DNA of 64,000 bases from positions 1 through 64,000 of the forward strand of contig VXMM01000009.1 in NCBI GenBank assembly GCA_009841105.1, written 5' to 3'. The first letter of the stretch is position 1; every line of letters starts with the position of its first letter. The notes below the pieces were generated by a model, which was not told the origin of the DNA, ran no database searches, and saw only the letters and a program-made list of their open reading frames with translations. Below, piece by piece: positions 1 through 64,000 of this stretch. A program made the translations under genes and the position numbers. The DNA is from Acidimicrobiia bacterium. Its GTDB lineage: Bacteria > Actinomycetota > Acidimicrobiia > Spongiisociales > Spongiisociaceae.

Positions 1-1725
<1,725 letters not shown>

Positions 1726-1747
1726 ACACAAAGCCGCCCCGCGGTGA

Positions 1748-1767
1748 GGGCTGACTCACGTCAGCCC
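1748..1767 (+). terminator. Hairpin after katG
   Basis: GGGCTGAC and GTCAGCCC form a perfect 8-bp stem around a TCAC loop, 23 bases after the katG stop. There is no T-run after it, so it may be a weak or factor-dependent terminator, or an mRNA-stabilising or attenuating hairpin ahead of the next gene. Confidence 0.45.
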
Positions 1768-1801
1768 TAGGATGGGGCCTACCGGCGGAGAATGAGCGTC
1801 A

Positions 1802-2350
1802 ATGGCACGCATCAAGGTCATTCCCGATGACTCGTGGGATGGTGCGCTCGGCGACATATATCCCCGGGTTGTCGATCGCTTATACGGGCGGGTCGACAAC
1901 ATCATGGCCGTGCACTCCCTCAACCCCCGCGGTATGGCTGCCCACCTGGGCCTCTACGAGTCGGCGATGGCGGGCACCGCCACGCTCCGCAAGGTCGAGC
2001 GGGAGTTCATCGCCTTAGTGGTGAGCCTCGAGAACGACTGCCACTACTGAGTTGCCCACCACCGGCGCGGTCTGCGCCGGCTGGTCAAAGATGATGAGCT
2101 TGTCGAGGCGGTCGAACGAGACTGGACCACCGCGGACCTGTCCCCCAAGCGGCGGTCGATGCTGCGGTTCGCCGTCAAACTGACGGCTCAGCCCGGTGCG
2201 ATGAACGAAGCTGATGTCGAGGCCCTGCGGACGGCCGGGTTCTCCGACCGTGACATCCTCGACATAGTCGAGGTCGTCGGCTACTACGCCTACGCCAACA
2301 GGGTCGCTGACGGTCTGGGCATCGAGACCGAGTCCTGGATCCCGGACTGA
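1802..2350 (+). CDS. AhpD-like peroxidase-related selenoprotein (CxxU), TGA at 2048-2050 read as Sec
   Basis: Carboxymuconolactone decarboxylase/AhpD fold protein of the peroxidase-related subfamily, 182 residues if the TGA at codon 83 is decoded. Before the TGA the frame reads VVSLENDCHY and after it VAHHRRGLRRLV. Family members have N-x-C-H-Y-C-V-x-H-H, so the TGA sits exactly where the second Cys of the CxxC motif belongs (Cys80-x-x-Sec83, His86-His87). The downstream half (RSMLRFAVKLT, VEALRTAGFSDRDILDIV, NRVADGLGIE) is fully collinear with the family and ends at a normal TGA at 2348-2350. A hairpin suited to a SECIS lies at 2058-2085. AhpD-like selenoproteins are a known bacterial class. 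A plain nonsense mutation is the alternative, but the rest is undamaged. The start is the ATG with GGAG about 12 bases upstream. Confidence 0.85.
2058..2085 (+). promoter_or_regulatory. Putative SECIS element of the AhpD-like selenoprotein
   Basis: CCGGCGC (2062-2068) pairs perfectly with GCGCCGG (2074-2080) around the loop GGTCT. ACCA (2058-2061) and TGGT (2082-2085) extend the stem past one bulged C. The apical loop begins 18 bases after the TGA and its first base is G, which fits the usual bacterial SECIS rule (loop 16-37 bases from UGA, G among the first two loop bases). Confidence 0.7.
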
Positions 2351-2488
2351 ACCACCGCGAGGGCCAGGCACCGCGATCGTGCTCCCGCCGGTAGCCGGAG
2401 AACCCGGAGGATCGTTAACGTCGTTCGACGAGGAGCGCCTTGAACGGCGCCCTCCCGTGCGGGGCGATTCCTCCTCCTCTCCTCTCCC

Positions 2489-3181
2489 TCAGCCATCCAG
2501 GCCGGCGATCCAGGCATCGAACAGCTGGTAGGAGCCCTCGTTCAGCTCTGCCCGGGCGTCCTCCATGCCGGCGGCGAACTCCTCCGGATTGCTGCCCGCA
2601 CGCTCCACCATGTGGCGGGCTCCGTGGTTGGCCCACTTGTTGGCCGCGGAGTTGTGGGCCTCCGGATGGAACTGGATGGCCAGCGCCGATCCCAGCGCGA
2701 AGGCCTGGGGAAACCGGTCGGACCGGGCCAGCAGCACGCTGCCGGGAGGCAGGTCGAACGTGTCCTGGTGCATCTCGAACACCCTCCGTCCGGCCACATT
2801 CGACACCACCGGGTGGCGGTAACCGGCTTCGGTGAGCTTCACCGGGACCGCGCCCACCTCGGGACGGTCGGCCAGATAGGCCCGGCCCCCCAGAGCGGCG
2901 GCCAGCAGCTGGGATCCGAGGCAAATCCCCAGCACGGGAACGTCCCGATCCACCAGCTCGCGCACCAGGCGCATCTCTTCGACCAGGTAGGGGTACTCGT
3001 CCGTGTCGTAGGCGCCCATGCGGCCACCCGTCATCACGAGGACATCCACGTCGTCGGCCGGCGGGAGCGGGTCCCCGTCGATGACAAAGATCTCCTCCCA
3101 CTCCATCCCGGCATGCTCCAGGCGCTCGGCCAGCCTGCCCAGGGACTCGTGGGTGTGCCTGATCACCACCATTTTCCCCAT
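2489..3181 (-). CDS. Class I glutamine amidotransferase (GMP-synthase-like GATase1)
   Basis: Free-standing triad-type glutamine amidotransferase of 230 residues. The nucleophile elbow GICLGSQ places Cys87, and FHPEA supplies His172 and Glu174, so the hydrolase triad is complete. Stand-alone proteins of this group use glutamine for amide transfer or hydrolyse gamma-glutamyl compounds; the acceptor cannot be told from sequence. I chose the ATG at 3181, which gives MGKMVVIRH; the ATG at 3172 is possible, and neither has a clear Shine-Dalgarno. The gene is divergent from the selenothioredoxin gene, with about 110 bases between them. Confidence 0.85.
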   Translation of the reverse strand: MGKMVVIRHTHESLGRLAERLEHAGMEWEEIFVIDGDPLPPADDVDVLVMTGGRMGAYDTDEYPYLVEEMRLVRELVDRDVPVLGICLGSQLLAAALGGRAYLADRPEVGAVPVKLTEAGYRHPVVSNVAGRRVFEMHQDTFDLPPGSVLLARSDRFPQAFALGSALAIQFHPEAHNSAANKWANHGARHMVERAGSNPEEFAAGMEDARAELNEGSYQLFDAWIAGLDG

Positions 3182-3291
3182 CGCCGGGAGTCTATCGCGC
3201 CGCCGTGGAGAGCTCTGACCGGGATCCGCCCACCGGTCACTGTGGCCGGTGGCAAGTATCATGAGGCGGGTCCCGACAACGGGGAGCATCA

Positions 3292-4383
3292 GTGACAGCA
3301 TCCGAGCGTTCAGCGTCCCTCCGGCGGCTGCGACCCGCCCTGGTGGGGCTGGTTGCGCTCGCGCTGGTGGTCGCCGCGACCGCTCCGGCGCCTGCCGCCG
3401 GAGGCTTCCCCGACGTGGACGAGGGCGACTGGCACGAACCTGCCATCAACGCCCTCGCGGAGATGGGCCTGTTCGAGGACACCCTCTGCGAGGACGGCTT
3501 CTGTCCCGACGACCCGGTGGAGCGGTGGGTGATGGCGGTCTGGCTGGTCCGGGCTCTCGGCGGCGAGGTCACCACCACCGGAACCTCCCGGTTCGAGGAC
3601 GTAGACGCCGCCGAGTGGTGGTCGCCCTACGCGGAGGAACTCGCCGCCCGGGAGATAACCAGGGGATGCGCTACCGGTCCGCTCCGCTACTGCCCGGACG
3701 ATACCGTCGACCGGGCCCAAATGGCCTCCTTCCTGGTCCGCGCCTTCGATCTCGAACCCGCCGAGTCGTCGGCCGGGTTCACCGACGTGGACGTGGGCAG
3801 CACGCACGGAGCCGACATCGACGCCCTGTTCGCGGCCGGCGTCACCGCCGGCTGCGCGGACGATCCGCTCCGCTACTGCCCCGGCCAGTCCGTCAAGCGG
3901 GGCGAGATGGCCACCTTCCTGCACCGGGCATTGCTGAAACAGCAAGAGGAGGCCGGGATCAGCGACGATGTCCCAGATGTCAACCTGACCGACGTTTCCA
4001 CCGGCGACACCGTGAACCTCCGGTCGCTGTTCACCGGTGACAAGGCGGTCATGTTCTGGTTCTGGGCCGAGTGGTGACCCACTTGTCAGGGGCACGCCCC
4101 GGAGGTCGAGCGGTTCGCTCGAGAGAATGCTGACAAGGTCACCGTGGTGGGTATCAACCCGCGAGCATTCAACGGTCGTCTGTCCTCGGCCGAGAGGTTC
4201 GTGAGAACGTACGGGCTCACGTTCACCAACCTCTTGGACGGCTCAGATGCCGCGTGGCAACACTACGGCAGCCCTTACACGTCCAGGGCGCTCTTGGTGG
4301 ACAGGCACGGCAACCGGGTGGAGCAGGCTCCCAGCCTCTTCTCTACCAGTAGGTTCCAGAGCCTGGTAGACGGCCTCGACTAG
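3292..4383 (+). CDS. Exported S-layer-like-repeat protein with C-terminal selenothioredoxin domain (UxxC), TGA at 4075-4077 read as Sec
   Basis: 363 residues if TGA codon 262 is decoded as Sec. The GTG start is preceded by GGGGAG. Residues 1-37 are a signal peptide (RRLRP, hydrophobic run, APAPAA). Three S-layer-homology-like repeats follow at about 39-90, 100-152 and 162-214, each with F-x-D-V and a C-P-x-x-x-V/M-A-x-F/W-L motif. Residues about 230-363 form a TlpA/ResA-type thioredoxin domain. Its active site reads F-W-A-E-W-[TGA]-P-T-C where the family has W-C-P-x-C, so TGA replaces the attacking Cys and Cys265 remains as resolving Cys. The domain continues normally (VTVVGINP, SRALLVDRHG) to a TAG at 4381. 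Inference: a surface-attached selenoenzyme acting on disulfides or peroxides outside the membrane. A pseudogene is the alternative. Confidence 0.83.
4106..4122 (+). promoter_or_regulatory. Putative SECIS element of the selenothioredoxin
   Basis: TCGAGCG and CGCTCGA form a perfect 7-bp stem around the loop GTT. The loop starts 35 bases after the TGA and its first base is G, inside the usual bacterial SECIS window. A second hairpin (GGGG-CACG-CCCC, 4089-4100) lies closer to the TGA but lacks a G in the first two loop bases, so I favour the distal one. Confidence 0.55.
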
Positions 4384-4389
4384 CCCGTC

Positions 4390-5151
4390 CTACTTTGGTC
4401 CCATCCTGATCCCGCCGTCCATGCGGATGCTCTCGCCGTTCATGTACTCATGGGTGACCAGGAACATCACCAGCTCCGCGTACTCGTCGGGCCGGCCTAG
4501 ACGCTTGGGGTGGAGGACCTGGCGGCCCAGCGACTCCTTGGCGGGTTCGGGCAGGCCGGCCAGCAGGGGGGTGTCGATGATCCCCGGGGCGATGGTGCTG
4601 ACCCGGATCCCCAGAACGGACAGGTCCCGGGCGATCGGCAAAGTCATCCCGACGATCCCGCCCTTGGAGGCCGAGTAGGCGGCCTGGCCGATCTGGCCGT
4701 CGTAGGCGGCAACCGACGCGGTGTTGATGATGGCGCCACGGTCGTTGTTCTCGTCGGGCTCGTTCCCCATCATTGCGGAGGCGGCTACCCGGATCGTGTT
4801 GAACGTCCCCACCAGGTTGATGTCGATCACCTTGCGGAAGAGGGCGAGGGAATGGGGGGTTCCGTCCCGGGCGAGGGTCCGGCAGGGCGGTCCGATCCCG
4901 GCGCAGTTGACGACCACCCGTATCTCGCCCAGCCGGGCGGCCGCGTCGACCCCGGCCATCACGTCATCCTCGCTGGTGACGTCACAATGGGCGAAGATGC
5001 CGCCCAGTTCCCCGGCTATCGCTCCGCCGAGGTCGTCGTTGACATCGAGAATCGCCACCTTCGCGCCTTCGGCGGCCAGGGCCCGGGCGGTGGCCGCCCC
5101 GAGACCCGACGCGCCTCCGGTCACGACCGCCACAGCTCCGTTGAGGTCCAT
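4390..5151 (-). CDS. SDR-family dehydrogenase, 3-hydroxyacyl-CoA dehydrogenase type 2-like
   Basis: Classical short-chain dehydrogenase, 253 residues, NAD-binding. TGGASGLG at residues 11-18 is the glycine-rich loop, NCAG lies at 82-85, and Ser146, Tyr159 and Lys163 (Y-S-A-S-K) form the catalytic set. The insertion around residues 129-138 (NEPDENNDRG) and the PLLAGLP region resemble HSD17B10-type 3-hydroxyacyl-CoA dehydrogenases, which act in beta-oxidation of branched or steroid acyl-CoAs; substrate assignment is inference. The start ATG at 5151 is preceded by GGAAGGAAGG at a good distance, although the frame stays open upstream. The gene converges on the selenothioredoxin gene with only six bases between the stops. 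Confidence 0.88.
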   Translation of the reverse strand: MDLNGAVAVVTGGASGLGAATARALAAEGAKVAILDVNDDLGGAIAGELGGIFAHCDVTSEDDVMAGVDAAARLGEIRVVVNCAGIGPPCRTLARDGTPHSLALFRKVIDINLVGTFNTIRVAASAMMGNEPDENNDRGAIINTASVAAYDGQIGQAAYSASKGGIVGMTLPIARDLSVLGIRVSTIAPGIIDTPLLAGLPEPAKESLGRQVLHPKRLGRPDEYAELVMFLVTHEYMNGESIRMDGGIRMGPK

Positions 5152-5325
5152 ACCGTTCTTACCTTCCTTCCTGGCGCACTCGACGCTACCGCCCGCAGGG
5201 CTAGACCCGAAACCGGTCCGGGACTCTTCCGGCGCCGCGCCCTCGAACCGGGAACGGGGACGGGACGCTGCCGGGTCGGTGCCATTATGGTGCCTGCCCG
5301 GACGCCGCCGGAGAGGAATCAAGGC

Positions 5326-5877
5326 GTGGCCAGACCCGAGGAGAGCAACCGGACCCGATCCTCGCGCCGCGAGCGAGAACGGCCACCGGGCCGCACGGTC
5401 GTGTACACCGACGGGGCCTGTTCCGGGAATCCCGGCCCGGGGGGATGGGCCTGGATTATCCCCGGTGGCCGGTACCGGAGCGGCTCGGAACAACACAGCA
5501 CGAACCAGCGCATGGAGCTGGCGGCCGCCCTGGACGCGGTGCGAAGCATCGATGGCGCGGTCGAAGTGGTCAGCGATTCGGCGTATGTCGTGAACTGCTT
5601 CCGCCAGGGTTGGTGGAAGGGATGGCTCGCCCGCGGCTGGATCAACACCAAGAAAAAGCCGGTGGCGAACCGCGACCTCTGGGAACCGCTTGTCGACCTC
5701 TACCGGTCCCGGCCGATCAGCTTCCGATGGGTGAAGGGGCACGGAGGCAACAAATGGAACGACCTCGCCGACCGCCTGGCCGTCCAGGCGTCGCTAACAC
5801 AGGAAGGCGTAGAGGGCGAGGGTCCTCCATCTCCCGGCCATGTAGCCGTCCCCGACCGCGATGGGTGGAGGTCTTGA
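5326..5877 (+). CDS. rnhA: Ribonuclease HI
   Basis: RNase HI cleaves the RNA strand of RNA-DNA hybrids (R-loops, Okazaki primers). The 183-residue product carries the full D-E-D-D metal site: Asp29 in YTDGACSGNPGPGG, Glu64 in NQRMELAA, Asp84 in VSDSAYV and Asp146 in KWNDLAD, with the assisting His139 in KGHGGN. A basic N-terminal extension of about 22 residues precedes the domain, and a 30-residue Gly/Pro-rich tail follows it. I chose the GTG at 5326 because GAGAGG lies about nine bases upstream; an in-frame ATG at 5287 would add 13 residues. Confidence 0.95.
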   Translation: MARPEESNRTRSSRRERERPPGRTVVYTDGACSGNPGPGGWAWIIPGGRYRSGSEQHSTNQRMELAAALDAVRSIDGAVEVVSDSAYVVNCFRQGWWKGWLARGWINTKKKPVANRDLWEPLVDLYRSRPISFRWVKGHGGNKWNDLADRLAVQASLTQEGVEGEGPPSPGHVAVPDRDGWRS

Positions 5878-6305
5878 GCCGCCTCGGCTCCTTCCGTTCG
5901 TGACTCGTGAGGTGGGCCGGAACAAGGGCGATCACGTCCGGAGACAGTCCGGCCCTTCCAAGGAGCGACTCTCTACCCCACGAATGTGGACCGGTAGTAG
6001 AAGCGGATAGGGGGTTGAACTTGTCACACCCCCGCGATAAGTTGCCGGTCGCCAAGCACCTACACCGGCCGATGATCCAAGACCGATTCGGCTCGGCCGG
6101 CCCTAGGGAACATCAATGGCTCCACGGAGCGGAGGGCCGTCCCCGGCACCGAGCCGGGCATGGCCGAACACGCTCCGAGCCGGGGAAAGGTGGTGGCGGG
6201 GGCCGGGCCCGGTGCGTAGCACCGGTTTGGGCGATTTTCGCGTTCTGTCGGGCTGTTTCGTGCTTCTTTCGAGCTTGGGAGCGTTACACCGACCCTGTCC
6301 CGGCG
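5878..6305. other. Intergenic region, 428 bases, holding copy 1 of a dispersed element
   Basis: No convincing protein gene is seen between rnhA and the convergent membrane-protein gene; open frames here have no family resemblance. The notable content is the repeat at about 6010-6255. Confidence 0.7.
6010..6255 (+). repeat. Dispersed intergenic element, copy 1 (candidate small RNA gene)
   Basis: Shares its layout with copies at 19157-19366 and 34250-34486 (minus). Block A is a GGGGGTTGAAC box followed by GTCACACCC and a TAAGTT box, then GTTGCC and GCCAAGCACC. Block B is GGGAACAT, block C GCCGGGCATGGCCGA-CACGCTCC, and block D AGGTGGTGGCGGGGG followed by a hairpin CCGGTGC-GTA-GCACCGG (6209-6225) and TTT. 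After it comes GCGATTTTCGCG, also seen in copy 2. TTGAAC (6015-6020) and TAAGTT (6038-6043) are exactly 17 bases apart, so A reads as a promoter, and the hairpin could be a terminator for an RNA of about 180 bases. Confidence 0.65.
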
Positions 6306-6989
6306 TCAGCGGTTGGCAAAGGACATCTCCCGGCGGAACTTCTTCCAATCGGAAACCCGCGTTGACCAGAGGATGTCGGTGATGATCGATACCACGCCCA
6401 CCACCACTAGGAGGACCGTCGCCCACCCGGGGACTCCGGCGATAAACCCGGCGGGGAGGAGCGCGAAGGGCAGGATCTTCGACACAAGGGCGCCGGAAGC
6501 GTGCATCCAGGCCCGCCGCTTGGCCGTGGTGGTCAGGTAGGTGGCGTAGTCGGTCTTCACCCCCGGCTGCGGTCGGGCGATGGTGCCGATGAACCAGTGT
6601 GTGAAGCGTATCCCTGCCAGCCGTCCTACCACCAGATGGGCTAGGCAATGGGTGGTTACCAGTAGGACGCCGGTCCCGGCCAGCAGGATAAGGCCGTTCC
6701 ACGGTTCGGGCGTGCTGTATGCCAGGCCGACCAGCACGAGCCCCAGCACGGTTCCCACGAGAGCGACGGCCGTGCCCACTCGGAGCGGAACAGTGAGCAG
6801 TGCCCACCGCTCGAAGGCGGCGCGATCGATAGCTGCGATCCGCTCGGCGAACTCCGCCACCAACTCCGGGGTTTGCTTGGCGGCGGAGACGACCTTCCAG
6901 AAGCCCGATCCCGCGAGCCCCGCCGACGGGTCCGAGGCCAACCGTTCCTCGACGGCGCTCAACACCCGTTCGGCCTCGCTCCGCTCCAT
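6306..6989 (-). CDS. Integral membrane protein with HxxxH motif, function unknown
   Basis: 227 residues. A soluble N-terminal helical part (about 1-65) is followed by four or more hydrophobic segments, at about 68-90, 98-125, 165-190 and 192-208. Between the second and third lies TTHCLAHLVVGRLAG and then RFTHWFIG, which recall membrane-embedded M50-type proteases, but the motif is H-x-x-x-H without the catalytic Glu of H-E-x-x-H. The closing region KKFRREMSF is basic. I do not recognise a named family. It converges on rnhA across the repeat element and stands alone. Confidence 0.75.
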   Translation of the reverse strand: MERSEAERVLSAVEERLASDPSAGLAGSGFWKVVSAAKQTPELVAEFAERIAAIDRAAFERWALLTVPLRVGTAVALVGTVLGLVLVGLAYSTPEPWNGLILLAGTGVLLVTTHCLAHLVVGRLAGIRFTHWFIGTIARPQPGVKTDYATYLTTTAKRRAWMHASGALVSKILPFALLPAGFIAGVPGWATVLLVVVGVVSIITDILWSTRVSDWKKFRREMSFANR

Positions 6990-7084
6990 GCCTGATCTCC
7001 CCGCTACGGCGCTTCCGATGCTACCTAGACGCCTCCGCTAGCTATCCCTCGTTCGAGCTCAGAGTCCCATCGCGGGGCGTCCGG

Positions 7085-7972
7085 TCAACCCAGGCCGGTG
7101 AGGAACGCCGGGTTTTCTTTGGTCATCATCTCGAGCGCGCCGTAGTCCACCCCCTCTTCGAGAAGTGCGCGGAGGACTATCCGCATCCCCTCCGGATGGG
7201 GCGGTCCCGAGGCCTGGCCCAGGTCCGAGCTGAAGATCAGCCGCTCTCCGGCGTGCGCGTCGATTATGGGAGCCAGCTCGGCCGGAGTCTGCTCGCGGAA
7301 CATGGCCGACACGCAGGTGACGGCGACGATCTCGAGATAGGCGCCGGCTGAGACCAGCTCCCGCTGGACGTCGAGGTCGTACTTGGTCAAGCTCAGGTTC
7401 ACGTGGGTGACGAGGAGCTTCTCGAGCCCCACCCGGTTGGCCTCCGCGATCACCAAGCGGGTCTCTTCGAGGCTGAGATGACCCGTGCCCAGGCACGCGC
7501 CCGCGTCGGCCACCAGCCTGATCACGGTCCTGGCGTCGCCGGTCAGGCGGCCGTTCTTGTCGAGCACGGTGACACCCGCCCCCGGGAGTTGCCGCTGCCG
7601 GCGGCCCAGTTGGGGGTAGTCCGGTGTCCCGTAGTAGTCGTTGTGATGTTTCGAGTGGTTGGTGGGCATCCAGACCACTTTGGTCCCGTAGTGGAGGGCG
7701 GCCTCGACCACGTACGGGTTGATGCCGCCGACCGACCGGTTCAGCACGATGGCACCGATGGGGTCGACGGCCGGCATGGAGCGTTTGAGGTAGGCGGCGC
7801 GGTGGAATGTGGCGCTGTCATGGTCCTTCAAGACGAAACCGCGCATGCCGTAGTCGAGTGCGTAGCGGCCGAGGTCGTAGTCCGTGATGGGGCGTGGGAA
7901 CAGGGAGGGACCGCTGTGCGCGTGCATGTCGACGGCGCCGCGGAGCAACTCCAGGTCCCGTTGTCGCAACAC
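7085..7972 (-). CDS. DUF6282-type amidohydrolase-fold protein
   Basis: 295 residues of the metal-dependent hydrolase (TIM barrel) superfamily. Motifs are D-M-H-A-H at residues 15-19, V-L-K-D-H-D, W-M-P-T-N-H-S-K-H-H, G-T-G-H-L-S at about 172, V-T-H-V-N and F-S-S-D-L-G-Q, matching the metal ligands expected of an amidohydrolase-like site. The family is annotated only as DUF6282 and its substrate is unknown. GGAGG stands three bases before the GTG at 7972 and six before the next codon, TTG, so initiation at the TTG is equally plausible. It is followed upstream on the same strand by the CapA-like gene. Confidence 0.8.
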   Translation of the reverse strand: MLRQRDLELLRGAVDMHAHSGPSLFPRPITDYDLGRYALDYGMRGFVLKDHDSATFHRAAYLKRSMPAVDPIGAIVLNRSVGGINPYVVEAALHYGTKVVWMPTNHSKHHNDYYGTPDYPQLGRRQRQLPGAGVTVLDKNGRLTGDARTVIRLVADAGACLGTGHLSLEETRLVIAEANRVGLEKLLVTHVNLSLTKYDLDVQRELVSAGAYLEIVAVTCVSAMFREQTPAELAPIIDAHAGERLIFSSDLGQASGPPHPEGMRIVLRALLEEGVDYGALEMMTKENPAFLTGLG

Positions 7973-8087
7973 TCGCCTCCAAGTGTTTCGTGTCCTGCCG
8001 GTCCCCCGGGGGCCGTCAGGTTCCCGAAGGGGGTCTCGGGGCGTCCTGCAAACCCTCTCCGGATGCTACAGAGAGGTGTGTGGGGGC

Positions 8088-9413
8088 TCAACCAAGGCGG
8101 AGCCCACTCCGGTGTACGGGCGTCCGGTATCGAGCGTCCAGCAGATCGCTCAGCCACTCGGCCACGTCCGGTGTCAGTCCGGGGAGTGCTCGGACCGTGG
8201 TCCCGAGAGCGGTGAGCGCCCGGGCCGTATCCGCTGCCGATCGGGCCAGTTCGACCGGGTTGTGGCTTCCACTCGGGTTGAGCGCATTGACGATCTCGAA
8301 CGTGGCCCGGTTCACCCTGGTCGGGGTGTGCGAGATCGAGGTCACCGACCAGCGGCCGGTGGTCGGGTCTTGCGTGACGGTCAAACGGAGGATCACGCCG
8401 TCCTGGGTTCCGGGTTTGCGAGCCCCCCATTGGGGAGACTGGTTGGAGAGGAAGTTGCCCAGCCCGTACGCGATGTATTCGCCGCCGATCCGGGCCACGG
8501 GCTGGACCACATGGGCATGGTGGCCGATGATCAGATCGACGTCGGGGGAGGACAGCAGGCGGGGTCCGACTTCGGTCTGGTAACGGTCGGGCATCCGCCT
8601 GAACTCGGTTCCCCAGTGCAGGGAGAGGAGGATGAAGTCCGCGCCGGCGGCCCGCGCCCGTCCGGCCTCGACCAGGATGGTCTCCTCGTCGATGATGTTG
8701 GCCAGGTGGGTGTTCTCGGGACGGAGCTCCCCGGTGTTCAGCCCGTAGGTGTAGGAGAGGTGGGCCACGGTCGCCCCCTTCACGTCCAGCAGGTTGAGCG
8801 CGGCGCCCTGCTCGGGGGAGCGGGCCATGCCGGTGTGAGCGACTCCCACCCGGTCGAGCGCATCTATGGTGCCGGCCACTCCTCTCATGCCGGAGTCGAG
8901 GGAGTGGTTGGAGGCCAGCGAGCACGTGTCGTATCCGGCGTAGGCGATGGAATCGGCCAGCTGGTTCGGCACGCTGAACAGGGGGAAGGTGGACAGCCTC
9001 TCGTTGTCGGGTGACATCGGCGTCTCGACATGGCACACGGCCAGATCAGCCGCCTGCAGGATCGGCGCCACCTGGTCGAACATCGGCGTGAAGTCCCAGC
9101 CGTCGCCGCGGCGCGCTCTGCGGACTATCGGGCTGTGGATGAGCAGATCGCCGGTGGCGGCGATGGTGAACGAGCGGGGTCCGTGGATGGCCGGAGCGGA
9201 GGACGGCATCGAGGCAGGATCGGCGTCCGCGGGAGGAGCGGGTCCGGAGGGCGCCAGGTACGGCTCGGGCGGTGGCGGGGGAGTTGCGAGCGCGCCGTCC
9301 CCCACGGCGGTCATGGTCGCAGCGAGTATCCCGAACAGGGCTGCGCCGGCCAGCCGTCGGGCCCTGGAAGGGCGATTCTCGCTTTCCTCTCTCCGACCCG
9401 GCATCCTTCGCAT
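8088..9413 (-). CDS. CapA/PgsA-like metallophosphatase-fold protein, exported
   Basis: 441 residues. A basic N-terminus and the hydrophobic stretch LAGAALFGILAATMTAVG act as signal peptide or anchor, followed by a Pro-rich linker. The CapA (poly-gamma-glutamate capsule synthesis) domain begins with F-T-I-A-A-T-G-D-L-L-I-H and contains V-E-T-P, L-A-S-N-H-S-L-D, L-H-W-G-T-E, I-G-H-H-A-H and G-L-G-N-F, the metal-binding set of calcineurin-like enzymes. Members are implicated in capsule polyglutamate export or unknown cell-wall reactions; here no capB/C genes are adjacent, so the role is open. The ATG at 9413 was chosen because it places the signal peptide at the N-terminus. Confidence 0.85.
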   Translation of the reverse strand: MRRMPGRREESENRPSRARRLAGAALFGILAATMTAVGDGALATPPPPPEPYLAPSGPAPPADADPASMPSSAPAIHGPRSFTIAATGDLLIHSPIVRRARRGDGWDFTPMFDQVAPILQAADLAVCHVETPMSPDNERLSTFPLFSVPNQLADSIAYAGYDTCSLASNHSLDSGMRGVAGTIDALDRVGVAHTGMARSPEQGAALNLLDVKGATVAHLSYTYGLNTGELRPENTHLANIIDEETILVEAGRARAAGADFILLSLHWGTEFRRMPDRYQTEVGPRLLSSPDVDLIIGHHAHVVQPVARIGGEYIAYGLGNFLSNQSPQWGARKPGTQDGVILRLTVTQDPTTGRWSVTSISHTPTRVNRATFEIVNALNPSGSHNPVELARSAADTARALTALGTTVRALPGLTPDVAEWLSDLLDARYRTPVHRSGLRLG

Positions 9414-9573
9414 GGTAAGGAACGTCCCACCGGCGCCGTGATCGTCGGGCCGGTGAGAATGCTGACTATGCGGAGGCGCTGGAGGTCCCGGGGTGTCAAC
9501 CAGGTCCCGGACGACGGCAGCGCTCGGTGATCGCACATCATACGATCCGGACGGCATTGACTACGGAGGCGGT

Positions 9574-10494
9574 GTGACCGGGAACAGAGTTGAGCCGCAG
9601 GAGTTCGGAGGCATGTCCCGCACCGCGTTCGGCTTGATGATCACAACGATCGGTGTCCTTGTCCTCAGCTTCGAAGGCGTGCTGATCCGGTGGATCGAAG
9701 TCGATTCGTGGACGCTGCTGTTCCTGCGGGGGGTTCTGGCGGCCCCCGGGCTGGTCGTGTTCTTCCTGGTGGTGGAGAGGCGCGGGTGGCGGCGTCAGAT
9801 ACGGTCGATGGGTCTGGCGGGTCTTGTGGCAGCGGTGCTGTTCGCGATCGACAACGTCGGCTTCATCTATTCGATCACGCACACCTCGGTGGCGAACACC
9901 TTCCTCCTGATCAGCCTCAGCCCGCTGTTCGCGGGGTTGTTCACGCGCGTCGTCTTGCGCGAGCGGGTACCGAGGCGTACCTGGTTGGCGATCGCGGGGG
10001 GAGCTGTCGCCACCTTGATCATCATGGTCGGATCCCTGGTCGAAGGCGACCTGCCCGGCACGCTGGCCGGTCTCGTCGCGGCGGCTGCGCTCGGCGGGAC
10101 GCTGGTCGTCCTTCGGGCGCGGCCACACCTCAACATGGTTCCGGCGGTGGCATTCGGCTCGGGATTGGCGGCCCTGGTCGGCCTGCCTGCTGCCGTCCCT
10201 TCCTCGGCCGATGCGCAGGACTGGGTGAACCTCATCGCTCTTGGGCTGATCCTGGTCCCCGTGGCGTTCGGCCTGATCGCCATGGGCCCCAGGTACATTC
10301 CGGCTGCCGAGGTTGCTCTCCTCCTGCTGCTCGAGACGGTGTTGGGGGCTTTGCTGGTTTGGATGGTCATCGGGGAGGTCCCGACCCTCGCTACCGTTGT
10401 GGGCGGACTCATCCTGGTTGTCGTGCTGGCGGTGCACTCCCTCGCGACCCTGAGAGGCCGCGAAGAACACCCGCCGACGGAGATCACTGCATGA
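9574..10494 (+). CDS. EamA-family (DMT) transporter 1
   Basis: 306 residues with ten predicted hydrophobic helices in two EamA repeats, typical of drug/metabolite exporters. Characteristic features are W-T-L-L-F-L-R-G in the first repeat, the DNVGFIYSITHTSVANT segment, and P-R-Y-I-P-A-A-E-V-A-L-L near helix 9. The GTG at 9574 is chosen because GGAGG stands four bases upstream and no later start has a site. A close paralogue follows directly downstream, so this is a recent tandem duplication. The substrate is unknown. Confidence 0.88.
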   Translation: MTGNRVEPQEFGGMSRTAFGLMITTIGVLVLSFEGVLIRWIEVDSWTLLFLRGVLAAPGLVVFFLVVERRGWRRQIRSMGLAGLVAAVLFAIDNVGFIYSITHTSVANTFLLISLSPLFAGLFTRVVLRERVPRRTWLAIAGGAVATLIIMVGSLVEGDLPGTLAGLVAAAALGGTLVVLRARPHLNMVPAVAFGSGLAALVGLPAAVPSSADAQDWVNLIALGLILVPVAFGLIAMGPRYIPAAEVALLLLLETVLGALLVWMVIGEVPTLATVVGGLILVVVLAVHSLATLRGREEHPPTEITA

Positions 10495-10515
10495 TCACGG
10501 CTGCTGCAGTCCAGG

Positions 10516-11511
10516 ATGCCACCCGCCCGATCGGGGCGATGTTCGGCCAAGAGCTCTCGCTCATACCGGAGCGGTTGCCGGGGCCCATCGACCGGTCCGC
10601 CGGCAACACCGACCGGGAGGCTTACGGTTCCGGGTAGGCTCGCCCGTCTTTCCACGCCGGCGAAGGGCCTGTTGATCACCTCCACGGGGGCGGTGATCCT
10701 GAGCGTCCAGGGTGTTCCGATCCGGCTGCTCGAGGTGGACGGATGGACGCTCCTGTTCGCACGCGGGGTTATGTCGGCGCCGGGCCTGTTCGTATTCTTC
10801 CTGCTAGTAGAGAGAACGGGGTGGCGAGGTCAGCTGCGCGCGATGGGGCTGGCCGGAGTGATGGTGGCGGTGCTGTTCGCCCTGGACAACGTGATGTTCA
10901 TCTACGCGATCACTAATACCTCCGTGGCCAACACCCTGCTCATGATCAACCTGAGCCCGATGTTCGCCGGGTTGCTGACCCGCATCGTGCTGCGGGAGGC
11001 CGTCCCACGACGGACCTGGCTCGCCATCGGGGGAGCATCGGTCGCCACGGTCGTCATCCTGCTCGGCTCGCTGGTCTCAGGAGATCTCGCCGGCACTCTG
11101 GCCGCTCTCGTGGCCGCGGTGGCAGTCGGCGGGACGCTGGTGGTGCTTCGTTCCAGACCAGCCCTGAACCTCGTTCCGGCAGTGGCGATCGGAGCCGGCC
11201 TGGTCGGCCTGATCGGGCTAACGGTCGCCAGCCCGGCCTCGGCTAGTCCGCGGGACTGGGTCCTCCTGGTGCTCATCGGCCTCCTGATAGTGCCCGTGGC
11301 CTTCGGCCTGATCGCCACCGGACCCAGATACATCCCGGCGGCCGAAGTCGCGTTGCTCTCGCTGCTGCAGACGGTGCTGGGGGCTTTCTGGGTCTGGATC
11401 GCGGTGGGAGAGGCGCCGCACGGGGCCACCGTGGCGGGAGGGTTGATGCTGATCCTGGTGCTCGCCACGCACTCGGTCGCCACCCTGAGAAACCTCGACG
11501 CAAAGGGTTGA
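10516..11511 (+). CDS. EamA-family (DMT) transporter 2, paralogue of its neighbour; start uncertain
   Basis: Aligns with the preceding transporter throughout: W-T-L-L-F-A-R-G, F-I-Y-A-I-T-N-T-S-V-A-N-T, P-R-R-T-W-L-A-I-G-G and P-R-Y-I-P-A-A-E-V-A-L-L. The two probably form a heteromeric or redundant exporter pair. The start is odd. By alignment translation should begin near 10625, where GGGAGG is followed by ACG and GTT but no standard start. The in-frame ATG at 10516 gives a long non-homologous leader, and the TTG at 10672 has GAAGGG upstream but clips the first helix. I list the ATG frame. Confidence 0.8.
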   Translation: MPPARSGRCSAKSSRSYRSGCRGPSTGPPATPTGRLTVPGRLARLSTPAKGLLITSTGAVILSVQGVPIRLLEVDGWTLLFARGVMSAPGLFVFFLLVERTGWRGQLRAMGLAGVMVAVLFALDNVMFIYAITNTSVANTLLMINLSPMFAGLLTRIVLREAVPRRTWLAIGGASVATVVILLGSLVSGDLAGTLAALVAAVAVGGTLVVLRSRPALNLVPAVAIGAGLVGLIGLTVASPASASPRDWVLLVLIGLLIVPVAFGLIATGPRYIPAAEVALLSLLQTVLGAFWVWIAVGEAPHGATVAGGLMLILVLATHSVATLRNLDAKG

Positions 11512-11653
11512 GACGGTTCCCCAGCCTTGGGAAAGGCAGAACCCGGTCTGGCCATCATCACGCGCCGGTGAGGTCCGGGATGGTCGCATACGGGGTCCGA
11601 CGGTCGTGGCTAACCCGAGTTCGGCCGATCCTGGCCGCTACCGGGTCTCCGCT

Positions 11654-12054
11654 CTAGGCGGATAGCGCGAGCTGCTCGATACGGTCGCGGTGGACGGCGT
11701 AGACGAACAGACCCGGTTTTCTGCATGCCCTCGTTATGGCGGGTAGGTTGTCGAGGAAACGCTGCGCCAACTCGTCTGCCCTTGAGTTCATCCCAGTCAG
11801 ACCGAGCAGCGAACCCGGAGGGTGTTGAGAGCTTCCTTCTCGGCGCGGTTGTAGCTAAGTAGGGTGTTTTTGGTAAATGCTATCCAGCCTTGCTCCCCGA
11901 CAAGCCTTAGCCACTCTTCGTCTTTGACCTCTTCGTCAGCGGGGATCCCGTAATGCTCGGCCAGGGTTATCAGGTGTAGACCGGCGCCACGAAGCCGGGC
12001 AGGTATCTGCTTACGGTCCAGGAAGAGGTCAGGCAGCCCGGCGGGATGCGACAC
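11654..12054 (-). pseudogene. PIN-like toxin (VapC45/DUF5615-like), frameshifted
   Basis: The GTG at 12054 overlaps the end of the DUF433 gene by 26 bases and starts DLFLDRKQIPARLRGAGL, then LAEHYG, E-E-W-L and FTKNTLLSYNRAEKEAL, a PIN-like toxin. The frame stops at 11797. The family's C-terminal part continues in another frame (GMNSRADELAQRFLDNLP, ITRACRKPGLFVYAVHRD) to a TAG at 11654. A single frameshift near 11800-11815 splits an otherwise intact protein. It could be a disabling mutation, a sequencing error or a programmed shift. Confidence 0.75.
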
Positions 12055-12523
12055 GCACTACGTCCTCCAACTCGTCGAGGGGAACGCCGAACTCCTCGGA
12101 CACCTCGGCCAGGGTCTCGCCCGCCCAGAACCGATCCATGACATCCGCTACCCGCGCGCCGCCCGCCCGGAAGAACGGAGCACCGAAGGACATCGTCGGG
12201 CCCACCACCACCGCGGCGTATCGGTAGGCGGGTACCCCGATCGACGTGGGGTACCCATCCTCCCCGTAGACGATCTTCTGCAGGTAGTCCATCACGATCT
12301 CGCTGAAGACCCGCTGGCCGCTACGGACGACTACCAAGCGCTCTGGATCCTCTCCGCCAAAGTGCGTCTCGGCGTAGTCGAAGAGCAGTTCAGCGCCGTC
12401 GCTGTATAGCCTCTTCGATGCCAACGCATGGTCGATCCCCATCTGGTCGTCGAGGCTTTGCAGGGCTGGTCTGATCCGGAATATCCGGGTCGCGGCAAGT
12501 GTCTCTGCTAGATCAGCGCGCAC
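12029..12523 (-). CDS. DUF433 antitoxin (VapB45-like)
   Basis: 164 residues. The C-terminal half has the DUF433 helix-turn-helix pattern (PTSIGVPAYRYA, GGARVADVMDRFWAGETL, EVSEEFGVPLDELEDVV), which binds operator DNA in toxin-antitoxin systems. The N-terminal half resembles mycobacterial VapB45-type proteins (FDYAETHFGGEDPERLVVV, MDYLQKIVYGEDG). The GTG at 12523 has no clear Shine-Dalgarno, and the family is often longer, so the N-terminus may be trimmed or start elsewhere. The toxin gene overlaps its 3' end, the usual antitoxin-first order. Regulation is presumably autorepression. Confidence 0.75.
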   Translation of the reverse strand: MRADLAETLAATRIFRIRPALQSLDDQMGIDHALASKRLYSDGAELLFDYAETHFGGEDPERLVVVRSGQRVFSEIVMDYLQKIVYGEDGYPTSIGVPAYRYAAVVVGPTMSFGAPFFRAGGARVADVMDRFWAGETLAEVSEEFGVPLDELEDVVRVASRRAA

Positions 12524-12562
12524 CGGGGTGTCCGGCAGTCTTACTGGTCGGTGCCATCCGCA

Positions 12563-15500
12563 TCAGTACTGCCCGCCGGCCCCGGTGGGTATGCGGACGA
12601 TCTCGATCCGGTCCTCCGTGTCGTAGAGATCGGCGGCCAGGGCCTGGACGGTGGCTGCTGTCACCCTGCCGAGTTCCGCGAGGGAGCGTTCGGGTGTGAG
12701 CAGGTTGCCATCGTCGGTGTGCAGACGGTTCGTGAGCACGCCGAGCAGCCTGCCGTTGCTGGGCGTGTCGTAGTCAACCCGCGCCACGGCCAAGGCTTCC
12801 TCCAGTTCTGTCGCTGTGGGTCCGTTGGCCACCAGATCGGCCAGGATCGACAGGGTCCTGGCATGAGCGTCGTCGAGGCGGGCGCCGTCAGCCGTGAACA
12901 CGATGTCCGAGTACACGGTCGGCCGCGGAGCAAAGGCAGGACTGATCGACACCTGCGTGACGTAGGAGGCGCCCAACTCCTCGCGCACCAGCAGCGTGAG
13001 GCGGTTGTCCAGGATCACCCTGAGCACGTGGGCGTTGACCCTCAGCGACGGGGTCACCGCCATCTCGGTCTCGTGGGACATCTCCATCACCGCGGTCTCG
13101 TCCGCGTCGAGCGGGATCACGCGCCGTACCACTCCGGTCGGGGCGGGTCGGTGGCGGTCGACATACGTGTCGGGCTCACCCGCCGGCAGCGTCCCGATGT
13201 AGTGGCGGGCCAGGCGCTCGACCACCTCGGCGTCGACATCGCCGACCACCGCCACCACCATGTCGTCCACATCGGCGAGTCGGCGCTGGTACAGGTCCAG
13301 CAACGACTCGGCGGTCATCGACGCGAGCTGCTCGCGGGTCGCCACCGGCCGGTGCCACTCGAGCCCGAATCGGGCCTCGTTGCTTGCCACCCATGCCTTC
13401 CAGGCCGGGTTCACCTCGGCCAGTTGGGTGCGGATGGCAGCGCTATTTCGTGCCTGATCGAAAGCGAGGTCGTCCACCCTCGGTGCGGTGACCAGCAGGT
13501 GAATGAGCTGGAACAGTGTCTCTAGATCGTCCGGGCTGGCGCTGCCGTTGAAACCTTCGGTCCTCTCAGCGATCAGGGCGCTGAGCGATACGGACCTCTC
13601 GCCGAGGAAACGGTCGATCTGGGACTTGGTCAGGTCGCCGAACCCGCTGCCGCTCACCGCCTCGACAGCTCTGGGTGACAGGGCCCGAGCTCCGGGTTCG
13701 AGGGTCGACCATCCACCGAGAGCCCTGGCCCGGAGATCGACGGTCGCCTCCTCTATGTCGGAGTACACGAACACCACCTTTGCCCCGTTGGCGAACGACC
13801 ACTCGAGGCCGTCCAGCACGCCGGTGGGACCGCTTGCCACCGGGTCGACCGGATCGGGGAGAGGCAGCAACTCGTCGATGCCCTGCTCCACCGGCGGCGG
13901 CTCGCTGCGGGGAACGGCCGCGTCGAAGGCGGCTTCCAGGTCGGCTGTGGTCGGCACGCTGGCCGGGTCGGGGCCGACCGCGATCACCAACGGCGCGGAC
14001 CGCTCCATCATCCATCTGTAGCGGTCGGTGAGTTCCTCGGCCGTCATCTCTTCGAGCAGCGCCGTGAGCCGGTCGTGCCGGTCCTGAGGGGCGCTGATGT
14101 CGCCGCCGAACAGGAAGTGCGAGACGTAAGCGTTCGCGTACGCCGGGTCGGTGATGGTGGCAGCGGTCTCCAGCCCGTGGTCCAGCGCCGTGACCAGTTC
14201 ATCGCGCGCAATGGCCAGGTCGACGTCGGTGAAGCCGTACTCCTGGGCGGTCAGGAGCACCGAGTAGTAGGCGGCGGAGGCCGTGTCCAGGTTCTCCCCC
14301 TGCCAGTTGGCCCCGTAGAAGCGCAAGGCCCGACCGTGGTTGAAGCTGCTGAAGTCGGGCTTGTCCACCTGGGTCAGCTCACCGCGGTAGTAGGCATCCT
14401 CGAGACGGTTCAGCACCATCAACCGGATGAGCGTCTCCATCAGGCTCAGACGTTGCCCGTCCACCGTCCCGGACTCGGATGTCGGGATCGGGATGTCCAG
14501 CGAGATGTAGGAGAAGCCCTGGCCTTCGTCGGTGACCACGTGGTAAGAGGGCTCGGGGTCCGGCGTGACCACGGGCAGCCAGAACGGCGGGGCATCGCCA
14601 GCCGGGATCGGCCCGAAGTGCTCCTCCACCAGGGCTTGGAGTTCGTCCAGAGGAACGTCGCCCACCGCCACGATGGCCATGTTCGAGGGGACGTACCACG
14701 TCTCGTAGAACGCCCTCAGGTCGGCTGCCGTGGTCGCCTCTACGGACTCGAACGTGCCGCCCGGCCACCGTCCCTCGTAGGGCGTTCCCTCGGTGTAGAT
14801 ACGGTCGAACTCGGATCCGACGTACCCGTAGCTGTCCGAGACACGGTACCGGAGCTCGTCGAGCACCACGCCCCGCTCTGCCACCACCCCCTCCGGGTCG
14901 ATGGTGGCGGCGTGGGCCATCTGTGAAAACACATGAAGGGCGGTGCCGATGTTCTCAGGGGGGTCCGTCGCCACGGTCAGCTCGAAGACGGTCTGGTCGT
15001 AACTGACGTAGGCATTGGTGTCGGGGCCCAGCTCCGCGCCCAGGCTCCGGATCGTCGAGTTCAGCGACTCGGCGGTGTAGGCCTCGGTGCCCTCGAACAC
15101 CACGTGCTCCAGGAAGTGGGCGTAACCCTGGCCCGGTTCGGACTCGTGGGCCGACCCGGCCTTGACCACCAGCCGGAGCGTCACGCTCTTGCCCGGACGG
15201 TCGTTGCTCCGCAGGTAGTAGGTGAAGCCGTTGTCGAGCGTGCCGACCCGCACCGCCGAGTCGATGGGGAACGTCACCGGGTCGATCTGGAACACCCAGC
15301 CGACGCGTATCAGGTTGGGGTCGGTCAGCGCCCTTCCGTCGGCCTGGACCACGCCCTTGTTGAGGTCGTAGATCTCGGGCCAGCGGTTCTCGTCGCCCAG
15401 GTAGGCCATGGCGATACTGCGCAGAGTGTCGCCCGGCTTCACGGTCACGGTCCTGGGTTCGGGCTCCGGCTCGACCACGGGCTCCGGTTCGGGCTCGAGG

Positions 15501-17245
15501 GCGATGATCCGCCCCCCTCCGCCGGCCGGGTAGTCCTCGGCCGTGATCTTCCCGCCGAGGTCCTCGGATATGTAGTTGGCGAGGGCCTGCTGGTAGCTGA
15601 CGCCCAGCTTGGTGAACTCGATGTCCGTGAGCGGGTAGCAGTCGCCGCCGCCGACCAGGAAGTCGATGGTGGCCAGAGCAACGGGATCACCCGGTACGAC
15701 CTGGCCGCCGGCGACGATCACCGTGCCGTCGTCGAGCACCACGTCGCGCACCCGGCCGCCGGGGTTGCCGACCAGGGAGCAGTCGCCGTCCCGGGCGATC
15801 TCCCTGGCGGGGGCCGAGGGATCGTAGGTGAGGGTGAACCCCGAGACCTGGGCGAACTGGCCCCCGGCGCCCGGCAGGCGGTCCAAGGCCTGCTCGAGCA
15901 GGACATGGAAGACGTCGCGGGGCACCTCGCCCACCACCACGAAGTTACGGAACGGGGCGATGTCCCAGGTGGTCCCGACGGTGATGTCACCCGGAGGGAT
16001 CACCGAGTCGTTGCGGATGCCTCCGCCGTTCTGGACTGCCACGTCCGGCACGGGGCTACCGAACTTGTCGGCCAGGTTGGTGGCGGTGGCCCGCAGGGCG
16101 TCCGCCAGCAGGTTGCCCTCGTTGGTCGGCACGGTCCGCACCATCGGCTTGCGACCGTCCAACTCCACCTCGCTAGTGCCGATCACCTCGGAACTGATAA
16201 GGGCGACCGCCGCGGTGAGCGGTTCGATCACGTTGGCCTGTACCCCTGGATCGGGCTCCAGGTCGAGTCCGACCCCGACGGAGCGGCCCTCGGCGGCGGT
16301 GACGTTGCCGCCCGCGTCGAACGTCACGTTGAGTTCCCCGATGCAGCGGTACCCGCCGGGGGCCGTGACCACCGGCACCGTCGTCCCCGTGGAGTCCTCC
16401 ACCATGATCGGGTAGGGCGCCACCGCCTCCTGGTCGGCCAAGCAGGTGTCGCCTTCGTTTCGCAGCAGGTCGTCTCCGCCTCCCGCTATGACGACGTCCA
16501 CGCCGGACAGGCTCGCTACGAGTTCTATCTCCTCGGCCACGTCCTGGAGGTGGCTGACCAGGACGATCTTGTCGACACCGTCAGCCGACAGGGCTGCGAC
16601 CTCGGCCTGGACGGCGGCGAGCACCGGCGACACCACCACGTTGCGGGGGCTGGAGATGTTGGGCAGCATGGGCGTGACCGCACCGATGACCCCGACCCGC
16701 TCGCCGCCGGTGACGATCACGGTGCTGGGGGCGATCAGGCCTTGGTCGACCAGCTCCTGCAACTCCGGCTCGGCGGAGAAGTCGAGATTGGCCGACAGGA
16801 ACGGGATGGCGGGATCGAAGCCGTTGATGAACCGGGCGGTGACCTCCGGGCCCATGTCGAAGTCATGGTTGCCCAGGGCCATGGCGTCGTATACACCGCT
16901 CAGGGCGATCGAGTCGTACAGCGGGCCTTCCCGCGCCAGCGAGACGCCGAACTCCTGGGAGGCGAGGAAGTTGTCGCCCGAAGTGAGCGTCACGACACCG
17001 GTACCGGATGCCCCGGCCTGCAGCTGTTTCATGAGCGCCACGAAGCGGGCCACGCCCGGATCCGAGCCGTCGTCGGGCAGGAGCTTCGACTCGCCGTCGT
17101 TGTTGTGCAGGATGGTGAGGACGAAGGCGTCGCCCTCCTCCGTGTCCTGGGCGCCGACCGAGACGGGGACCGAGACCAGGATCCCGACCAGCATCGCCAG
17201 CACGCCAAAGAACGCCAACGGGCTCCTGCGCCGCCAACTCATCAT
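12563..17245 (-). CDS. Exported 5'-nucleotidase / LysM / tandem M16 metallopeptidase fusion
   Basis: A 1,560-residue multidomain protein. Signal peptide: MMSWRRR then a hydrophobic stretch to SVGAQ. About 35-560: UshA-type 5'-nucleotidase with metal motifs I-L-H-N-N-D-G, S-G-D-N-F, L-G-N-H-D-F-D and V-S-H-L, plus the C-terminal substrate domain (N-G-G-G-I-R-N-D). After a Glu/Pro linker comes a LysM module (VTVKPGDTLRSIAMAYLGDE, W-P-E-I-Y-D-L-N). About 680-1560: two M16 halves. The first has the inverted zinc motif H-F-L-E-H with the downstream Glu in V-L-D-E-L-R; the second (from about L-E-W-S-F-A-N-G-A) lacks it, as usual for the inactive half. The ATG at 17245 has GGAG five bases upstream. 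I infer an envelope protein joining phosphate release with peptide degradation and a peptidoglycan anchor. The join is within one uninterrupted frame. Confidence 0.9.
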   Translation of the reverse strand: MMSWRRRSPLAFFGVLAMLVGILVSVPVSVGAQDTEEGDAFVLTILHNNDGESKLLPDDGSDPGVARFVALMKQLQAGASGTGVVTLTSGDNFLASQEFGVSLAREGPLYDSIALSGVYDAMALGNHDFDMGPEVTARFINGFDPAIPFLSANLDFSAEPELQELVDQGLIAPSTVIVTGGERVGVIGAVTPMLPNISSPRNVVVSPVLAAVQAEVAALSADGVDKIVLVSHLQDVAEEIELVASLSGVDVVIAGGGDDLLRNEGDTCLADQEAVAPYPIMVEDSTGTTVPVVTAPGGYRCIGELNVTFDAGGNVTAAEGRSVGVGLDLEPDPGVQANVIEPLTAAVALISSEVIGTSEVELDGRKPMVRTVPTNEGNLLADALRATATNLADKFGSPVPDVAVQNGGGIRNDSVIPPGDITVGTTWDIAPFRNFVVVGEVPRDVFHVLLEQALDRLPGAGGQFAQVSGFTLTYDPSAPAREIARDGDCSLVGNPGGRVRDVVLDDGTVIVAGGQVVPGDPVALATIDFLVGGGDCYPLTDIEFTKLGVSYQQALANYISEDLGGKITAEDYPAGGGGRIIALEPEPEPVVEPEPEPRTVTVKPGDTLRSIAMAYLGDENRWPEIYDLNKGVVQADGRALTDPNLIRVGWVFQIDPVTFPIDSAVRVGTLDNGFTYYLRSNDRPGKSVTLRLVVKAGSAHESEPGQGYAHFLEHVVFEGTEAYTAESLNSTIRSLGAELGPDTNAYVSYDQTVFELTVATDPPENIGTALHVFSQMAHAATIDPEGVVAERGVVLDELRYRVSDSYGYVGSEFDRIYTEGTPYEGRWPGGTFESVEATTAADLRAFYETWYVPSNMAIVAVGDVPLDELQALVEEHFGPIPAGDAPPFWLPVVTPDPEPSYHVVTDEGQGFSYISLDIPIPTSESGTVDGQRLSLMETLIRLMVLNRLEDAYYRGELTQVDKPDFSSFNHGRALRFYGANWQGENLDTASAAYYSVLLTAQEYGFTDVDLAIARDELVTALDHGLETAATITDPAYANAYVSHFLFGGDISAPQDRHDRLTALLEEMTAEELTDRYRWMMERSAPLVIAVGPDPASVPTTADLEAAFDAAVPRSEPPPVEQGIDELLPLPDPVDPVASGPTGVLDGLEWSFANGAKVVFVYSDIEEATVDLRARALGGWSTLEPGARALSPRAVEAVSGSGFGDLTKSQIDRFLGERSVSLSALIAERTEGFNGSASPDDLETLFQLIHLLVTAPRVDDLAFDQARNSAAIRTQLAEVNPAWKAWVASNEARFGLEWHRPVATREQLASMTAESLLDLYQRRLADVDDMVVAVVGDVDAEVVERLARHYIGTLPAGEPDTYVDRHRPAPTGVVRRVIPLDADETAVMEMSHETEMAVTPSLRVNAHVLRVILDNRLTLLVREELGASYVTQVSISPAFAPRPTVYSDIVFTADGARLDDAHARTLSILADLVANGPTATELEEALAVARVDYDTPSNGRLLGVLTNRLHTDDGNLLTPERSLAELGRVTAATVQALAADLYDTEDRIEIVRIPTGAGGQY

Positions 17246-17450
17246 CCTCACTCCTTTGCTCTTCCTACCTGCCGGTTTGGGGGCCACCTGCATGGCATCC
17301 AAAGTCGAGATTGGGACATCGAAATCCTGGCCAATCCCACATGCAGCACGCCAAGCGAGCCGGAGATCCGGTGAGGAATCCCACCAACGGGAGCCGTCAC
17401 TTCGTGACCCGACACAGCCAGGAGCCCCGGGATGCGCCTTGGCTGTACCT

Positions 17451-17460
17451 GTAACGTTAC
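17451..17460. promoter_or_regulatory. Palindrome GTAACGTTAC, possible operator
   Basis: A perfect 10-base palindrome in the gap between the amidohydrolase stop and the start of the large fusion gene, about 205 bases upstream of the latter. LacI-like regulators bind sites of this type, but no such regulator lies nearby. Confidence 0.25.
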
Positions 17461-17515
17461 CGCCCGATGGTGACAAGCTCATAACCGGTTCGGACGTACG
17501 GGGCGGACTTCGAGG

Positions 17516-18931
17516 CTACCGGATCTCATAGTCGGGATACTTCCGCACGGTCACCGGTTCTCCGGCCGCCTTCCGGGCCCGGTACCACGACTCGAACCTG
17601 ACCATCCACTCATCGGAATGGGCGATGATGGCCTCTTCGTCCAGGAACGTGAACTCCCCGTCTCGCAGCAGGAACCTGCCGTCGACCATCGTGTCCTCGA
17701 CCAGGGTCCCCGCGCACTTGGTGACGATCCAGTACAGAAGGTTACCCGCGTTGAGGGGATACAGGGTGGTGTTCCTATGCAGGTTCACCGTGATGATGTC
17801 CGCCCGCTTACCGGCCTCGATCGTCCCGACCCTGTCTCCGAGCCGCTGGGCTCTGGCGCTCCCGATCGTGGCCAGTTCGATGGGTACCCAGGGCTCGAAC
17901 TGTCCCTCGTGGTCCGCCGGGATGATGGCGTTGACGAGATACGCGGTGTAGATGTTGTCGAACATGTTGCCGGCCGGCATGTCCGTGCCGAGGCCGAGGG
18001 TGACGCCGGCCGCCCGCAATGCGGGGACGTCGGCAACCGAGCCGTGGTACGTCGCGTTCGACTGCGGGTTGTGCGAGATAGCGACCCCGGCCTCGGCGAA
18101 TGTCTCCGCTTCGTCCCGGTTCACCTGGTCGCAATGGAAGAACAACGTGCGTTCCTGGAGGATGCCCCTGTCCTGGAGGTAGCCGACAATCCCGCCCCAG
18201 GCGGCGAACTGGGCGTCCGAGAGGTCGCGATCCTCGACGCTCTCGAGCAAATGGGTGGCGAATCCCACGTCATAACGCTCGGCCAGCTCCATGCACCCGA
18301 GCAGCAACCGTTCCGAGCATGAATACGTGGTGTGGGGGTGGACCGCGACCTGGATCCTCCCGTCCTCGGCGTTGTGGCAGTCCTGGATGACTTCCTCGGT
18401 CAGGGCGAGGTATCCGTCATCGTCGAGATCATCCCCGAGGATGACGTTGCTGACGGTTTGGGGATGAATGATGAGCCTCATCCCCGAGGCGACGCCGGCG
18501 CGGAACGTCCCGTGGGGGAAGGGGAAGGCGCTGGTGACGGTGGTGGTGCCGTGCTTGATGGCGTTGCACATGGCGAGCATGGTCATGTCGTACGTGCTCT
18601 CGTCCGAAGCCCACGTGTAGGCGGGCCAGATGAACTTCTCGAGGCACTCCGATATACCGCTGAAGTCGAGCGAGGACGGGTCGATGCCCGGAAGGAGGTT
18701 GAAGGCGTAGTTGGCCAGATGGTTATGGCTGTCGATCAGCCCCGCCATCACCAGCCTGTCGCTGCAGTCGACGATCTCGCCGCCCTGCCTGACCACCTCG
18801 TCCTTCGGTGAGTCCTCTGGCCCACCAACCGAGTGGATGACCGGTCCGTCGACGAGCACCCAGCCGTCCTCGATGATGCCCTCCGGGTCGGGCGTGGCGA
18901 TGAGGAACCGGCAGTTGTCGAACAGGATCAT
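17516..18931 (-). CDS. Amidohydrolase of the TRZ/ATZ/cytosine-deaminase-like family
   Basis: 471 residues, metal-dependent deaminase or chlorohydrolase. The N-terminal beta-sandwich precedes the metal motif G-L-I-D-S-H-N-H; later ligands lie in V-H-P-H-T-T-Y-S-C-S, F-A-T-H-L-L-E-S, and L-G-L-G-T-D-M-P. The order and length match S-adenosylhomocysteine deaminase, guanine deaminase and atrazine-type enzymes; the precise substrate is not readable. The ATG at 18931 has GGAGG seven bases upstream, which decides against longer frames. It is transcribed towards the fusion gene and could be followed by it. Confidence 0.87.
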   Translation of the reverse strand: MILFDNCRFLIATPDPEGIIEDGWVLVDGPVIHSVGGPEDSPKDEVVRQGGEIVDCSDRLVMAGLIDSHNHLANYAFNLLPGIDPSSLDFSGISECLEKFIWPAYTWASDESTYDMTMLAMCNAIKHGTTTVTSAFPFPHGTFRAGVASGMRLIIHPQTVSNVILGDDLDDDGYLALTEEVIQDCHNAEDGRIQVAVHPHTTYSCSERLLLGCMELAERYDVGFATHLLESVEDRDLSDAQFAAWGGIVGYLQDRGILQERTLFFHCDQVNRDEAETFAEAGVAISHNPQSNATYHGSVADVPALRAAGVTLGLGTDMPAGNMFDNIYTAYLVNAIIPADHEGQFEPWVPIELATIGSARAQRLGDRVGTIEAGKRADIITVNLHRNTTLYPLNAGNLLYWIVTKCAGTLVEDTMVDGRFLLRDGEFTFLDEEAIIAHSDEWMVRFESWYRARKAAGEPVTVRKYPDYEIR

Positions 18932-19429
18932 GACACGACCTCCGTACCGAACCAGGACCGCAACCGGGACCCCGCCCTGCCGGAGCATCGCGCAACCCCG
19001 CTACCGGCTCGGAGTGTACTGATGCATGGCTGGATGGCTCCTGGTGTCCAGCACCGTGACTCGTCGGGTTCGCGTGAACCTTGTTGGGCGGCGCGTCGAC
19101 CGTATCGGGACGTGATTGGGTATCAAGCCAGCCGCGGGCCGTTGGCTGACGACAAAGGGGTTGAAACTGTCACACCCTTGCTATAGGTTGCCGGATATCG
19201 CAATTACCGGCGGTCCCGAACGTCGACGGGGGCCGTTTGAGGGATCATATCGTTCGAGGCAGCCCCGTCTACGGCATAGCCGGACGCGCCTCGGACCAAG
19301 GTGGTGGCGGTGGGGGAGGGCCCAACGGGGTGGCCGCTTTCCGCGATTTTCGCGGTCTCGTCGGAGCCAGGATCTCTCACGAGGACTGGTCAGGCGTCGA
19401 TTGTCGAACACCCTCCTGGCTTCATCCCG
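18932..19429. other. Intergenic region, 498 bases, holding copy 2 of a dispersed element
   Basis: Between the start of the amidohydrolase gene and the end of the MFS gene, both on the minus strand. Apart from the repeat at 19157-19366 nothing gene-like was recognised. Confidence 0.7.
19157..19366 (+). repeat. Dispersed intergenic element, copy 2 (most diverged)
   Basis: Shows the same block order as the copies at 6010 and 34486. GGGGTTGAAAC, GTCACACCC and TAGGTT come first: TTGAAA at 19161-19166 and TAGGTT at 19184-19189 are 17 apart. Then come GTTGCCGG, GAGGGATCATA, a GGCATAGCCGGACGCGCC block, AAGGTGGTGGCGG and GGGGGAGGGCCC. The terminal hairpin differs (CCGCGA-TTT-TCGCGG, 19341-19355). Drift outside the blocks argues for age and selection on the blocks. 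Confidence 0.55.
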
Positions 19430-20731
19430 TCAGCGGGCGTCCGTGGGTCGTGGGAGTGAGGGCGACGGGAGAGCCGGCTCGGTGATCCATAGAGCACCCA
19501 AGCCTGTGGCCAGCGGGATGGAAATGAGCCACCAAGCCGCCTCCGCGTACCCCCCGGTGCCGGCGGCGAGCAGCGCAACGGTCACGGGTCCGGTGGCTGA
19601 CGATGCCACGATGACCAGCATGGAGACGCCCTGGATGCCGCCGATGTTGGCGAGGCCGAACCAGCGGGGCAGCACCGTGGGGACGAGCGGGAAGTGTGCT
19701 CCGCCGCCAGCGCCGAGGAGGATCGTGTAGACGAACACCCGCCAACCCGGTTCGAGGCTCCCGACCATCGCCAAGGCAGAAATCAATAGGACCATCGATG
19801 CCACAAGCAGCACCCGGGCGGGGAGCCGGTCGGCTAGAGCCCCCACCGCGAGGCCGGAAGCGATCATGCCCATGATCTGGGGCACGAACATGGCCGCGGC
19901 TTCGGTCGCCGACAGGCCGGCTCCGCTCAGGATCGAGATCTGGTGGAAGTTGAGCCCGGTGGCCACCATGGCGGCCGTGGCGATGACGCTGCACATGAGA
20001 ACGAACCTGGGTTGGGTGATCGCCTGGCCTCGCGTGAAGGCGATGCGGGCGGCTGCGGCCCCTCCGGGGGCTGACGCGGCCGTGGGGGCAGACCGTTTGT
20101 CGCCGTCGGGCCACTGACCGACGTCGGAGGGGCGGTTGACGATGCCGAAGTGCGCGATGGGTATGACCACGAGCCAGACGGCGGCGGCAGCCAGCAGCCA
20201 CGCGGTACGGATGCCGTGGGCCGCCACGGCCAGTCCCAGGATCAGCGGAGTGAGACTCATCAGGCCGCTGACGGACGGGGATGTCAAACCGAACACGCGA
20301 CCGCGCCGGCGTTCGAACCAGTGGGTGATGGAGAGTGAACTCACCAGCGTCAAGGCGCCCTGGCCGAGCCAGCGGATGAGGGTGAACCCGATCACCAGGG
20401 TCACGAAGCCCTGGACGCCCGCCATGGCGACCAGGCCGAGACCGAACGCCAGCCCAATCCATCTCATGGCCCGCCGGGTCCCGATCCGGTCGATCCAGCT
20501 GCCCACCGGCAACAAGGCAACGGCGCCCCCAAGGGTGCCGATCAGGTAGGCCGCCGATACTTCGGATCGGCTGAGTCCCAATTCCGCGATCAACGGGTCG
20601 ATAGAGACGGACACCCCGATGGTCTGGCCGGGCCCGGTCATGGCCGCGGTGATCGTGGCCAGGGCTGCGATCCGCCACCCGAGGAACGGCTTGGCGGGCC
20701 GGGCAACACCGGATGGAGGATCAGCGGACAT
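19430..20731 (-). CDS. MFS transporter
   Basis: 433 residues with 12 predicted helices. The motif between helices 2 and 3 (G-S-W-I-D-R-I-G-T-R-R) and the repeated half (G-A-L-A-D-R-L-P-A-R) are standard major-facilitator signatures, and the early P-G-Q-T-I-G-V-S-V segment fits the monocarboxylate/oxalate-formate-like branch. The substrate is unknown. It stands alone on the minus strand between copy 2 of the repeat element and a decayed toxin-antitoxin pair. Confidence 0.88.
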   Translation of the reverse strand: MSADPPSGVARPAKPFLGWRIAALATITAAMTGPGQTIGVSVSIDPLIAELGLSRSEVSAAYLIGTLGGAVALLPVGSWIDRIGTRRAMRWIGLAFGLGLVAMAGVQGFVTLVIGFTLIRWLGQGALTLVSSLSITHWFERRRGRVFGLTSPSVSGLMSLTPLILGLAVAAHGIRTAWLLAAAAVWLVVIPIAHFGIVNRPSDVGQWPDGDKRSAPTAASAPGGAAAARIAFTRGQAITQPRFVLMCSVIATAAMVATGLNFHQISILSGAGLSATEAAAMFVPQIMGMIASGLAVGALADRLPARVLLVASMVLLISALAMVGSLEPGWRVFVYTILLGAGGGAHFPLVPTVLPRWFGLANIGGIQGVSMLVIVASSATGPVTVALLAAGTGGYAEAAWWLISIPLATGLGALWITEPALPSPSLPRPTDAR

Positions 20732-20817
20732 TCAAACCTTCGGGAAAGAGTGGTGCGCAACCGGTTTAGTAGGTCACGCCACCAAATCCCAAGTCGATAG
20801 GTGCGCTGCCGAGCCGT

Positions 20818-20933
20818 TCAGACCTTGACGATCTCGGCGCTGGCGTGAAGCGCCGCCAGCAAGTTTCTGTATCCCCGGTAGCGGTCGCCGCGGTCAAGGG
20901 TGATCGGAACGCCATATCGGGAACAATGCTCAT
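20818..20933 (-). pseudogene. VapC-like toxin remnant
   Basis: The ATG at 20933 overlaps the stop of the antitoxin-like gene (ATGA), the normal vapBC arrangement. It starts MSIVPD, after which the recognisable PIN-domain start continues only in another frame (GVPITLDRGDRYRGYRNLLA, ALHASAEIVKV) and ends at TGA 20818. The remaining two thirds of a VapC protein are absent. I read it as a frameshifted and truncated toxin. Confidence 0.5.
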
Positions 20934-21202
20934 GGTCCGTACATGCTTGCCCGGGCTCTCGCCAACTCCTCCTCGGTGAACGCGCCGTTTTCCTGCTGCC
21001 ATTCGGCGAGCAGCTTGCCCATGCCTTCCAGAGCCTTGCGCTTCTTCTCGGGGTTGTTGCGCCAACGGTTCGGATCCCGGGCAGCAGCTTTGCGTACGTC
21101 GTCCAAGGAGGCGGCGAGTTCAGGGTCCATCGGTCCGTTCCCAGGCGTTATGCGCATCACATAGAGTTGGTCATCAGCCATATCATCAATAATTACCATC
21201 AT
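20930..21202 (-). CDS. VapB-like antitoxin, orphaned
   Basis: 90 residues from the ATG at 21202 (the frame is open to a TTG at 21241). The C-terminal end G-A-F-T-E-E-E-L-A-R-A-R is typical of antitoxins that precede PIN toxins, and the downstream reading overlaps by ATGA with a VapC remnant. The middle (MDPELAASLDDVRKAAARDP) is acidic and helical. The first 30 codons are unusually AT-rich for this genome. With the toxin broken, the antitoxin may persist for lack of cost. Confidence 0.55.
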   Translation of the reverse strand: MMVIIDDMADDQLYVMRITPGNGPMDPELAASLDDVRKAAARDPNRWRNNPEKKRKALEGMGKLLAEWQQENGAFTEEELARARASMYGP

Positions 21203-21212
21203 TCGGCGCTGT

Positions 21213-22560
21213 TCAATAGGTGTCAGAACCGCCTTCACCAAGGTTATTCGCGTTGTGGACGGTCGCGGGATTGGGTTTGGTAGCCGGTGGGGGTTCTCCG
21301 GACGGCGAGGTCTTCGTTACGAGCCATTTGTGGTGGCGGCGGCAGACGGCGACGAGGTTGTCGATGTCGTCGGGCCACCGTCTCAATGCCATTCCTGGAT
21401 GTGGTGGAGGTCGCATAGATGCATGGGGGCGCCCCCACTCGAAGCAGCCTCCGTCTCTTACGGCCACCGAGAGGCGCTGGGGGGCGTTGGCCAGCCGTTG
21501 GTTGCGGCCCAACCCGAGGGGACGGCCCTACCGGTCGAAGATAATGCCGGCCAGTTCGGTGTCGGGGAAGAGGGTCTGGAGGATCTGGCGGGGTACCGGC
21601 CCGACGCCGATCATCTCGACCTGGCCGTCGGGGTTGGCGCCGTCCACCACGCCCACGAAGCGGTCAAGATGAGCTGGATGGCCGCCTTGGCCTTGATGCC
21701 GAAGTCCTCGTCCAGGGCCTCGCGCGTGGTCGCAGCGGGTGGTCGCATCACGGTTGGTTGCCAATTCGAACACCACATCGGCCAGACGCTGCTTCGGGGT
21801 GCGCACTTCGCCGGGGTCTCAGCCGTCGGCGCCGTCCCGCCGAAGGTGGTGCCTGTAATGGTTGTCCACCGCCTGGCGGACCTGCTCGAACTGCGGCCTA
21901 GGGAGCTTGGCCATGAGGATGCCGAGGCCGGTGTCCTTCTCGCCCACATCTTGGCCTCTCGGGCTCGCCGCTGACGCTCCAGCGGGTCGAGGCCCTGTTC
22001 GATCAGCTTTCGTTCCGACCACTTCCGGGCGTACCGGTCGAACGAATCCGGGAGCATTCCGTCGGCCGCTTCCAGCAAGGTCTGGTCGGCGTCCACGACT
22101 CCGGCACCGACCTTCTCCGCCGGGTGGGTCAGAGCGTTGACATGGCCGGGGTGATCTGGCCGGAGGCGAACCGTTCCTTGACCTTGGCATGTCCGAGAGT
22201 TGTTTGGCGATCCTGGCCATCCGCTTGGATTCCCTCCCCGGTAGCCGTGCGCCCCTTCTCAGTACCTGGCCGGGGTCGGTGTCCGGATCGGCTTCTGCGA
22301 CCTGGCGGGCCGCGTCGTACATGAGGGATGTGACCATCGATTGCATCTCGCCCAGCATCCGGGTGACGCGGTTCGCCTCGTCGCGGGACATGGGGCGGAT
22401 ACGGGCCCGCCGAAACTCGCCTAGGACCGCGCTGATCCGCTCGATGGCGCTGCCGCCTGATCCGCGCCGCGTCGCGTGATCGTTGCGGGCGGGCCGAATC
22501 GCTGCTGTCGCCGATGAGCGCAAACGCCTGTCCGGTACCCATGTAGACATATGTAACGCG
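21213..22560 (-). pseudogene. DUF222 / HNH endonuclease-like gene, multiply frameshifted
   Basis: Pieces of one DUF222-HNH protein appear in order on the minus strand but in changing frames. From 22560 downwards these are AIERISAVLGEFRRARIRPM with EMQSMVTSLMYDAARQVAEA, then KVKERFASGQITPAMSTL, then LLEAADGMLPDSFDRYARKW, then a DTGLGILMAKLPRPQFEQV segment, and finally the nuclease core, with RDGGCFEWGR, DIDNLVAVCRRHHKWLV and a stop at 21213. The HNH Cys and His positions are still visible. At least four frame changes make it non-functional. Such genes are common actinobacterial mobile or selfish elements. Confidence 0.75.
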
Positions 22561-22636
22561 GCCTTGTGACACAATTCGTCTCTAGACAGCGACAGCTAGA
22601 AGACATCACCTTTATTGAGCGCTAGACCGGTTCTTG

Positions 22637-22936
22637 TCAATGAGGCGGGCGCCAGTTGAGGGCTCTTTCTAGGTTGGTTAGGTAGGCGGCGAAGGCCTGG
22701 CGTCCCTGCGGGGTGGCGCTTACCCAGGTGCGCGGTTTGGAGTTCTGGAACTCCTTGGTGATGGACAGGTGTCCGGCGGCTTCGAGCTTGCGCAGGTGGG
22801 TGGTCAGGTTCCCGCCTGTCAGGTCTAGGGTCTCGCGGATGAACCCGTAGGCGAGGCGGTCGCTGTCGGGTTGGCCGACCAGCATGGACATTATCCGGAG
22901 CCGGGTGGCCTGGTGGATGGTCTCGTCGAGGACCAT
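22637..22936 (-). CDS. Winged-helix transcriptional regulator
   Basis: 99 residues. H-Q-A-T-R-L-R-I-M-S-M-L, then L-T-G-G-N-L-T-T-H-L-R-K-L-E-A-A-G (recognition helix), and W-V-S-A-T-P-Q-G-R form the compact ArsR/MarR-like winged helix found in small regulators paired with membrane proteins. It is second in a two-gene unit: the membrane-protein gene stops at 22948, and a TTG at 22951 would overlap that stop as TTGA, so initiation may be earlier than the ATG at 22936. It likely represses its own operon through the twin palindromes at 23624-23672; that link is inference from position. Confidence 0.82.
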   Translation of the reverse strand: MVLDETIHQATRLRIMSMLVGQPDSDRLAYGFIRETLDLTGGNLTTHLRKLEAAGHLSITKEFQNSKPRTWVSATPQGRQAFAAYLTNLERALNWRPPH

Positions 22937-22947
22937 CGCCTCGCCCG

Positions 22948-23583
22948 TCAAAGGACGCCGCTCCTGCGAATCCACGCCCAGGAGAGGGCGACCACCGCCA
23001 GGATGGCCGCCGCGGAGACCGCCGCCGAGACGGGATATTCCACCAGGTAGGCGGGGATGTAGAAGGCCGTTGCCAAGCCAAGCCCCACCACTGCCAGGAC
23101 CGGACGCACCATGATGCCGAACAGGACGAATCCGAGCGTCACGATGCCGATGGCGACGTAGGGGATCCTGGCTGCGTCTTCGCCTCCCGCCCACAGACCG
23201 GCGGCCGCAGGTATGAGAAGGGTCGCCGCGACGATCGCCAGCCAGAAGAGGAACACCCTGATTCCCACGCTTCTCATGCCGCTCCCGACAGCGATCTTCC
23301 GGGAGGCCCGGTTCCCGATGATCGCGCTGCCCGTCATCCCGGCAACGACCAGAACCCCCCACAGGGGCCCCGGATACCAGGGGCGATCGGCTGCGAAGTC
23401 GGATGCGAGCGTATGGACGGCGTACTGGGAGGCAAAGCCGATCGCCACTATCGCTCCCCAGAGAAGCAGGATCGTCGATGTCCCGGCCACATACATGGAA
23501 CTGCGCGTCCGGTCAAGGGTCCGGTGGATGGTGCTCCAACCCTCCTCCGGCGTGAGTGCCGCCTCTGTCTCAGGTCTTTCCAT
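22948..23583 (-). CDS. Integral membrane protein, first gene of a regulator operon
   Basis: 211 residues. A short soluble N-terminus (E-E-G-W-S-T-I-H-R-T-L-D-R-T-R-S-S) is followed by about six hydrophobic helices in three pairs. Small membrane proteins of this shape are often co-transcribed with PadR-like or winged-helix regulators and modulate or respond to envelope stress, but no function is known. GGAGAGG lies five bases upstream of the ATG. Upstream are two palindromic operators. Confidence 0.8.
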   Translation of the reverse strand: MERPETEAALTPEEGWSTIHRTLDRTRSSMYVAGTSTILLLWGAIVAIGFASQYAVHTLASDFAADRPWYPGPLWGVLVVAGMTGSAIIGNRASRKIAVGSGMRSVGIRVFLFWLAIVAATLLIPAAAGLWAGGEDAARIPYVAIGIVTLGFVLFGIMVRPVLAVVGLGLATAFYIPAYLVEYPVSAAVSAAAILAVVALSWAWIRRSGVL

Positions 23584-23623
23584 GTGAGCCTCTCCGTTCT
23601 CGTGAATGCCGGGGTGCCATCCC

Positions 23624-23672
23624 GGTTTGTGTCACAAACCATCCTACCGCAACTAGGTTTGTAACACAAACC
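23624..23672. promoter_or_regulatory. Twin palindromic operators GGTTTGT-N3-ACAAACC
   Basis: Two perfect inverted repeats: 23624-23640 with spacer GTC and 23656-23672 with spacer AAC. Their centres are 32 bases apart, about three helical turns, so bound dimers would lie on the same face. They sit 40-90 bases upstream of the membrane-protein/regulator operon and about 200 bases before the divergent nucleoside hydrolase gene. The best reading is the binding site of the operon's own winged-helix protein. Confidence 0.7.
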
Positions 23673-23874
23673 CGTTTGCGAGATAATTATGGAGAATCGG
23701 ATCGTAAGCGAGCCTGTACGGCTCCAGAGAGCTCGAGAAAGTCGATCCGAAGGGCACCCGGTGCTGGGCGCAAGGTGTCAGGACTAGGACGATCCTTGGA
23801 TTTCCTGTCCTGGTGTTCGAGTAAATTGTGGGCTCCGGGCCCCGAGGTCGGGTTCAACTTGTGGAAGGTGCTAG

Positions 23875-24969
23875 ATGGCGGTGTTCCCCAGCGTCAGCGA
23901 CGAGCGGCGGCTCGAGATGTTCGCCGACCGTCCCGGGCCGGCCCGGGTTCTCATCGACACCGACACCGCCAACGAGATAGATGACCAGTTCGCCCTCGCC
24001 TGGGCGTTGCTCTCACCCGACCGCATCGAGATCGAGGCCATCGTCGCCGAGCCGTTCGGGCACCTCCACATGCGGGCGGAGTTGGTGGCCGAGGTTGAGG
24101 CCCTCCGGACCGGCACCACCACCGGCGAGGTGGAGAACAAGTACGGCGCGTGGGCTCGCCACCTGATCGCCCAAGGGATCGGGCCCGACGACCTCCAACT
24201 GGTGGGTCCGGCCGAGGGCATGGAGGAGTCGTACGAGGAGATCCACCGCGTGCTCGGCAAGTTGGGCATCTCCGGGGACGGCCTGGTGTTCCGGGGCTCG
24301 GACCGGTACATGCCGGCGCCGGATGTCCCGGTCGAGAGCGAGGGCGCCCACCGCATTATCGAGGCGGCGCTGGCCGATGACGAGCGCGTGCTGCACGTCG
24401 TGGCCATCGGATGCGTCACCAACGTCACCTCGGCGCTGCTGATGGCGCCCGAGATCGCCTCCCGCATGGTGGTCAACTGGACGTCCGGATATCCCACATG
24501 GGTCGATCTCGACAACACCCCTTCCCTGAACCTGGTTCAGGATCCCCATGCCTCCCGGCTCCTCTTCTCCTCGGGTGTGCCGCTGGTCTACCTCCCCGGC
24601 TATCACATCGGCGCCCAACTGAACTTCTCGCACCCGGAGGCGGAGGCCTGGATCAAGGGCAAGGGCGAGATCGGTGACTATCTCTACCACCTCTACCAGC
24701 ACAATCCCATCTGGGTCCAGCGTGGAGTCGAGCAGTTCCCAGGGCAATCCTGGGTGGTCTGGGACCTGATCAATATCGCTTGGTTGATCGACCGCAGCTG
24801 GGTGCCGACCCGGACCACCAGGACTCCCCACCTCGGAGATGACCTGGTCTGGCAGGCTCGACCGGACGGGCCGATCATGCTGGAGGCGGTGGGGATCGAC
24901 CGGGACGCGATCTTCCACGACCTGATCGTCAAGCTCGACGATCAGGACCGGATCCTGGCGTCGCGGTGA
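23875..24969 (+). CDS. Inosine-uridine-preferring nucleoside hydrolase family protein
   Basis: 364 residues. The calcium-binding signature D-T-D-T-A-N-E-I-D-D at 28-37 is the hallmark of IUNH enzymes (usual D-x-D-x-x-x-D-D), and A-I-G-C-V-T-N-V-T-S matches the second conserved block. Such enzymes hydrolyse the N-glycosidic bond of ribonucleosides to base and free sugar. The usual acidic residue near the C-terminus (E-A-V-G-I-D-R-D) replaces the common H-D pair, so the substrate may not be an ordinary nucleoside. GGAAGG precedes the ATG by six bases. First gene of the catabolic cluster. Confidence 0.88.
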   Translation: MAVFPSVSDERRLEMFADRPGPARVLIDTDTANEIDDQFALAWALLSPDRIEIEAIVAEPFGHLHMRAELVAEVEALRTGTTTGEVENKYGAWARHLIAQGIGPDDLQLVGPAEGMEESYEEIHRVLGKLGISGDGLVFRGSDRYMPAPDVPVESEGAHRIIEAALADDERVLHVVAIGCVTNVTSALLMAPEIASRMVVNWTSGYPTWVDLDNTPSLNLVQDPHASRLLFSSGVPLVYLPGYHIGAQLNFSHPEAEAWIKGKGEIGDYLYHLYQHNPIWVQRGVEQFPGQSWVVWDLINIAWLIDRSWVPTRTTRTPHLGDDLVWQARPDGPIMLEAVGIDRDAIFHDLIVKLDDQDRILASR

Positions 24970-25003
24970 CCCGGATGAGCGAACTACGAGGAGAGTAGAA
25001 CGC

Positions 25004-26056
25004 ATGAGAGCCGCCTGCCTGCTTCCCGAAGGTGGTATCGAGATCCGGGAGCGGCCCGCGCCGTCCCCCGGTCCGGGGCAGGTGCTGGTGGCGCCCCGGG
25101 TGGTGGGTATATGTGGCTCCGATCTCCACTATTACAAGGACGGGCGGATCGGTACGTGGCGGGTGAGGCGCCCGCATGTGCTGGGTCACGAGTTCGCCGG
25201 CGTGGTGACGGAACTAGGTGAGGGTGTGGGTGGCACCCGGGTCGGCGATCACATCACCGTGGAGCCCATCGTGCCCTGCGAGACCTGCGAAGCGTGCCGG
25301 CGCGGGGTCTACAACCTCTGTCCCCGCATGCGCTTCACCGGGTCGCCCCACACCGACGGCGCCCTACAGGACCGCGTGGCGGTGCCGGAGCGCGGCGTCC
25401 ACTCGCTCCCGGAGGGGATGGACTCCGCCATTGGCGCCTTGGCGGAGCCGACTTCCATAGCGGTCCACTCCGTGCGGCGCGGAGAGGTGCGACCGGGCGA
25501 GACGGTGCTGATCATCGGCGCCGGCCCGATCGGCTTGCTGATCCTGGCGGTGGCGCGGGCATACGGCGCCGGATCCGTCCACTCCACCGATCTGGATGAT
25601 GGGCGGTTGGCCCTCGCAGCGGATTTGGGCGCCACGTCGGCGGTGAACGTCGGGGGGCTGCAGCCCGAGGAGATCCTCGAGCGGACCGAACCTTCGGGCG
25701 CGGATGTCGTCTTCGAGGCGGTGGGAACCCCGGGCACCCTCGAGACAGCCCTACGCCTGGTACGGCCCGGCGGGCGGGTGGTGGCGGTGGGGGTGAACAC
25801 CGAGGAGCGGATCCCGTTCAACCTGTTGCTGGCTCAGTCCATGGAGGCGACCGTTATCCCCGTCTACCTCGGTCGTGACGCCTTCCCCGAGGCCATATCG
25901 CTCCTCGCATCGGGCCAGATCGACGGCGCCAAGCTCATCAGCCATCGCTTTCCCCTCGAGCGGGCCTCCGAAGCCATGGACACCGCCCTCAGCGTTTCGT
26001 CCGGCGCCGTCAAGGTGATGATCGAGGTGGCCGGCGCAGGGAGAGCCAGCGGCTGA
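25004..26056 (+). CDS. Zinc-dependent MDR dehydrogenase (sorbitol/threonine dehydrogenase-like)
   Basis: 350 residues, NAD(P)-dependent alcohol or polyol oxidation. Catalytic zinc ligands are visible as Cys37 (G-I-C-G-S-D), His62-Glu63 (G-H-E-F-A-G) and Glu148 (A-L-A-E-P); the structural zinc lobe has Cys92, 95, 98 and 106. The Rossmann loop is G-A-G-P-I-G near 172. Members with H-Y-Y-K-D-G-R oxidise sugars, sugar alcohols or threonine. In this cluster the sugar freed by the hydrolase is the natural candidate. GAGGAGAG precedes the ATG. The stop overlaps the next start as TGATG. Confidence 0.9.
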   Translation: MRAACLLPEGGIEIRERPAPSPGPGQVLVAPRVVGICGSDLHYYKDGRIGTWRVRRPHVLGHEFAGVVTELGEGVGGTRVGDHITVEPIVPCETCEACRRGVYNLCPRMRFTGSPHTDGALQDRVAVPERGVHSLPEGMDSAIGALAEPTSIAVHSVRRGEVRPGETVLIIGAGPIGLLILAVARAYGAGSVHSTDLDDGRLALAADLGATSAVNVGGLQPEEILERTEPSGADVVFEAVGTPGTLETALRLVRPGGRVVAVGVNTEERIPFNLLLAQSMEATVIPVYLGRDAFPEAISLLASGQIDGAKLISHRFPLERASEAMDTALSVSSGAVKVMIEVAGAGRASG

Positions 26057-27048
26057 TGGCCCGCATGTACTTCGCGGAGGATTCCGACCTCGGTCATGTG
26101 ACCGGCCAGACCGTATGCATAGTCGGGTACGGCAACCAGGGCCGCTCCCAGGCCCTCAACATGCGCGACAGCGGCCTCAGCGTGATCGTGGGAAGCCGCC
26201 GGGACGAGTCCTTCGACGCGGCCCGTCGGGACGGCTTCCAGGTGCTTCCCGTCGGCGAGGCCGTGGCGCTATCCGACATCACCTTCTTCCTGGTACCCGA
26301 TGAGGTCATGCCCCAGGTATTCGAGCGGGATATCGCTCCGAATCTCGAAGCGGGCAACATGGTGGTCTTCGCCAGTGGCTACAATATCGCTTTCGACCTG
26401 ATCGAGCCCCCGGCCGATGTGGACGTGGTGATGATCGCTCCCCGCATGATCGGAGCAGGTGTCAGGGACACCTATCTGAGCGGGGAGGGGTTCCCGAGCC
26501 TCGTCGCCGTCCATCAGGCCGCCACCGCTACCGCCTTCGAGCGGATGCTGGCCCTCTGCGAGGGGATCGGATCCGCGCGGATGGGCGTGATCGAATCCAG
26601 TTTTCTCGAGGAGGCGACCGTGGACTTGTTCGCCGAGCAGGTCGGATACCTCTACGCGGTACGTCGATACTGCGAGGTCCTGGTTGAGGCCGGATGCAGC
26701 CCCGAAGTGGCGATGCTGGAGTTCTATGCCTCGGGCGAGGGGATCGAGACCGCCAAGGCCTATCGCGACATTGGCCTCTGGGACCAGATCACGCTACATT
26801 CCCGTACCAGCCAGTACGGGCAAGAGGTCACCGCCCGACTCTCTTCCGAGGAGGAGGAAGCCGAGAGGTCTCGCCTCAGAACGATCATCACCCACATCCA
26901 GGACGGTTCGTTCGCCAGCGCGTGGGCGGCCGAGCAAAGGGCGGGGTTCCCCGAGTTCGTCCGGATCAGGGAGAAGAACATGGCCCACGAGATGAGGGCG
27001 GCGGAACGGAAGTTGTACGAGGTGCTGGGGCGCGTTCCCGCTAGCTGA
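26056..27048 (+). CDS. Ketol-acid reductoisomerase (IlvC) homologue with altered catalytic site
   Basis: 330 residues, collinear with class I KARI: the dinucleotide loop V-G-Y-G-N-Q-G-R-S (23-31), G-E-G-F-P-S-L-V-A-V in place of the KARI G-x-G-V-P-x-L-I-A-V, and the knotted helical domain with D190-L-F-A-E194-Q, the conserved magnesium pair. However, the catalytic His of the F-A-H-G-F-N-I loop is Ser107 (F-A-S-G-Y-N-I), the Lys of A-P-K-G-P-G is Arg130 (A-P-R-M-I-G), and the second Glu of the late pair is Ser226 (E222 is kept). Genuine isoleucine/valine synthesis is therefore unlikely. It overlaps the dehydrogenase gene, so it should act in the same catabolic route, perhaps as an oxidoreductase or isomerase on a sugar acid. 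Confidence 0.85.
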   Translation: MARMYFAEDSDLGHVTGQTVCIVGYGNQGRSQALNMRDSGLSVIVGSRRDESFDAARRDGFQVLPVGEAVALSDITFFLVPDEVMPQVFERDIAPNLEAGNMVVFASGYNIAFDLIEPPADVDVVMIAPRMIGAGVRDTYLSGEGFPSLVAVHQAATATAFERMLALCEGIGSARMGVIESSFLEEATVDLFAEQVGYLYAVRRYCEVLVEAGCSPEVAMLEFYASGEGIETAKAYRDIGLWDQITLHSRTSQYGQEVTARLSSEEEEAERSRLRTIITHIQDGSFASAWAAEQRAGFPEFVRIREKNMAHEMRAAERKLYEVLGRVPAS

Positions 27049-27229
27049 CCTTTGGGGGTGTGGCGGGGATTGCCGTTGGCACGTTGTTGACGATGGAGGG
27101 AGCACGGAGCGGCGAGAAGCCGTAAGTAGGAGTCCGGGCCGACCAACCGGTCGCTCCCTAGCCTGAGATCGGGTGGGTGATCGGTCCGTCAAAGAAACAC
27201 ACGAAAAGAACAAGGAGGAACTCCGGTCT

Positions 27230-28696
27230 ATGCGAAGGAATAAGAGCATGAAGAAACTGATACGCCTCGGTGCGTTGCTGTCGGTCATTGCTCTGGTGGC
27301 CGTGGCCTGCGGGAGCGAGGAGGCCACTCCGGAAACGGTCGTGGTCACATCGATCGTGACCGAGGAAGTCGTCGTGACCGAGGAAGTGGTGGTGACCGAG
27401 GAGGTCGTGGTCACATCGATCGTGACCGAGGAAGTCGAAGTCGTCGTGACCGAGGAAGTGGTCGTCACCGAGACGGTCGAGGTTGAGGTTCCGGTCGAGG
27501 CCGAGCCGATGGGACCCTCCGGAGCTGGTCTTCTGGACCTGGATGACTCCCGGCTGGCCGGCATGTCTTGGGACGAGATCGTGGCCGAGGCCGAGGGCAC
27601 CCGGCTCAACTGGTTTATGTGGGGTGGTAGCGCGGTCATCAACGCCTACATCAACGGTTGGGTCAAGGAGCAGGCCAAGGAGCGCTACGGCATAGACCTG
27701 AACCAGGTGCGCATCACCGACACCGTCAACGCGGTGGACACGGTGATCAGCGAGACCGAGGCTGGCGAGTTCGCCAGCGGTTCGGTGGACATGATCTGGA
27801 TCAACGGCGAGAACTTCAAGACGATGAAGAACGCCGGCCTGCTGTTCTGCGGCTACTGGGACATCATGCCCAGCATGGCCAACGTGGACCAGCAAGCAGG
27901 ACCCATCGCCTTCGACTTCGGTACCCCGGTGGACGAGTGCGAGGTTCCGTGGAACCAGGCCCAGTCGGCGGTGTTCTACAACAGCGCCTTGCTGCCCAGT
28001 CCCCCGGCCGACATGGACGCCCTGCTGGCTCAAGCTTGTGAGAGCCCGGGAACGTTCACGTACCCGGCGCCGCCGGACTTTACCGGCAGCGTGTTCGTGC
28101 GCCATGTGTTCTACAACGAGGCAGACAAGATCCTGCCCGGCGGGCACTCCGACATGATCGGGATCCCGTTCGACCAGGCGCTCTACGACCAGGTGGCCCC
28201 TGCCACATGGGCGACGCTCAACGCGCTCGAGCCCTGCCTGTGGCGCGGTGGAGAGACCTACCCGGTGGACCAGCCCGCCCTCGAGCAGCTGTATGCCAAC
28301 CAGGAGGTCAGCCACTTCCTGGCCTACGGACCGGCTGCGGCCGGCTCCAAGGTCGACAGCGGCCTGTTCCCCGAGTCGACCCGTACGTACGGCCTGGACA
28401 GCGGCCAGATCGGTAACACCAACTTCGTGACCATCCCCTACAACTCGCCCAACAAGGCGGCGGCGTTGGTGGTGGCGGACCTGTTGCTTAGCATCGACGG
28501 TCAGCTGGAGAAGGCCTATCCCGACGTCTGGGGTCAGATCAACGTGCTGAACTCGGCGGCGCAGTCGCACTTCGCCGACGTGCCCCGGCACCCGTCGGTG
28601 GTCGATCCGGGACAGATCAGCTCGCTGGGTGAACTCCTCGGCGACTGGGTACCGGCCATCGAGGAAGGCTGGAACGCGAACGTAGCCCAGCAATAA
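27230..28696 (+). CDS. ABC transporter substrate-binding lipoprotein (YnjB-like) with VVVTEEV repeat linker
   Basis: 488 residues. A signal with lipobox V-A-V-A-C makes Cys27 the lipidated residue. Residues about 36-90 are a low-complexity acidic linker of V-V-V-T-E-E-V and T-S-I-V-T-E-E-V units, after which comes a periplasmic-type binding fold of the COG4134/YnjB kind (LNWFMWGGSAVINAYINGWV, SVDMIWINGENF, W-N-Q-A-Q). The two permeases and ATPase follow in order. AAGGAGGA lies upstream of the ATG at 27230; the ATG at 27248 also has AAGGA. The ligand is unknown; context suggests a nucleoside or glycoside. Confidence 0.9.
   Translation: MRRNKSMKKLIRLGALLSVIALVAVACGSEEATPETVVVTSIVTEEVVVTEEVVVTEEVVVTSIVTEEVEVVVTEEVVVTETVEVEVPVEAEPMGPSGAGLLDLDDSRLAGMSWDEIVAEAEGTRLNWFMWGGSAVINAYINGWVKEQAKERYGIDLNQVRITDTVNAVDTVISETEAGEFASGSVDMIWINGENFKTMKNAGLLFCGYWDIMPSMANVDQQAGPIAFDFGTPVDECEVPWNQAQSAVFYNSALLPSPPADMDALLAQACESPGTFTYPAPPDFTGSVFVRHVFYNEADKILPGGHSDMIGIPFDQALYDQVAPATWATLNALEPCLWRGGETYPVDQPALEQLYANQEVSHFLAYGPAAAGSKVDSGLFPESTRTYGLDSGQIGNTNFVTIPYNSPNKAAALVVADLLLSIDGQLEKAYPDVWGQINVLNSAAQSHFADVPRHPSVVDPGQISSLGELLGDWVPAIEEGWNANVAQQ
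27334..27500 (+). repeat. Intragenic degenerate repeat encoding VVVTEEV units
   Basis: GTGACCGAGGAAGT and GGTCACATCGATCGTGAC recur with small changes through the lipoprotein linker. Units are about 21 bases and keep frame, so unit-number change would alter linker length without breaking the gene. Confidence 0.75.
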
Positions 28697-28713
28697 CGAG
28701 CGGTTCGGAGACT

Positions 28714-28748
28714 GGGGGCCGGCGGTTGGTAACGCCTCGCCGGCCCCC
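28714..28748 (+). terminator. Strong hairpin between binding protein and permease genes
   Basis: GGGGGCCGGCG (28714-28724) pairs perfectly over 11 bp with CGCCGGCCCCC (28738-28748), loop 13 bases, 17 bases after the lipoprotein stop. No T-run follows. Such hairpins typically stabilise the upstream mRNA or cause partial termination, so the binding protein is made in excess of the permeases. A competing 9-bp pairing exists between GGTTGGTAA (28724-28732) and TTACCAACC (28768-28776). Confidence 0.6.
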
Positions 28749-28819
28749 CGTCCCGCCCGCACCCCAATTACCAACCGTCCCTGACGTGAAGCGAGGAAGC
28801 GCGCCGTGCATCATGGAGC

Positions 28820-29740
28820 ATGAAATGGCCGAAGCCGGTGTCTAGGACACCACGGCTGGGGCGTGCGAGCCTGTCGGAAAAGGCCGCGCAGCGCCTCACC
28901 ATCACGCTGCTCCTGGCGCCCGCCATCCTGGTGATCCTGCTCCTGTTCATGGGGGGCCTGATCACCGGCTTCCTGCGTAGCCTGGGTTATTTCCCTCTGA
29001 TCGGACTGAACGACTTCAACTTCGAGGCCTACACCACCGTCTTCACCGACAACGGGTTCATCCGGAGCTTCATCCTCACCTTCCACATAGCGTTCACCTC
29101 CACCCTCATCGCCAGCATCCTGGCGGTGGCTTCGGCCATGCTCCTCCGGCCCGCCTTCCGGGGCAAGCGCTTCGTCCAGTTCATCTTCTCCCTCAACCTC
29201 ACCATTCCCCACCTGGTGGGGGCGGTGGGCGTTCTCTACCTGTTCTCGGGTAGCGGCCTCGTGTCCCGCCTGGCCACGGGGGCCGGCCTGATAGACAGCC
29301 CGCAGGGTTTCCCGGCCATGGTCAACGATCCCTGGGCGATCGGCATCATCATCCAGTACGTGTGGAAGGAGATCCCGTTCATCGGGGTGATCGTCCTGGC
29401 GATCCTCCTGTCGGTGGGTGAGGACTACGAGTCGGTGGCTCGTTCGCTGGGCGCCAACCGATGGCAGGCCTTCCGCAACGTGACCCTGCCGTTGATCATG
29501 CCCGGAGTGGTGTCCGCCTCGGTGATCGTCTTCGCCTTCACGTTCGGGGCCTTCGAGATCCCGTGGTTGCTGGGCTCTACCTTCCCCAAGGCCCTTCCGG
29601 TACTGGCCTTCGAGAGCTACACCGATGTCGATCTGGCAGCCCGTCCGCAGGCCATGGCGATGGCGATGGTCATCGCGGTGATGAGCAGCCTGATGATCCT
29701 GGCGTACATGAAGGTGTCTCGCCGGTACGTGCGGAGTTAG
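28820..29740 (+). CDS. ABC transporter permease 1
   Basis: 306 residues, six or so helices, binding-protein-dependent inner-membrane permease. The EAA-like loop that contacts the ATPase reads Y-E-S-V-A-R-S-L-G-A-N-R-W-Q-A-F-R-N-V-T. With the next gene it makes the heterodimeric channel. The ATG at 28820 has no clear Shine-Dalgarno at proper distance (GGAG directly adjoins it), so translation may be coupled or start inefficiently. Confidence 0.9.
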   Translation: MKWPKPVSRTPRLGRASLSEKAAQRLTITLLLAPAILVILLLFMGGLITGFLRSLGYFPLIGLNDFNFEAYTTVFTDNGFIRSFILTFHIAFTSTLIASILAVASAMLLRPAFRGKRFVQFIFSLNLTIPHLVGAVGVLYLFSGSGLVSRLATGAGLIDSPQGFPAMVNDPWAIGIIIQYVWKEIPFIGVIVLAILLSVGEDYESVARSLGANRWQAFRNVTLPLIMPGVVSASVIVFAFTFGAFEIPWLLGSTFPKALPVLAFESYTDVDLAARPQAMAMAMVIAVMSSLMILAYMKVSRRYVRS

Positions 29741-29744
29741 GGCT

Positions 29745-30623
29745 ATGACGGACACACGGATCGAACCGACCGGCGCCGCGGCAGGCGCAGTGGCGCCGGA
29801 AGCATCGGAGCGCCGCTTCAGCTGGCGGATCACCGGCCGGTGGGTGGGGATCACGGGCCTGCTGGCCTTCCTCGTGGCGCCCATCGTTCCCCTGTTCATC
29901 TGGTCGATCAGCTTCCGGTGGTTCTACCCGGCCATCCTCCCCACCGAATACAGCGCCCGTGCCTGGACCGAGGTGATCACGCCTCACAACGATGTGCTGG
30001 GCGTGGCGTGGAACACAGCCCTCATCGCGCTGGTGGTGACGGTCCTGTCCATCCTGCTGGGGGTCCCGGCCGGCCGGGCGTTGGGCCTGTACGAGTTCCG
30101 GGGGAAGCGGCTGGTGGAGTGGATGATCCTGGCCCCGATAATCGTCCCGGGGCTGGCCGTCGTGCTCGGCATCCACGTGCTGTTCATCAGGGCCGGACTG
30201 TCCAACAGCATCCCCGGTGTCATCCTGGTGCACCTGGTGCCCACGCTCCCCTACATGACGCTCGTGATGTCCGGGGTGTTCGCCAACTACGACACCGACT
30301 TCGAGCTCCAGGCCCGCTCGCTCGGGGCGAGCCGGTGGGCCACCCAGCTGCATATCACCCTGCCGGCCATCTTCCCGGGCGTGGTGGTCGGTGCCCTGTT
30401 CGCGTTCATAATCTCGTGGAGCCAGTACGTCCTGACGCTGCTCATCGGGGGAGGGCAGGTACAGACCCTGCCGCTGCTGCTGTTCGGGTTCGTTCGCTCG
30501 GACCCGGCCATAGCCGGTGCGCTGAGCGTGGTCTTCATCCTGCCGGCGGTGATCGTCCTGCTATTGAGTTCTCGCTACCTGTCCGGAGACAACGCCGCCG
30601 TAGGAGGTATCGGAAACATATGA
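29745..30623 (+). CDS. ABC transporter permease 2
   Basis: 292 residues with a cytoplasmic N-terminus of about 35 residues and six helices. The EAA loop is F-E-L-Q-A-R-S-L-G-A-S-R-W-A-T-Q-L-H-I-T-L-P. It starts four bases after permease 1 stops and overlaps the ATPase start by ATGA, so the three transporter genes are translationally linked. Confidence 0.9.
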   Translation: MTDTRIEPTGAAAGAVAPEASERRFSWRITGRWVGITGLLAFLVAPIVPLFIWSISFRWFYPAILPTEYSARAWTEVITPHNDVLGVAWNTALIALVVTVLSILLGVPAGRALGLYEFRGKRLVEWMILAPIIVPGLAVVLGIHVLFIRAGLSNSIPGVILVHLVPTLPYMTLVMSGVFANYDTDFELQARSLGASRWATQLHITLPAIFPGVVVGALFAFIISWSQYVLTLLIGGGQVQTLPLLLFGFVRSDPAIAGALSVVFILPAVIVLLLSSRYLSGDNAAVGGIGNI

Positions 30624-31675
30624 CCCAGGTAACCCTCAGCGCGCTGACGAAGCAGTTCGACGAGAAGTCGCCGCCGGCCGTAGACCGGCTCGACCTGGAG
30701 ATCGAGTCCGGCAAGCTCACCGCTCTTCTCGGCCCGTCCGGATGCGGCAAGACCACCACCATGAAGATGATCGCCGGCCTGCTCCGGCCCACCTCGGGCG
30801 ACATCGGCTTCAACGGCGAATCGATCCTGAGCATCCCTCCCGAGGATCGGGGAGCGGTGATGGTGTTCCAGAACTACCTGCTGTTCCCGTACATGACCAT
30901 CGCCGAGAACATCGGCTTCGGTCTCAAGATGCGAAAGGTGGACCGCAAGGAGATCCGTACCCGGGTCACCGACATGCTGGACCTGGTGCAGCTGCCGGGT
31001 TTCGAGGACCGCAAGCCCCGCCAGCTCTCCGGTGGCCAGCAGCAGCGGATCGCACTGGCCAGGGCGCTGATCGTCCAACCGAACGTCCTGTTGCTGGACG
31101 AGCCCCTCAGCAACCTCGATGCCCATCTGCGGGACGAGATGCGGGAGCTGATCCGGCGCATCCAGACCGAGATGGAGATCACCACCGTCTTCGTCACCCA
31201 CGATCAGGAGGAGGCGGTGGTTCTGGCCGACCGGATCGCCCTGCTGTTCGACGGACAGCTCCAGCAGTTCGACGTTCCGGACGCCTTCTTCGAGTCGCCG
31301 GAGAGCATCGAGATCGCCAAGTTCTTCGGTGGTACCAACTTCATTCCGGGCCACTACGAGGGAGGCGAGATAACCACCGCCATCGGCCGGTTCCGGGCGC
31401 CGCGGTCGGCGGTGGAAGGCGGTGATGCCGTCCTCAGCATCCGCCCGGAGGCGGTGACGCTGGGGGCCGCGGAAGGCAACTCGGTGATGGGACGGATCAG
31501 ATCGCACGTGTACGTCGGGCGGTATGCCCGGTTCCGCATCACGCTCGGCGAGATAGAGGTGGAGGCGATCACGGACCCGGCGCAGGTGAAGCTGTTCAAT
31601 GACGGGGACGAGGTGCCGGTCACGTTCGATCCCGCCAAGATCTGGGTGATCCGCCCGGCCTCCTCCGAGCAGTAG
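30620..31675 (+). CDS. ABC transporter ATP-binding protein
   Basis: 351 residues. Walker A G-P-S-G-C-G-K-T at 38-45, Q-loop V-F-Q-N-Y-L-L-F, signature L-S-G-G-Q-Q-Q, Walker B L-L-L-D-E-P-L-S-N-L-D, and switch His in V-F-V-T-H-D. The C-terminal 110 residues are a TOBE-like regulatory domain (S-I-R-P-E-A-V). It resembles MalK/UgpC/PotA-type ATPases. AGGAGG lies upstream, and the ATG overlaps the stop of permease 2. Confidence 0.93.
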   Translation: MTQVTLSALTKQFDEKSPPAVDRLDLEIESGKLTALLGPSGCGKTTTMKMIAGLLRPTSGDIGFNGESILSIPPEDRGAVMVFQNYLLFPYMTIAENIGFGLKMRKVDRKEIRTRVTDMLDLVQLPGFEDRKPRQLSGGQQQRIALARALIVQPNVLLLDEPLSNLDAHLRDEMRELIRRIQTEMEITTVFVTHDQEEAVVLADRIALLFDGQLQQFDVPDAFFESPESIEIAKFFGGTNFIPGHYEGGEITTAIGRFRAPRSAVEGGDAVLSIRPEAVTLGAAEGNSVMGRIRSHVYVGRYARFRITLGEIEVEAITDPAQVKLFNDGDEVPVTFDPAKIWVIRPASSEQ

Positions 31676-31683
31676 GCGGCCGG

Positions 31684-32889
31684 TTGCTCCCCAGCCCGGC
31701 GGCGACCCGGTGGGGGCTGGTGGCATCGGGATGGTCGGTCTACGCCCTCTACTACCTGGGGCGGGTCAACTTCTCCGTGGCGGTGCCCCGGCTCCAGGAC
31801 GAGGCGGGCCTGTCCGCTACTGAGATCGGGGCCCTAGCGGCCGGATTCTTCTGGGTCTACTCGCTGTCCGCGGTTCCGGTCGGCCGCCTGGCGGATCGCT
31901 TCGGGGCCAGGACGCTGGTGGGTCTCGGGCTGGTCGGCAGCGGGCTCGTCAACGCGGCGTTCGTGCTGGGATCCGGGGACTTCAGGCTGGCGCTGGTGAT
32001 CTGGTCGGCCAACGGCATATTCCAGGCCATGGGTTGGACCCCGCTGATGGGAGCGTTGGGCCGGTGGGTGGAGGCAGGCCGGTCGGCTCGGGTGATCGCC
32101 TCGTTCGGTTCCTGCTTCGTCGCCGGCACCGCCATTACCTTCGCCGTGGGCGGATTCATCATCGAACGGGGCGGGGTGGACGCGGTGTTCTTGGCCGCCT
32201 TCCTGGTGCTCGTACCGATCGGGATCGTCTGGTGGATCGGGGTGCGGGATCCGGTTCACCAGGCCTCCCCGTTTGGTCGGGCCTCCGGCTCCATGACCGC
32301 GGCGATTTGGCTGCTGCCGCCGGCGGCGGCCATCGGGGTGGCCTACGTGGCGCTCATCGTCTGGACCCCGGCCTACTTCGTGGAGGTCCACGGCGTGTCG
32401 GTGGGCCGGGCCGGGCTCCTGTCATCGATGATGCCGGCTGCCTCGATCGCCGTGACCCTCGTGCTGGGCCGCTGGTTCCGGGTCGCGGATACCCACGGCG
32501 CGGCTCTCCGGGGCGGGACCGTCCTCTTGCTGACGGCCGTGGCGCTCGCGACGACTTCCGGGACTGCCGGTCTCGGGAGCGGATTCGTCGCGGTGGCCGC
32601 CGCCACCGCCCTGGTGGGGGCCTCGTCATCTGTGGTATTGGGGCTGTATCCCCGGGTCGGCTCTCCGGGCGGAGTGAGCCTTACCTCCGGCATGTTCGCA
32701 CTGGTATTCAACCTCGGTGGCGGAGCGGGATCGCCGTTGATGGGCAGGCTGGTTGGCCAGGACGATTGGGACGCCGCGTTCCTGTTCCTGGCCGGATCGG
32801 TGCTCCTGGGCGCCCTGTGGTCCTACGGTTGGTATGCGCGGGAGCGACCTCGGCAGGTCAGGGAAGGAGCCTCCGATGGACCGGCATAG
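31684..32889 (+). CDS. MFS transporter of the organophosphate/nitrate-like type
   Basis: 401 residues, 12 helices. The start Y-A-L-Y-Y-L-G-R-V-N-F-S-V-A-V-P and the loop G-R-L-A-D-R-F-G-A-R-T are typical of the GlpT/UhpT-like and related MFS carriers. It begins with TTG nine bases after the ABC ATPase stop and overlaps the phosphorylase gene by 14 bases, so it belongs to the same transcript. It may move a phosphorylated sugar or a pathway product. Confidence 0.85.
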   Translation: MLPSPAATRWGLVASGWSVYALYYLGRVNFSVAVPRLQDEAGLSATEIGALAAGFFWVYSLSAVPVGRLADRFGARTLVGLGLVGSGLVNAAFVLGSGDFRLALVIWSANGIFQAMGWTPLMGALGRWVEAGRSARVIASFGSCFVAGTAITFAVGGFIIERGGVDAVFLAAFLVLVPIGIVWWIGVRDPVHQASPFGRASGSMTAAIWLLPPAAAIGVAYVALIVWTPAYFVEVHGVSVGRAGLLSSMMPAASIAVTLVLGRWFRVADTHGAALRGGTVLLLTAVALATTSGTAGLGSGFVAVAAATALVGASSSVVLGLYPRVGSPGGVSLTSGMFALVFNLGGGAGSPLMGRLVGQDDWDAAFLFLAGSVLLGALWSYGWYARERPRQVREGASDGPA

Positions 32890-33652
32890 GGCGGTCATGG
32901 ACCTCGGTCGCGACGAGTGGATGGCCGCGCTCGGCATCGCGGAGGACGACATACCCCATGCCGTGGTCCTGGAGGGCTCCTGGTGGAGGGAGCAACGCAC
33001 CGCCTGGCGGCTCAGCCGGCTGGAGGACGTGCGCGAGCTGGCCTTCCCCGACATGTTCCTCGGTTACCGGCAAGGGAGACCGGTGGTCTATTCCTGCGTG
33101 TACGGGGCGCCCCGCGCCGTGGAGCCGGCGCATCTGTTCGGGCTGCTGGGGACGCCGCGCATGGTGATGATCGGAACCTGTGGCGCCCTTCACGCCGGGC
33201 TATCCACCGGTGACGTGGTGGTTCCGTCGGCGGCGGTGGCTCGGGAGGGCGTGGCCCGTCTGTACGCGGCCTCCGGTACGATCGACGCCGATCCCGGCCT
33301 TACCGGGCTGGGGCGCCGCCGGCTCATGGAGCGGGACATCAGGGCGGCCGACTCGTTGCACCTGTCCTGGGTGTCGATCTTCGCCCAGAGCGGAGCGATG
33401 GTGGCTGAGTGGCGGGACCGCGGTTACGGATCGGTGGATATGGAGGCGGCAACTCTCTACGCGGTGGCGCGTTACTTCGGTTTCGCCGCCGCCGCATTGC
33501 TGGTGGTGTGGGATCAGCTGGACCAGGACCGGAGCTTCCTGGATCCGCTCACCGAGGTGCAGCAGGCCCGGCTGGACGCCGCTAACGAGGCTGTCTTCGA
33601 CGTGGCCCTGTCGATCGCGCTGGATGCGGACCCCGTGGAGGGGGCCCGGTGA
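32876..33652 (+). CDS. Nucleoside phosphorylase family protein (uridine phosphorylase-like)
   Basis: 258 residues of the PNP/UDP family, which splits nucleosides with phosphate. Visible are M-I-G-T-C-G-A-L (phosphate/purine loop), G-D-V-V-V-P-S-A-A-V and the signature V-D-M-E-A-A-T-L-Y-A-V-A, whose Met-Glu binds ribose. GGAAGGAG stands five bases before the ATG. It overlaps the MFS gene and its GTGA stop overlaps dtd. Together with the hydrolase at the front of the cluster this points to nucleoside-like substrates. Confidence 0.88.
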   Translation: MDRHRAVMDLGRDEWMAALGIAEDDIPHAVVLEGSWWREQRTAWRLSRLEDVRELAFPDMFLGYRQGRPVVYSCVYGAPRAVEPAHLFGLLGTPRMVMIGTCGALHAGLSTGDVVVPSAAVAREGVARLYAASGTIDADPGLTGLGRRRLMERDIRAADSLHLSWVSIFAQSGAMVAEWRDRGYGSVDMEAATLYAVARYFGFAAAALLVVWDQLDQDRSFLDPLTEVQQARLDAANEAVFDVALSIALDADPVEGAR

Positions 33653-34104
33653 AGGCGCTCGTCCAGCGGGTGGATCATGCGTCCGTGTTGGTCGACGGCG
33701 AGGTGATCGGGCAGATCGGGGAGGGGCTCCTGGCCCTGGTGGGCGCCGGTCGGTCCGACACCGATGCCGATGCGGTGGCGCTGGCTCGCAAGGTCGTGGG
33801 GCTCCGCATCTTCCCCGATGAGGATGGCCGGTTCAACCGGTCGCTCATCGACGTCGGAGGCGCCGTGCTGGTGGTGAGCCAATTCACGCTGTACGCCGAT
33901 GTGCGCCGGGGTCGGCGTCCCAGCTTCACCGAGGCGGCCCGGCCCGAGCAGGCCGAACAGCTGGTCGACGAGTTCGTGGAGGCGGTTGAGGCCCTGGGGG
34001 TCGAAGTGGAGACAGGGCGGTTCGGCGCGATGATGGAGGTGGATCTCCGCAACAACGGACCCTTCACCCTGATGGTCGAGACCGCCGCCGGCCGGGTCGT
34101 GTAG
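33649..34104 (+). CDS. dtd: D-aminoacyl-tRNA deacylase
   Basis: 151 residues. DTD removes D-amino acids from mischarged tRNA. The diagnostic S-Q-F-T-L-Y-A-D active-site motif and the cross-dimer loop N-N-G-P-F-T (usually N-D/E-G-P-V-T) are present, with the N-terminal V-Q-R-V-D-H-A-S-V. The GTG start overlaps the phosphorylase stop, so this housekeeping gene rides at the end of the catabolic operon. Confidence 0.95.
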   Translation: MKALVQRVDHASVLVDGEVIGQIGEGLLALVGAGRSDTDADAVALARKVVGLRIFPDEDGRFNRSLIDVGGAVLVVSQFTLYADVRRGRRPSFTEAARPEQAEQLVDEFVEAVEALGVEVETGRFGAMMEVDLRNNGPFTLMVETAAGRVV

Positions 34105-34137
34105 CAACAACTGAGCTTGTGTTCGCCGGCCGTCAGC

Positions 34138-34242
34138 GAACCTGAGGATCAGGGCGTTAAATGTGGCGTCCTGTGCATCAAGTTTGAATCCCACACCGAA
34201 CCTGAGGATCAGAGCGTCATAAATGGCGTCCTGTGCATCAAG
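34138..34242. repeat. Two-copy direct repeat, 60-base period
   Basis: CGAACCTGAGGATCAG, then ATGGCGTCCTGTGCATCAAG at the end, occur at 34138-34182 and again at 34198-34242 with a few substitutions; the 15 bases between differ. Adjacent to the 3' end of element copy 3. Confidence 0.8.
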
Positions 34243-34249
34243 AACCGAG

Positions 34250-34486
34250 AATCCCGGGCAAAACTCGCGAAAAACCGGTGCTCCGCACCGGGCCCTCCCC
34301 CGCCACCACCTGTCCTGTTTAGGAGCGTGGTCGGCCATGCCCGGCTGGCTGCCGGGAATCGGCGATTCGCTCCATGAGTTGTCATGTTCCCTCGGGCTTG
34401 ACCGGACCGATCTGTGAGAAGCTTCCGGCCAGCGTTGGTGCTTGGCAATGGGCAACGTATAGCGAGGGTGTGACGGACTCAACCCC
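34250..34486 (-). repeat. Dispersed intergenic element, copy 3 (candidate small RNA gene)
   Basis: Read on the minus strand: GGGGGTTGAGT (TTGAGT at 34477-34482), GTCACACCC, TACGTT at 34454-34459 with a 17-base spacer, GTTGCCC, GCCAAGCACC, GAGGGAACAT, the GCCGGGCATGGCCGACCACG block, AGGTGGTGGCGGGGGAGGGC, then the hairpin CCGGTGC-GGA-GCACCGG (34275-34291) followed by TTTTT. This copy has the best intrinsic-terminator form. Closest to copy 1. Confidence 0.7.
34270..34291 (-). terminator. Intrinsic terminator-like hairpin at the end of element copy 3
   Basis: A 7-bp GC-rich stem with a GGA loop followed by five T on the minus strand. It could also stop readthrough from adnB-side transcription in the opposite sense only weakly. 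Confidence 0.6.
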
Positions 34487-34583
34487 CTTCCTGCAGAACG
34501 CGAAATTCTCCGGCGCCCGATACCGGGTTGACCGAAGCGTGACGCCCCGTTCTCAATCCTTGTCGAGAAGGGATGCGAAGGGG

Positions 34584-37500
34584 CTACCTCTCCTGCTGTT
34601 TGGCCGCGAGGTGGGCTTGGCCGGCTTTGCAGAAGGTGAGGAAGTCGCAGGAGCGGCAGGCATCGGACGGGGTAGTTTGGAATTGCTCCGACCGGATTCC
34701 TTCGACCAGTTCCGTTACCCGCTGCCCGGCTCGTTCCATCCAGGCGCTGTCCGCTTCCTGGCTCACCACGTCCAGTCCGTCGCCCAGGTAGACGAACGAC
34801 ACTTTCAGGGAGTCCGGGGCAGCCGTGCCCAGCCCTGATTCCCGCGCTGCCAGGGCATAGGCCTGTAGCTGTACCTGGCTGGAGGCCCGGCGGGAACGCC
34901 GGCCCGACTTGAAGTCGACTATCTCCCAACTGCTCCGGTTGCCGTAGACGGCGTCGATCCGGCCTCTGATCCGGACCGACTCGGACATCCGGAGCTCGAA
35001 CGGCGCCTCGACATGCACGGGGATGCGGTCGGCGTAGGGTGACTCCAGGAAGGCGTTCCAGCCCCGGCGCGCGCCGCCCGCGGATGTGGCCTCGTCCGGG
35101 GTGTGGTCGTAGAGGTCAGGTTCGAGGTCGTCGAAGGGAACCATGCCCCGGTTATGCAGCTCGATGCGCCGATGCAGCTCGGTGCCGCGGCGGGCGGCCG
35201 GTCCCGGCCGGCGGGGGAGCCGGTCGACTTCGGACCAGTAGTACCTCTTCGGGCAGCCGGCGTAGGTGACCAGGCCGGTCACGCTGATGACGGTCGGCTC
35301 CGGCTCGGGATCCTGTCCGGCCGGATCGGTCAGGGACAGCAGCACCTCTTGGAACTCCTCCACAGCCTGATCGTAGAGGTCTTCGAGCCCGAGCCTGTGG
35401 GCCCTCCGGATCGCCCAGACCGGATTGGAGACGATCTCGTGGAGCGCCCTTTCCCAGGTGGTCCCCAGCACCGGGTCCGGCCCCGCCTCCGGGATCGGGA
35501 ACCGCAGGCCGTCAGGTCGGGGCGGTGGATCGGTTGTCCAATGACCGACTGTCACACTCCTCAGGCGCCGGGCTATTTCGATGAGTTCGCCGGGCCGCGA
35601 CGGCCGTTTGTGCGGCTCGGGCGAGCCGTACCAGTGGGCCCCGCTCAGGTAGAGGTGTTCCTCGGCGCGGGTGACCGCCACGTAGGCCAGGCGCCACTCC
35701 TGGTCGAAGTGGCGGCGGCGGAGCCAATCCCGGCGAGCCCGGTCGTCGAGCGCCGGGTCGAGGTTGGCGCGGAACTCGGGATCGATGCGGAGGTGGGCGG
35801 GGACCGACGCGTCGATCCTGGACGGGTCGGCATATGTCCGGGCACGGGCCGGGAAGTTGGTCTCGTACAGGGCCGGAAGGAACACGGCCTTCCATTCCAG
35901 CCCCTTCGCCCGGTGAACCGTGGAGAGCGTGACCGCGTCCTCGTCGGCCAGCCGCGCGGTGTCGAGGCCGTCGCCCGGATCGTCGCCGATCATCTCCAGA
36001 TGGCCCAGGAACGCCCTCAGCGAGAAAGACCCTTCGAGAGGCTGCCAGTGCTCGGCGAAGTCGAGGAAGCGGTGCACGTTCAGGCGCGCCGAGAGATCGG
36101 ACGGTGCGGGCATGGCTTCGATCTCCTGCCATGCCCCGGTCCTGGCCAGGATCGATCGTGCCAGCTCGGCCGGCCCGGCGCCCTGGGCCTCGACCAGGAG
36201 CGATCGGTACGCGTTCCGGAAGCGCTCCAGGCGGTCCCTGACGTCGGGGAGCAGGTCCAGGGAATCGAGTTGCTCCAGTGCTTCGACCAGGATGAACCCC
36301 ATGCCTTCGGTGCGCCGATTTCGGGAGGCCACCCAGCGGGAGAGGGGCGACAGTTCGCCCAGGCCCAAGCGGTAGCCCGTGCCCGTCAGGATCCTCACCA
36401 GGGCCGGGCTGTCGGCCGGGTCCTCCAGCAGGCGGAGCCAGGCCACCAGCTCGACTACCTCCGGAACCTTGAGCAAGCCACCGAGGTCGGTGACCTGAAG
36501 GGGAACGTCGTGCTCCTCGAGGGCTCGGCGCACCAGTTCGATATTGGCGTTACGGCGGAACAGCACCGCCATCTTCGACCAGTCGATCCCGGAGTCGTGG
36601 AGACGCCGGAGCTCCCGGGCGATCTCCTCGGCCTCGTCCCGGGCATTGCCGAACCAGGAGACCTGTACCGAGCCGGGGGGCTTGCCCTCAAGGGCCACGA
36701 GGTCGTCGGCCGGGTCGGAGCCGGTGATCCGGGCCCTGACCCGGTTTGCCAGGTCGAGGACGCGCTGGCCCGACCGGCGGTTCACGGACAGCCGGAGGGT
36801 GCGCGACTCCGACCCGTCGGCCTCCGGGAAACTGGTGGGGAAGTTGCCGAAGTTGGACGGGCTGGCGCCCCGCCACTCGTAGATGGTCTGGTCGAGGTCG
36901 CCCACTGCGGTGACTGCCCGGCCGGCCCCGAAGAGCGTCGAGAAGAGTTCCCGCTGGGCCGGGTTGGTGTCCTGGTACTCGTCCAGCAGGATGCACCGGT
37001 ACTGCGACCGGACCCGATCCACCACGCCCCGGTGGTCGGGATGCCGGACCAGCTCCACCGCCAGGTGGATGAGGTCACCGAAGTCCCGCACCCCCAGGCG
37101 TCGCTTGGCCTGCTCGAACATGGCGAGGGCGGTTGCCAGCTCGGCCCGGCGGGCGTCGACCTCGTCCACAGGATCGGCGGCGAGGATGTCCTCGGGCCGG
37201 CGCAGGTTGTCGGACAGCTCGCCGGCGAGGTTGACCAGCTTGCGGACCACGGTTGGCACGTGGGTCGCGTCCACGAGCCGGAAAGGGGTGGAGAGGACGC
37301 ACCGGTGGAGGATCTGGCGGCCGGCCGCCGGAGTGATGATGCGGGTACCCCGGTCCATCCCGACCAGGGCTCCGTAGGTACCCAGCAGGTGGCCGGCGAA
37401 CCCGTGGTAGGTGAAGACGTCGATCGCCTGCTCCGGCCGCATGCCTGGTGGCGATGGGAGTCCGGGGGTTGACCGGATCCGGCCCGCCAGCTCGGCGGCG

Positions 37501-37682
37501 GCCTTGTTGGTGAAGGTCACCCCGAGAATCTGGTCCGGCCGGACGTCGTAACGGTCCATGAGAGCGGCCATGCGGCGGACCAGCGTGAAGGTCTTGCCGG
37601 TGCCCGCCCCAGCGGTCACGCGCAGCGGTCGCAGTCCGTAGTCGATGACTGCTTGCTGCTGGGCCGAGGGGCGGGGGGTCAT
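34584..37682 (-). CDS. adnB: AdnB-like UvrD helicase with C-terminal RecB-type nuclease
   Basis: 1,032 residues. The N-terminal SF1 motor has Walker A G-A-G-T-G-K-T, F-T-N-K-A-A-A-E-L, Walker B L-D-E-Y-Q-D-T-N, V-G-D-L-D-Q-T-I-Y, S-T-V-H-R-A-K-G-L-E-W and V-A-V-T-R-A. The C-terminal PD-(D/E)XK nuclease has V-D-F-K-S-G, with Fe-S cysteines in Y-A-G-C-P-K-R and C-R-S-C-D-F-L-T-F-C. AdnAB processes double-strand breaks in actinobacteria in place of RecBCD/AddAB. The ATG at 37682 overlaps the stop of the upstream partner (ATGA), as expected of a stoichiometric heterodimer. Confidence 0.9.
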   Translation of the reverse strand: MTPRPSAQQQAVIDYGLRPLRVTAGAGTGKTFTLVRRMAALMDRYDVRPDQILGVTFTNKAAAELAGRIRSTPGLPSPPGMRPEQAIDVFTYHGFAGHLLGTYGALVGMDRGTRIITPAAGRQILHRCVLSTPFRLVDATHVPTVVRKLVNLAGELSDNLRRPEDILAADPVDEVDARRAELATALAMFEQAKRRLGVRDFGDLIHLAVELVRHPDHRGVVDRVRSQYRCILLDEYQDTNPAQRELFSTLFGAGRAVTAVGDLDQTIYEWRGASPSNFGNFPTSFPEADGSESRTLRLSVNRRSGQRVLDLANRVRARITGSDPADDLVALEGKPPGSVQVSWFGNARDEAEEIARELRRLHDSGIDWSKMAVLFRRNANIELVRRALEEHDVPLQVTDLGGLLKVPEVVELVAWLRLLEDPADSPALVRILTGTGYRLGLGELSPLSRWVASRNRRTEGMGFILVEALEQLDSLDLLPDVRDRLERFRNAYRSLLVEAQGAGPAELARSILARTGAWQEIEAMPAPSDLSARLNVHRFLDFAEHWQPLEGSFSLRAFLGHLEMIGDDPGDGLDTARLADEDAVTLSTVHRAKGLEWKAVFLPALYETNFPARARTYADPSRIDASVPAHLRIDPEFRANLDPALDDRARRDWLRRRHFDQEWRLAYVAVTRAEEHLYLSGAHWYGSPEPHKRPSRPGELIEIARRLRSVTVGHWTTDPPPRPDGLRFPIPEAGPDPVLGTTWERALHEIVSNPVWAIRRAHRLGLEDLYDQAVEEFQEVLLSLTDPAGQDPEPEPTVISVTGLVTYAGCPKRYYWSEVDRLPRRPGPAARRGTELHRRIELHNRGMVPFDDLEPDLYDHTPDEATSAGGARRGWNAFLESPYADRIPVHVEAPFELRMSESVRIRGRIDAVYGNRSSWEIVDFKSGRRSRRASSQVQLQAYALAARESGLGTAAPDSLKVSFVYLGDGLDVVSQEADSAWMERAGQRVTELVEGIRSEQFQTTPSDACRSCDFLTFCKAGQAHLAAKQQER

Positions 37683-40600
37683 CGGCGGTAGGCCTCCTGG
37701 CCCTCGGCCCAAGCCGGGCACACCAGCCGGACGTCACAGCTCTTGCAGGCCGGACCGGGCGTGGGCTTCCAGTCCTCCTCGTGGATCAGGCGGGCGATCT
37801 CCTCCAGGCGGCGCCTGGTGTCGGCCTCCCGGTCCGGGCCGAAGCTGCGCACCGTGACTCTCTTGGTAGAGGTGTGCGGGAACCAGAACTCGGCGCTGGT
37901 CACCGGCCCGCGCTCGGAGATCGCCGGATCGGCGTTGGAGGCCAGGTAGTAGAAGCCCAACTGGAGGGAGTTGCGGGCATCCTCGATCGAGGGCGCTGAC
38001 TTTCCCGTTTTGTAGTCGACCACGCGCAGGGTGCCGTCGGGTCTCCGCTCGATCCGGTCGATCCGCCCCAGCCAGGTGGTCCCGCCCAGCTCCAGCCTCA
38101 CCGGGTGCTCCAGAAAGACGGGGCTACCGGCGGGCTGCGGCCAGGTGGTGTAGAGCTTCTCCAACAACTCCCGCGCTCGGCGCAACCATGCGGATCGCAG
38201 GGAGTCGGTTTCGAAGTCGTGCCGGCTCATCTGCGTGTCCAGGATTGCCAGGGCCTCCTCGAGGGTGGAGGGGCGGTCTTCCTTCACCGCCTGCCGCTCG
38301 GCCCTCTCGAGCACCGTGTGGATGAGCGCGCCAAAGGCCAGGTAGGGTCCACCGGCGGCGCCCACCTCGAGCAGGCGCCCCAGGGCGAACTGCCGGGGGC
38401 ATCTGTCGTAGCCCTGGGCATCGGTGGGCGAGAGCCGCCTACGGCCACGGATGAGACCGCGGTCACTGCCCTCCCGGCGTACGGCTGCGTAGCTCTGTGG
38501 CGGGCGGATGCCGGGGCTGGAGGTGGTGGCCAGTACCGATGCGGCAGCGAGGCGTCGATGGCCATGCTCGGCGGGATCGATCAGGATGCGCCTCAGCCAG
38601 GTCTCCGCCTCTCGGGGCGTGACGGGTCTGACGGGAGCCGCGCCGTCGCCCGCCGTGTCTACTCCCGGTCCCTCGATCACCTTGAGGAACCTGCTGGGGC
38701 GGTGGTGGGCCTCACCGGAGCCGGCGTTGGTGGCGGTCAATACGACGCGGCGGCACGCCCGGGTCATGCCGGTGTATAGAAGGCGGGTTTCCTCCTGCAG
38801 ACGTCGTGTGACGGTCCGGTCGGGGGCAGAGGACCGGAAGGGATCGAGATGTTCGACCTGGAGCAGGGATCGATGGCGGCTCAGGTCGGGCAGTACTCCC
38901 TCGACCGCGTCAGCGATGAACACCACGTCGAACTCGAGGCCCTTCGTCTGGTGGATCGTGGTCAGGACCATCCGGTCCTCGGTGGGGTCGCGATAGCTGA
39001 GCAGCGGGCTGGCCTCGAAGTCGTCGGACTCGACCAGACGGATGTAGTCGATCAGGGTGATGCTCGGATCGCGGTCGGCCACCCTGGCGAGGGCCTGGGC
39101 AAGGCTGGCCCAGGCCGCCCGGAACTCGCCGCGCTCCGGATCCTTCACGAAGGGCCTCAGTTGCGGGAGTCGGGTCCAGGCATGCCAGAAGCCCTCGATG
39201 GCGGTCCGTTGGATCCAGGTGGGATCGTCCAGCAGCCCGGCGAGTTCGTCCCCTCCCTCCACATGGGCCCGGATGGCCTCCGACCATTCCATGTCGAACA
39301 GCCTCCGGTTCCGCTCGACCGCCCGGAGGCGGCCGACGCTGAAGTTGAACAGGGGACCCAGCAGCACCCTCCTGATCGGTCCGCTGCCGGCGGGAGAGCC
39401 GGAGTCGGAGCCGAGGGCGGCTCGGGCCAGATCGAGAAACACCCTGGTGGCCGGATGGTCGGCGAGGCGCATGTCGGGACGCTCGTGGGGGATCGACCTC
39501 TGTTCAAGGGCTCGCGACAGCTCCCGGAGAAGGCGCCGCTTGGTCCGGACCAGCACCGCCATGCGGTGGAAGGGGATCTCCTGCTCGACCCGGAGGCGGA
39601 TGGCCTGGGTGGCTATCCATTCCGCTTCGGCGGACTCCTGGTCGAACACTCGGATCTCGACCCTCCCGGGCCCGGCGGCGGCCTCCACCGGACCTGCGGC
39701 ACCGGGAAGTTCCACCCCGACCGTGAGGCGCTCGGCGGCTCGGAGGATCTCGGCCGGCGTACGGAATGATGTTGACAGCACCCAGCGCCGCACCGGATGT
39801 CCGTCCGTGGGTAGGAAGTCGTCGGCGAAGCATTGGACATTGCCCAGATCGGCCCCGCGAAACCCGTATATGGACTGGTAGGGGTCGGCCGCCACGGTGA
39901 GATTACGGTCCGGACCGACCAGCCACCTGAGCAGGACGGCCTGGGCCCTGGTGGTGTCCTGGTACTCGTCCACCAGCACGTACCGGTAGGGCCGGACTCC
40001 CGGCTCCTCCTGCGATCGGTCGGCCAGCACCTGGATCGCCCTGGCCATCAGGGTTCCGTAGTCGATCCGGCCCCGGCGCTCCAGCTCGGCGTCGTAGCGG
40101 GCGATGAAGCCGGGCAGAGCACGCCAGTCGCGGCGCTCCCGGGCGATCCGGACCACGTAGGAGTGGTCAAGCATCTGTTCCCGGGCTCGCAAGATGAAGT
40201 CGGTCACCTCGTGAGCGAGGGTTCGGCTGTCCAGGAGTCGGCGGAAGGGAACCGGCCAGTTTCCGACCGGGTCGTCGGCCAGCAGTTCCGAGACCAGGTC
40301 CACCTGCTCGGGGCCGGTCAGGATGGACGGAAGGGAGTCCCATCCGAGCACGTCATGGGCGTGCCGTTCCAACAGGCGGTAGGCGAGCGAGTGGAACGTG
40401 GACGCGCCGACGCCTCCGTCAGGGCCGGAAACCGCGCGGTGGAGCCGGTTTCCGAGACCGGCCGCCGCCCGCCGGGAGAAGGTAACGGCGAGGATGGCCG
40501 AGTTCTGGACGCCACGTTGGTCGATCAGGTGGGCGATCCGGCGCACGAGAAACTCCGTCTTGCCCGCGCCCGGACCCGCCACCACCAGTTGGGGTCCGTC

Positions 40601-40702
40601 GGTCTGCGTGACTGCTCCGTCCCAGTCCTCGGGACGGAGCCTCCGCTCGGCGAACCGGGCCGTGCCCGCGCCCGGAGTCACCCCATCCGGATGGGTCGTC
40701 AA
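37679..40702 (-). CDS. adnA: AdnA-like UvrD helicase with C-terminal RecB-type nuclease
   Basis: 1,007 residues, same architecture as its partner: Walker A G-P-G-A-G-K-T, T-F-S-R-R-A-A-A, L-V-D-E-Y-Q-D-T-T, D-P-Y-Q-S-I-Y-G-F-R-G, T-T-I-H-Q-T-K-G-L-E-F and Y-T-G-M-T-R-A, then the nuclease V-V-D-Y-K-T-G-K and Fe-S cysteines (D-R-C-P-R-Q, C-K-S-C-D-V-R-L-V-C). Both ATPase sites look intact. It begins with TTG inside the stop of the preceding 54-codon gene (TTGA), so its translation should be coupled to that small protein. Confidence 0.9.
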   Translation of the reverse strand: MTTHPDGVTPGAGTARFAERRLRPEDWDGAVTQTDGPQLVVAGPGAGKTEFLVRRIAHLIDQRGVQNSAILAVTFSRRAAAGLGNRLHRAVSGPDGGVGASTFHSLAYRLLERHAHDVLGWDSLPSILTGPEQVDLVSELLADDPVGNWPVPFRRLLDSRTLAHEVTDFILRAREQMLDHSYVVRIARERRDWRALPGFIARYDAELERRGRIDYGTLMARAIQVLADRSQEEPGVRPYRYVLVDEYQDTTRAQAVLLRWLVGPDRNLTVAADPYQSIYGFRGADLGNVQCFADDFLPTDGHPVRRWVLSTSFRTPAEILRAAERLTVGVELPGAAGPVEAAAGPGRVEIRVFDQESAEAEWIATQAIRLRVEQEIPFHRMAVLVRTKRRLLRELSRALEQRSIPHERPDMRLADHPATRVFLDLARAALGSDSGSPAGSGPIRRVLLGPLFNFSVGRLRAVERNRRLFDMEWSEAIRAHVEGGDELAGLLDDPTWIQRTAIEGFWHAWTRLPQLRPFVKDPERGEFRAAWASLAQALARVADRDPSITLIDYIRLVESDDFEASPLLSYRDPTEDRMVLTTIHQTKGLEFDVVFIADAVEGVLPDLSRHRSLLQVEHLDPFRSSAPDRTVTRRLQEETRLLYTGMTRACRRVVLTATNAGSGEAHHRPSRFLKVIEGPGVDTAGDGAAPVRPVTPREAETWLRRILIDPAEHGHRRLAAASVLATTSSPGIRPPQSYAAVRREGSDRGLIRGRRRLSPTDAQGYDRCPRQFALGRLLEVGAAGGPYLAFGALIHTVLERAERQAVKEDRPSTLEEALAILDTQMSRHDFETDSLRSAWLRRARELLEKLYTTWPQPAGSPVFLEHPVRLELGGTTWLGRIDRIERRPDGTLRVVDYKTGKSAPSIEDARNSLQLGFYYLASNADPAISERGPVTSAEFWFPHTSTKRVTVRSFGPDREADTRRRLEEIARLIHEEDWKPTPGPACKSCDVRLVCPAWAEGQEAYRR

Positions 40703-40863
40703 GCGGCCAGGGGCGGCCGGGTGGCGAGATCCGCCTCGGTCTCGGTTGGCCCGGTCTCCTCCAGCACCACGGTGAAGCCGAAGCCGGCCTCGATGAGCGC
40801 CCGCTCGGCTGCCCGCATGGCTTCCCTGTCGAAGCGGGATTGGTCTCTGTTGCTATTTGCCAT
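40699..40863 (-). CDS. 54-residue protein coupled to adnA
   Basis: Begins MANSNRDQSRFDREAMRAAE and ends LATRPPLAA; the N-terminal part is a charged amphipathic helix, A-A-E-R-A-L-I-E-A-G. No family recognised. It is supported by position: its TGA stop overlaps the TTG start of adnA, and its ATG lies seven bases after a promoter-like TAACTT box, which would make the mRNA nearly leaderless. It may be a leader that sets adnA translation or a small AdnAB-associated factor. Confidence 0.6.
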   Translation of the reverse strand: MANSNRDQSRFDREAMRAAERALIEAGFGFTVVLEETGPTETEADLATRPPLAA

Positions 40864-40870
40864 GGTCCGC

Positions 40871-40899
40871 AAGTTACAGGGAGGGTGTGACATGTTTCC
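40871..40899 (-). promoter_or_regulatory. Promoter-like box of the adnA operon, shared with the dispersed element
   Basis: Minus strand: GGAAAC (40894-40899), 17-base spacer containing GTCACACCC, then TAACTT (40871-40876). The spacer word and the T-A-x-x-T-T box match those at the head of element copies 1-3. The ATG of the small gene is at 40863. Confidence 0.55.
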
Positions 40900-41004
40900 T
40901 CCGGGCGTGTTCCCAGGCAGGACGGGGCCCCGCCGGCACCGTTCCACCGATGTCCTGGGGATGGGTTCGGCCCCAGTGGCGTGCTGTTGCTCCAAAGTTG
41001 CCGT

Positions 41005-42276
41005 ATGATCGCGCCTCACACTTACCCAAGCACGCTCTCGGAAGCCGATTCGCCTGTGGTCTCCGTCGTCCCGCTCCAAGCCCTGGTAGCCAATGTAGAT
41101 CGGGTTGCCGACGTCGTCGCGCCCCAGGCCGACTCCGTTCCCGGCCGGGAGAGTCATCGCTACGCGGTCGCCCGTCCCGACTCGTTTCTGAACGTGACCC
41201 TGTCGGTGGCCGAGTTCCCCGAACCGACCCCTCCCCGGGAGGCGGTGGTGAAACGGGCCGTCGCTCACTTCCGCGGGATGATGGACCGGGGACTCTTCGA
41301 CCCCCTGCCGTCACCGGCCTTCTTCCTGTACGAGCTGGACACAGGCAGCCAACGACAGGCCGGAATCGTGGGAGGGGTCTCGTTGACAGCGATCGAGGAG
41401 GGGCGGGTACTCGGTCACGAGGGCATTTTTGAGGGCCAAGTGGACGATCTGGCCCACTTCTACCGCGTGGCCCGGCTCGCGTCCAGCCCGGTGGCGCTCG
41501 GGTTCGAGGCGGACGAAGATCACCACTCCCTCATGAGGCGGCTCTCTTCAGGCGCGCCGCTCCGGGACTTTACGAGCCCGGATGGTGTCAGGCAGCGCCT
41601 GTGGGCGGTTACCGAACCGTCCGAACTCGCCGCCGTCCGGTCAGCCACCTCCCGGGTGACAACCCTGTACATCACCGACGGTCACCATCGCGTCGCCGCC
41701 TCCCTCCGGCGGGGAGTGGGTCCTGGTTGGTTCCTGGCCATCATGTTCCCGAACGACCAGCTCCAAGCGGTGGCGTACAACCGCGTCGTTGCGCCCTCCC
41801 ATCTCCCGTCGCCCGAGGAGGTCCGGCATGCGCTCGGCGATGACTGGGCGATGATCGATCTGGGACTGGCAGGTGAGGTGGAGGCTCAACCCCGGGACAC
41901 GGGCGAAATGGCGATGGTGCTGGAAGGACGGTGCTATCGCATGGTCTTCCGGGGGCGGCGTTCGGATGATCCGGTGGAGCGCCTGGATGTGAGCATGCTC
42001 CACCACCGGATCCTCGGACCCGTATTCGGGATATGGGCCCATGAGGATCCGCGTCTCTGGTACATGGCAGGTGAGAGTTCGACTGGACCGTTCCAGAGGC
42101 ACGTTGCGGCCTATCCTGGCGCCGTGGGCTTTGCGCTGTACCCCACTCGGATGGCGGAGATGATGGCGGTTGCGGATGCTGGACGCCTCATGCCGCCCAA
42201 GTCGACCTGGTTCACCCCGAAACCTCGCTCCGGACTGCTCGTGGTGCGTTGGGAGAACCAGCGGCCCCCGGAGTGA
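41005..42276 (+). CDS. DUF1015 family protein
   Basis: 423 residues. The motif Y-I-T-D-G-H-H-R-V-A-A-S, the D-E-D-H-H-S-L segment and the C-terminal M-P-P-K-S-T-W-F-T-P-K-P are the conserved DUF1015 (SerC-like HTH annotation) signatures. The P-P-K-S-T-x-F-x-P-K end is especially constant. The function is unknown although the family is widespread. The ATG at 41005 is chosen without a good Shine-Dalgarno. Divergent from the adnA operon. Confidence 0.85.
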   Translation: MIAPHTYPSTLSEADSPVVSVVPLQALVANVDRVADVVAPQADSVPGRESHRYAVARPDSFLNVTLSVAEFPEPTPPREAVVKRAVAHFRGMMDRGLFDPLPSPAFFLYELDTGSQRQAGIVGGVSLTAIEEGRVLGHEGIFEGQVDDLAHFYRVARLASSPVALGFEADEDHHSLMRRLSSGAPLRDFTSPDGVRQRLWAVTEPSELAAVRSATSRVTTLYITDGHHRVAASLRRGVGPGWFLAIMFPNDQLQAVAYNRVVAPSHLPSPEEVRHALGDDWAMIDLGLAGEVEAQPRDTGEMAMVLEGRCYRMVFRGRRSDDPVERLDVSMLHHRILGPVFGIWAHEDPRLWYMAGESSTGPFQRHVAAYPGAVGFALYPTRMAEMMAVADAGRLMPPKSTWFTPKPRSGLLVVRWENQRPPE

Positions 42277-42325
42277 TCGGCGAACGCCGGGCAGCGCCCC
42301 GGAGGGGTAGTAAGGAAGGGTGAGC

Positions 42326-43618
42326 ATGACCGAGCGGAACCGAGTACCCACGGCTTCCCACGAGATGGAGTGGGAATCCCCCATGTACAAGGAGGCGGCT
42401 ACCCAGTTCCAGAACGTCGCCGAGAAGATGGGTCTTGACGACAACATACGTGAACGTCTGAGCATGCCGCAAAGGTCCCTGGTGGTTACCTTCCCGTACC
42501 GGACCGATAAGTACTCGGAAGTGCGCACCGCCTACGGCTACCGGGTGCAGCACGTGCTCACCATGGGTCCCACCAAGGGCGGAATTCGCTACGCCCCGGA
42601 CGTCAATCTGGGCGAGGTGGCGGCGCTGGCCATGCTCATGACCTGGAAGTGTGCTCTCGTGGGCCTGCCGTTCGGGGGCGCCAAGGGGGGCGTCCGGATC
42701 GATCCTCACGCCCTGTCCGGGAGGGAGCTCCAGCGGGTCACCCGACGCTACACAGCCGAGGTCATCGAAATGATCGGTCCGCAGAAGGACATCCCGGCGC
42801 CGGACCTGGGCACCGACGAGCGGGTCATGGCATGGATCATGGACACCTACAGCCAGCACCAGGGGTATGCGGTGCCGGCCGTGGTGACCGGCAAGCCGCC
42901 AGAGTTGGGCGGGTCGGTGGCCCGCCGCGAGGCGACCGGCCGGGGGATCATCAGCCTGCTGCCGTCGGCGGCCATGCGGTGCGGGGTGGTGGTCGACGGA
43001 GCCCGGGTTGTGATCCAGGGCTTCGGCAACGTGGGTCGCTACGCCGCCATTGCCGCCGCCGAAGTCGGGTGCCGGGTAGTCGGCGTGGGCGACCTGACCG
43101 GCGCGATCTACAACGGGAACGGCCTGGAGGTCGGCCGCCTGGCGCGGCACGCGGACGAGGTCGGAGGGGTGAAGGGCTTCTCGGGGGCTGATGAGATCGC
43201 CCCGGATGAGTTGATGGCGATCGAGTGCGAGGTGCTGATCCCGGCGGCGGTGGGTGGAGTGATCCACGCCGGCAACGCCGGCGACGTCAACGCCAGGCTG
43301 ATCCTGGAGGGCGCGAACAACCCGACCACCCTGGAGGCGGACCGTATCCTGCTGGACAGGGGAGTGATGGTCGTGCCCGACATCATCTGCAACGCCGGAG
43401 GGGTGACGGTCTCCTACTTCGAGTGGGTCCAGGACCTGCAGAACTACTTCTGGTCGGAGAACGAGATCGTGAGCCGGCTCCGCGAGATCATGATCCGGGC
43501 GTTCGAGTCCGTGCTTGACGTCAGCGTCCGGGAGGGCGTGGACATGCGTACCGCCGCCCTGATGATCGGGATCGAGAAGGTGGCCGGCGCTAAGCTCGTC
43601 CGGGGCGTCTATCCCTAG
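42326..43618 (+). CDS. Glu/Leu/Phe/Val dehydrogenase (glutamate dehydrogenase)
   Basis: 430 residues. Oxidative deamination of an amino acid, most likely glutamate. G-P-T-K-G-G-I-R-Y (substrate Lys), F-G-G-A-K-G-G-V-R (catalytic Lys), P-A-P-D-L-G-T-D and the Rossmann loop Q-G-F-G-N-V-G are all in place, with E-G-A-N-N-P-T and C-N-A-G-G-V-T-V-S-Y-F-E-W late. Length and motifs fit hexameric GdhA of the bacterial/archaeal NAD type. AAGGAAGG is seven bases before the ATG at 42326; a GTG at 42320 is too close to that site. Confidence 0.93.
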   Translation: MTERNRVPTASHEMEWESPMYKEAATQFQNVAEKMGLDDNIRERLSMPQRSLVVTFPYRTDKYSEVRTAYGYRVQHVLTMGPTKGGIRYAPDVNLGEVAALAMLMTWKCALVGLPFGGAKGGVRIDPHALSGRELQRVTRRYTAEVIEMIGPQKDIPAPDLGTDERVMAWIMDTYSQHQGYAVPAVVTGKPPELGGSVARREATGRGIISLLPSAAMRCGVVVDGARVVIQGFGNVGRYAAIAAAEVGCRVVGVGDLTGAIYNGNGLEVGRLARHADEVGGVKGFSGADEIAPDELMAIECEVLIPAAVGGVIHAGNAGDVNARLILEGANNPTTLEADRILLDRGVMVVPDIICNAGGVTVSYFEWVQDLQNYFWSENEIVSRLREIMIRAFESVLDVSVREGVDMRTAALMIGIEKVAGAKLVRGVYP

Positions 43619-43631
43619 TGGGTAGTTGGTA

Positions 43632-43667
43632 GTTGGTAGTAAATCAAGTTGATGTTGGACTACCAAC
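43632..43667. terminator. Bidirectional hairpin between convergent genes
   Basis: GTTGGTAGT (43632-43640) pairs with ACTACCAAC (43659-43667) over 9 bp, in the 62-base gap between the dehydrogenase stop and the nuclease stop. The left arm lies in a small tandem array of GTAGTTG units. Confidence 0.5.
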
Positions 43668-43680
43668 CATCGACTACGGG

Positions 43681-44577
43681 CTACTGATCCAGAGGTAGGG
43701 CGGGCTCCGGCCTGGCATAGGCTTGGCCTTCCGGGCAGAGATCCTGGAAGGCGCACCACCGGCACAGGGCTGACGGCTTGGGCGGGAAGTTGTCACTCTC
43801 GACGGCCGCCCGGATGGTGGCCGTCAGGGCGAGGAGTTGGCGCTCGATGCCCTCCAGGGTGTTGCGATCGATCTCGATCGAGTACACGGTGGAGTTGCCC
43901 AGGTACATGAGGCGGAGCTCGGCCGGGGTGCGGCCCCTCTGTCGCTGCACCAGCAGGGCATAGATCTTGAGGGCGAAGAAGGCCGGGAGGGCGTAGCGCT
44001 CGGGTGGCGCAGCCCCGGTCTTGTAGTCGATGATGACCAGCTCCCCGTCGGGACGTTCGTCCATGCGGTCGAGGATGCCGCGCACCACGATCTCGCCTAG
44101 GTCCTCGGTGAGCATCAGTTCCCGCTCGATCGGCGCGACCGTGGTCGGATCCTCCAACCCGGTGTAGTTGGCCACCACGCGCAGGCTGTCGATTCCCCAT
44201 TGCCGTTCGGCGTCCAGGTCGTCGAACAGACCGGAATACTCGGCGGTGGCCCGCAGCGCCGTCCATTCCTCGCGGAACAGGTCGAAGAGCCGCTCCGGGG
44301 TCCGCTCCGCGGCGGTGAGATCGAACAGGCGCTCCAGGGCCAGATGGGCGGTCGTGCCCCGTGCCTGCGGCGCCGTGACCGGTTCGGGCAGACGGTCGAT
44401 GGCCCGGAAGCGGAATAGGAGGGGGCACTGCTTGAAGTCACCGGCGCGGCTGGGAGAGATGGTCTCGAGAGCGGTTCGGGAGCCATCTGCGGTCCCGGTC
44501 CCGCCGGCCGGGGAGGCCGGCCCAGGTACGTTGTCGAACAGGGCCGGCTGCCGGGCCGCGGGCTTCACCGATGACAT
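43681..44577 (-). CDS. RecB-family PD-(D/E)XK exonuclease, stand-alone, with Fe-S cluster
   Basis: 298 residues consisting of just the Cas4/RecB-type nuclease. L-S-P-S-R-like entry I-S-P-S-R-A-G-D-F-K-Q-C-P-L-L-F-R-F gives the first cluster Cys, H-L-A-L-E the nuclease His, L-D-R-M-D-E-R and V-I-I-D-Y-K-T-G the Asp and D-x-K, and C-R-W-C-A-F-Q-D-L-C the remaining cysteines. Homologues are found in actinobacteria as RecB-like exonucleases of unsettled role in repair. It is not linked to CRISPR genes here. Divergent from the structured RNA. Confidence 0.88.
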   Translation of the reverse strand: MSSVKPAARQPALFDNVPGPASPAGGTGTADGSRTALETISPSRAGDFKQCPLLFRFRAIDRLPEPVTAPQARGTTAHLALERLFDLTAAERTPERLFDLFREEWTALRATAEYSGLFDDLDAERQWGIDSLRVVANYTGLEDPTTVAPIERELMLTEDLGEIVVRGILDRMDERPDGELVIIDYKTGAAPPERYALPAFFALKIYALLVQRQRGRTPAELRLMYLGNSTVYSIEIDRNTLEGIERQLLALTATIRAAVESDNFPPKPSALCRWCAFQDLCPEGQAYARPEPALPLDQ

Positions 44578-44695
44578 GAGACCGGATCATAAAGACCGGG
44601 CACGACACCGGTTCGGAGACGGCGACCGGTCGTGTAGTCCTTCAATGGCCAGATCGCGAAAATATCTCCGGGAGCGCGAAAAACTTAGGGTCCAA

Positions 44696-44744
44696 CCGGT
44701 TAGCTGGTTACCAACGGAGGGTTAACTTGGTGGCAACCAACCGG
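44696..44744. repeat. Long imperfect inverted repeat
   Basis: CCGGTT (44696-44701) pairs with AACCGG (44739-44744). After a four-base bulge, GGTT pairs with AACC, and CCA pairs with TGG beyond one mismatch, giving a stem of about 13 bp. It could be an operator or part of the leader of the RNA downstream. Confidence 0.4.
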
Positions 44745-44799
44745 GGCATCCCGGTCGGGGAGCCGGACCGGAGGGCCCGGATTCGATGCTCAGGTATCG

Positions 44800-45067
44800 G
44801 ATCCTAAACTTCGGAAAGGACGTTTCCTCGTCGCAGAGCAGCGATGTTACGGGACGAGGAGGCGGCGGCCCACGCCGGGCGGTGGCTTCGGCACCCGTCC
44901 TAGGGTCGAAGGGAAACGCGGTGGCAGCAATGCCGCAACGGATCCCGAACTGCCGGCAGAGGAGCCGAAAGGCTTCTCAGATGCTCGGGCGGCGGTCACC
45001 TTCGGGTGACGGCGGCCGGGGCGAAAGGGAACCCCGAGAGGGCGCAAGCTCACTCGGGGTTTTCCTT
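44800..45067 (+). ncRNA. Structured RNA of unrecognised class with intrinsic terminator
   Basis: A chain of hairpins with stable tetraloops, all favouring the plus strand: CCTCGTC/GACGAGG (44826-44859); a GGTG-bulge-C stem closed by TTCG (44881-44895); GGCA-GCAA-TGCC (44923-44934); GAGGAGCC-GAAA-GGCTTCTC, 8 bp with one G-T pair (44959-44978); GTCACC-TTCG-GGTGAC (44995-45010). It ends in AACCCCGAG/CTCGGGGTT followed by TTT. I compared it mentally with RNase P, tmRNA, SRP, 6S and common riboswitch consensuses and saw no match. No plus-strand gene follows for 1.8 kb, so it looks free-standing. The 5' end is a guess. Confidence 0.7.
45030..45067 (+). terminator. Intrinsic terminator of the structured RNA
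   Basis: AACCCCGAG (45030-45038) pairs with CTCGGGGTT (45053-45061) over 9 bp, followed by TTTCCTTT. It is convergent with the acyl-CoA synthetase gene ending at 45102. Confidence 0.75.
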
Positions 45068-45101
45068 TGGACGGATGCCGACTCCGTTCCGGTGTGCCCT
45101 T

Positions 45102-46700
45102 TCAGTTGATCCGGCGATCGCGGCCTTCCCACTCCCGGTCGCGCAGCACGAACTTCTGGATCTTGCCGGTAGAGGTCTTGGGCAGGCTGTCGACCATCTC
45201 AACCTCGTCGGGCGCCTTGAACGGGGCGATGCGGTCCCGCACATGGTCGATGATCTCGTGCGGCGCCGCCGTCAGGCCCGCCTTGCGAACCACGAACGCC
45301 TTGGGTCGCTCGCCCCAGCGATCATGCGGTACTGCGATGACCGCGCACTCGAGCACCGCCGGGTGAGAGGCGATGACCCTCTCCACCTCGATGGTGGAGA
45401 TGTTCTCGCCTCCGGAGATGATGATGTCCTTGGAACGGTCACGCAGGTCGACATAGCCGTCCGGGTGCCACACCGCGATGTCCCCGGAGTGAAAGTAACC
45501 CCCTCTGAAAGCCTCGCCGGTGGCCTCCGGGCTGTCGAAGTAGCCCTTCATCACGTTGTTGCCGCGCATCACCACCTCTCCAAGGGCGCTGGCGTCCTGA
45601 GGGATATCCTGCATCCGATCATCCACCACCCGGGTGGGATCGGCGATGATGAACGAGACGCCCTGGCGGGCCAGGAACCGGGCGCGTTCCTCCACAGGCA
45701 TCTCGGGCACCCCCGGCTGCAGCTCGCACACCGTGTGGGGGCCGTAGGTCTCGGTCAACCCGTACATGTGGACGATCTCGGCGCCCAGGCTCTCCATCGC
45801 CTCGATGATGGTGGGACTCGGCGGCGCCCCGGCGGTGGTGATGGTCACGGGCCGGGGGAAGGGATGGGCCTCGGGAGCGTTCGCGAGGCCGATGAGCACG
45901 GTGGGAGCGGCGTTGAAGTGGGTGACCTTCTCGGAATCGATCAACGACCAGATCTCGGCCGGATCCACTCGGGGCAGGCACACATGGGTACCTCCGATAG
46001 CCGTCACGCCCCAGGTGGTGCACCAACCGTTGCAGTGGAACATCGGAAGCGTCCAGAGGTAGACGGAGTCGGGAGAGTGGCGGGAGTGGATGATCTCGCC
46101 CAAGGCGTTCAGGTAGGCGCCGCGGTGGGTGTACATGACCCCCTTTGGCCGGCCGGTGGTGCCCGAGGTGTAGTTGATCGAGATGGTCCGCTCCTCATCG
46201 TCCACCTCCCAGGGGAGTTGGCGGTCCGACCCGCGGGCCAAGAACTCATCGAAGGGCGTCACGGGGAAGCCGGCGCTAGCGCCGCTACGGTCGATTCCCA
46301 CGGTCTCGGAAACGGTGGTGAGCTGATCGGCGATGCCTGCCAATCCGGCCAGCAGGTGGGTCTCGCCAACCAGGAGCTTCGCTCCCGAATGGTCGAGGAT
46401 GTAGCGGATCTCCTCCGGCGAGAGGCGCACGTTGACCGCCACCAGCACCGCTCCCAGGAGGGCCGGCGCGAAGTGGGCCATCAACATTTCCGGGATGTTG
46501 GTGCATAGGAACGCCACCCGATCCCCCGGACCCAGGCCCGAGGCGGCCATGGCGGTGGCCATCCGGTTGGTCTGGCCGGCCATGTGGCCGTAGGTGATCC
46601 TCCGACCGCCGTCGGCTATAGCGACCTTTTGGGGATAGACGAGCGCCGACCGTTCGAGGAACGCCAGCGGGGTCAGTTCGGTCCGGCATACAGCGGGCAT
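45102..46700 (-). CDS. Acyl-CoA synthetase (AMP-forming), medium/long-chain type
   Basis: 532 residues of the ANL superfamily; activates a carboxylic acid to acyl-CoA through an adenylate. A3 motif Y-T-S-G-T-T-G-R-P-K-G at 178-188, M-Y-G-L-T-E-T-Y-G (A5), H-S-G-D-I-A-V (A7), R-S-K-D-I-I-I-S-G-G-E-N-I-S (A8) and the C-terminal catalytic Lys in P-K-T-S-T-G-K-I-Q-K. The W-T-L-P-M-F-H-C-N-G-W segment is typical of the AlkK/FadD-like branch. The substrate is unknown. It converges on the structured RNA. Confidence 0.92.
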   Translation of the reverse strand: MPAVCRTELTPLAFLERSALVYPQKVAIADGGRRITYGHMAGQTNRMATAMAASGLGPGDRVAFLCTNIPEMLMAHFAPALLGAVLVAVNVRLSPEEIRYILDHSGAKLLVGETHLLAGLAGIADQLTTVSETVGIDRSGASAGFPVTPFDEFLARGSDRQLPWEVDDEERTISINYTSGTTGRPKGVMYTHRGAYLNALGEIIHSRHSPDSVYLWTLPMFHCNGWCTTWGVTAIGGTHVCLPRVDPAEIWSLIDSEKVTHFNAAPTVLIGLANAPEAHPFPRPVTITTAGAPPSPTIIEAMESLGAEIVHMYGLTETYGPHTVCELQPGVPEMPVEERARFLARQGVSFIIADPTRVVDDRMQDIPQDASALGEVVMRGNNVMKGYFDSPEATGEAFRGGYFHSGDIAVWHPDGYVDLRDRSKDIIISGGENISTIEVERVIASHPAVLECAVIAVPHDRWGERPKAFVVRKAGLTAAPHEIIDHVRDRIAPFKAPDEVEMVDSLPKTSTGKIQKFVLRDREWEGRDRRIN

Positions 46701-46898
46701 CGGTGAAGGTTACCCAGGGTGTGGCCGCTGACCGACCAGGACTGGACTGCATTAACCGCGAACGGCGAGGAGATTACACTCGCGACCGGGGAACAACTGG
46801 ACCGAATCCAGCACTTGGCCCACGCGGAACCTGTTCTTCGTTCCGCATTCCTAGGCGTAACCCACCTCGGACTCGAATCCGTGCACAGGAGGTCACTC

Positions 46899-47459
46899 TT
46901 GGACGAGCAGCCCATCCGCATCCTGGCCATACCCGGCAGCCTCAGGCGCCACTCCTACAACACGATGTTGCTTGAGACCGCGAGGCAACTGGCACAGCCG
47001 CCGGTTGAAGTCGATGTCTTCGACGGCGCAGGACAGATACCGCTCTTCAATCAGGACTCCGAGGGCGACCTGACGCCAAGCCCCGTCCTGGAGTTGCGCA
47101 CGAGGATTCGCACATCCGACGCCATCCTGATCGCGTCACCCGAGTACAACGGCAGCATTACAGGCGTGCTGAAGAACCTCATCGACTGGGCATCGCGGCC
47201 ATACGGCCAGTCCGCCTTTGCGGGCAAGCCGGTATCGGTGATAGGCGCGAGTCCGTCACGCTTCGGGGCTCTGTATTCCCAGCAGACGACGATCGGTGTC
47301 CTCACCAGTGCAGAGGCGACAGTCGTAGGGGGCCCGCATCCCGTCAAGCGTGTATTCCGGCTCGTCGACTCGGAAGGTCGCATCGGCGATGCAAGAACCC
47401 TGTCGATGCTAAGCGGCGTGTTGGCCGAGTTGTCCTCGGCGGTAGGGCTTGACACCTAG
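46899..47459 (+). CDS. NADPH-dependent FMN reductase family protein
   Basis: 186 residues, flavodoxin-like fold. P-G-S-L-R-R-H-S-Y-N binds the flavin phosphate, and S-P-E-Y-N-G-S-I-T-G-V-L-K-N-L-I-D-W is the diagnostic ChrR/azoreductase segment. I chose the TTG at 46899 because AGGAGG stands six bases upstream and the product then matches the family's 180-190 residues; the longer frame from 46719 adds 60 unrelated residues. Likely cytoplasmic quinone or chromate reduction. Confidence 0.88.
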   Translation: MDEQPIRILAIPGSLRRHSYNTMLLETARQLAQPPVEVDVFDGAGQIPLFNQDSEGDLTPSPVLELRTRIRTSDAILIASPEYNGSITGVLKNLIDWASRPYGQSAFAGKPVSVIGASPSRFGALYSQQTTIGVLTSAEATVVGGPHPVKRVFRLVDSEGRIGDARTLSMLSGVLAELSSAVGLDT

Positions 47460-47653
47460 CAGGTCCTTGACACCTTCCGGTGCCGCCCGGACACGGGTGT
47501 GTCCCATGCGTGCGGTTGCCCGCCTTCTCCCCGGACACACCACCGCGTCTCGATCCAAACCCCGGACCACTGGCCCCTGACCACTGACCCAGCACTACCA
47601 TCGGGTTCCTGCCCGGAGCAGCGTGGCAGCCTGTCCCTGTAGAGGAGGATTCG

Positions 47654-49273
47654 ATGCCACCGCACATGCTGGACTTTCCCCTGCTCCTATCCACTCTTTA
47701 CGAGCGGGCTGTCCGGATCTACCCGCACCAGGAAATAGTGTCGGTGGACGCCGATGGCACCCTCCGTCGGAGCACATACGGCGAGACGGACGACCGGGTG
47801 CGACGGCTGGTCGCTGCCCTGGACCGGCTGGGCATCGGGCGGGGCGAGGTGGTCGGCACCCTGGCCTGGAACACCCACCAGCACCACGAGATCTACTGGG
47901 CCACCGCCAACACGGGCCGCATCTGCCACACCGTCAACCTCCGCCTGTCCGCGGACCACATCCGGTACATCATCGACCACGGCCGGGACCGGGTGGTGTT
48001 CATCTCCGGCGACATGGTGGAGGCGGCGGAGCGGGTGGCGCCCGACCTACCGGGCGTGGAGTACTGGATCTTGCTCGATGGGGATACCGGCGCCACCTCG
48101 CTGCCCGGGGCCATCGCCTACGAGGACCTGATCTCCGATGCCGGCTACACGGGGTCGTGGCCCGGACTCGACGAGCGGTCGCCCCACATGTACTGCTACA
48201 CATCCGGGACCACGGGCAACCCCAAGGGCGTGGCCTACACCCAGCGCTCTACCTACATGCACGCCCTGTCAGGAATCGTCTTCTGTCCCCTGGCGGCCAG
48301 AGACAACATAATGCCGGTGGTGCCCATGTTCCATGCGGCCGCCTGGGGGCATCCGTTCATGGCCATCACCGCCGGGTGCAAGATCACCTATCCCGGACAC
48401 GACCTGTCAGCCGAGGGCCTCGTCAACCTGATCGAGGGCGAGCGGGTGACCTTCTCCGCCGGCGTGCCCACCGTGTGGCTGGCCATCCAGCACTACCTGG
48501 AGGCACATCCGGAGCGTGACACCTCGTCCATCCACTCGTTCATGTGCGGGGGATCGGCCGTTCCCAGAGCCATGATCGACTGGTACTGGCGGGCCAGGGG
48601 CATCAGGGTGATCCAGGGGTGGGGCATGACCGAGACCAACCCGGTGGCAACCTTCTCGATGCTGAGACCGGAGATGGAGGACTGGGACTGGGACCACCAG
48701 CTCGACTTCATCGAGACGGCCGGCCTGCTGATTCCGGGCCTCCGGGCCAAGATCGTGGACGACGAGGGTCGGGAGCTGCCCCAGGACGGCGAGGCCTTCG
48801 GGGAGTTGCTCGTCCAGGGTCCGTGGGTAGCGGCCGAGTACATCCGGGACCCGCGGACGGCCGACACCATGGTGGACGGCTGGCTCCGGACGGGCGATGT
48901 ATGCAAGATCACACCTGAGGGCTACATACGGGTGACCGACCGGGCCAAGGACGTGATCAAGTCGGGCGGGGAGTGGATCTCCTCCATCGACCTGGAGAAC
49001 CTGATCATGGCCCATCCCGACGTGGCGGAGGCGGCGGTGGTCGGGGTCGAGCATCCCAGGTGGCAGGAACGACCCATCGCCCTGGTGGTGGCATATCCGG
49101 GCGGAGAGGTGACCCACGAGGAGTTGGCGGGCCACCTGCGGGGGAAGGTGGCCGACTGGTGGCTTCCGGATGCGTACGTGGCCGTATCCGAGATCCCGAA
49201 GACCAGCACGGGCAAGTTCGACAAGAAGGTGATGAGGGATCGATACGCCTCCGTCCTCACCGACCGGCCATGA
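47654..49273 (+). CDS. Long-chain fatty acid-CoA ligase
   Basis: 539 residues, ANL superfamily. Motifs: Y-C-Y-T-S-G-T-T-G-N-P-K-G-V, W-G-M-T-E-T-N-P, L-R-T-G-D-V, D-R-A-K-D-V-I-K-S-G-G-E-W-I-S and P-K-T-S-T-G-K-F-D-K-K with the catalytic Lys. Close to bacterial FadD-type ligases with the VPMFHAAAWG element. GAGGAGGA precedes the ATG by about five bases. Different subfamily from the synthetase at 45102. Confidence 0.93.
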   Translation: MPPHMLDFPLLLSTLYERAVRIYPHQEIVSVDADGTLRRSTYGETDDRVRRLVAALDRLGIGRGEVVGTLAWNTHQHHEIYWATANTGRICHTVNLRLSADHIRYIIDHGRDRVVFISGDMVEAAERVAPDLPGVEYWILLDGDTGATSLPGAIAYEDLISDAGYTGSWPGLDERSPHMYCYTSGTTGNPKGVAYTQRSTYMHALSGIVFCPLAARDNIMPVVPMFHAAAWGHPFMAITAGCKITYPGHDLSAEGLVNLIEGERVTFSAGVPTVWLAIQHYLEAHPERDTSSIHSFMCGGSAVPRAMIDWYWRARGIRVIQGWGMTETNPVATFSMLRPEMEDWDWDHQLDFIETAGLLIPGLRAKIVDDEGRELPQDGEAFGELLVQGPWVAAEYIRDPRTADTMVDGWLRTGDVCKITPEGYIRVTDRAKDVIKSGGEWISSIDLENLIMAHPDVAEAAVVGVEHPRWQERPIALVVAYPGGEVTHEELAGHLRGKVADWWLPDAYVAVSEIPKTSTGKFDKKVMRDRYASVLTDRP

Positions 49274-49318
49274 GGCCGGCCCGCGGAACGTGATCATCGG
49301 TCTCAGGACCCCTCGTCC

Positions 49319-49693
49319 GTGATGGAGTTGACGGCCTCGGTCCACAGCTGGCTGGGCTGGGCGGTGGTGGTGGCCTGCGGGCTGTCTGGCCTGGTCGCTC
49401 TCGGCTACCACTTCAGCCGGCGCAGGCCCGACGCGGCGTTCAAGTCGATGGTCTCGGTGTGCGTGGTGGGTGCGATCCTGCAGGTGGGGCTGGGGCTGGT
49501 GCTCTTCGCCCGGGACATGGAGCCGGGCAGCATCCACATGTTCTACGGCTTCGTGATCCTGCTCACCCTGACCTTCGTGTACATCTACCGCGTCCAGTTC
49601 GAGCGCCGTCCCGCCCTCTACTGGGGGCTGGCCCTGCTCTTCATGATGGGGCTCGGGCTGAGGGGTATCTCTAGCTTCGGCGCAAGTTTCTAA
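49319..49693 (+). CDS. Small four-helix membrane protein, unknown function
   Basis: 124 residues with four hydrophobic segments at about 8-30, 42-64, 72-90 and 96-115 and short polar ends. H-S-W-L-G-W-A at the start and I-H-M-F-Y-G-F between helices 2 and 3 carry histidines that could coordinate haem or metal. It is small and lies just before DUF2237, DsbB and TlpA-like genes; a redox role is only a guess. GTG start. Confidence 0.7.
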   Translation: MMELTASVHSWLGWAVVVACGLSGLVALGYHFSRRRPDAAFKSMVSVCVVGAILQVGLGLVLFARDMEPGSIHMFYGFVILLTLTFVYIYRVQFERRPALYWGLALLFMMGLGLRGISSFGASF

Positions 49694-49760
49694 TTGGTGG
49701 GTGGTTGATGTTTGGTGGCTGACCGCCACCACTGCCTTTCGATCTGGCACAATGCAGTGG

Positions 49761-50123
49761 ATGGCGCGCAATGTAATAGGCGGGGAGCTCGAGTTCTGCT
49801 CGCTCGATCCGCTCACCGGATGGTGGCGGGATGGCTGCTGTAACACGGACCAGAACGATTACGGCGTCCACACGGTGTGTGTGGTGGTGACCGACGAGTT
49901 CCTTGAGTTCTCGAAATCGGTGGGCAACGATCTGTCCACCCCTATGCCCGCCCACCGCTTCCCCGGACTCAAGGCGGGGGACAGATGGTGCCTGTGCGCG
50001 GCCCGCTGGGTGGAGGCCAAGAGGGCCGGCGTGGCTCCCGACGTGGTGCTTGAAGCCACCCACGCCCGGACCCTGGAGTGGGCCGATCTGTCCGACCTGG
50101 AGGCCCATCGGGCACTCTTCTAG
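49761..50123 (+). CDS. DUF2237 family protein
   Basis: 120 residues. A-R-N-V-I-G-G-E-L-E-F-C-S, T-G-W-W-R-D-G-C-C-N-T, D-Y-G-V-H-T-V-C, and D-R-W-C-L-C-A-A-R-W reproduce the conserved DUF2237 core, which is rich in invariant cysteines. Its function is unknown; conserved cysteines and the DsbB/TlpA neighbours suggest a thiol-linked job. The ATG at 49761 is chosen because the family starts at this residue. Confidence 0.85.
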   Translation: MARNVIGGELEFCSLDPLTGWWRDGCCNTDQNDYGVHTVCVVVTDEFLEFSKSVGNDLSTPMPAHRFPGLKAGDRWCLCAARWVEAKRAGVAPDVVLEATHARTLEWADLSDLEAHRALF

Positions 50124-50221
50124 GCCGTTGGTTCCGAGGGTTGTGGAAGTGGCCACCTCGACCACGGACACTGACCACCGACCACTAATATCTGCCCTCG
50201 GTCCCTCCCGGGTGGTGCGCC

Positions 50222-50749
50222 TTGGTCCTGTTTTTCTCGCTGCTGAGCCTGCTGGCGCTGGCCGCGTCGCTCGGGATGGTCGCAATGATGGCCCGCCCCG
50301 ACCTCAGGGCGACTGCGGTGCGCGAGCTGGGGGGTTATGCCCTTCCGGTGGCGGTTACGGTGGCGGCGGTATCGACTCTCGGTTCCCTGTACCTGTCCGA
50401 GGTGGAGGGGTTCGTCCCCTGCTTGCTCTGCTGGGTGCAGCGAGGGTTCATGTACCCGCTGGTGCTGCTCTTGGCCTGGATGATCGCCCGGCCGAACAGA
50501 GTGGTCCAGTTACTGGTCCTCATCATGTCGATCGGTGGCGCCCTCACCGCCGCCTACCACTACGGGGAGCAGCAGGGATGGTGGGGCGGATCCGAGGAGT
50601 TCTGCTCGGCGGAGGCGCCCTGTACGTTCATCTGGGTTCAACAATTCGGGTTCATGTCGATACCCTTCATGGCGTTCACCGGTTTCTGCCTCATCGCCCT
50701 GCTGGTGGCGCTGCACATCAGCAGGACGGTTCGAACCACCACCCGCTAA
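50222..50749 (+). CDS. DsbB-like disulfide bond formation protein
   Basis: 175 residues, four to five helices. P-C-L-L-C-W-V-Q-R after the second helix is the quinone-proximal Cys pair, with the conserved Arg. The second exported pair is visible as F-C-S-A-E-A-P-C-T. DsbB reoxidises a thioredoxin-fold oxidant using quinones. The next gene encodes an anchored thioredoxin-like protein, the likely partner. TTG start at 50222. Confidence 0.88.
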   Translation: MVLFFSLLSLLALAASLGMVAMMARPDLRATAVRELGGYALPVAVTVAAVSTLGSLYLSEVEGFVPCLLCWVQRGFMYPLVLLLAWMIARPNRVVQLLVLIMSIGGALTAAYHYGEQQGWWGGSEEFCSAEAPCTFIWVQQFGFMSIPFMAFTGFCLIALLVALHISRTVRTTTR

Positions 50750-50764
50750 TCAGGAGAGACTCGC

Positions 50765-51490
50765 ATGGCAAGGACGGCAGGTAAGAGAAGCCAGCCCAAG
50801 GCCCGGCCTGCGGCTGCCCCCGCTCCGGTCCGGGCGACCCTGCCCACGGCGGAGGCAGAGGAGTCGACGGGGCTCGGGAAGAAGATACTCCTAGTGGGCG
50901 TCGGCCTGGTGGTGGTCGCCGCGCTGGCGGTGTTGGCGATCAACTTGGCGACCGAGGAGCAGCAGGGCACCGAGGCGGCCGCCTTTCTCACTCCCGATGT
51001 GACGGTGAGCGGATCCATACTGCCGCCCTACGCCGGGACGGTCGACGATCCGGGTGTCGGTCTCGTCATGCCCGAGGTCTTCTCCAACGACCTCTCAGGG
51101 CTGCCTGCCTCCATCGAGAGGGACGGGATCCCGAAGATGGTGCTCTTCCTAGCGCATTGGTGTCCGGCCTGCCAGCGAGAGGTACCGGCGGTCCAATCCT
51201 GGATCGACGCCAACGGAGTGCCCGCAGGCGTGGACTTCGTGTCCGTTGCTACTTCCATCGACGAGATCCGGCCCAATTACCCGCCCGACGCGTGGCTTCG
51301 GCGCGAGGGGTGGACGCAGCGGGTGCTCGTCGACAGCGCCACGAGCAGCATCGCCAGCGCATTCGGACTGAATGCCTTCCCGTACTATGTCCTGGTAGAC
51401 GGGTCCGGTACGGTCGTCCAGCGGATCAGCGGGGGTGTCTCCGCCGACGCGGTCGGCGCCATGCTCGAGGCGTTGGCGGCGGGAGGGTGA
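50765..51490 (+). CDS. Membrane-anchored thioredoxin-fold protein (TlpA/DsbE-like)
   Basis: 241 residues. A cytoplasmic basic N-terminus, one membrane helix at about 39-60 and an exported thioredoxin domain with [14 protein letters not shown] and the cis-Pro region A-F-P-Y-Y-V-L-V. It follows dsbB by 15 bases with AGGAGAG upstream. It offers a direct in-window comparison for the selenothioredoxin: the same W-C-P-x-C motif, with Cys where that gene has TGA. Confidence 0.9.
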
Positions 51491-51494
51491 GTTG

Positions 51495-53465
51495 ATGACC
51501 CCGATGGCCATCGACCTCGAGAGCCACCACCTCGCCGCCAATACCGTCCGCGCCCTGGCCATGGACGCAGTGCAGCGGGCCAACTCCGGCCATCCCGGCA
51601 TGCCGATGGGGATGGCCGATCTCGCCGCCGTCCTGTGGCAGCGCCACCTGGTGGTGGACCCCGACGATCCGCAGTGGCCCGACCGGGATCGGTTCGTGCT
51701 CTCCAACGGGCACGGTTCGATGCTCCTGTACGCGGTTCTCCACCTGTGCGGGTTCCCGATCACGATGCAAGACCTGATGGACTTCCGCCAGTGGGGGTCA
51801 CCCACCGCCGGACACCCCGAGTACGAGCCGGAGTTGGGGATCGAGATGACCACGGGACCGCTCGGGCAGGGTTTCGGAACCGCCGTTGGTATGGCGATCG
51901 CCGAGGCGCATCTCAACGCGGTGTTCGGGGATGACCTCGTGGACCACCGCACCTGGGCGTTCGTGTCGGATGGTGACCTGATGGAGGGCATCTCCGCGGA
52001 GACGGCCTCCCTCGCCGGACACCTGGGTCTGGGCAAGCTCGTGTACGTGTACGACGACAACCGCATCTCGATAGACGGGCCCACCGACCTGGCGTTCAGC
52101 GAGGATGTGGCGGCACGCTTCGGGGCCGTGGGATGGCACACGGTGGAGGTCGACGGCCACGACCCCATCGCCATAGACGAGGCGTACGCCGCCGCCTGTG
52201 CGGTAGTCGACCGTCCTTCCCTGGTGATCGCCCGCACCAGCATCGGCAAGGGCGCCCCCACCAAGGAGGACACAGCCGGCGCCCACGGCGCTCCGCTCGG
52301 GCAGGATGAGATCGCCGGATGGCGCCGCGGCGCGGGCTGGCCCGACGAGGACTTCCACGTTCCCGCCGGCGTTGCCGAGTACTTCGGCGCGGGAATGGAT
52401 CGGGGCCGCGCCGCCCGGATCCGCTGGCAGGATCGGTTCGGGACCGCCGCCGGGGCCGACTCCGAGCTTGAGGCGCGCTGGTCCGCCTACCACCGACCCG
52501 AACGGGTGAGCCTGGAAGGGCCGGGATTCGAGGTAGGCGCCGGTATCGCCACCCGGCGGGCCATCGGGGCCATCTTCGACGAGATCGGTCGGAAGGTTCC
52601 CGGACTGATCGGTGGGTCTGCCGACCTCGTCGGATCGACCAAGACGATCCTCTCGACGGGTGGGAGTCTCGCCCGCGACAATCCCGCGGGTCGGAACATG
52701 CACTTCGGGGTGCGCGAGCACGCCATGGGGACCATCGTCAACGGTCTCGCCCTCCACGGCGGGTTGCGACCCTACGGCGCCACCTTCTTCGTCTTCAGCG
52801 ACTACATGCGTCCCGCCATCCGCCTCTCCGCCCTCATGGACATCCCCTCGATCTGGGTCTTCACCCACGAGTCGGTGTTCCTGGGGGAGGACGGCCCCAC
52901 CCATCAGCCCATCGAGCACCTGGCCGCCATGCGGGCCATGCCGAATATGGCGGTGTTCCGGCCAGCGGATGCGGGAGAGATGCTGGAGTCGTGGGAGACG
53001 GTGCTCAACCAAGGCCATCCCGCCATCATCCTCGGAACCCGGCAGGCAGTGCCGGTGCTGGAACGCTCCGGCCGGGAGGGCGGCGTGGCCCGAGGCGCCT
53101 ACGTGTTGCGGGACGGCGATGAAGCGGTGGTGATCGCCACCGGCTCCGAGGTCTCGGTGGCGCTGGAGGCGGCGGACCTGCTGGCGGGCGACTACTCGAT
53201 CCGGGTGGTGAGCATGCCGTGCGCGGAGCTCTTCCTGGAGCAACCGGAGGACTACCGCCGCCAGGTACTCGGGAACGGCCTTCCGGTCGCCAGCGTGGAA
53301 GCCGGCTCGACTTTCGGCTGGTCGAGGTTCACCGGCGCGGGCGGGTTGAGCATCGGCGTCGACCGATTCGGCGCATCGGCACCCGCCGGCCGCATCGCCG
53401 AGGAGTTGGGCCTGACCGGTCCCGCGGTGGCCGGGCGCATCGCCACCTGGCTCGACAGTGTCTGA
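51495..53465 (+). CDS. tkt: Transketolase
   Basis: 656 residues; transfers two-carbon units between sugar phosphates in the pentose phosphate pathway using thiamine diphosphate. N-A-V-like entry [35 protein letters not shown], the ThDP motif D-G-D-L-M-E-G, and G-V-R-E-H-A-M-G are standard. GGGAGGG lies about seven bases before the ATG at 51495. It starts four bases after the thioredoxin-like gene. Confidence 0.95.
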
Positions 53466-53599
53466 ACCCGGATCCACCGGCAGTGAAGTGGGGTTGATGG
53501 GCGCGTAGAAGCGGCGAGTGCCTCTGATCCGGGACCACAGCTGTGAACGAAGAGGCTGACGGCCTCGCCGATGCCGGACTATCGACGCAAGATTCCATC

Positions 53600-54847
<1,248 letters not shown>

Positions 54848-54858
54848 CAGCTTTCTCC

Positions 54859-55104
54859 TTACGCTGAAGTCGTTCGTGGGCTGGGTCGAAACGGTTCCTG
54901 AGCCAGGATCTCTTCGATCCTCTCGGAGATGTCGGTCCTTCCACTACGTCCGGCCCTAGCTGCCACGAGGCGTCGATCTCGCGCGCCGAGATGACTCTCG
55001 ATTGCCTCTCGTGTGATCTCTGAAATGGTGATCCCGCGACGCTCTGCCTCATGACGCAGCATGGCGTCGAGACGATCGGGGAGTTTGACGGTGGTGCGCT
55101 TCAT
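54859..55104 (-). CDS. CopG/ribbon-helix-helix antitoxin-like protein, orphan
   Basis: 81 residues. K-R-T-T-V-K-L-P-D-R-L-D is the DNA-binding beta strand and helix, I-T-I-S-E-I-T-R-E-A-I-E the second helix, and the acidic tail R-I-E-E-I-L-A-Q-E-P would wrap a toxin. In normal pairs a PIN toxin gene would overlap its end, but thrC begins 12 bases downstream, so the toxin is absent. The ATG at 55104 fits the family start. Confidence 0.8.
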   Translation of the reverse strand: MKRTTVKLPDRLDAMLRHEAERRGITISEITREAIESHLGARDRRLVAARAGRSGRTDISERIEEILAQEPFRPSPRTTSA

Positions 55105-55222
55105 GGCATGCCAGCATACGACGCCGGCCCTCGGTGGTATAAACGCTGCGGCAGGGGTCGTACCTCGCCCGGTCACCGCCAAAAGTCGGCTGCCGAGGGC
55201 CGGGCACGTAGAATCGGCCGGC

Positions 55223-56056
55223 GTGTCGACAGTAACCGCTGATCAGGTCCCCAGCCTCTCCGGGTGGCGTAACTACGTCCGGAACCTGTGGCGCTGGCGC
55301 GAGTTCGGGTGGTTCCTGGCCATGGGCAACCTCAAGGCCCGCAACGCCTCCACCTCCTTGGGGCTGGTGTGGTGGATGCTGAACCCCCTGATCATGGCGG
55401 CCGTCTACTTCCTGGTTTTCGGCCTGATCCTGGGCGGCCGGCGCGGCGAGCCACAGTTCATCGCCTGGCTCCTTTCCGGCGTGTTCGCCTTCAACTACAC
55501 CGCCACCGCCATGACCTCGGGCGCCAACAGCATCCTGGCCAACCGCCGCCTCCTGGTGAACATCCGGTTCCCGCGGCTGATCCTGCCGATCTCCGCCGTG
55601 ATCGAGACCGGGGTCGGCTTCCTGATGTCGATCACCGTCTACTACCTCATCGTCTGGCCCGCCGACGGCGTCTCTCCGGGCGTCACGCTGTTGTGGTTGC
55701 CGGCAGCCGTCGCCCTCCATACGGTCTTCAACCTGGGACTGGCCGGATGGACCGCGCGGCTCGCCATACCGTTCCGGGACATCAACAACCTGATGCCTCA
55801 CCTGACCAGGCTGTGGCTCTACCTGTCGCCGATCATCTGGCCTTTGAGCTTCCTGCGAGACCGTGGCGGCCTGGTCGAGGACCTGGCGGTCCTGAACCCG
55901 ATGTACGGGATCCTCTCGTTCTACCGGATGGCGCTCATGGGCAGGGACCTGGATACCGGCGCGTTCGTCCTGGCGTTGCTGTGGACGCTGTTGATCGGCG
56001 GTGGCGGCATCCTCAGCTTCGTCCGCCACGAGGGCAACATGGTGCGGCATCTATGA
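55223..56056 (+). CDS. ABC-2 type polysaccharide exporter permease (Wzm/TagG-like)
   Basis: 277 residues with six helices. N-L-K-A-R-N-A-S-T-S-L-G-L-V-W-W-M-L-N-P is the amphipathic entry segment and L-Y-L-S-P-I-I-W-P the conserved late motif of O-antigen and teichoic-acid exporters. Forms the channel with the ATPase encoded by the overlapping next gene (ATGA). GTG start at 55223, weak Shine-Dalgarno. Confidence 0.9.
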   Translation: MSTVTADQVPSLSGWRNYVRNLWRWREFGWFLAMGNLKARNASTSLGLVWWMLNPLIMAAVYFLVFGLILGGRRGEPQFIAWLLSGVFAFNYTATAMTSGANSILANRRLLVNIRFPRLILPISAVIETGVGFLMSITVYYLIVWPADGVSPGVTLLWLPAAVALHTVFNLGLAGWTARLAIPFRDINNLMPHLTRLWLYLSPIIWPLSFLRDRGGLVEDLAVLNPMYGILSFYRMALMGRDLDTGAFVLALLWTLLIGGGGILSFVRHEGNMVRHL

Positions 56057-56808
56057 GGGCGGCGCGATCGCCACAGGCCATCAGGGTCAACGGGGTGGGG
56101 GTTCGCTACCGCTCCTACGTGGACCGCGCCTCGACCTTCCGGCGGGTGGTGGCGCGGCGCCGGCTCAGGCAGACCACCACGGTGGTGGCTCTCGAGGACG
56201 TCTCCTTCGAGGTGGAGTGGGGGGAGACCATGGGGTTGGTGGGTGATAACGGGGCCGGCAAGAGCACGCTGCTGCGGGTGATCGCCCGGACCATGCGTCC
56301 CGACTCGGGCTCGGTTGTGGTGAACGGTGAGACCTCCACCCTGCTCCAGCTGGGGGCGGGTTTCAACCACGAGCTCTCCGGGCGGCGCAACGTCTACCTG
56401 AGCGGTCTGGCGCACGGTCTGGCCCGGGCGGAGGTGGCCCGGCTGTTCGATGCCATCGTGGCCTACGCCGAGCTGGGCGAGGCCATCGACCGCCCGATCA
56501 AGTCCTACTCGTCTGGCATGGTCTCCCGGCTGGCCTTCTCGATCTCCATCCATCTGCTCCCCGACATCCTGCTGCTCGACGAGGTGTTGGCAGTCGGTGA
56601 CGCCGGGTTCAGGAAGAAGAGCCAGGCGGCCATGCGGGAACTGCTCGGGCAGGGTGGGGCGGTGATGGTGGCCAGCCATGTTCTGAGCGGTATGGCCGAG
56701 ATGTGTGATCGGGTGCTGTGGTTGGAACGCGGGCGGGTACGGGACCTGGGACCCGCCGAAGCGGTGATCGAGGCCTACGGCCGTGCCTCCCCGTCGGCGC
56801 CCCGGTGA
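56053..56808 (+). CDS. ABC polysaccharide exporter ATPase (Wzt/TagH-like, short form)
   Basis: 251 residues. Walker A G-D-N-G-A-G-K-S-T, signature Y-S-S-G-M-V-S-R-L, Walker B I-L-L-L-D-E-V-L-A-V-G-D, switch His in A-S-H-V-L. The polysaccharide-exporter hallmark is Q-L-G-A-G-F-N-H-E-L-S-G-R-R-N-V. It has no C-terminal carbohydrate-binding domain, so the glycan is probably exported without a recognised end cap. Overlaps the permease by ATGA. Confidence 0.92.
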   Translation: MRAARSPQAIRVNGVGVRYRSYVDRASTFRRVVARRRLRQTTTVVALEDVSFEVEWGETMGLVGDNGAGKSTLLRVIARTMRPDSGSVVVNGETSTLLQLGAGFNHELSGRRNVYLSGLAHGLARAEVARLFDAIVAYAELGEAIDRPIKSYSSGMVSRLAFSISIHLLPDILLLDEVLAVGDAGFRKKSQAAMRELLGQGGAVMVASHVLSGMAEMCDRVLWLERGRVRDLGPAEAVIEAYGRASPSAPR

Positions 56809-56981
56809 GACCCGGACACCGTCAAGGCGCAACGACGGTGGTCAAGAACACTCCGCCGGCCCCGGGCACCAACTGGTTCCCGGTGGTGGGCAGCGGGGCC
56901 AACCGCCCTGCCGAGCATCCGTGGCGCACCCACACCGAGCGGCCCGACGGAGTGAGCGTGAACGTGGTGGTGACCCGCTAG
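56805..56981 (+). CDS. Possible 58-residue protein overlapping the exporter ATPase stop
   Basis: A GTG at 56805 overlaps the ATPase TGA (GTGA). The frame encodes K-N-T-P-P-A-P-G-T-N-W-F-P-V-V-G and ends in V-N-V-V-V-T-R before TAG. The composition is protein-like and less Arg-rich than random high-GC frames, but no family is recognised. It could be a remnant of a larger gene. Confidence 0.3.
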   Translation: MRPGHRQGATTVVKNTPPAPGTNWFPVVGSGANRPAEHPWRTHTERPDGVSVNVVVTR

Positions 56982-56991
56982 GAGCCGGCCG

Positions 56992-57990
56992 TCATCGCGG
57001 CGATCCCGGAGGATCCTGACCGGGATCGTGGAACGCTCCGGATTCCGGATGTGTTCCCAGGGGCCCGGGCTCTCGTAGCGCTTGCCGGGTGGCGATGAAC
57101 TCGGCGGTGGAGGTGGCGATGAAGTCCCGCGCCAGGAGCACCAGCCGGTAACCCCCCAGCACCACCACGGTTCGGGCCATCCCCTCGGCCTGGAGCACGG
57201 TGGCCATGGTCAACTCGAACACGCCGATCCCCTGGGGAGCGAAGGGCGCCAGGAAACCGATCCCCCAGGTGAGGAGGAACCCGCCCACCACCAGCAGGGT
57301 GCGGAACTCGTCAGCGGCCGGAAAGGCGCGCAGGTACAGCAGGAACGTCACCGCGGACCATCCCCAGAACACCACATTGATGCCGATCAACCGGAGGTAG
57401 CCCCGCCAATCGAGGGCGAACTCGATGCCCCGCCTGGCGGCCAGCCATGCCATCACCCGGCCCCCTCCGCCGGGCGAAGTGGCCACAATCAGGGCTGCGG
57501 CGACGAACACCATCCATGCGGAGCCTCCCGGGATGCCGCCCGAGAGACTCAGGACCGCCAGCCCGCTCATGAGCACCACGGTAAGGCTGGTGGCCATCTC
57601 GAGGATGGCGGTGGCGCTGAGCGGTCCCACGGGCAGGCCGGCGTTGCGCAACAGCGCGACCCGTCCGACCGCGAACCAGACCGATCCGGGCACGTACCGG
57701 GCCAGCAGCGAGCGCGACGTCGCCACGGTGGCCTTGGAGAACAGGCGGGGAGTGCCGAGGCCGTGTCCCTGGATCCGCAGGCCCACCGTCCAGAACCAGG
57801 CGCCTATGAGGATCAGGAGAAAGCTGGAGGCCAGCGAGGCCACGATCAGCCCGGGGCGCGCATCGCCGAGCAGGGCTAGCACTTCGTCCGACTCCGTCCT
57901 CGCCACCCAGCCGATCAGGACCGCCAGACCGGCCAGGTAGGCGATGCGGAGGACCTTGAGCAGCCGGGCCGGCGCCGGGGTCTCGCTCAC
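56992..57990 (-). CDS. UPF0104/AglD-like flippase-type membrane protein
   Basis: 332 residues, eight or so helices. W-F-A-V-G-R-V-A-L-L, then F-A-P-Q-G-I-G-V-F-E-L and G-Y-R-L-V-L-L-A-R-D are the conserved elements of the lysylphosphatidylglycerol synthetase TM/UPF0104 family, which includes lipid-linked sugar translocators. Partial homologue at the window end (63852). It sits among glycan genes, so a polyprenyl-sugar flippase is a fair inference. GTG start at 57990. Confidence 0.8.
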   Translation of the reverse strand: MSETPAPARLLKVLRIAYLAGLAVLIGWVARTESDEVLALLGDARPGLIVASLASSFLLILIGAWFWTVGLRIQGHGLGTPRLFSKATVATSRSLLARYVPGSVWFAVGRVALLRNAGLPVGPLSATAILEMATSLTVVLMSGLAVLSLSGGIPGGSAWMVFVAAALIVATSPGGGGRVMAWLAARRGIEFALDWRGYLRLIGINVVFWGWSAVTFLLYLRAFPAADEFRTLLVVGGFLLTWGIGFLAPFAPQGIGVFELTMATVLQAEGMARTVVVLGGYRLVLLARDFIATSTAEFIATRQALREPGPLGTHPESGAFHDPGQDPPGSPR

Positions 57991-58246
57991 GGGATCAGCT
58001 CGTCGAGCACTCGGTCGTCCTCGGCCGGGCGGGCCCGGAGGGCCTCTCTGGCGCCGTGTCGGGCTCGGTCAAGAGACGGCCGGCCTCGTCGAGAACCGGG
58101 AGGACGATGCTGCTGTCCACGGGTGAGTCGGGCTGCACGATCCCGGAGTTTGCCCGTCCGAGCGTGTCGCGGCAAGCCGGACGCCGTCAGGCGGTCATGA
58201 GCCACGGGCCCATGAAACCAGCCGGCGCAGTCCTAGGCTGCGGCGG

Positions 58247-59827
58247 GTGCGCACCCTTGCCTTCTTCCGCCGGCTCGAACGAGGCTCGCGGGTCGCGGTG
58301 GCGGGTGGTGGGGTAATCGTTGCGATCCTGGCGGTGGGGTGGTGGGAGCTGCTGTTCCTACCCTTGGGAGCGAGTCATGACGGCCGGATCAATGCCCGGT
58401 TCGGCCTGCACGTCCGCAACCTGGTGGAGGGCGGCCTGGCGGGATCGGACTACCTGGCGTCCATGGTCCCTTTCTCGGAGCAACCGTACGTCCACCATCC
58501 ACCATTGCTGAACGTGATGCACGCGCTGGTCGGCTGGTTCCTCGGTCAGGGCGAATGGCAGCTACGCCTGGTCGGCTATCTGGCCGGGCTGGCGACAGTG
58601 GTGGGTCTGCTGTGGCTGGCCCGCAGGCTCGAGCTGGGCGCCGGAGCGACGGTCCTGGCCATGGCGCTGGTGGCCGGCACCCCCATGTTCTGGATCTATG
58701 CCCGGCTGGGTCTAGGCGTGTCGCTCATGGTCATCCTGCTCGGGCTGTGGATCGGGCATCTGGGGCCATCCGGCACCGGCCCCGCTCGTCTCCCAAAGTC
58801 CGGCGGGCCGGCCGGCAGCGACTCTTCCCCCCTGGTCCTGGCCGTCGCGGCGGGTGCGGTGGCGTTCTCGTCGTGGACGGGTGCGTTGCTGGTGGCGGTG
58901 CTGGCCGGATGGGGACTCTTCCACCTCGGGTCCCGCCGTGTCGCCCGGTTGGTGGCCGGAACCGGCGCGGTGATGGTGCTGCTGACGCTGGTATGGGCGC
59001 TTACGGTCGGGGATGCGGCGGAACTGGCTGCCCATGCCGCCGACCGCCGCCAATGGCCTCCCTGGGACGCTCTGGTAGAGAACTATCGCTGGTTCTACGG
59101 CACGCTGTACCCCGGCTGGTTCCGGTGGCTGCTCCTTCCGGCCATCGCCGCCGCCGTGGTCGACCGCCGCACCAGGATGGCCTCGGGAGCGATCGTGGTC
59201 GCCCTCGGGGTCTGGACGCTAGCCACGCCTGACGCCGCCTTAGTCCATGACTACTGGACCTACCCGCTCCTCGTGCCCGTCCTACTCGGCCTCGCGGTCA
59301 TCCTGGACCGGCTGGTGGTCTGTCTGTGGAATGGCGGGACGCCGATAGCCGCCAGAGCACCCGATTGTTTCGCAGACAGACCACCAGGTACCGGCAAGCC
59401 GGGTGTCGGGAGCCGGATCGTGTGGAGGAACCCGGCGCGGGTGCTGGGAGTGGCGGGCCTGGTCCTCGTGGCGGGCCTGGTCCTCGTGGCGGTGCTCGGA
59501 TTCCGGGGCCTGGCACCGTACCGGCAGGCCTACTTCGACGCTCCTTCCGATGCCGGTGGGCTGGTCAGGTCGGTGGGACCGGCACCCGGTCAGGAGGTGG
59601 CGTGGGTGGCCGAAGGAGTCGATCCCCTCTCTATATGGGTGAGCTACTACTGGGACCTACCGGTCGCCGAGGTACCGCTGGATGGCGACACCATCGGATC
59701 GGTGAGGGGTGCCGACCTGGTGCTGGTCCGGGTAGACCGGATACCGGTGCCGATCGAAGAAGGCGTGCAGCCCGTGGCCGAGCAGGGCCGCTACGCCCTG
59801 TTCAGCGCGTCCTCCTTCGCCCGATAG
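58247..59827 (+). CDS. GT-C membrane glycosyltransferase-like protein 1
   Basis: 526 residues with 9-11 helices. The first exported loop has S-H-D-G-R-I-N-A-R-F-G-L-H-V-R-N and Y-V-H-H-P-P-L-L, the ArnT/PMT-like layout where an acidic residue and the H-H-P-P motif face the lipid-linked sugar donor. A C-terminal soluble domain (W-V-S-Y-Y-W-D-L-P-V-A-E-V-P-L-D) follows. It is a paralogue of the minus-strand gene at 60105. GTG start at 58247. Donor and acceptor unknown. Confidence 0.82.
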   Translation: MRTLAFFRRLERGSRVAVAGGGVIVAILAVGWWELLFLPLGASHDGRINARFGLHVRNLVEGGLAGSDYLASMVPFSEQPYVHHPPLLNVMHALVGWFLGQGEWQLRLVGYLAGLATVVGLLWLARRLELGAGATVLAMALVAGTPMFWIYARLGLGVSLMVILLGLWIGHLGPSGTGPARLPKSGGPAGSDSSPLVLAVAAGAVAFSSWTGALLVAVLAGWGLFHLGSRRVARLVAGTGAVMVLLTLVWALTVGDAAELAAHAADRRQWPPWDALVENYRWFYGTLYPGWFRWLLLPAIAAAVVDRRTRMASGAIVVALGVWTLATPDAALVHDYWTYPLLVPVLLGLAVILDRLVVCLWNGGTPIAARAPDCFADRPPGTGKPGVGSRIVWRNPARVLGVAGLVLVAGLVLVAVLGFRGLAPYRQAYFDAPSDAGGLVRSVGPAPGQEVAWVAEGVDPLSIWVSYYWDLPVAEVPLDGDTIGSVRGADLVLVRVDRIPVPIEEGVQPVAEQGRYALFSASSFAR

Positions 59828-60104
59828 GGCGAAGGTCCGGGCCTGCGCGAGGAACACGAACCCCGGCCGGTTTGACAGCACCGGGGCGACCCTGGCGCCC
59901 GGAGGCGCTCCGCTCAACGGGAGGCTCGTGACGGGCACGGGGGTCTTGCGCCCCGACACCGGGTCGGAGAGGCTCAGTCACTGCCGTCAACAACAGGCAC
60001 GGGGCCGGCCGGCGGCCACGTAGTACTCGGCCAAACACCTCCGGCAAGCCCGGGACAGCTCGCCCTCCGGACGATTCAGGCCTGGTTGAGCGGTGGACTC
60101 GGCG

Positions 60105-61838
60105 TCACTGCGGTAGCAGCCTGGAGGCGGAGATGATCAAGAATCCGTTGTGAGCGCCAAGCGGGTCGCTCAACGCTCCCTCCGGGAAGAAGTCGGGCAC
60201 CCTATCCGCTCTGAGAACAACCACGTCGGACGCGTCCAGGTCTCCGAGATTGTCCTCGTCGAGGCGCATCACCCGCATGCGCAGGTGATAGGAGACCCAT
60301 GTAGCGCTGGTCACCGGGGGTACCGACCATGCCAGGTCCGAGCCCGGCAGGTCCCCCACCTGCTCCAGCACGGTTCCCGCGGCGGCGGGATCGGTGATGT
60401 AACGCTCCCGTGTCGAGCCGCCGACCACCGCGACCAGTGTGCCCGCGATGACCACGGCTGCGACCACAGCAGGCAGCGGTCGCCAACGGCGGGGGAACAG
60501 CCGGCGGATCCAGTCGGCAAGAGCCGCGAAGCCTATGGTCACCGGCGCCAGCCACGGGAAGTTCCACAGCCTGTGCACCCAGGCGCCCTGCTGAACCCCG
60601 AACGTGAGCGCAGCCGCGACCGACAGGGTTATAGCGGTGGGCGCCCTTGTGCGCCGGTCGATCAGCCCGGCCAGGAGGCAGGGCACCAGAAGAAACCTCA
60701 ACCACACCGGCACCAGCATCTCCTCGGTGGCGAAGCGCCATTGCCGGGCCAGGAACTCGCTGAAGGTGAAAGTCGGCCCGTTGGTGCCTCCCACCTCGTT
60801 GCTGGTGCGTATGGCCACCTGGTTCGCGAGATCCTCGAATCCCGCCGCGCTGAGCATCCACAGCGCCGTGGCACCGGCACCGAGGGCCGTGCCCGCGGCG
60901 ACCGCGGCGAGCAACCGCTGCCGGCCGCGCGACGGCCACGACACCGCCAGCCTCCGCAGCCGTGTAGCGAGCGTCGCGCCGACGCTCGGTCCCGAGCCGC
61001 CTTCAGGCGGCTCGCTGCCGTCGCGGCGCCCGGTGGCGAGCAGCCACAACATCACGAGCCCCATGGCTGCTATCCCGATCCAGGACTGCATCGCGGCCAG
61101 CGCGGCGAATCCCGCGGCGACGAGCATGTCCCGACGCCGCGGGTCATCGTGGCGCAGCGCCCACGACACTGCTGCGATGGCGGCTAGCTGCAGGGAGAAG
61201 CTGACGCTGACCCGCGCGTACACGTAGTAGAAGCCGGTGCTCGCCATGGCCGCCACCGCCAGCAGGGTCGGCCCCCAGGCCAGCCCCCGGCCGCGGAGCA
61301 GCGACGCCATGAACACGACCGTCGCCCCGCCCACCAGAAGGCTGGGCACCCGCAGTGCCGCAGTGCTGTCTCCGAGAATGCCAGTCGACACCACCGCCAT
61401 GATCACCTGGAGAGGCGGATGGTGGGCGTAGGTGACTGCGACGAGAGGCGGGTCGGCTCGGGGAGCCACGTCGTACACCGCCCTGACGTACGGCTCGACC
61501 GCCGCGCCGAAGCGCGAGTCCACTATCCCCAACTCCCAGAAATTGCGGGCCTGGAGGCCGAACAGGCCCAGAATGCGGCCGTCGTCGCTGTTGCCGAGCG
61601 GCAGACCGAGATCGGGCAGCCAGGCAGCCAGGACGGCGGCCGCGATCAGGCCCACGGCAGTCCACCCCGACCAGAGGCGTGCTACGAGGGGGCCGAGGGT
61701 CGCTCTCAACGCGGACACTCCCCGGCGCTCATCGGGCCACCCTAGCTTTCGCCCAGAAACTCTATGAGCGTGCGCGGATTGATCGGCGGCCGATCGCGGC
61801 GCAGGGTGGTCATTCCCGCTCCTGTTCGCTTCGCTCAC
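60105..61838 (-). CDS. GT-C membrane glycosyltransferase-like protein 2
   Basis: Up to 577 residues. Same pattern as protein 1: N-S-D-D-G-R-I-L-G-L-F-G-L-Q-A-R-N, Y-A-H-H-P-P-L-Q, multiple helices and the C-terminal domain W-V-S-Y-H-L-R-M-R-V-M-R-L-D. The Asp-Asp of PMT enzymes is fully kept here, whereas protein 1 has His-Asp. The start is unsure: GTG 61838 gives a polar 50-residue leader, and the GTG at 61718 (GGGGA immediately upstream) would start near the first helix. Converges with protein 1. Confidence 0.8.
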   Translation of the reverse strand: MSEANRSGNDHPAPRSAADQSAHAHRVSGRKLGWPDERRGVSALRATLGPLVARLWSGWTAVGLIAAAVLAAWLPDLGLPLGNSDDGRILGLFGLQARNFWELGIVDSRFGAAVEPYVRAVYDVAPRADPPLVAVTYAHHPPLQVIMAVVSTGILGDSTAALRVPSLLVGGATVVFMASLLRGRGLAWGPTLLAVAAMASTGFYYVYARVSVSFSLQLAAIAAVSWALRHDDPRRRDMLVAAGFAALAAMQSWIGIAAMGLVMLWLLATGRRDGSEPPEGGSGPSVGATLATRLRRLAVSWPSRGRQRLLAAVAAGTALGAGATALWMLSAAGFEDLANQVAIRTSNEVGGTNGPTFTFSEFLARQWRFATEEMLVPVWLRFLLVPCLLAGLIDRRTRAPTAITLSVAAALTFGVQQGAWVHRLWNFPWLAPVTIGFAALADWIRRLFPRRWRPLPAVVAAVVIAGTLVAVVGGSTRERYITDPAAAGTVLEQVGDLPGSDLAWSVPPVTSATWVSYHLRMRVMRLDEDNLGDLDASDVVVLRADRVPDFFPEGALSDPLGAHNGFLIISASRLLPQ

Positions 61839-61902
61839 GGGCCGCTCGGGCCACGGCCCCGCCCCGCATGGGCCGGGTCGCCCGCCTATCCGCGGGGCCT
61901 CT

Positions 61903-62640
61903 ATGCTGAGGCCCGTGAGTGCCCCCGACGGCTGCCTATCGGTGGTAATGCCCTGCTACAACGAGGTCGCCACCATCGACGAGATCGTCTCCAGGGTGCT
62001 GGCCAGTCGTTTCACTGGCGAGTTGATAGTCGTGGACGACGCTTCAACCGACGGAACGCGCCGCCGGCTGTCCCAATACGACGATCCGCGTGTGAGGGTC
62101 CTGCTACAGCCCGAGAACCGCGGAAAGGGCGCCGCGGTGAGGCGGGGCTTCGTCGAGGCGAGCCGCGAATTCGTGGTGATCCAGGACGCCGACCTCGAGT
62201 ACGACCCCGGTGACTGGGACGCGCTGATGGCGCCCCTAGTGCGCGGGGACGCCGACGTGGTGTACGGAGTCCGCATGCAGGAGGGCCCGTCGCATAGGGT
62301 GCCGTACTTCTGGCACATGGTCGCCAACCGAGTGCTGACCCTGCTGTCGAACATGCTCACCGGCGTGCGCCTGTCAGACATGGCGACCTGCTACAAGGCG
62401 TTCCGCCTCGAGGTCATACGATCCTTCGACCTGCGCGAGAACCGCTTCGGGATTGACACGGAGATCACGGCGAAGGTGGCGGCCGGCGGTTGGCGCATCT
62501 GGGAGACCGGGGTCTCCTATACGAGCCGGAACTACGCCGAAGGCAAGAAGATCACATGGAAAGACGGCATTGCCGCCTTCGTGTGCATCGTTCGCTACGG
62601 GATCTCCGTACGTGTTCGCAAACTCGGGAGGCGCGCCTAA
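61903..62640 (+). CDS. Family 2 glycosyltransferase (dolichol/polyprenol-phosphate mannose synthase-like)
   Basis: 245 residues. S-V-V-M-P-C-Y-N-E, V-V-D-D-A-S-T-D-G-T, N-R-G-K-G-A-A-V-R-R-G, D-A-D-L-E-Y-D-P and the late F-G-I-D-T-E-I-T-A-K are the GT2/DPM1-type signature, with no C-terminal membrane domain. It would make a polyprenyl-phosphate sugar, the donor used by GT-C enzymes such as the two nearby. The ATG at 61903 or GTG at 61915 may start. Confidence 0.9.
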   Translation: MLRPVSAPDGCLSVVMPCYNEVATIDEIVSRVLASRFTGELIVVDDASTDGTRRRLSQYDDPRVRVLLQPENRGKGAAVRRGFVEASREFVVIQDADLEYDPGDWDALMAPLVRGDADVVYGVRMQEGPSHRVPYFWHMVANRVLTLLSNMLTGVRLSDMATCYKAFRLEVIRSFDLRENRFGIDTEITAKVAAGGWRIWETGVSYTSRNYAEGKKITWKDGIAAFVCIVRYGISVRVRKLGRRA

Positions 62641-62700
62641 CCGGGCCGCTCCGACGCCTCGCGGGCTGGGCGATCCGACCCGCCCCCCGCTCCGGCAGCC

Positions 62701-63855
62701 TCAGCCGTTCCCGTGGTCGCCGCGGCCGTCCACCCATTCGGCGAGAACTTCGAGAATCTCCTGAGACGGGCTTGCCTGCGGTAGCCGGGGATCCCGTCGC
62801 CAGCGTTCGGGGTCTGCCAGGAACGCCTCCACCGCCGCGGGGTCATAGCGGCTCAGCATGGCATTCTCGCCGAGGCCGTCGGGTCGGTCGGTCCGGTTTC
62901 GCCACAGCAGTACGGGCACGCCCAGAAGAGCGCACTCCTCCTGGATGGAGCCCCCGTCGGTGATGGCGAACGGTGCCCGTGCGAGCGCCCTGACGAACTC
63001 GTCGTACGGGACCATCGGCACAAGCTCCACGCCGGAGGCTTCCAGGCCCGCTTGACCTGCCGATCCGAGCGCCCGCCGGGTGGGCTCGTGCACATACCAG
63101 CGCACCGGGGTCGTCTGCACCAGCCGCGTGATCGTCTGCACCAGCGCCTGTCTCCGCTGCCGCCGGTACAGGTTCTCCACTCGGTGCATGGTCACCACGG
63201 CGGGGCGTGTCCGGCGTGGAGATTCGCCCCGGCGAGTGCCTCCCGACATGCCGGTCGTAGACGGCGTCGCACCTGCGGCGCCCGGTGCCAGGGCAGCGCG
63301 GAGCGCATCGCTGACCGTGTTGGAGGATCCGGTGATGATCCGCCCTCTCACGCCGCGCCTGCGCAGCTCCTCGGCTGCTGTGTCGTCGGGCGCGAAGAGC
63401 AGGTCGGCGAGCCGGTCGACGGCCACCCGGATGATCTCCTCCGGAAAGGGGTGCAGCCACCGGTGGGTGCGAAGGCCCGCCTCGACATGCGCCAGTGCCA
63501 GCCCGGCGCGCTTCGCCATGAGCGCGCCGATCAGCGTGGTCGGCGTGTCGCCGTGAACCACGCAGATCCCCCGGCGCCCGCCGAAGACGGTTCGATCGAG
63601 CCGCCGGGGCAGCACCAGCTTGCGACCGAGTCCTGCCGCCCACCACAGAGCCGCAGCCACCGAGTTGACGCTGCGCGTGCCTCCCATGGCGAAGTCGGGT
63701 TCCCGCAAGCCCAGTTCAGCCCGGAACGACTCCGACCGGTCGGCGTGCTGGCCGGAGTCGATCAGACGGTAGGGAAGGCTGGCTGCCTCCATCCGCGACA
63801 GCAGCGGCGCCATCTTGATGTACTCGGCCCGGGTGCCGATGAAGACGTGGATCAC
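62701..63855 (-). CDS. UDP-N-acetylglucosamine 2-epimerase family protein
   Basis: 384 residues. Makes UDP-ManNAc or a related epimer for surface glycans. I-G-T-R-A-E-Y-I-K-M-A-P is the N-terminal nucleotide loop. The catalytic set is visible as H-G-D-T-P-T-T, H-V-E-A-G-L-R-T, P-E-E-I-I-R, T-M-H-R-V-E-N, and T-D-G-G-S-I-Q-E-E. There is a Thr/Gly-rich insertion near 195-215. Its GTG overlaps the stop of the next upstream gene (GTGA). Confidence 0.87.
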   Translation of the reverse strand: MIHVFIGTRAEYIKMAPLLSRMEAASLPYRLIDSGQHADRSESFRAELGLREPDFAMGGTRSVNSVAAALWWAAGLGRKLVLPRRLDRTVFGGRRGICVVHGDTPTTLIGALMAKRAGLALAHVEAGLRTHRWLHPFPEEIIRVAVDRLADLLFAPDDTAAEELRRRGVRGRIITGSSNTVSDALRAALAPGAAGATPSTTGMSGGTRRGESPRRTRPAVVTMHRVENLYRRQRRQALVQTITRLVQTTPVRWYVHEPTRRALGSAGQAGLEASGVELVPMVPYDEFVRALARAPFAITDGGSIQEECALLGVPVLLWRNRTDRPDGLGENAMLSRYDPAAVEAFLADPERWRRDPRLPQASPSQEILEVLAEWVDGRGDHGNG

Positions 63856-64000
63856 GGCTCGGTGCCCTCCGAACGCTTCACCGGACGCCCTTCGACCGGC
63901 ATGCGCCTCGCCGCGAGGAACTCCGAGACGGCTGCGCCCAGTAGGTCGCGCAGCAGCAGCACCACCCGGAAGCCGAATATCAAAATGCCGAGAGCCAGGG
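63852..64000 (-). CDS. UPF0104-like membrane protein, C-terminal end only
   Basis: The gene runs off the window. The visible 49 codons encode L-A-L-G-I-L-I-F-G-F-R-V-V-L-L-L-R-D-L-L and E-F-L-A-A-R-R, matching the end of the flippase-type gene at 56992 (G-Y-R-L-V-L-L-A-R-D ... E-F-I-A-T-R-Q). It is probably a second flippase paralogue in the glycan region. Confidence 0.6.
   Translation of the reverse strand, partial: LALGILIFGFRVVLLLRDLLGAAVSEFLAARRMPVEGRPVKRSEGTEP

Follow-up and report, generated by a model that had tools for sequence, protein, structure and literature searches.

Selenocysteine (Sec) has been reported before in bacterial proteins of the thioredoxin fold. Redoxin, Prx-like and TlpA-like families with a UxxC or UGC motif are covered in several publications (PMC13188914, PMC9312934, PMC2398784), where redoxin-family and Prx-like thiol:disulfide oxidoreductases (PF08534/PF00578, UxxC; 'Redoxin family protein' and 'Prx-like 3' of the marine surveys) appear as predicted bacterial selenoproteins, described there without an SLH (S-layer homology) anchor. 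The NCBIfam family NF041054 (WAxxUGC_long, UGC-containing TlpA) likewise has Sec as the attacking residue of a ResA/TlpA-like domain. The closest solved relatives of the protein described below are Mycobacterium tuberculosis DsbE (MPT53, 1lu4) and DsbF (3ios), and Bacillus ResA, which are exported thiol-disulfide oxidoreductases that have Cys in place of Sec and do not carry SLH repeats. On the outside of the Gram-positive cell, TlpA-like thioredoxins are represented by the pneumococcal surface lipoproteins Etrx1 and Etrx2 (4hqs, 2yp6).

We analysed a window of 64,000 nucleotides, the whole stretch of DNA considered here, from an Acidimicrobiia bacterium, and followed up a gene in which SLH repeats are joined to a thioredoxin domain with an in-frame TGA codon, referred to as SLH-selenothioredoxin. 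Its product is very probably an exported and SLH-anchored selenoprotein, made with the help of a SECIS hairpin, with a TlpA/DsbE-like domain that descends from a lipoprotein family and would most likely take part in thiol-disulfide exchange at the cell surface. The protein belongs to the same fold family as the Sec redoxins and has the same U-x-x-C, but its motif is UPTC instead of the UGC of NF041054, for which it scored 18 bits against a cut-off of 300 bits, and the NCBIfam search gave no family above cut-off. Etrx1 and Etrx2, in turn, are Cys enzymes with a lipid anchor, whereas SLH-selenothioredoxin has Sec and an SLH anchor. In the open-access literature, we found no paper describing an SLH-Sec fusion, and searches for selenoproteins together with Acidimicrobiia, sponge symbionts or SLH returned nothing relevant. 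Thus, Sec-containing redoxin/TlpA-like UxxC proteins are already known, and the form fused to SLH repeats is a variant of which this literature gave no example. The sequence-only reading of this locus could name no other exported protein that joins surface repeats to a Sec-thioredoxin; the unusual element is the SLH anchor, since the thioredoxin part is a known kind of selenoprotein.

Domain architecture and active site

The gene spans positions 3292-4383 on the forward strand (+), the strand of all its parts given below, and runs from a GTG start to a TAG stop. Direct reading of the sequence revealed a Shine-Dalgarno-like GGGGAG (3281-3286) 5 nt upstream of the GTG. Translation with TGA read as U gave 363 amino acids with a single in-frame TGA at residue 262, and relatives could be aligned from residue 1 to the end of the protein, for example locus L076 with 85% identity over 374 columns. 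A putative signal peptide (residues 1-36, ...LVGLVALALVVAATAPAPAA; 3292-3399), recognized by inspection and kept in the genus relatives, is followed by three SLH repeats (residues about 39-88, 100-151 and 163-214; 3406-3933). Pfam scored SLH (7.7e-10) over two stretches, and the third repeat, at residues 39-88, is evident by eye. A signal peptide and a set of three repeats, as expected of SLH-domain surface proteins, are therefore present, the former and the third repeat being assigned by inspection. Each repeat contains one Cys pair (C66/C71, C126/C134 and C188/C196), and these cysteines are mostly invariant in alignment A3. The predicted structure had low confidence across the SLH half. The translation and the Pfam matches bear out the frame proposed earlier, consisting of a signal peptide, three S-layer-like repeats, a TGA and a thioredoxin tail up to a TAG. 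Export of a Sec residue had also been put forward as a special feature; export is indeed predicted, but it is not special to this gene, as a lipobox marks many close homologues as Sec lipoproteins. Formate dehydrogenase-N of E. coli is also an exported selenoprotein. The neighbouring genes encode a glutamine amidotransferase and a short-chain dehydrogenase, and the gene neighbourhood in the window and in the relatives revealed no functional link. A haem peroxidase-family gene (Pfam PF00141, 2e-45) is located at 10-1725 of the window, ~1.6 kb upstream of the Sec gene.

The C-terminal part is a TlpA/DsbE-type thioredoxin (redoxin) domain (residues 225-363; 3964-4380). Pfam assigned Redoxin (6.2e-15) to residues 225-341, with additional matches to AhpC-TSA and Thioredoxin; phmmer against solved structures found M. 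tuberculosis DsbF (3ios, 6.6e-15) and MPT53 (1lu4), and 1lu4, 3ios and ResA were the closest folds in a Foldseek search with the predicted model, in which the pLDDT was about 84-93 across residues 231-290. The TGA (4075-4077) occupies the first Cys position of W-C-P-x-C, as had been noticed from the letters alone, which makes residue 262 the attacking residue of U-P-T-C. The resolving Cys265 (TGT, 4084-4086) is present, and invariant in alignments A1 and A3. The protein thus has the redoxin/thioredoxin domain with (U/C)xxC opening the first active-site helix that characterizes the TlpA/DsbE/ResA fold. Since a Sec nucleophile and a resolving Cys are found together in this fold, thiol-disulfide exchange is indicated, and the protein would likely function as a surface thiol-disulfide oxidoreductase.

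It is conceivable, though rather unlikely, that the selenoprotein would work as a Sec-dependent surface peroxide reductase and not as a thiol-disulfide exchanger. Redoxin and AhpC-TSA outscored Thioredoxin in Pfam, peroxidatic sites favour Sec, and the haem peroxidase-family gene lies close by, but U-x-x-C is the motif of TlpA/ResA/DsbE, and the closest solved structures are DsbE, DsbF and ResA, not peroxiredoxins. A second alternative concerns the cis-Pro opposite the active site of thioredoxin folds, which is replaced by Ser331 at the aligned position. Other thioredoxin-fold proteins in which this cis-Pro is changed to Ser can bind metal or Fe-S through their active-site thiolates, and the SLH-fused form might by analogy be a metal-binding or electron-transfer protein. 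Ser is found at position 331 in the genus-level SLH form and in a lipoprotein encoded on contig 44 (C44), and Pro in the other, more distant lipoprotein homologues of A1. However, the SLH locus L080 has kept Pro at this position, and we consider the alternative improbable. Because of Ser331, we claim the fold and the relationship for SLH-selenothioredoxin and not standard thioredoxin catalysis, from which the activity of the SLH form may differ.

Decoding of the TGA codon

The genome (3.05 Mb, 97.5% complete) contains all components for Sec incorporation that the earlier reading had suggested looking for. A tRNA-Sec (selC) scored 77 bits with the tRNA-Sec model, and ARAGORN gave its anticodon as TCA; selB and selA are adjacent on contig 13 (C13), and selD, located on contig 50 (G000:C50:4322-5248, L070), is a selenoprotein gene too, with an in-frame TGA of its own in the active site GGGUASK. 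The absence of selB and selC, which had been named as evidence against a selenoprotein, can therefore be dismissed. In a search of 99 genomes of relatives, tRNA-Sec was detected in 78, among them all nine further members of the genus, which, judging from the style of the isolate names, we take to be probably sponge-associated. A thioredoxin-domain match was present in 95 of these 99 genomes, and the closest matches all had one TGA at the same codon.

We also scanned one genome per species for 84,980 species and kept the best 80 of 123 loci, which come from Acidimicrobiia and other actinobacterial and bacterial MAGs. The codon is TGA in 79 of these 80 loci, including all close relatives, and since the scan patterns did not contain the Sec codon, this count, taken over the best 80 of 123, does not favour TGA. 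The single exception (L081) has TGT, so that the only non-TGA homologue among them has the Cys that the earlier reading had suggested looking for at position 262. The gene accordingly combines a catalytic in-frame UGA with conservation of the coding sequence downstream of it and with a Cys homologue, as expected for a bacterial selenoprotein, and together with the Sec machinery and the SECIS-like hairpin described below, this supports the selenoprotein reading.

Annotation pipelines would end the gene at the TGA, which is also the commonest stop among the long ORFs of the window, and the sequence could then be explained by a true stop or a sequencing error, leaving a short SLH protein and a thioredoxin tail that is a pseudogene. 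This is very unlikely, since in dozens of loci the protein sequence of the tail is maintained 3' of the TGA, whose codon position never varies, and the genome has the full Sec machinery. We rejected both a pseudogene and a sequencing error, because independent assemblies (MAGs) share the TGA, which also disposes of the suspicion that resequencing would give TGC or TGT at 4075-4077. Some bacteria read through TGA as Trp, but readthrough as Trp or another standard residue, or a genome-wide reassignment, which we rejected, is less probable still, as TGA is the usual stop here (closing 27 of the window's 35 long ORFs) and thus not reassigned, the codon aligns with the catalytic Cys, the lone non-TGA homologue among the best 80 of 123 loci has Cys and not Trp, and the UCA-anticodon tRNA fits the tRNA-Sec model.

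The SECIS-like hairpin

A SECIS-like hairpin, UCGAGCG GUU CGCUCGA (TCGAGCG-GTT-CGCTCGA in the DNA), is located at 4106-4122 and is conserved as UYGAGC AGUUY GCUCRA. From the TGA, the spacer is 28 nt to the start of the 7-bp stem and 35 nt to that of the loop GUU, which has G first, so that the distance of 35 bases given for this hairpin in the sequence-only reading is correct for the loop but not for the stem. The part of PMC13188914 that sets out bSECIS constraints gives a loop of 3-9 nt, a stem of 4-16 bp, a UGA distance of 16-37 nt, a G within the first two loop positions and an MFE of at most -7.5 kcal/mol. With 7 bp, a GUU loop, a 35-nt spacer and -10.0 kcal/mol, the hairpin satisfies every constraint given there, which answers the earlier call for a SECIS prediction.

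The hairpin alone folded at -10.0 kcal/mol with a z of -2.66 against shuffled sequences, with relatedness ignored. Folding of the whole 60-nt region was no better than that of shuffled sequences (z 0.06), and because the z of the full fold is uninformative, we turned to covariation, to controls with slid pairing partners and to a null of synonymous recoding. When 85 Sec loci were aligned without gaps (A2), the equivalents of 4106-4122 were paired in 96.6% of cells, compared to 18-44% when the partners were slid. Coupled C-G to U-A changes occurred in nine distinct sequences of A2 (Fisher p = 2e-9, ignoring the relatedness of the sequences), and an A-U to G-C change in one. The C-G to U-A change couples a synonymous Val/Leu codon change with an Arg-to-Gln change. 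Codon choice in the stem is also narrow, with Ala encoded by GCT in 81 and Arg by CGA in 58 of the 85 loci, both minor codons elsewhere in these genes. When the stem codons were recoded synonymously, all six pairs were formed in 2.1% of cases, and among the best 80 of 123 loci 63 were fully paired, compared to a mean of 1.7 and a maximum of 8 in 2000 recoding runs. In L081, the homologue with Cys, the downstream hairpin has been lost. A search of the hairpin region against Rfam gave no match, only sub-threshold chance ones, and a covariance model of the region found three sites in the genome, all in TGA-containing thioredoxin-domain genes, namely the window gene, the lipoprotein paralogue on C44 and, with a weak match, another TlpA-like Sec gene on C23.

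The stretch from the TGA to the SECIS-like hairpin contains a spacer helix, hairpin 1 (GGGG CACG CCCC, 4089-4100). Its register shifts among relatives, only 64.7% of cells pair when it is held to a single register, and we therefore regard it as the less likely SECIS. In more distant paralogues (L060, L064, L067, L069 and the genome's own C23 gene), an apparent hairpin with an AGUUG loop is found at the position of hairpin 1. The C23 locus (G000:C23:61498-61710, L038) encodes a second TlpA-like lipoprotein with a TGA (WAEWUPACRRELP), and its different and earlier hairpin, CGACGGG AGUUG CCCGUCG, has an outline in common with the other four; possibly, this is a second SECIS geometry within the same lineage. 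Standard annotation would cut the genes of this Acidimicrobiia family, most of which encode lipoproteins, at the TGA, and the conserved SECIS signature GUCGAGCAGUUYGCUCGA could serve to find and re-annotate them.

Origin of the SLH form and possible function

SLH repeats were found in nine loci only (L072-L080). In most of the other loci, a lipobox precedes a low-complexity linker; a small number are cut or ambiguous in architecture. A tree of 89 domains placed the SLH forms, including that of the window, together on one side of a branch with support 96/74 (96% of bootstrap trees); on this comparison, the SLH form, found in one family only, has a single origin. In the more distant relatives L077-L079, the SLH gene directly follows a lipoprotein Sec paralogue, which suggests that a tandem arrangement was the source from which the SLH and lipoprotein forms diverged. 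The lipoprotein paralogue on C44 (G000:C44:4577-4975, L036) has the same Sec codon (F-U-E-T-C), the same SECIS hairpin and a long Thr-rich linker.

Sequence comparison establishes the presence and conservation of the Sec codon, the decoding machinery of the genome, the hairpin, the arrangement of the domains and the grouping of the fusions into one cluster. How SLH-selenothioredoxin is exported, whether it sits at the surface, what it acts on and in which redox direction are inferred from these. In the mechanism that we propose, the UGA at 4075-4077 would be decoded by SelB with Sec-tRNA(Sec), aided by the hairpin at 4106-4122, the product would be exported through its signal peptide, and the three SLH repeats would attach it to the cell wall or S-layer, where Sec262 would attack and Cys265 resolve. 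The protein would descend from thioredoxin lipoproteins with Sec that form a widespread family in Acidimicrobiia; in one family of these bacteria, the lipid anchor was presumably exchanged once for the SLH module common in this genome. Its most likely work would be cell-surface thiol-disulfide exchange, for which the Cys pairs of SLH proteins may be the substrate, or the repair of oxidized surface proteins. A CcdA/DsbD-type electron importer is present in the genome and VKOR, for which we also looked, was not found there, and for this reason the balance leans towards reduction or isomerization, although this is not proof.

Seven other SLH modules of the genome contain six Cys each, one pair per repeat, hence the enzyme would have disulfide-bearing proteins around it. 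In a tentative extension of this idea, which we think rather unlikely, a selenoenzyme anchored in the cell wall would service the disulfides of the bacterium's own SLH surface proteome, placed among its substrates by a captured module. With Sec in a redox protein that is predicted to be exported and anchored to the wall in an actinobacterial lineage, it becomes possible to test how Sec proteins are exported and stay reactive outside the cell, and what selenium adds to surface disulfide chemistry.

At least seven other proteins have the same SLH module (L029-L035; G000:C32, C2, C68, C6, C21, C57 and C62), some in frames far longer than the module, which points to an SLH-anchored exoproteome. 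On contig 45 (L156:2976-5451, G000:C45), a CcdA-like gene lies ~90 bp upstream of an SLH protein. The two were considered as one gene, but they are separate genes, and the SLH protein has, by eye, nuclease-like and Excalibur-like C-terminal parts.
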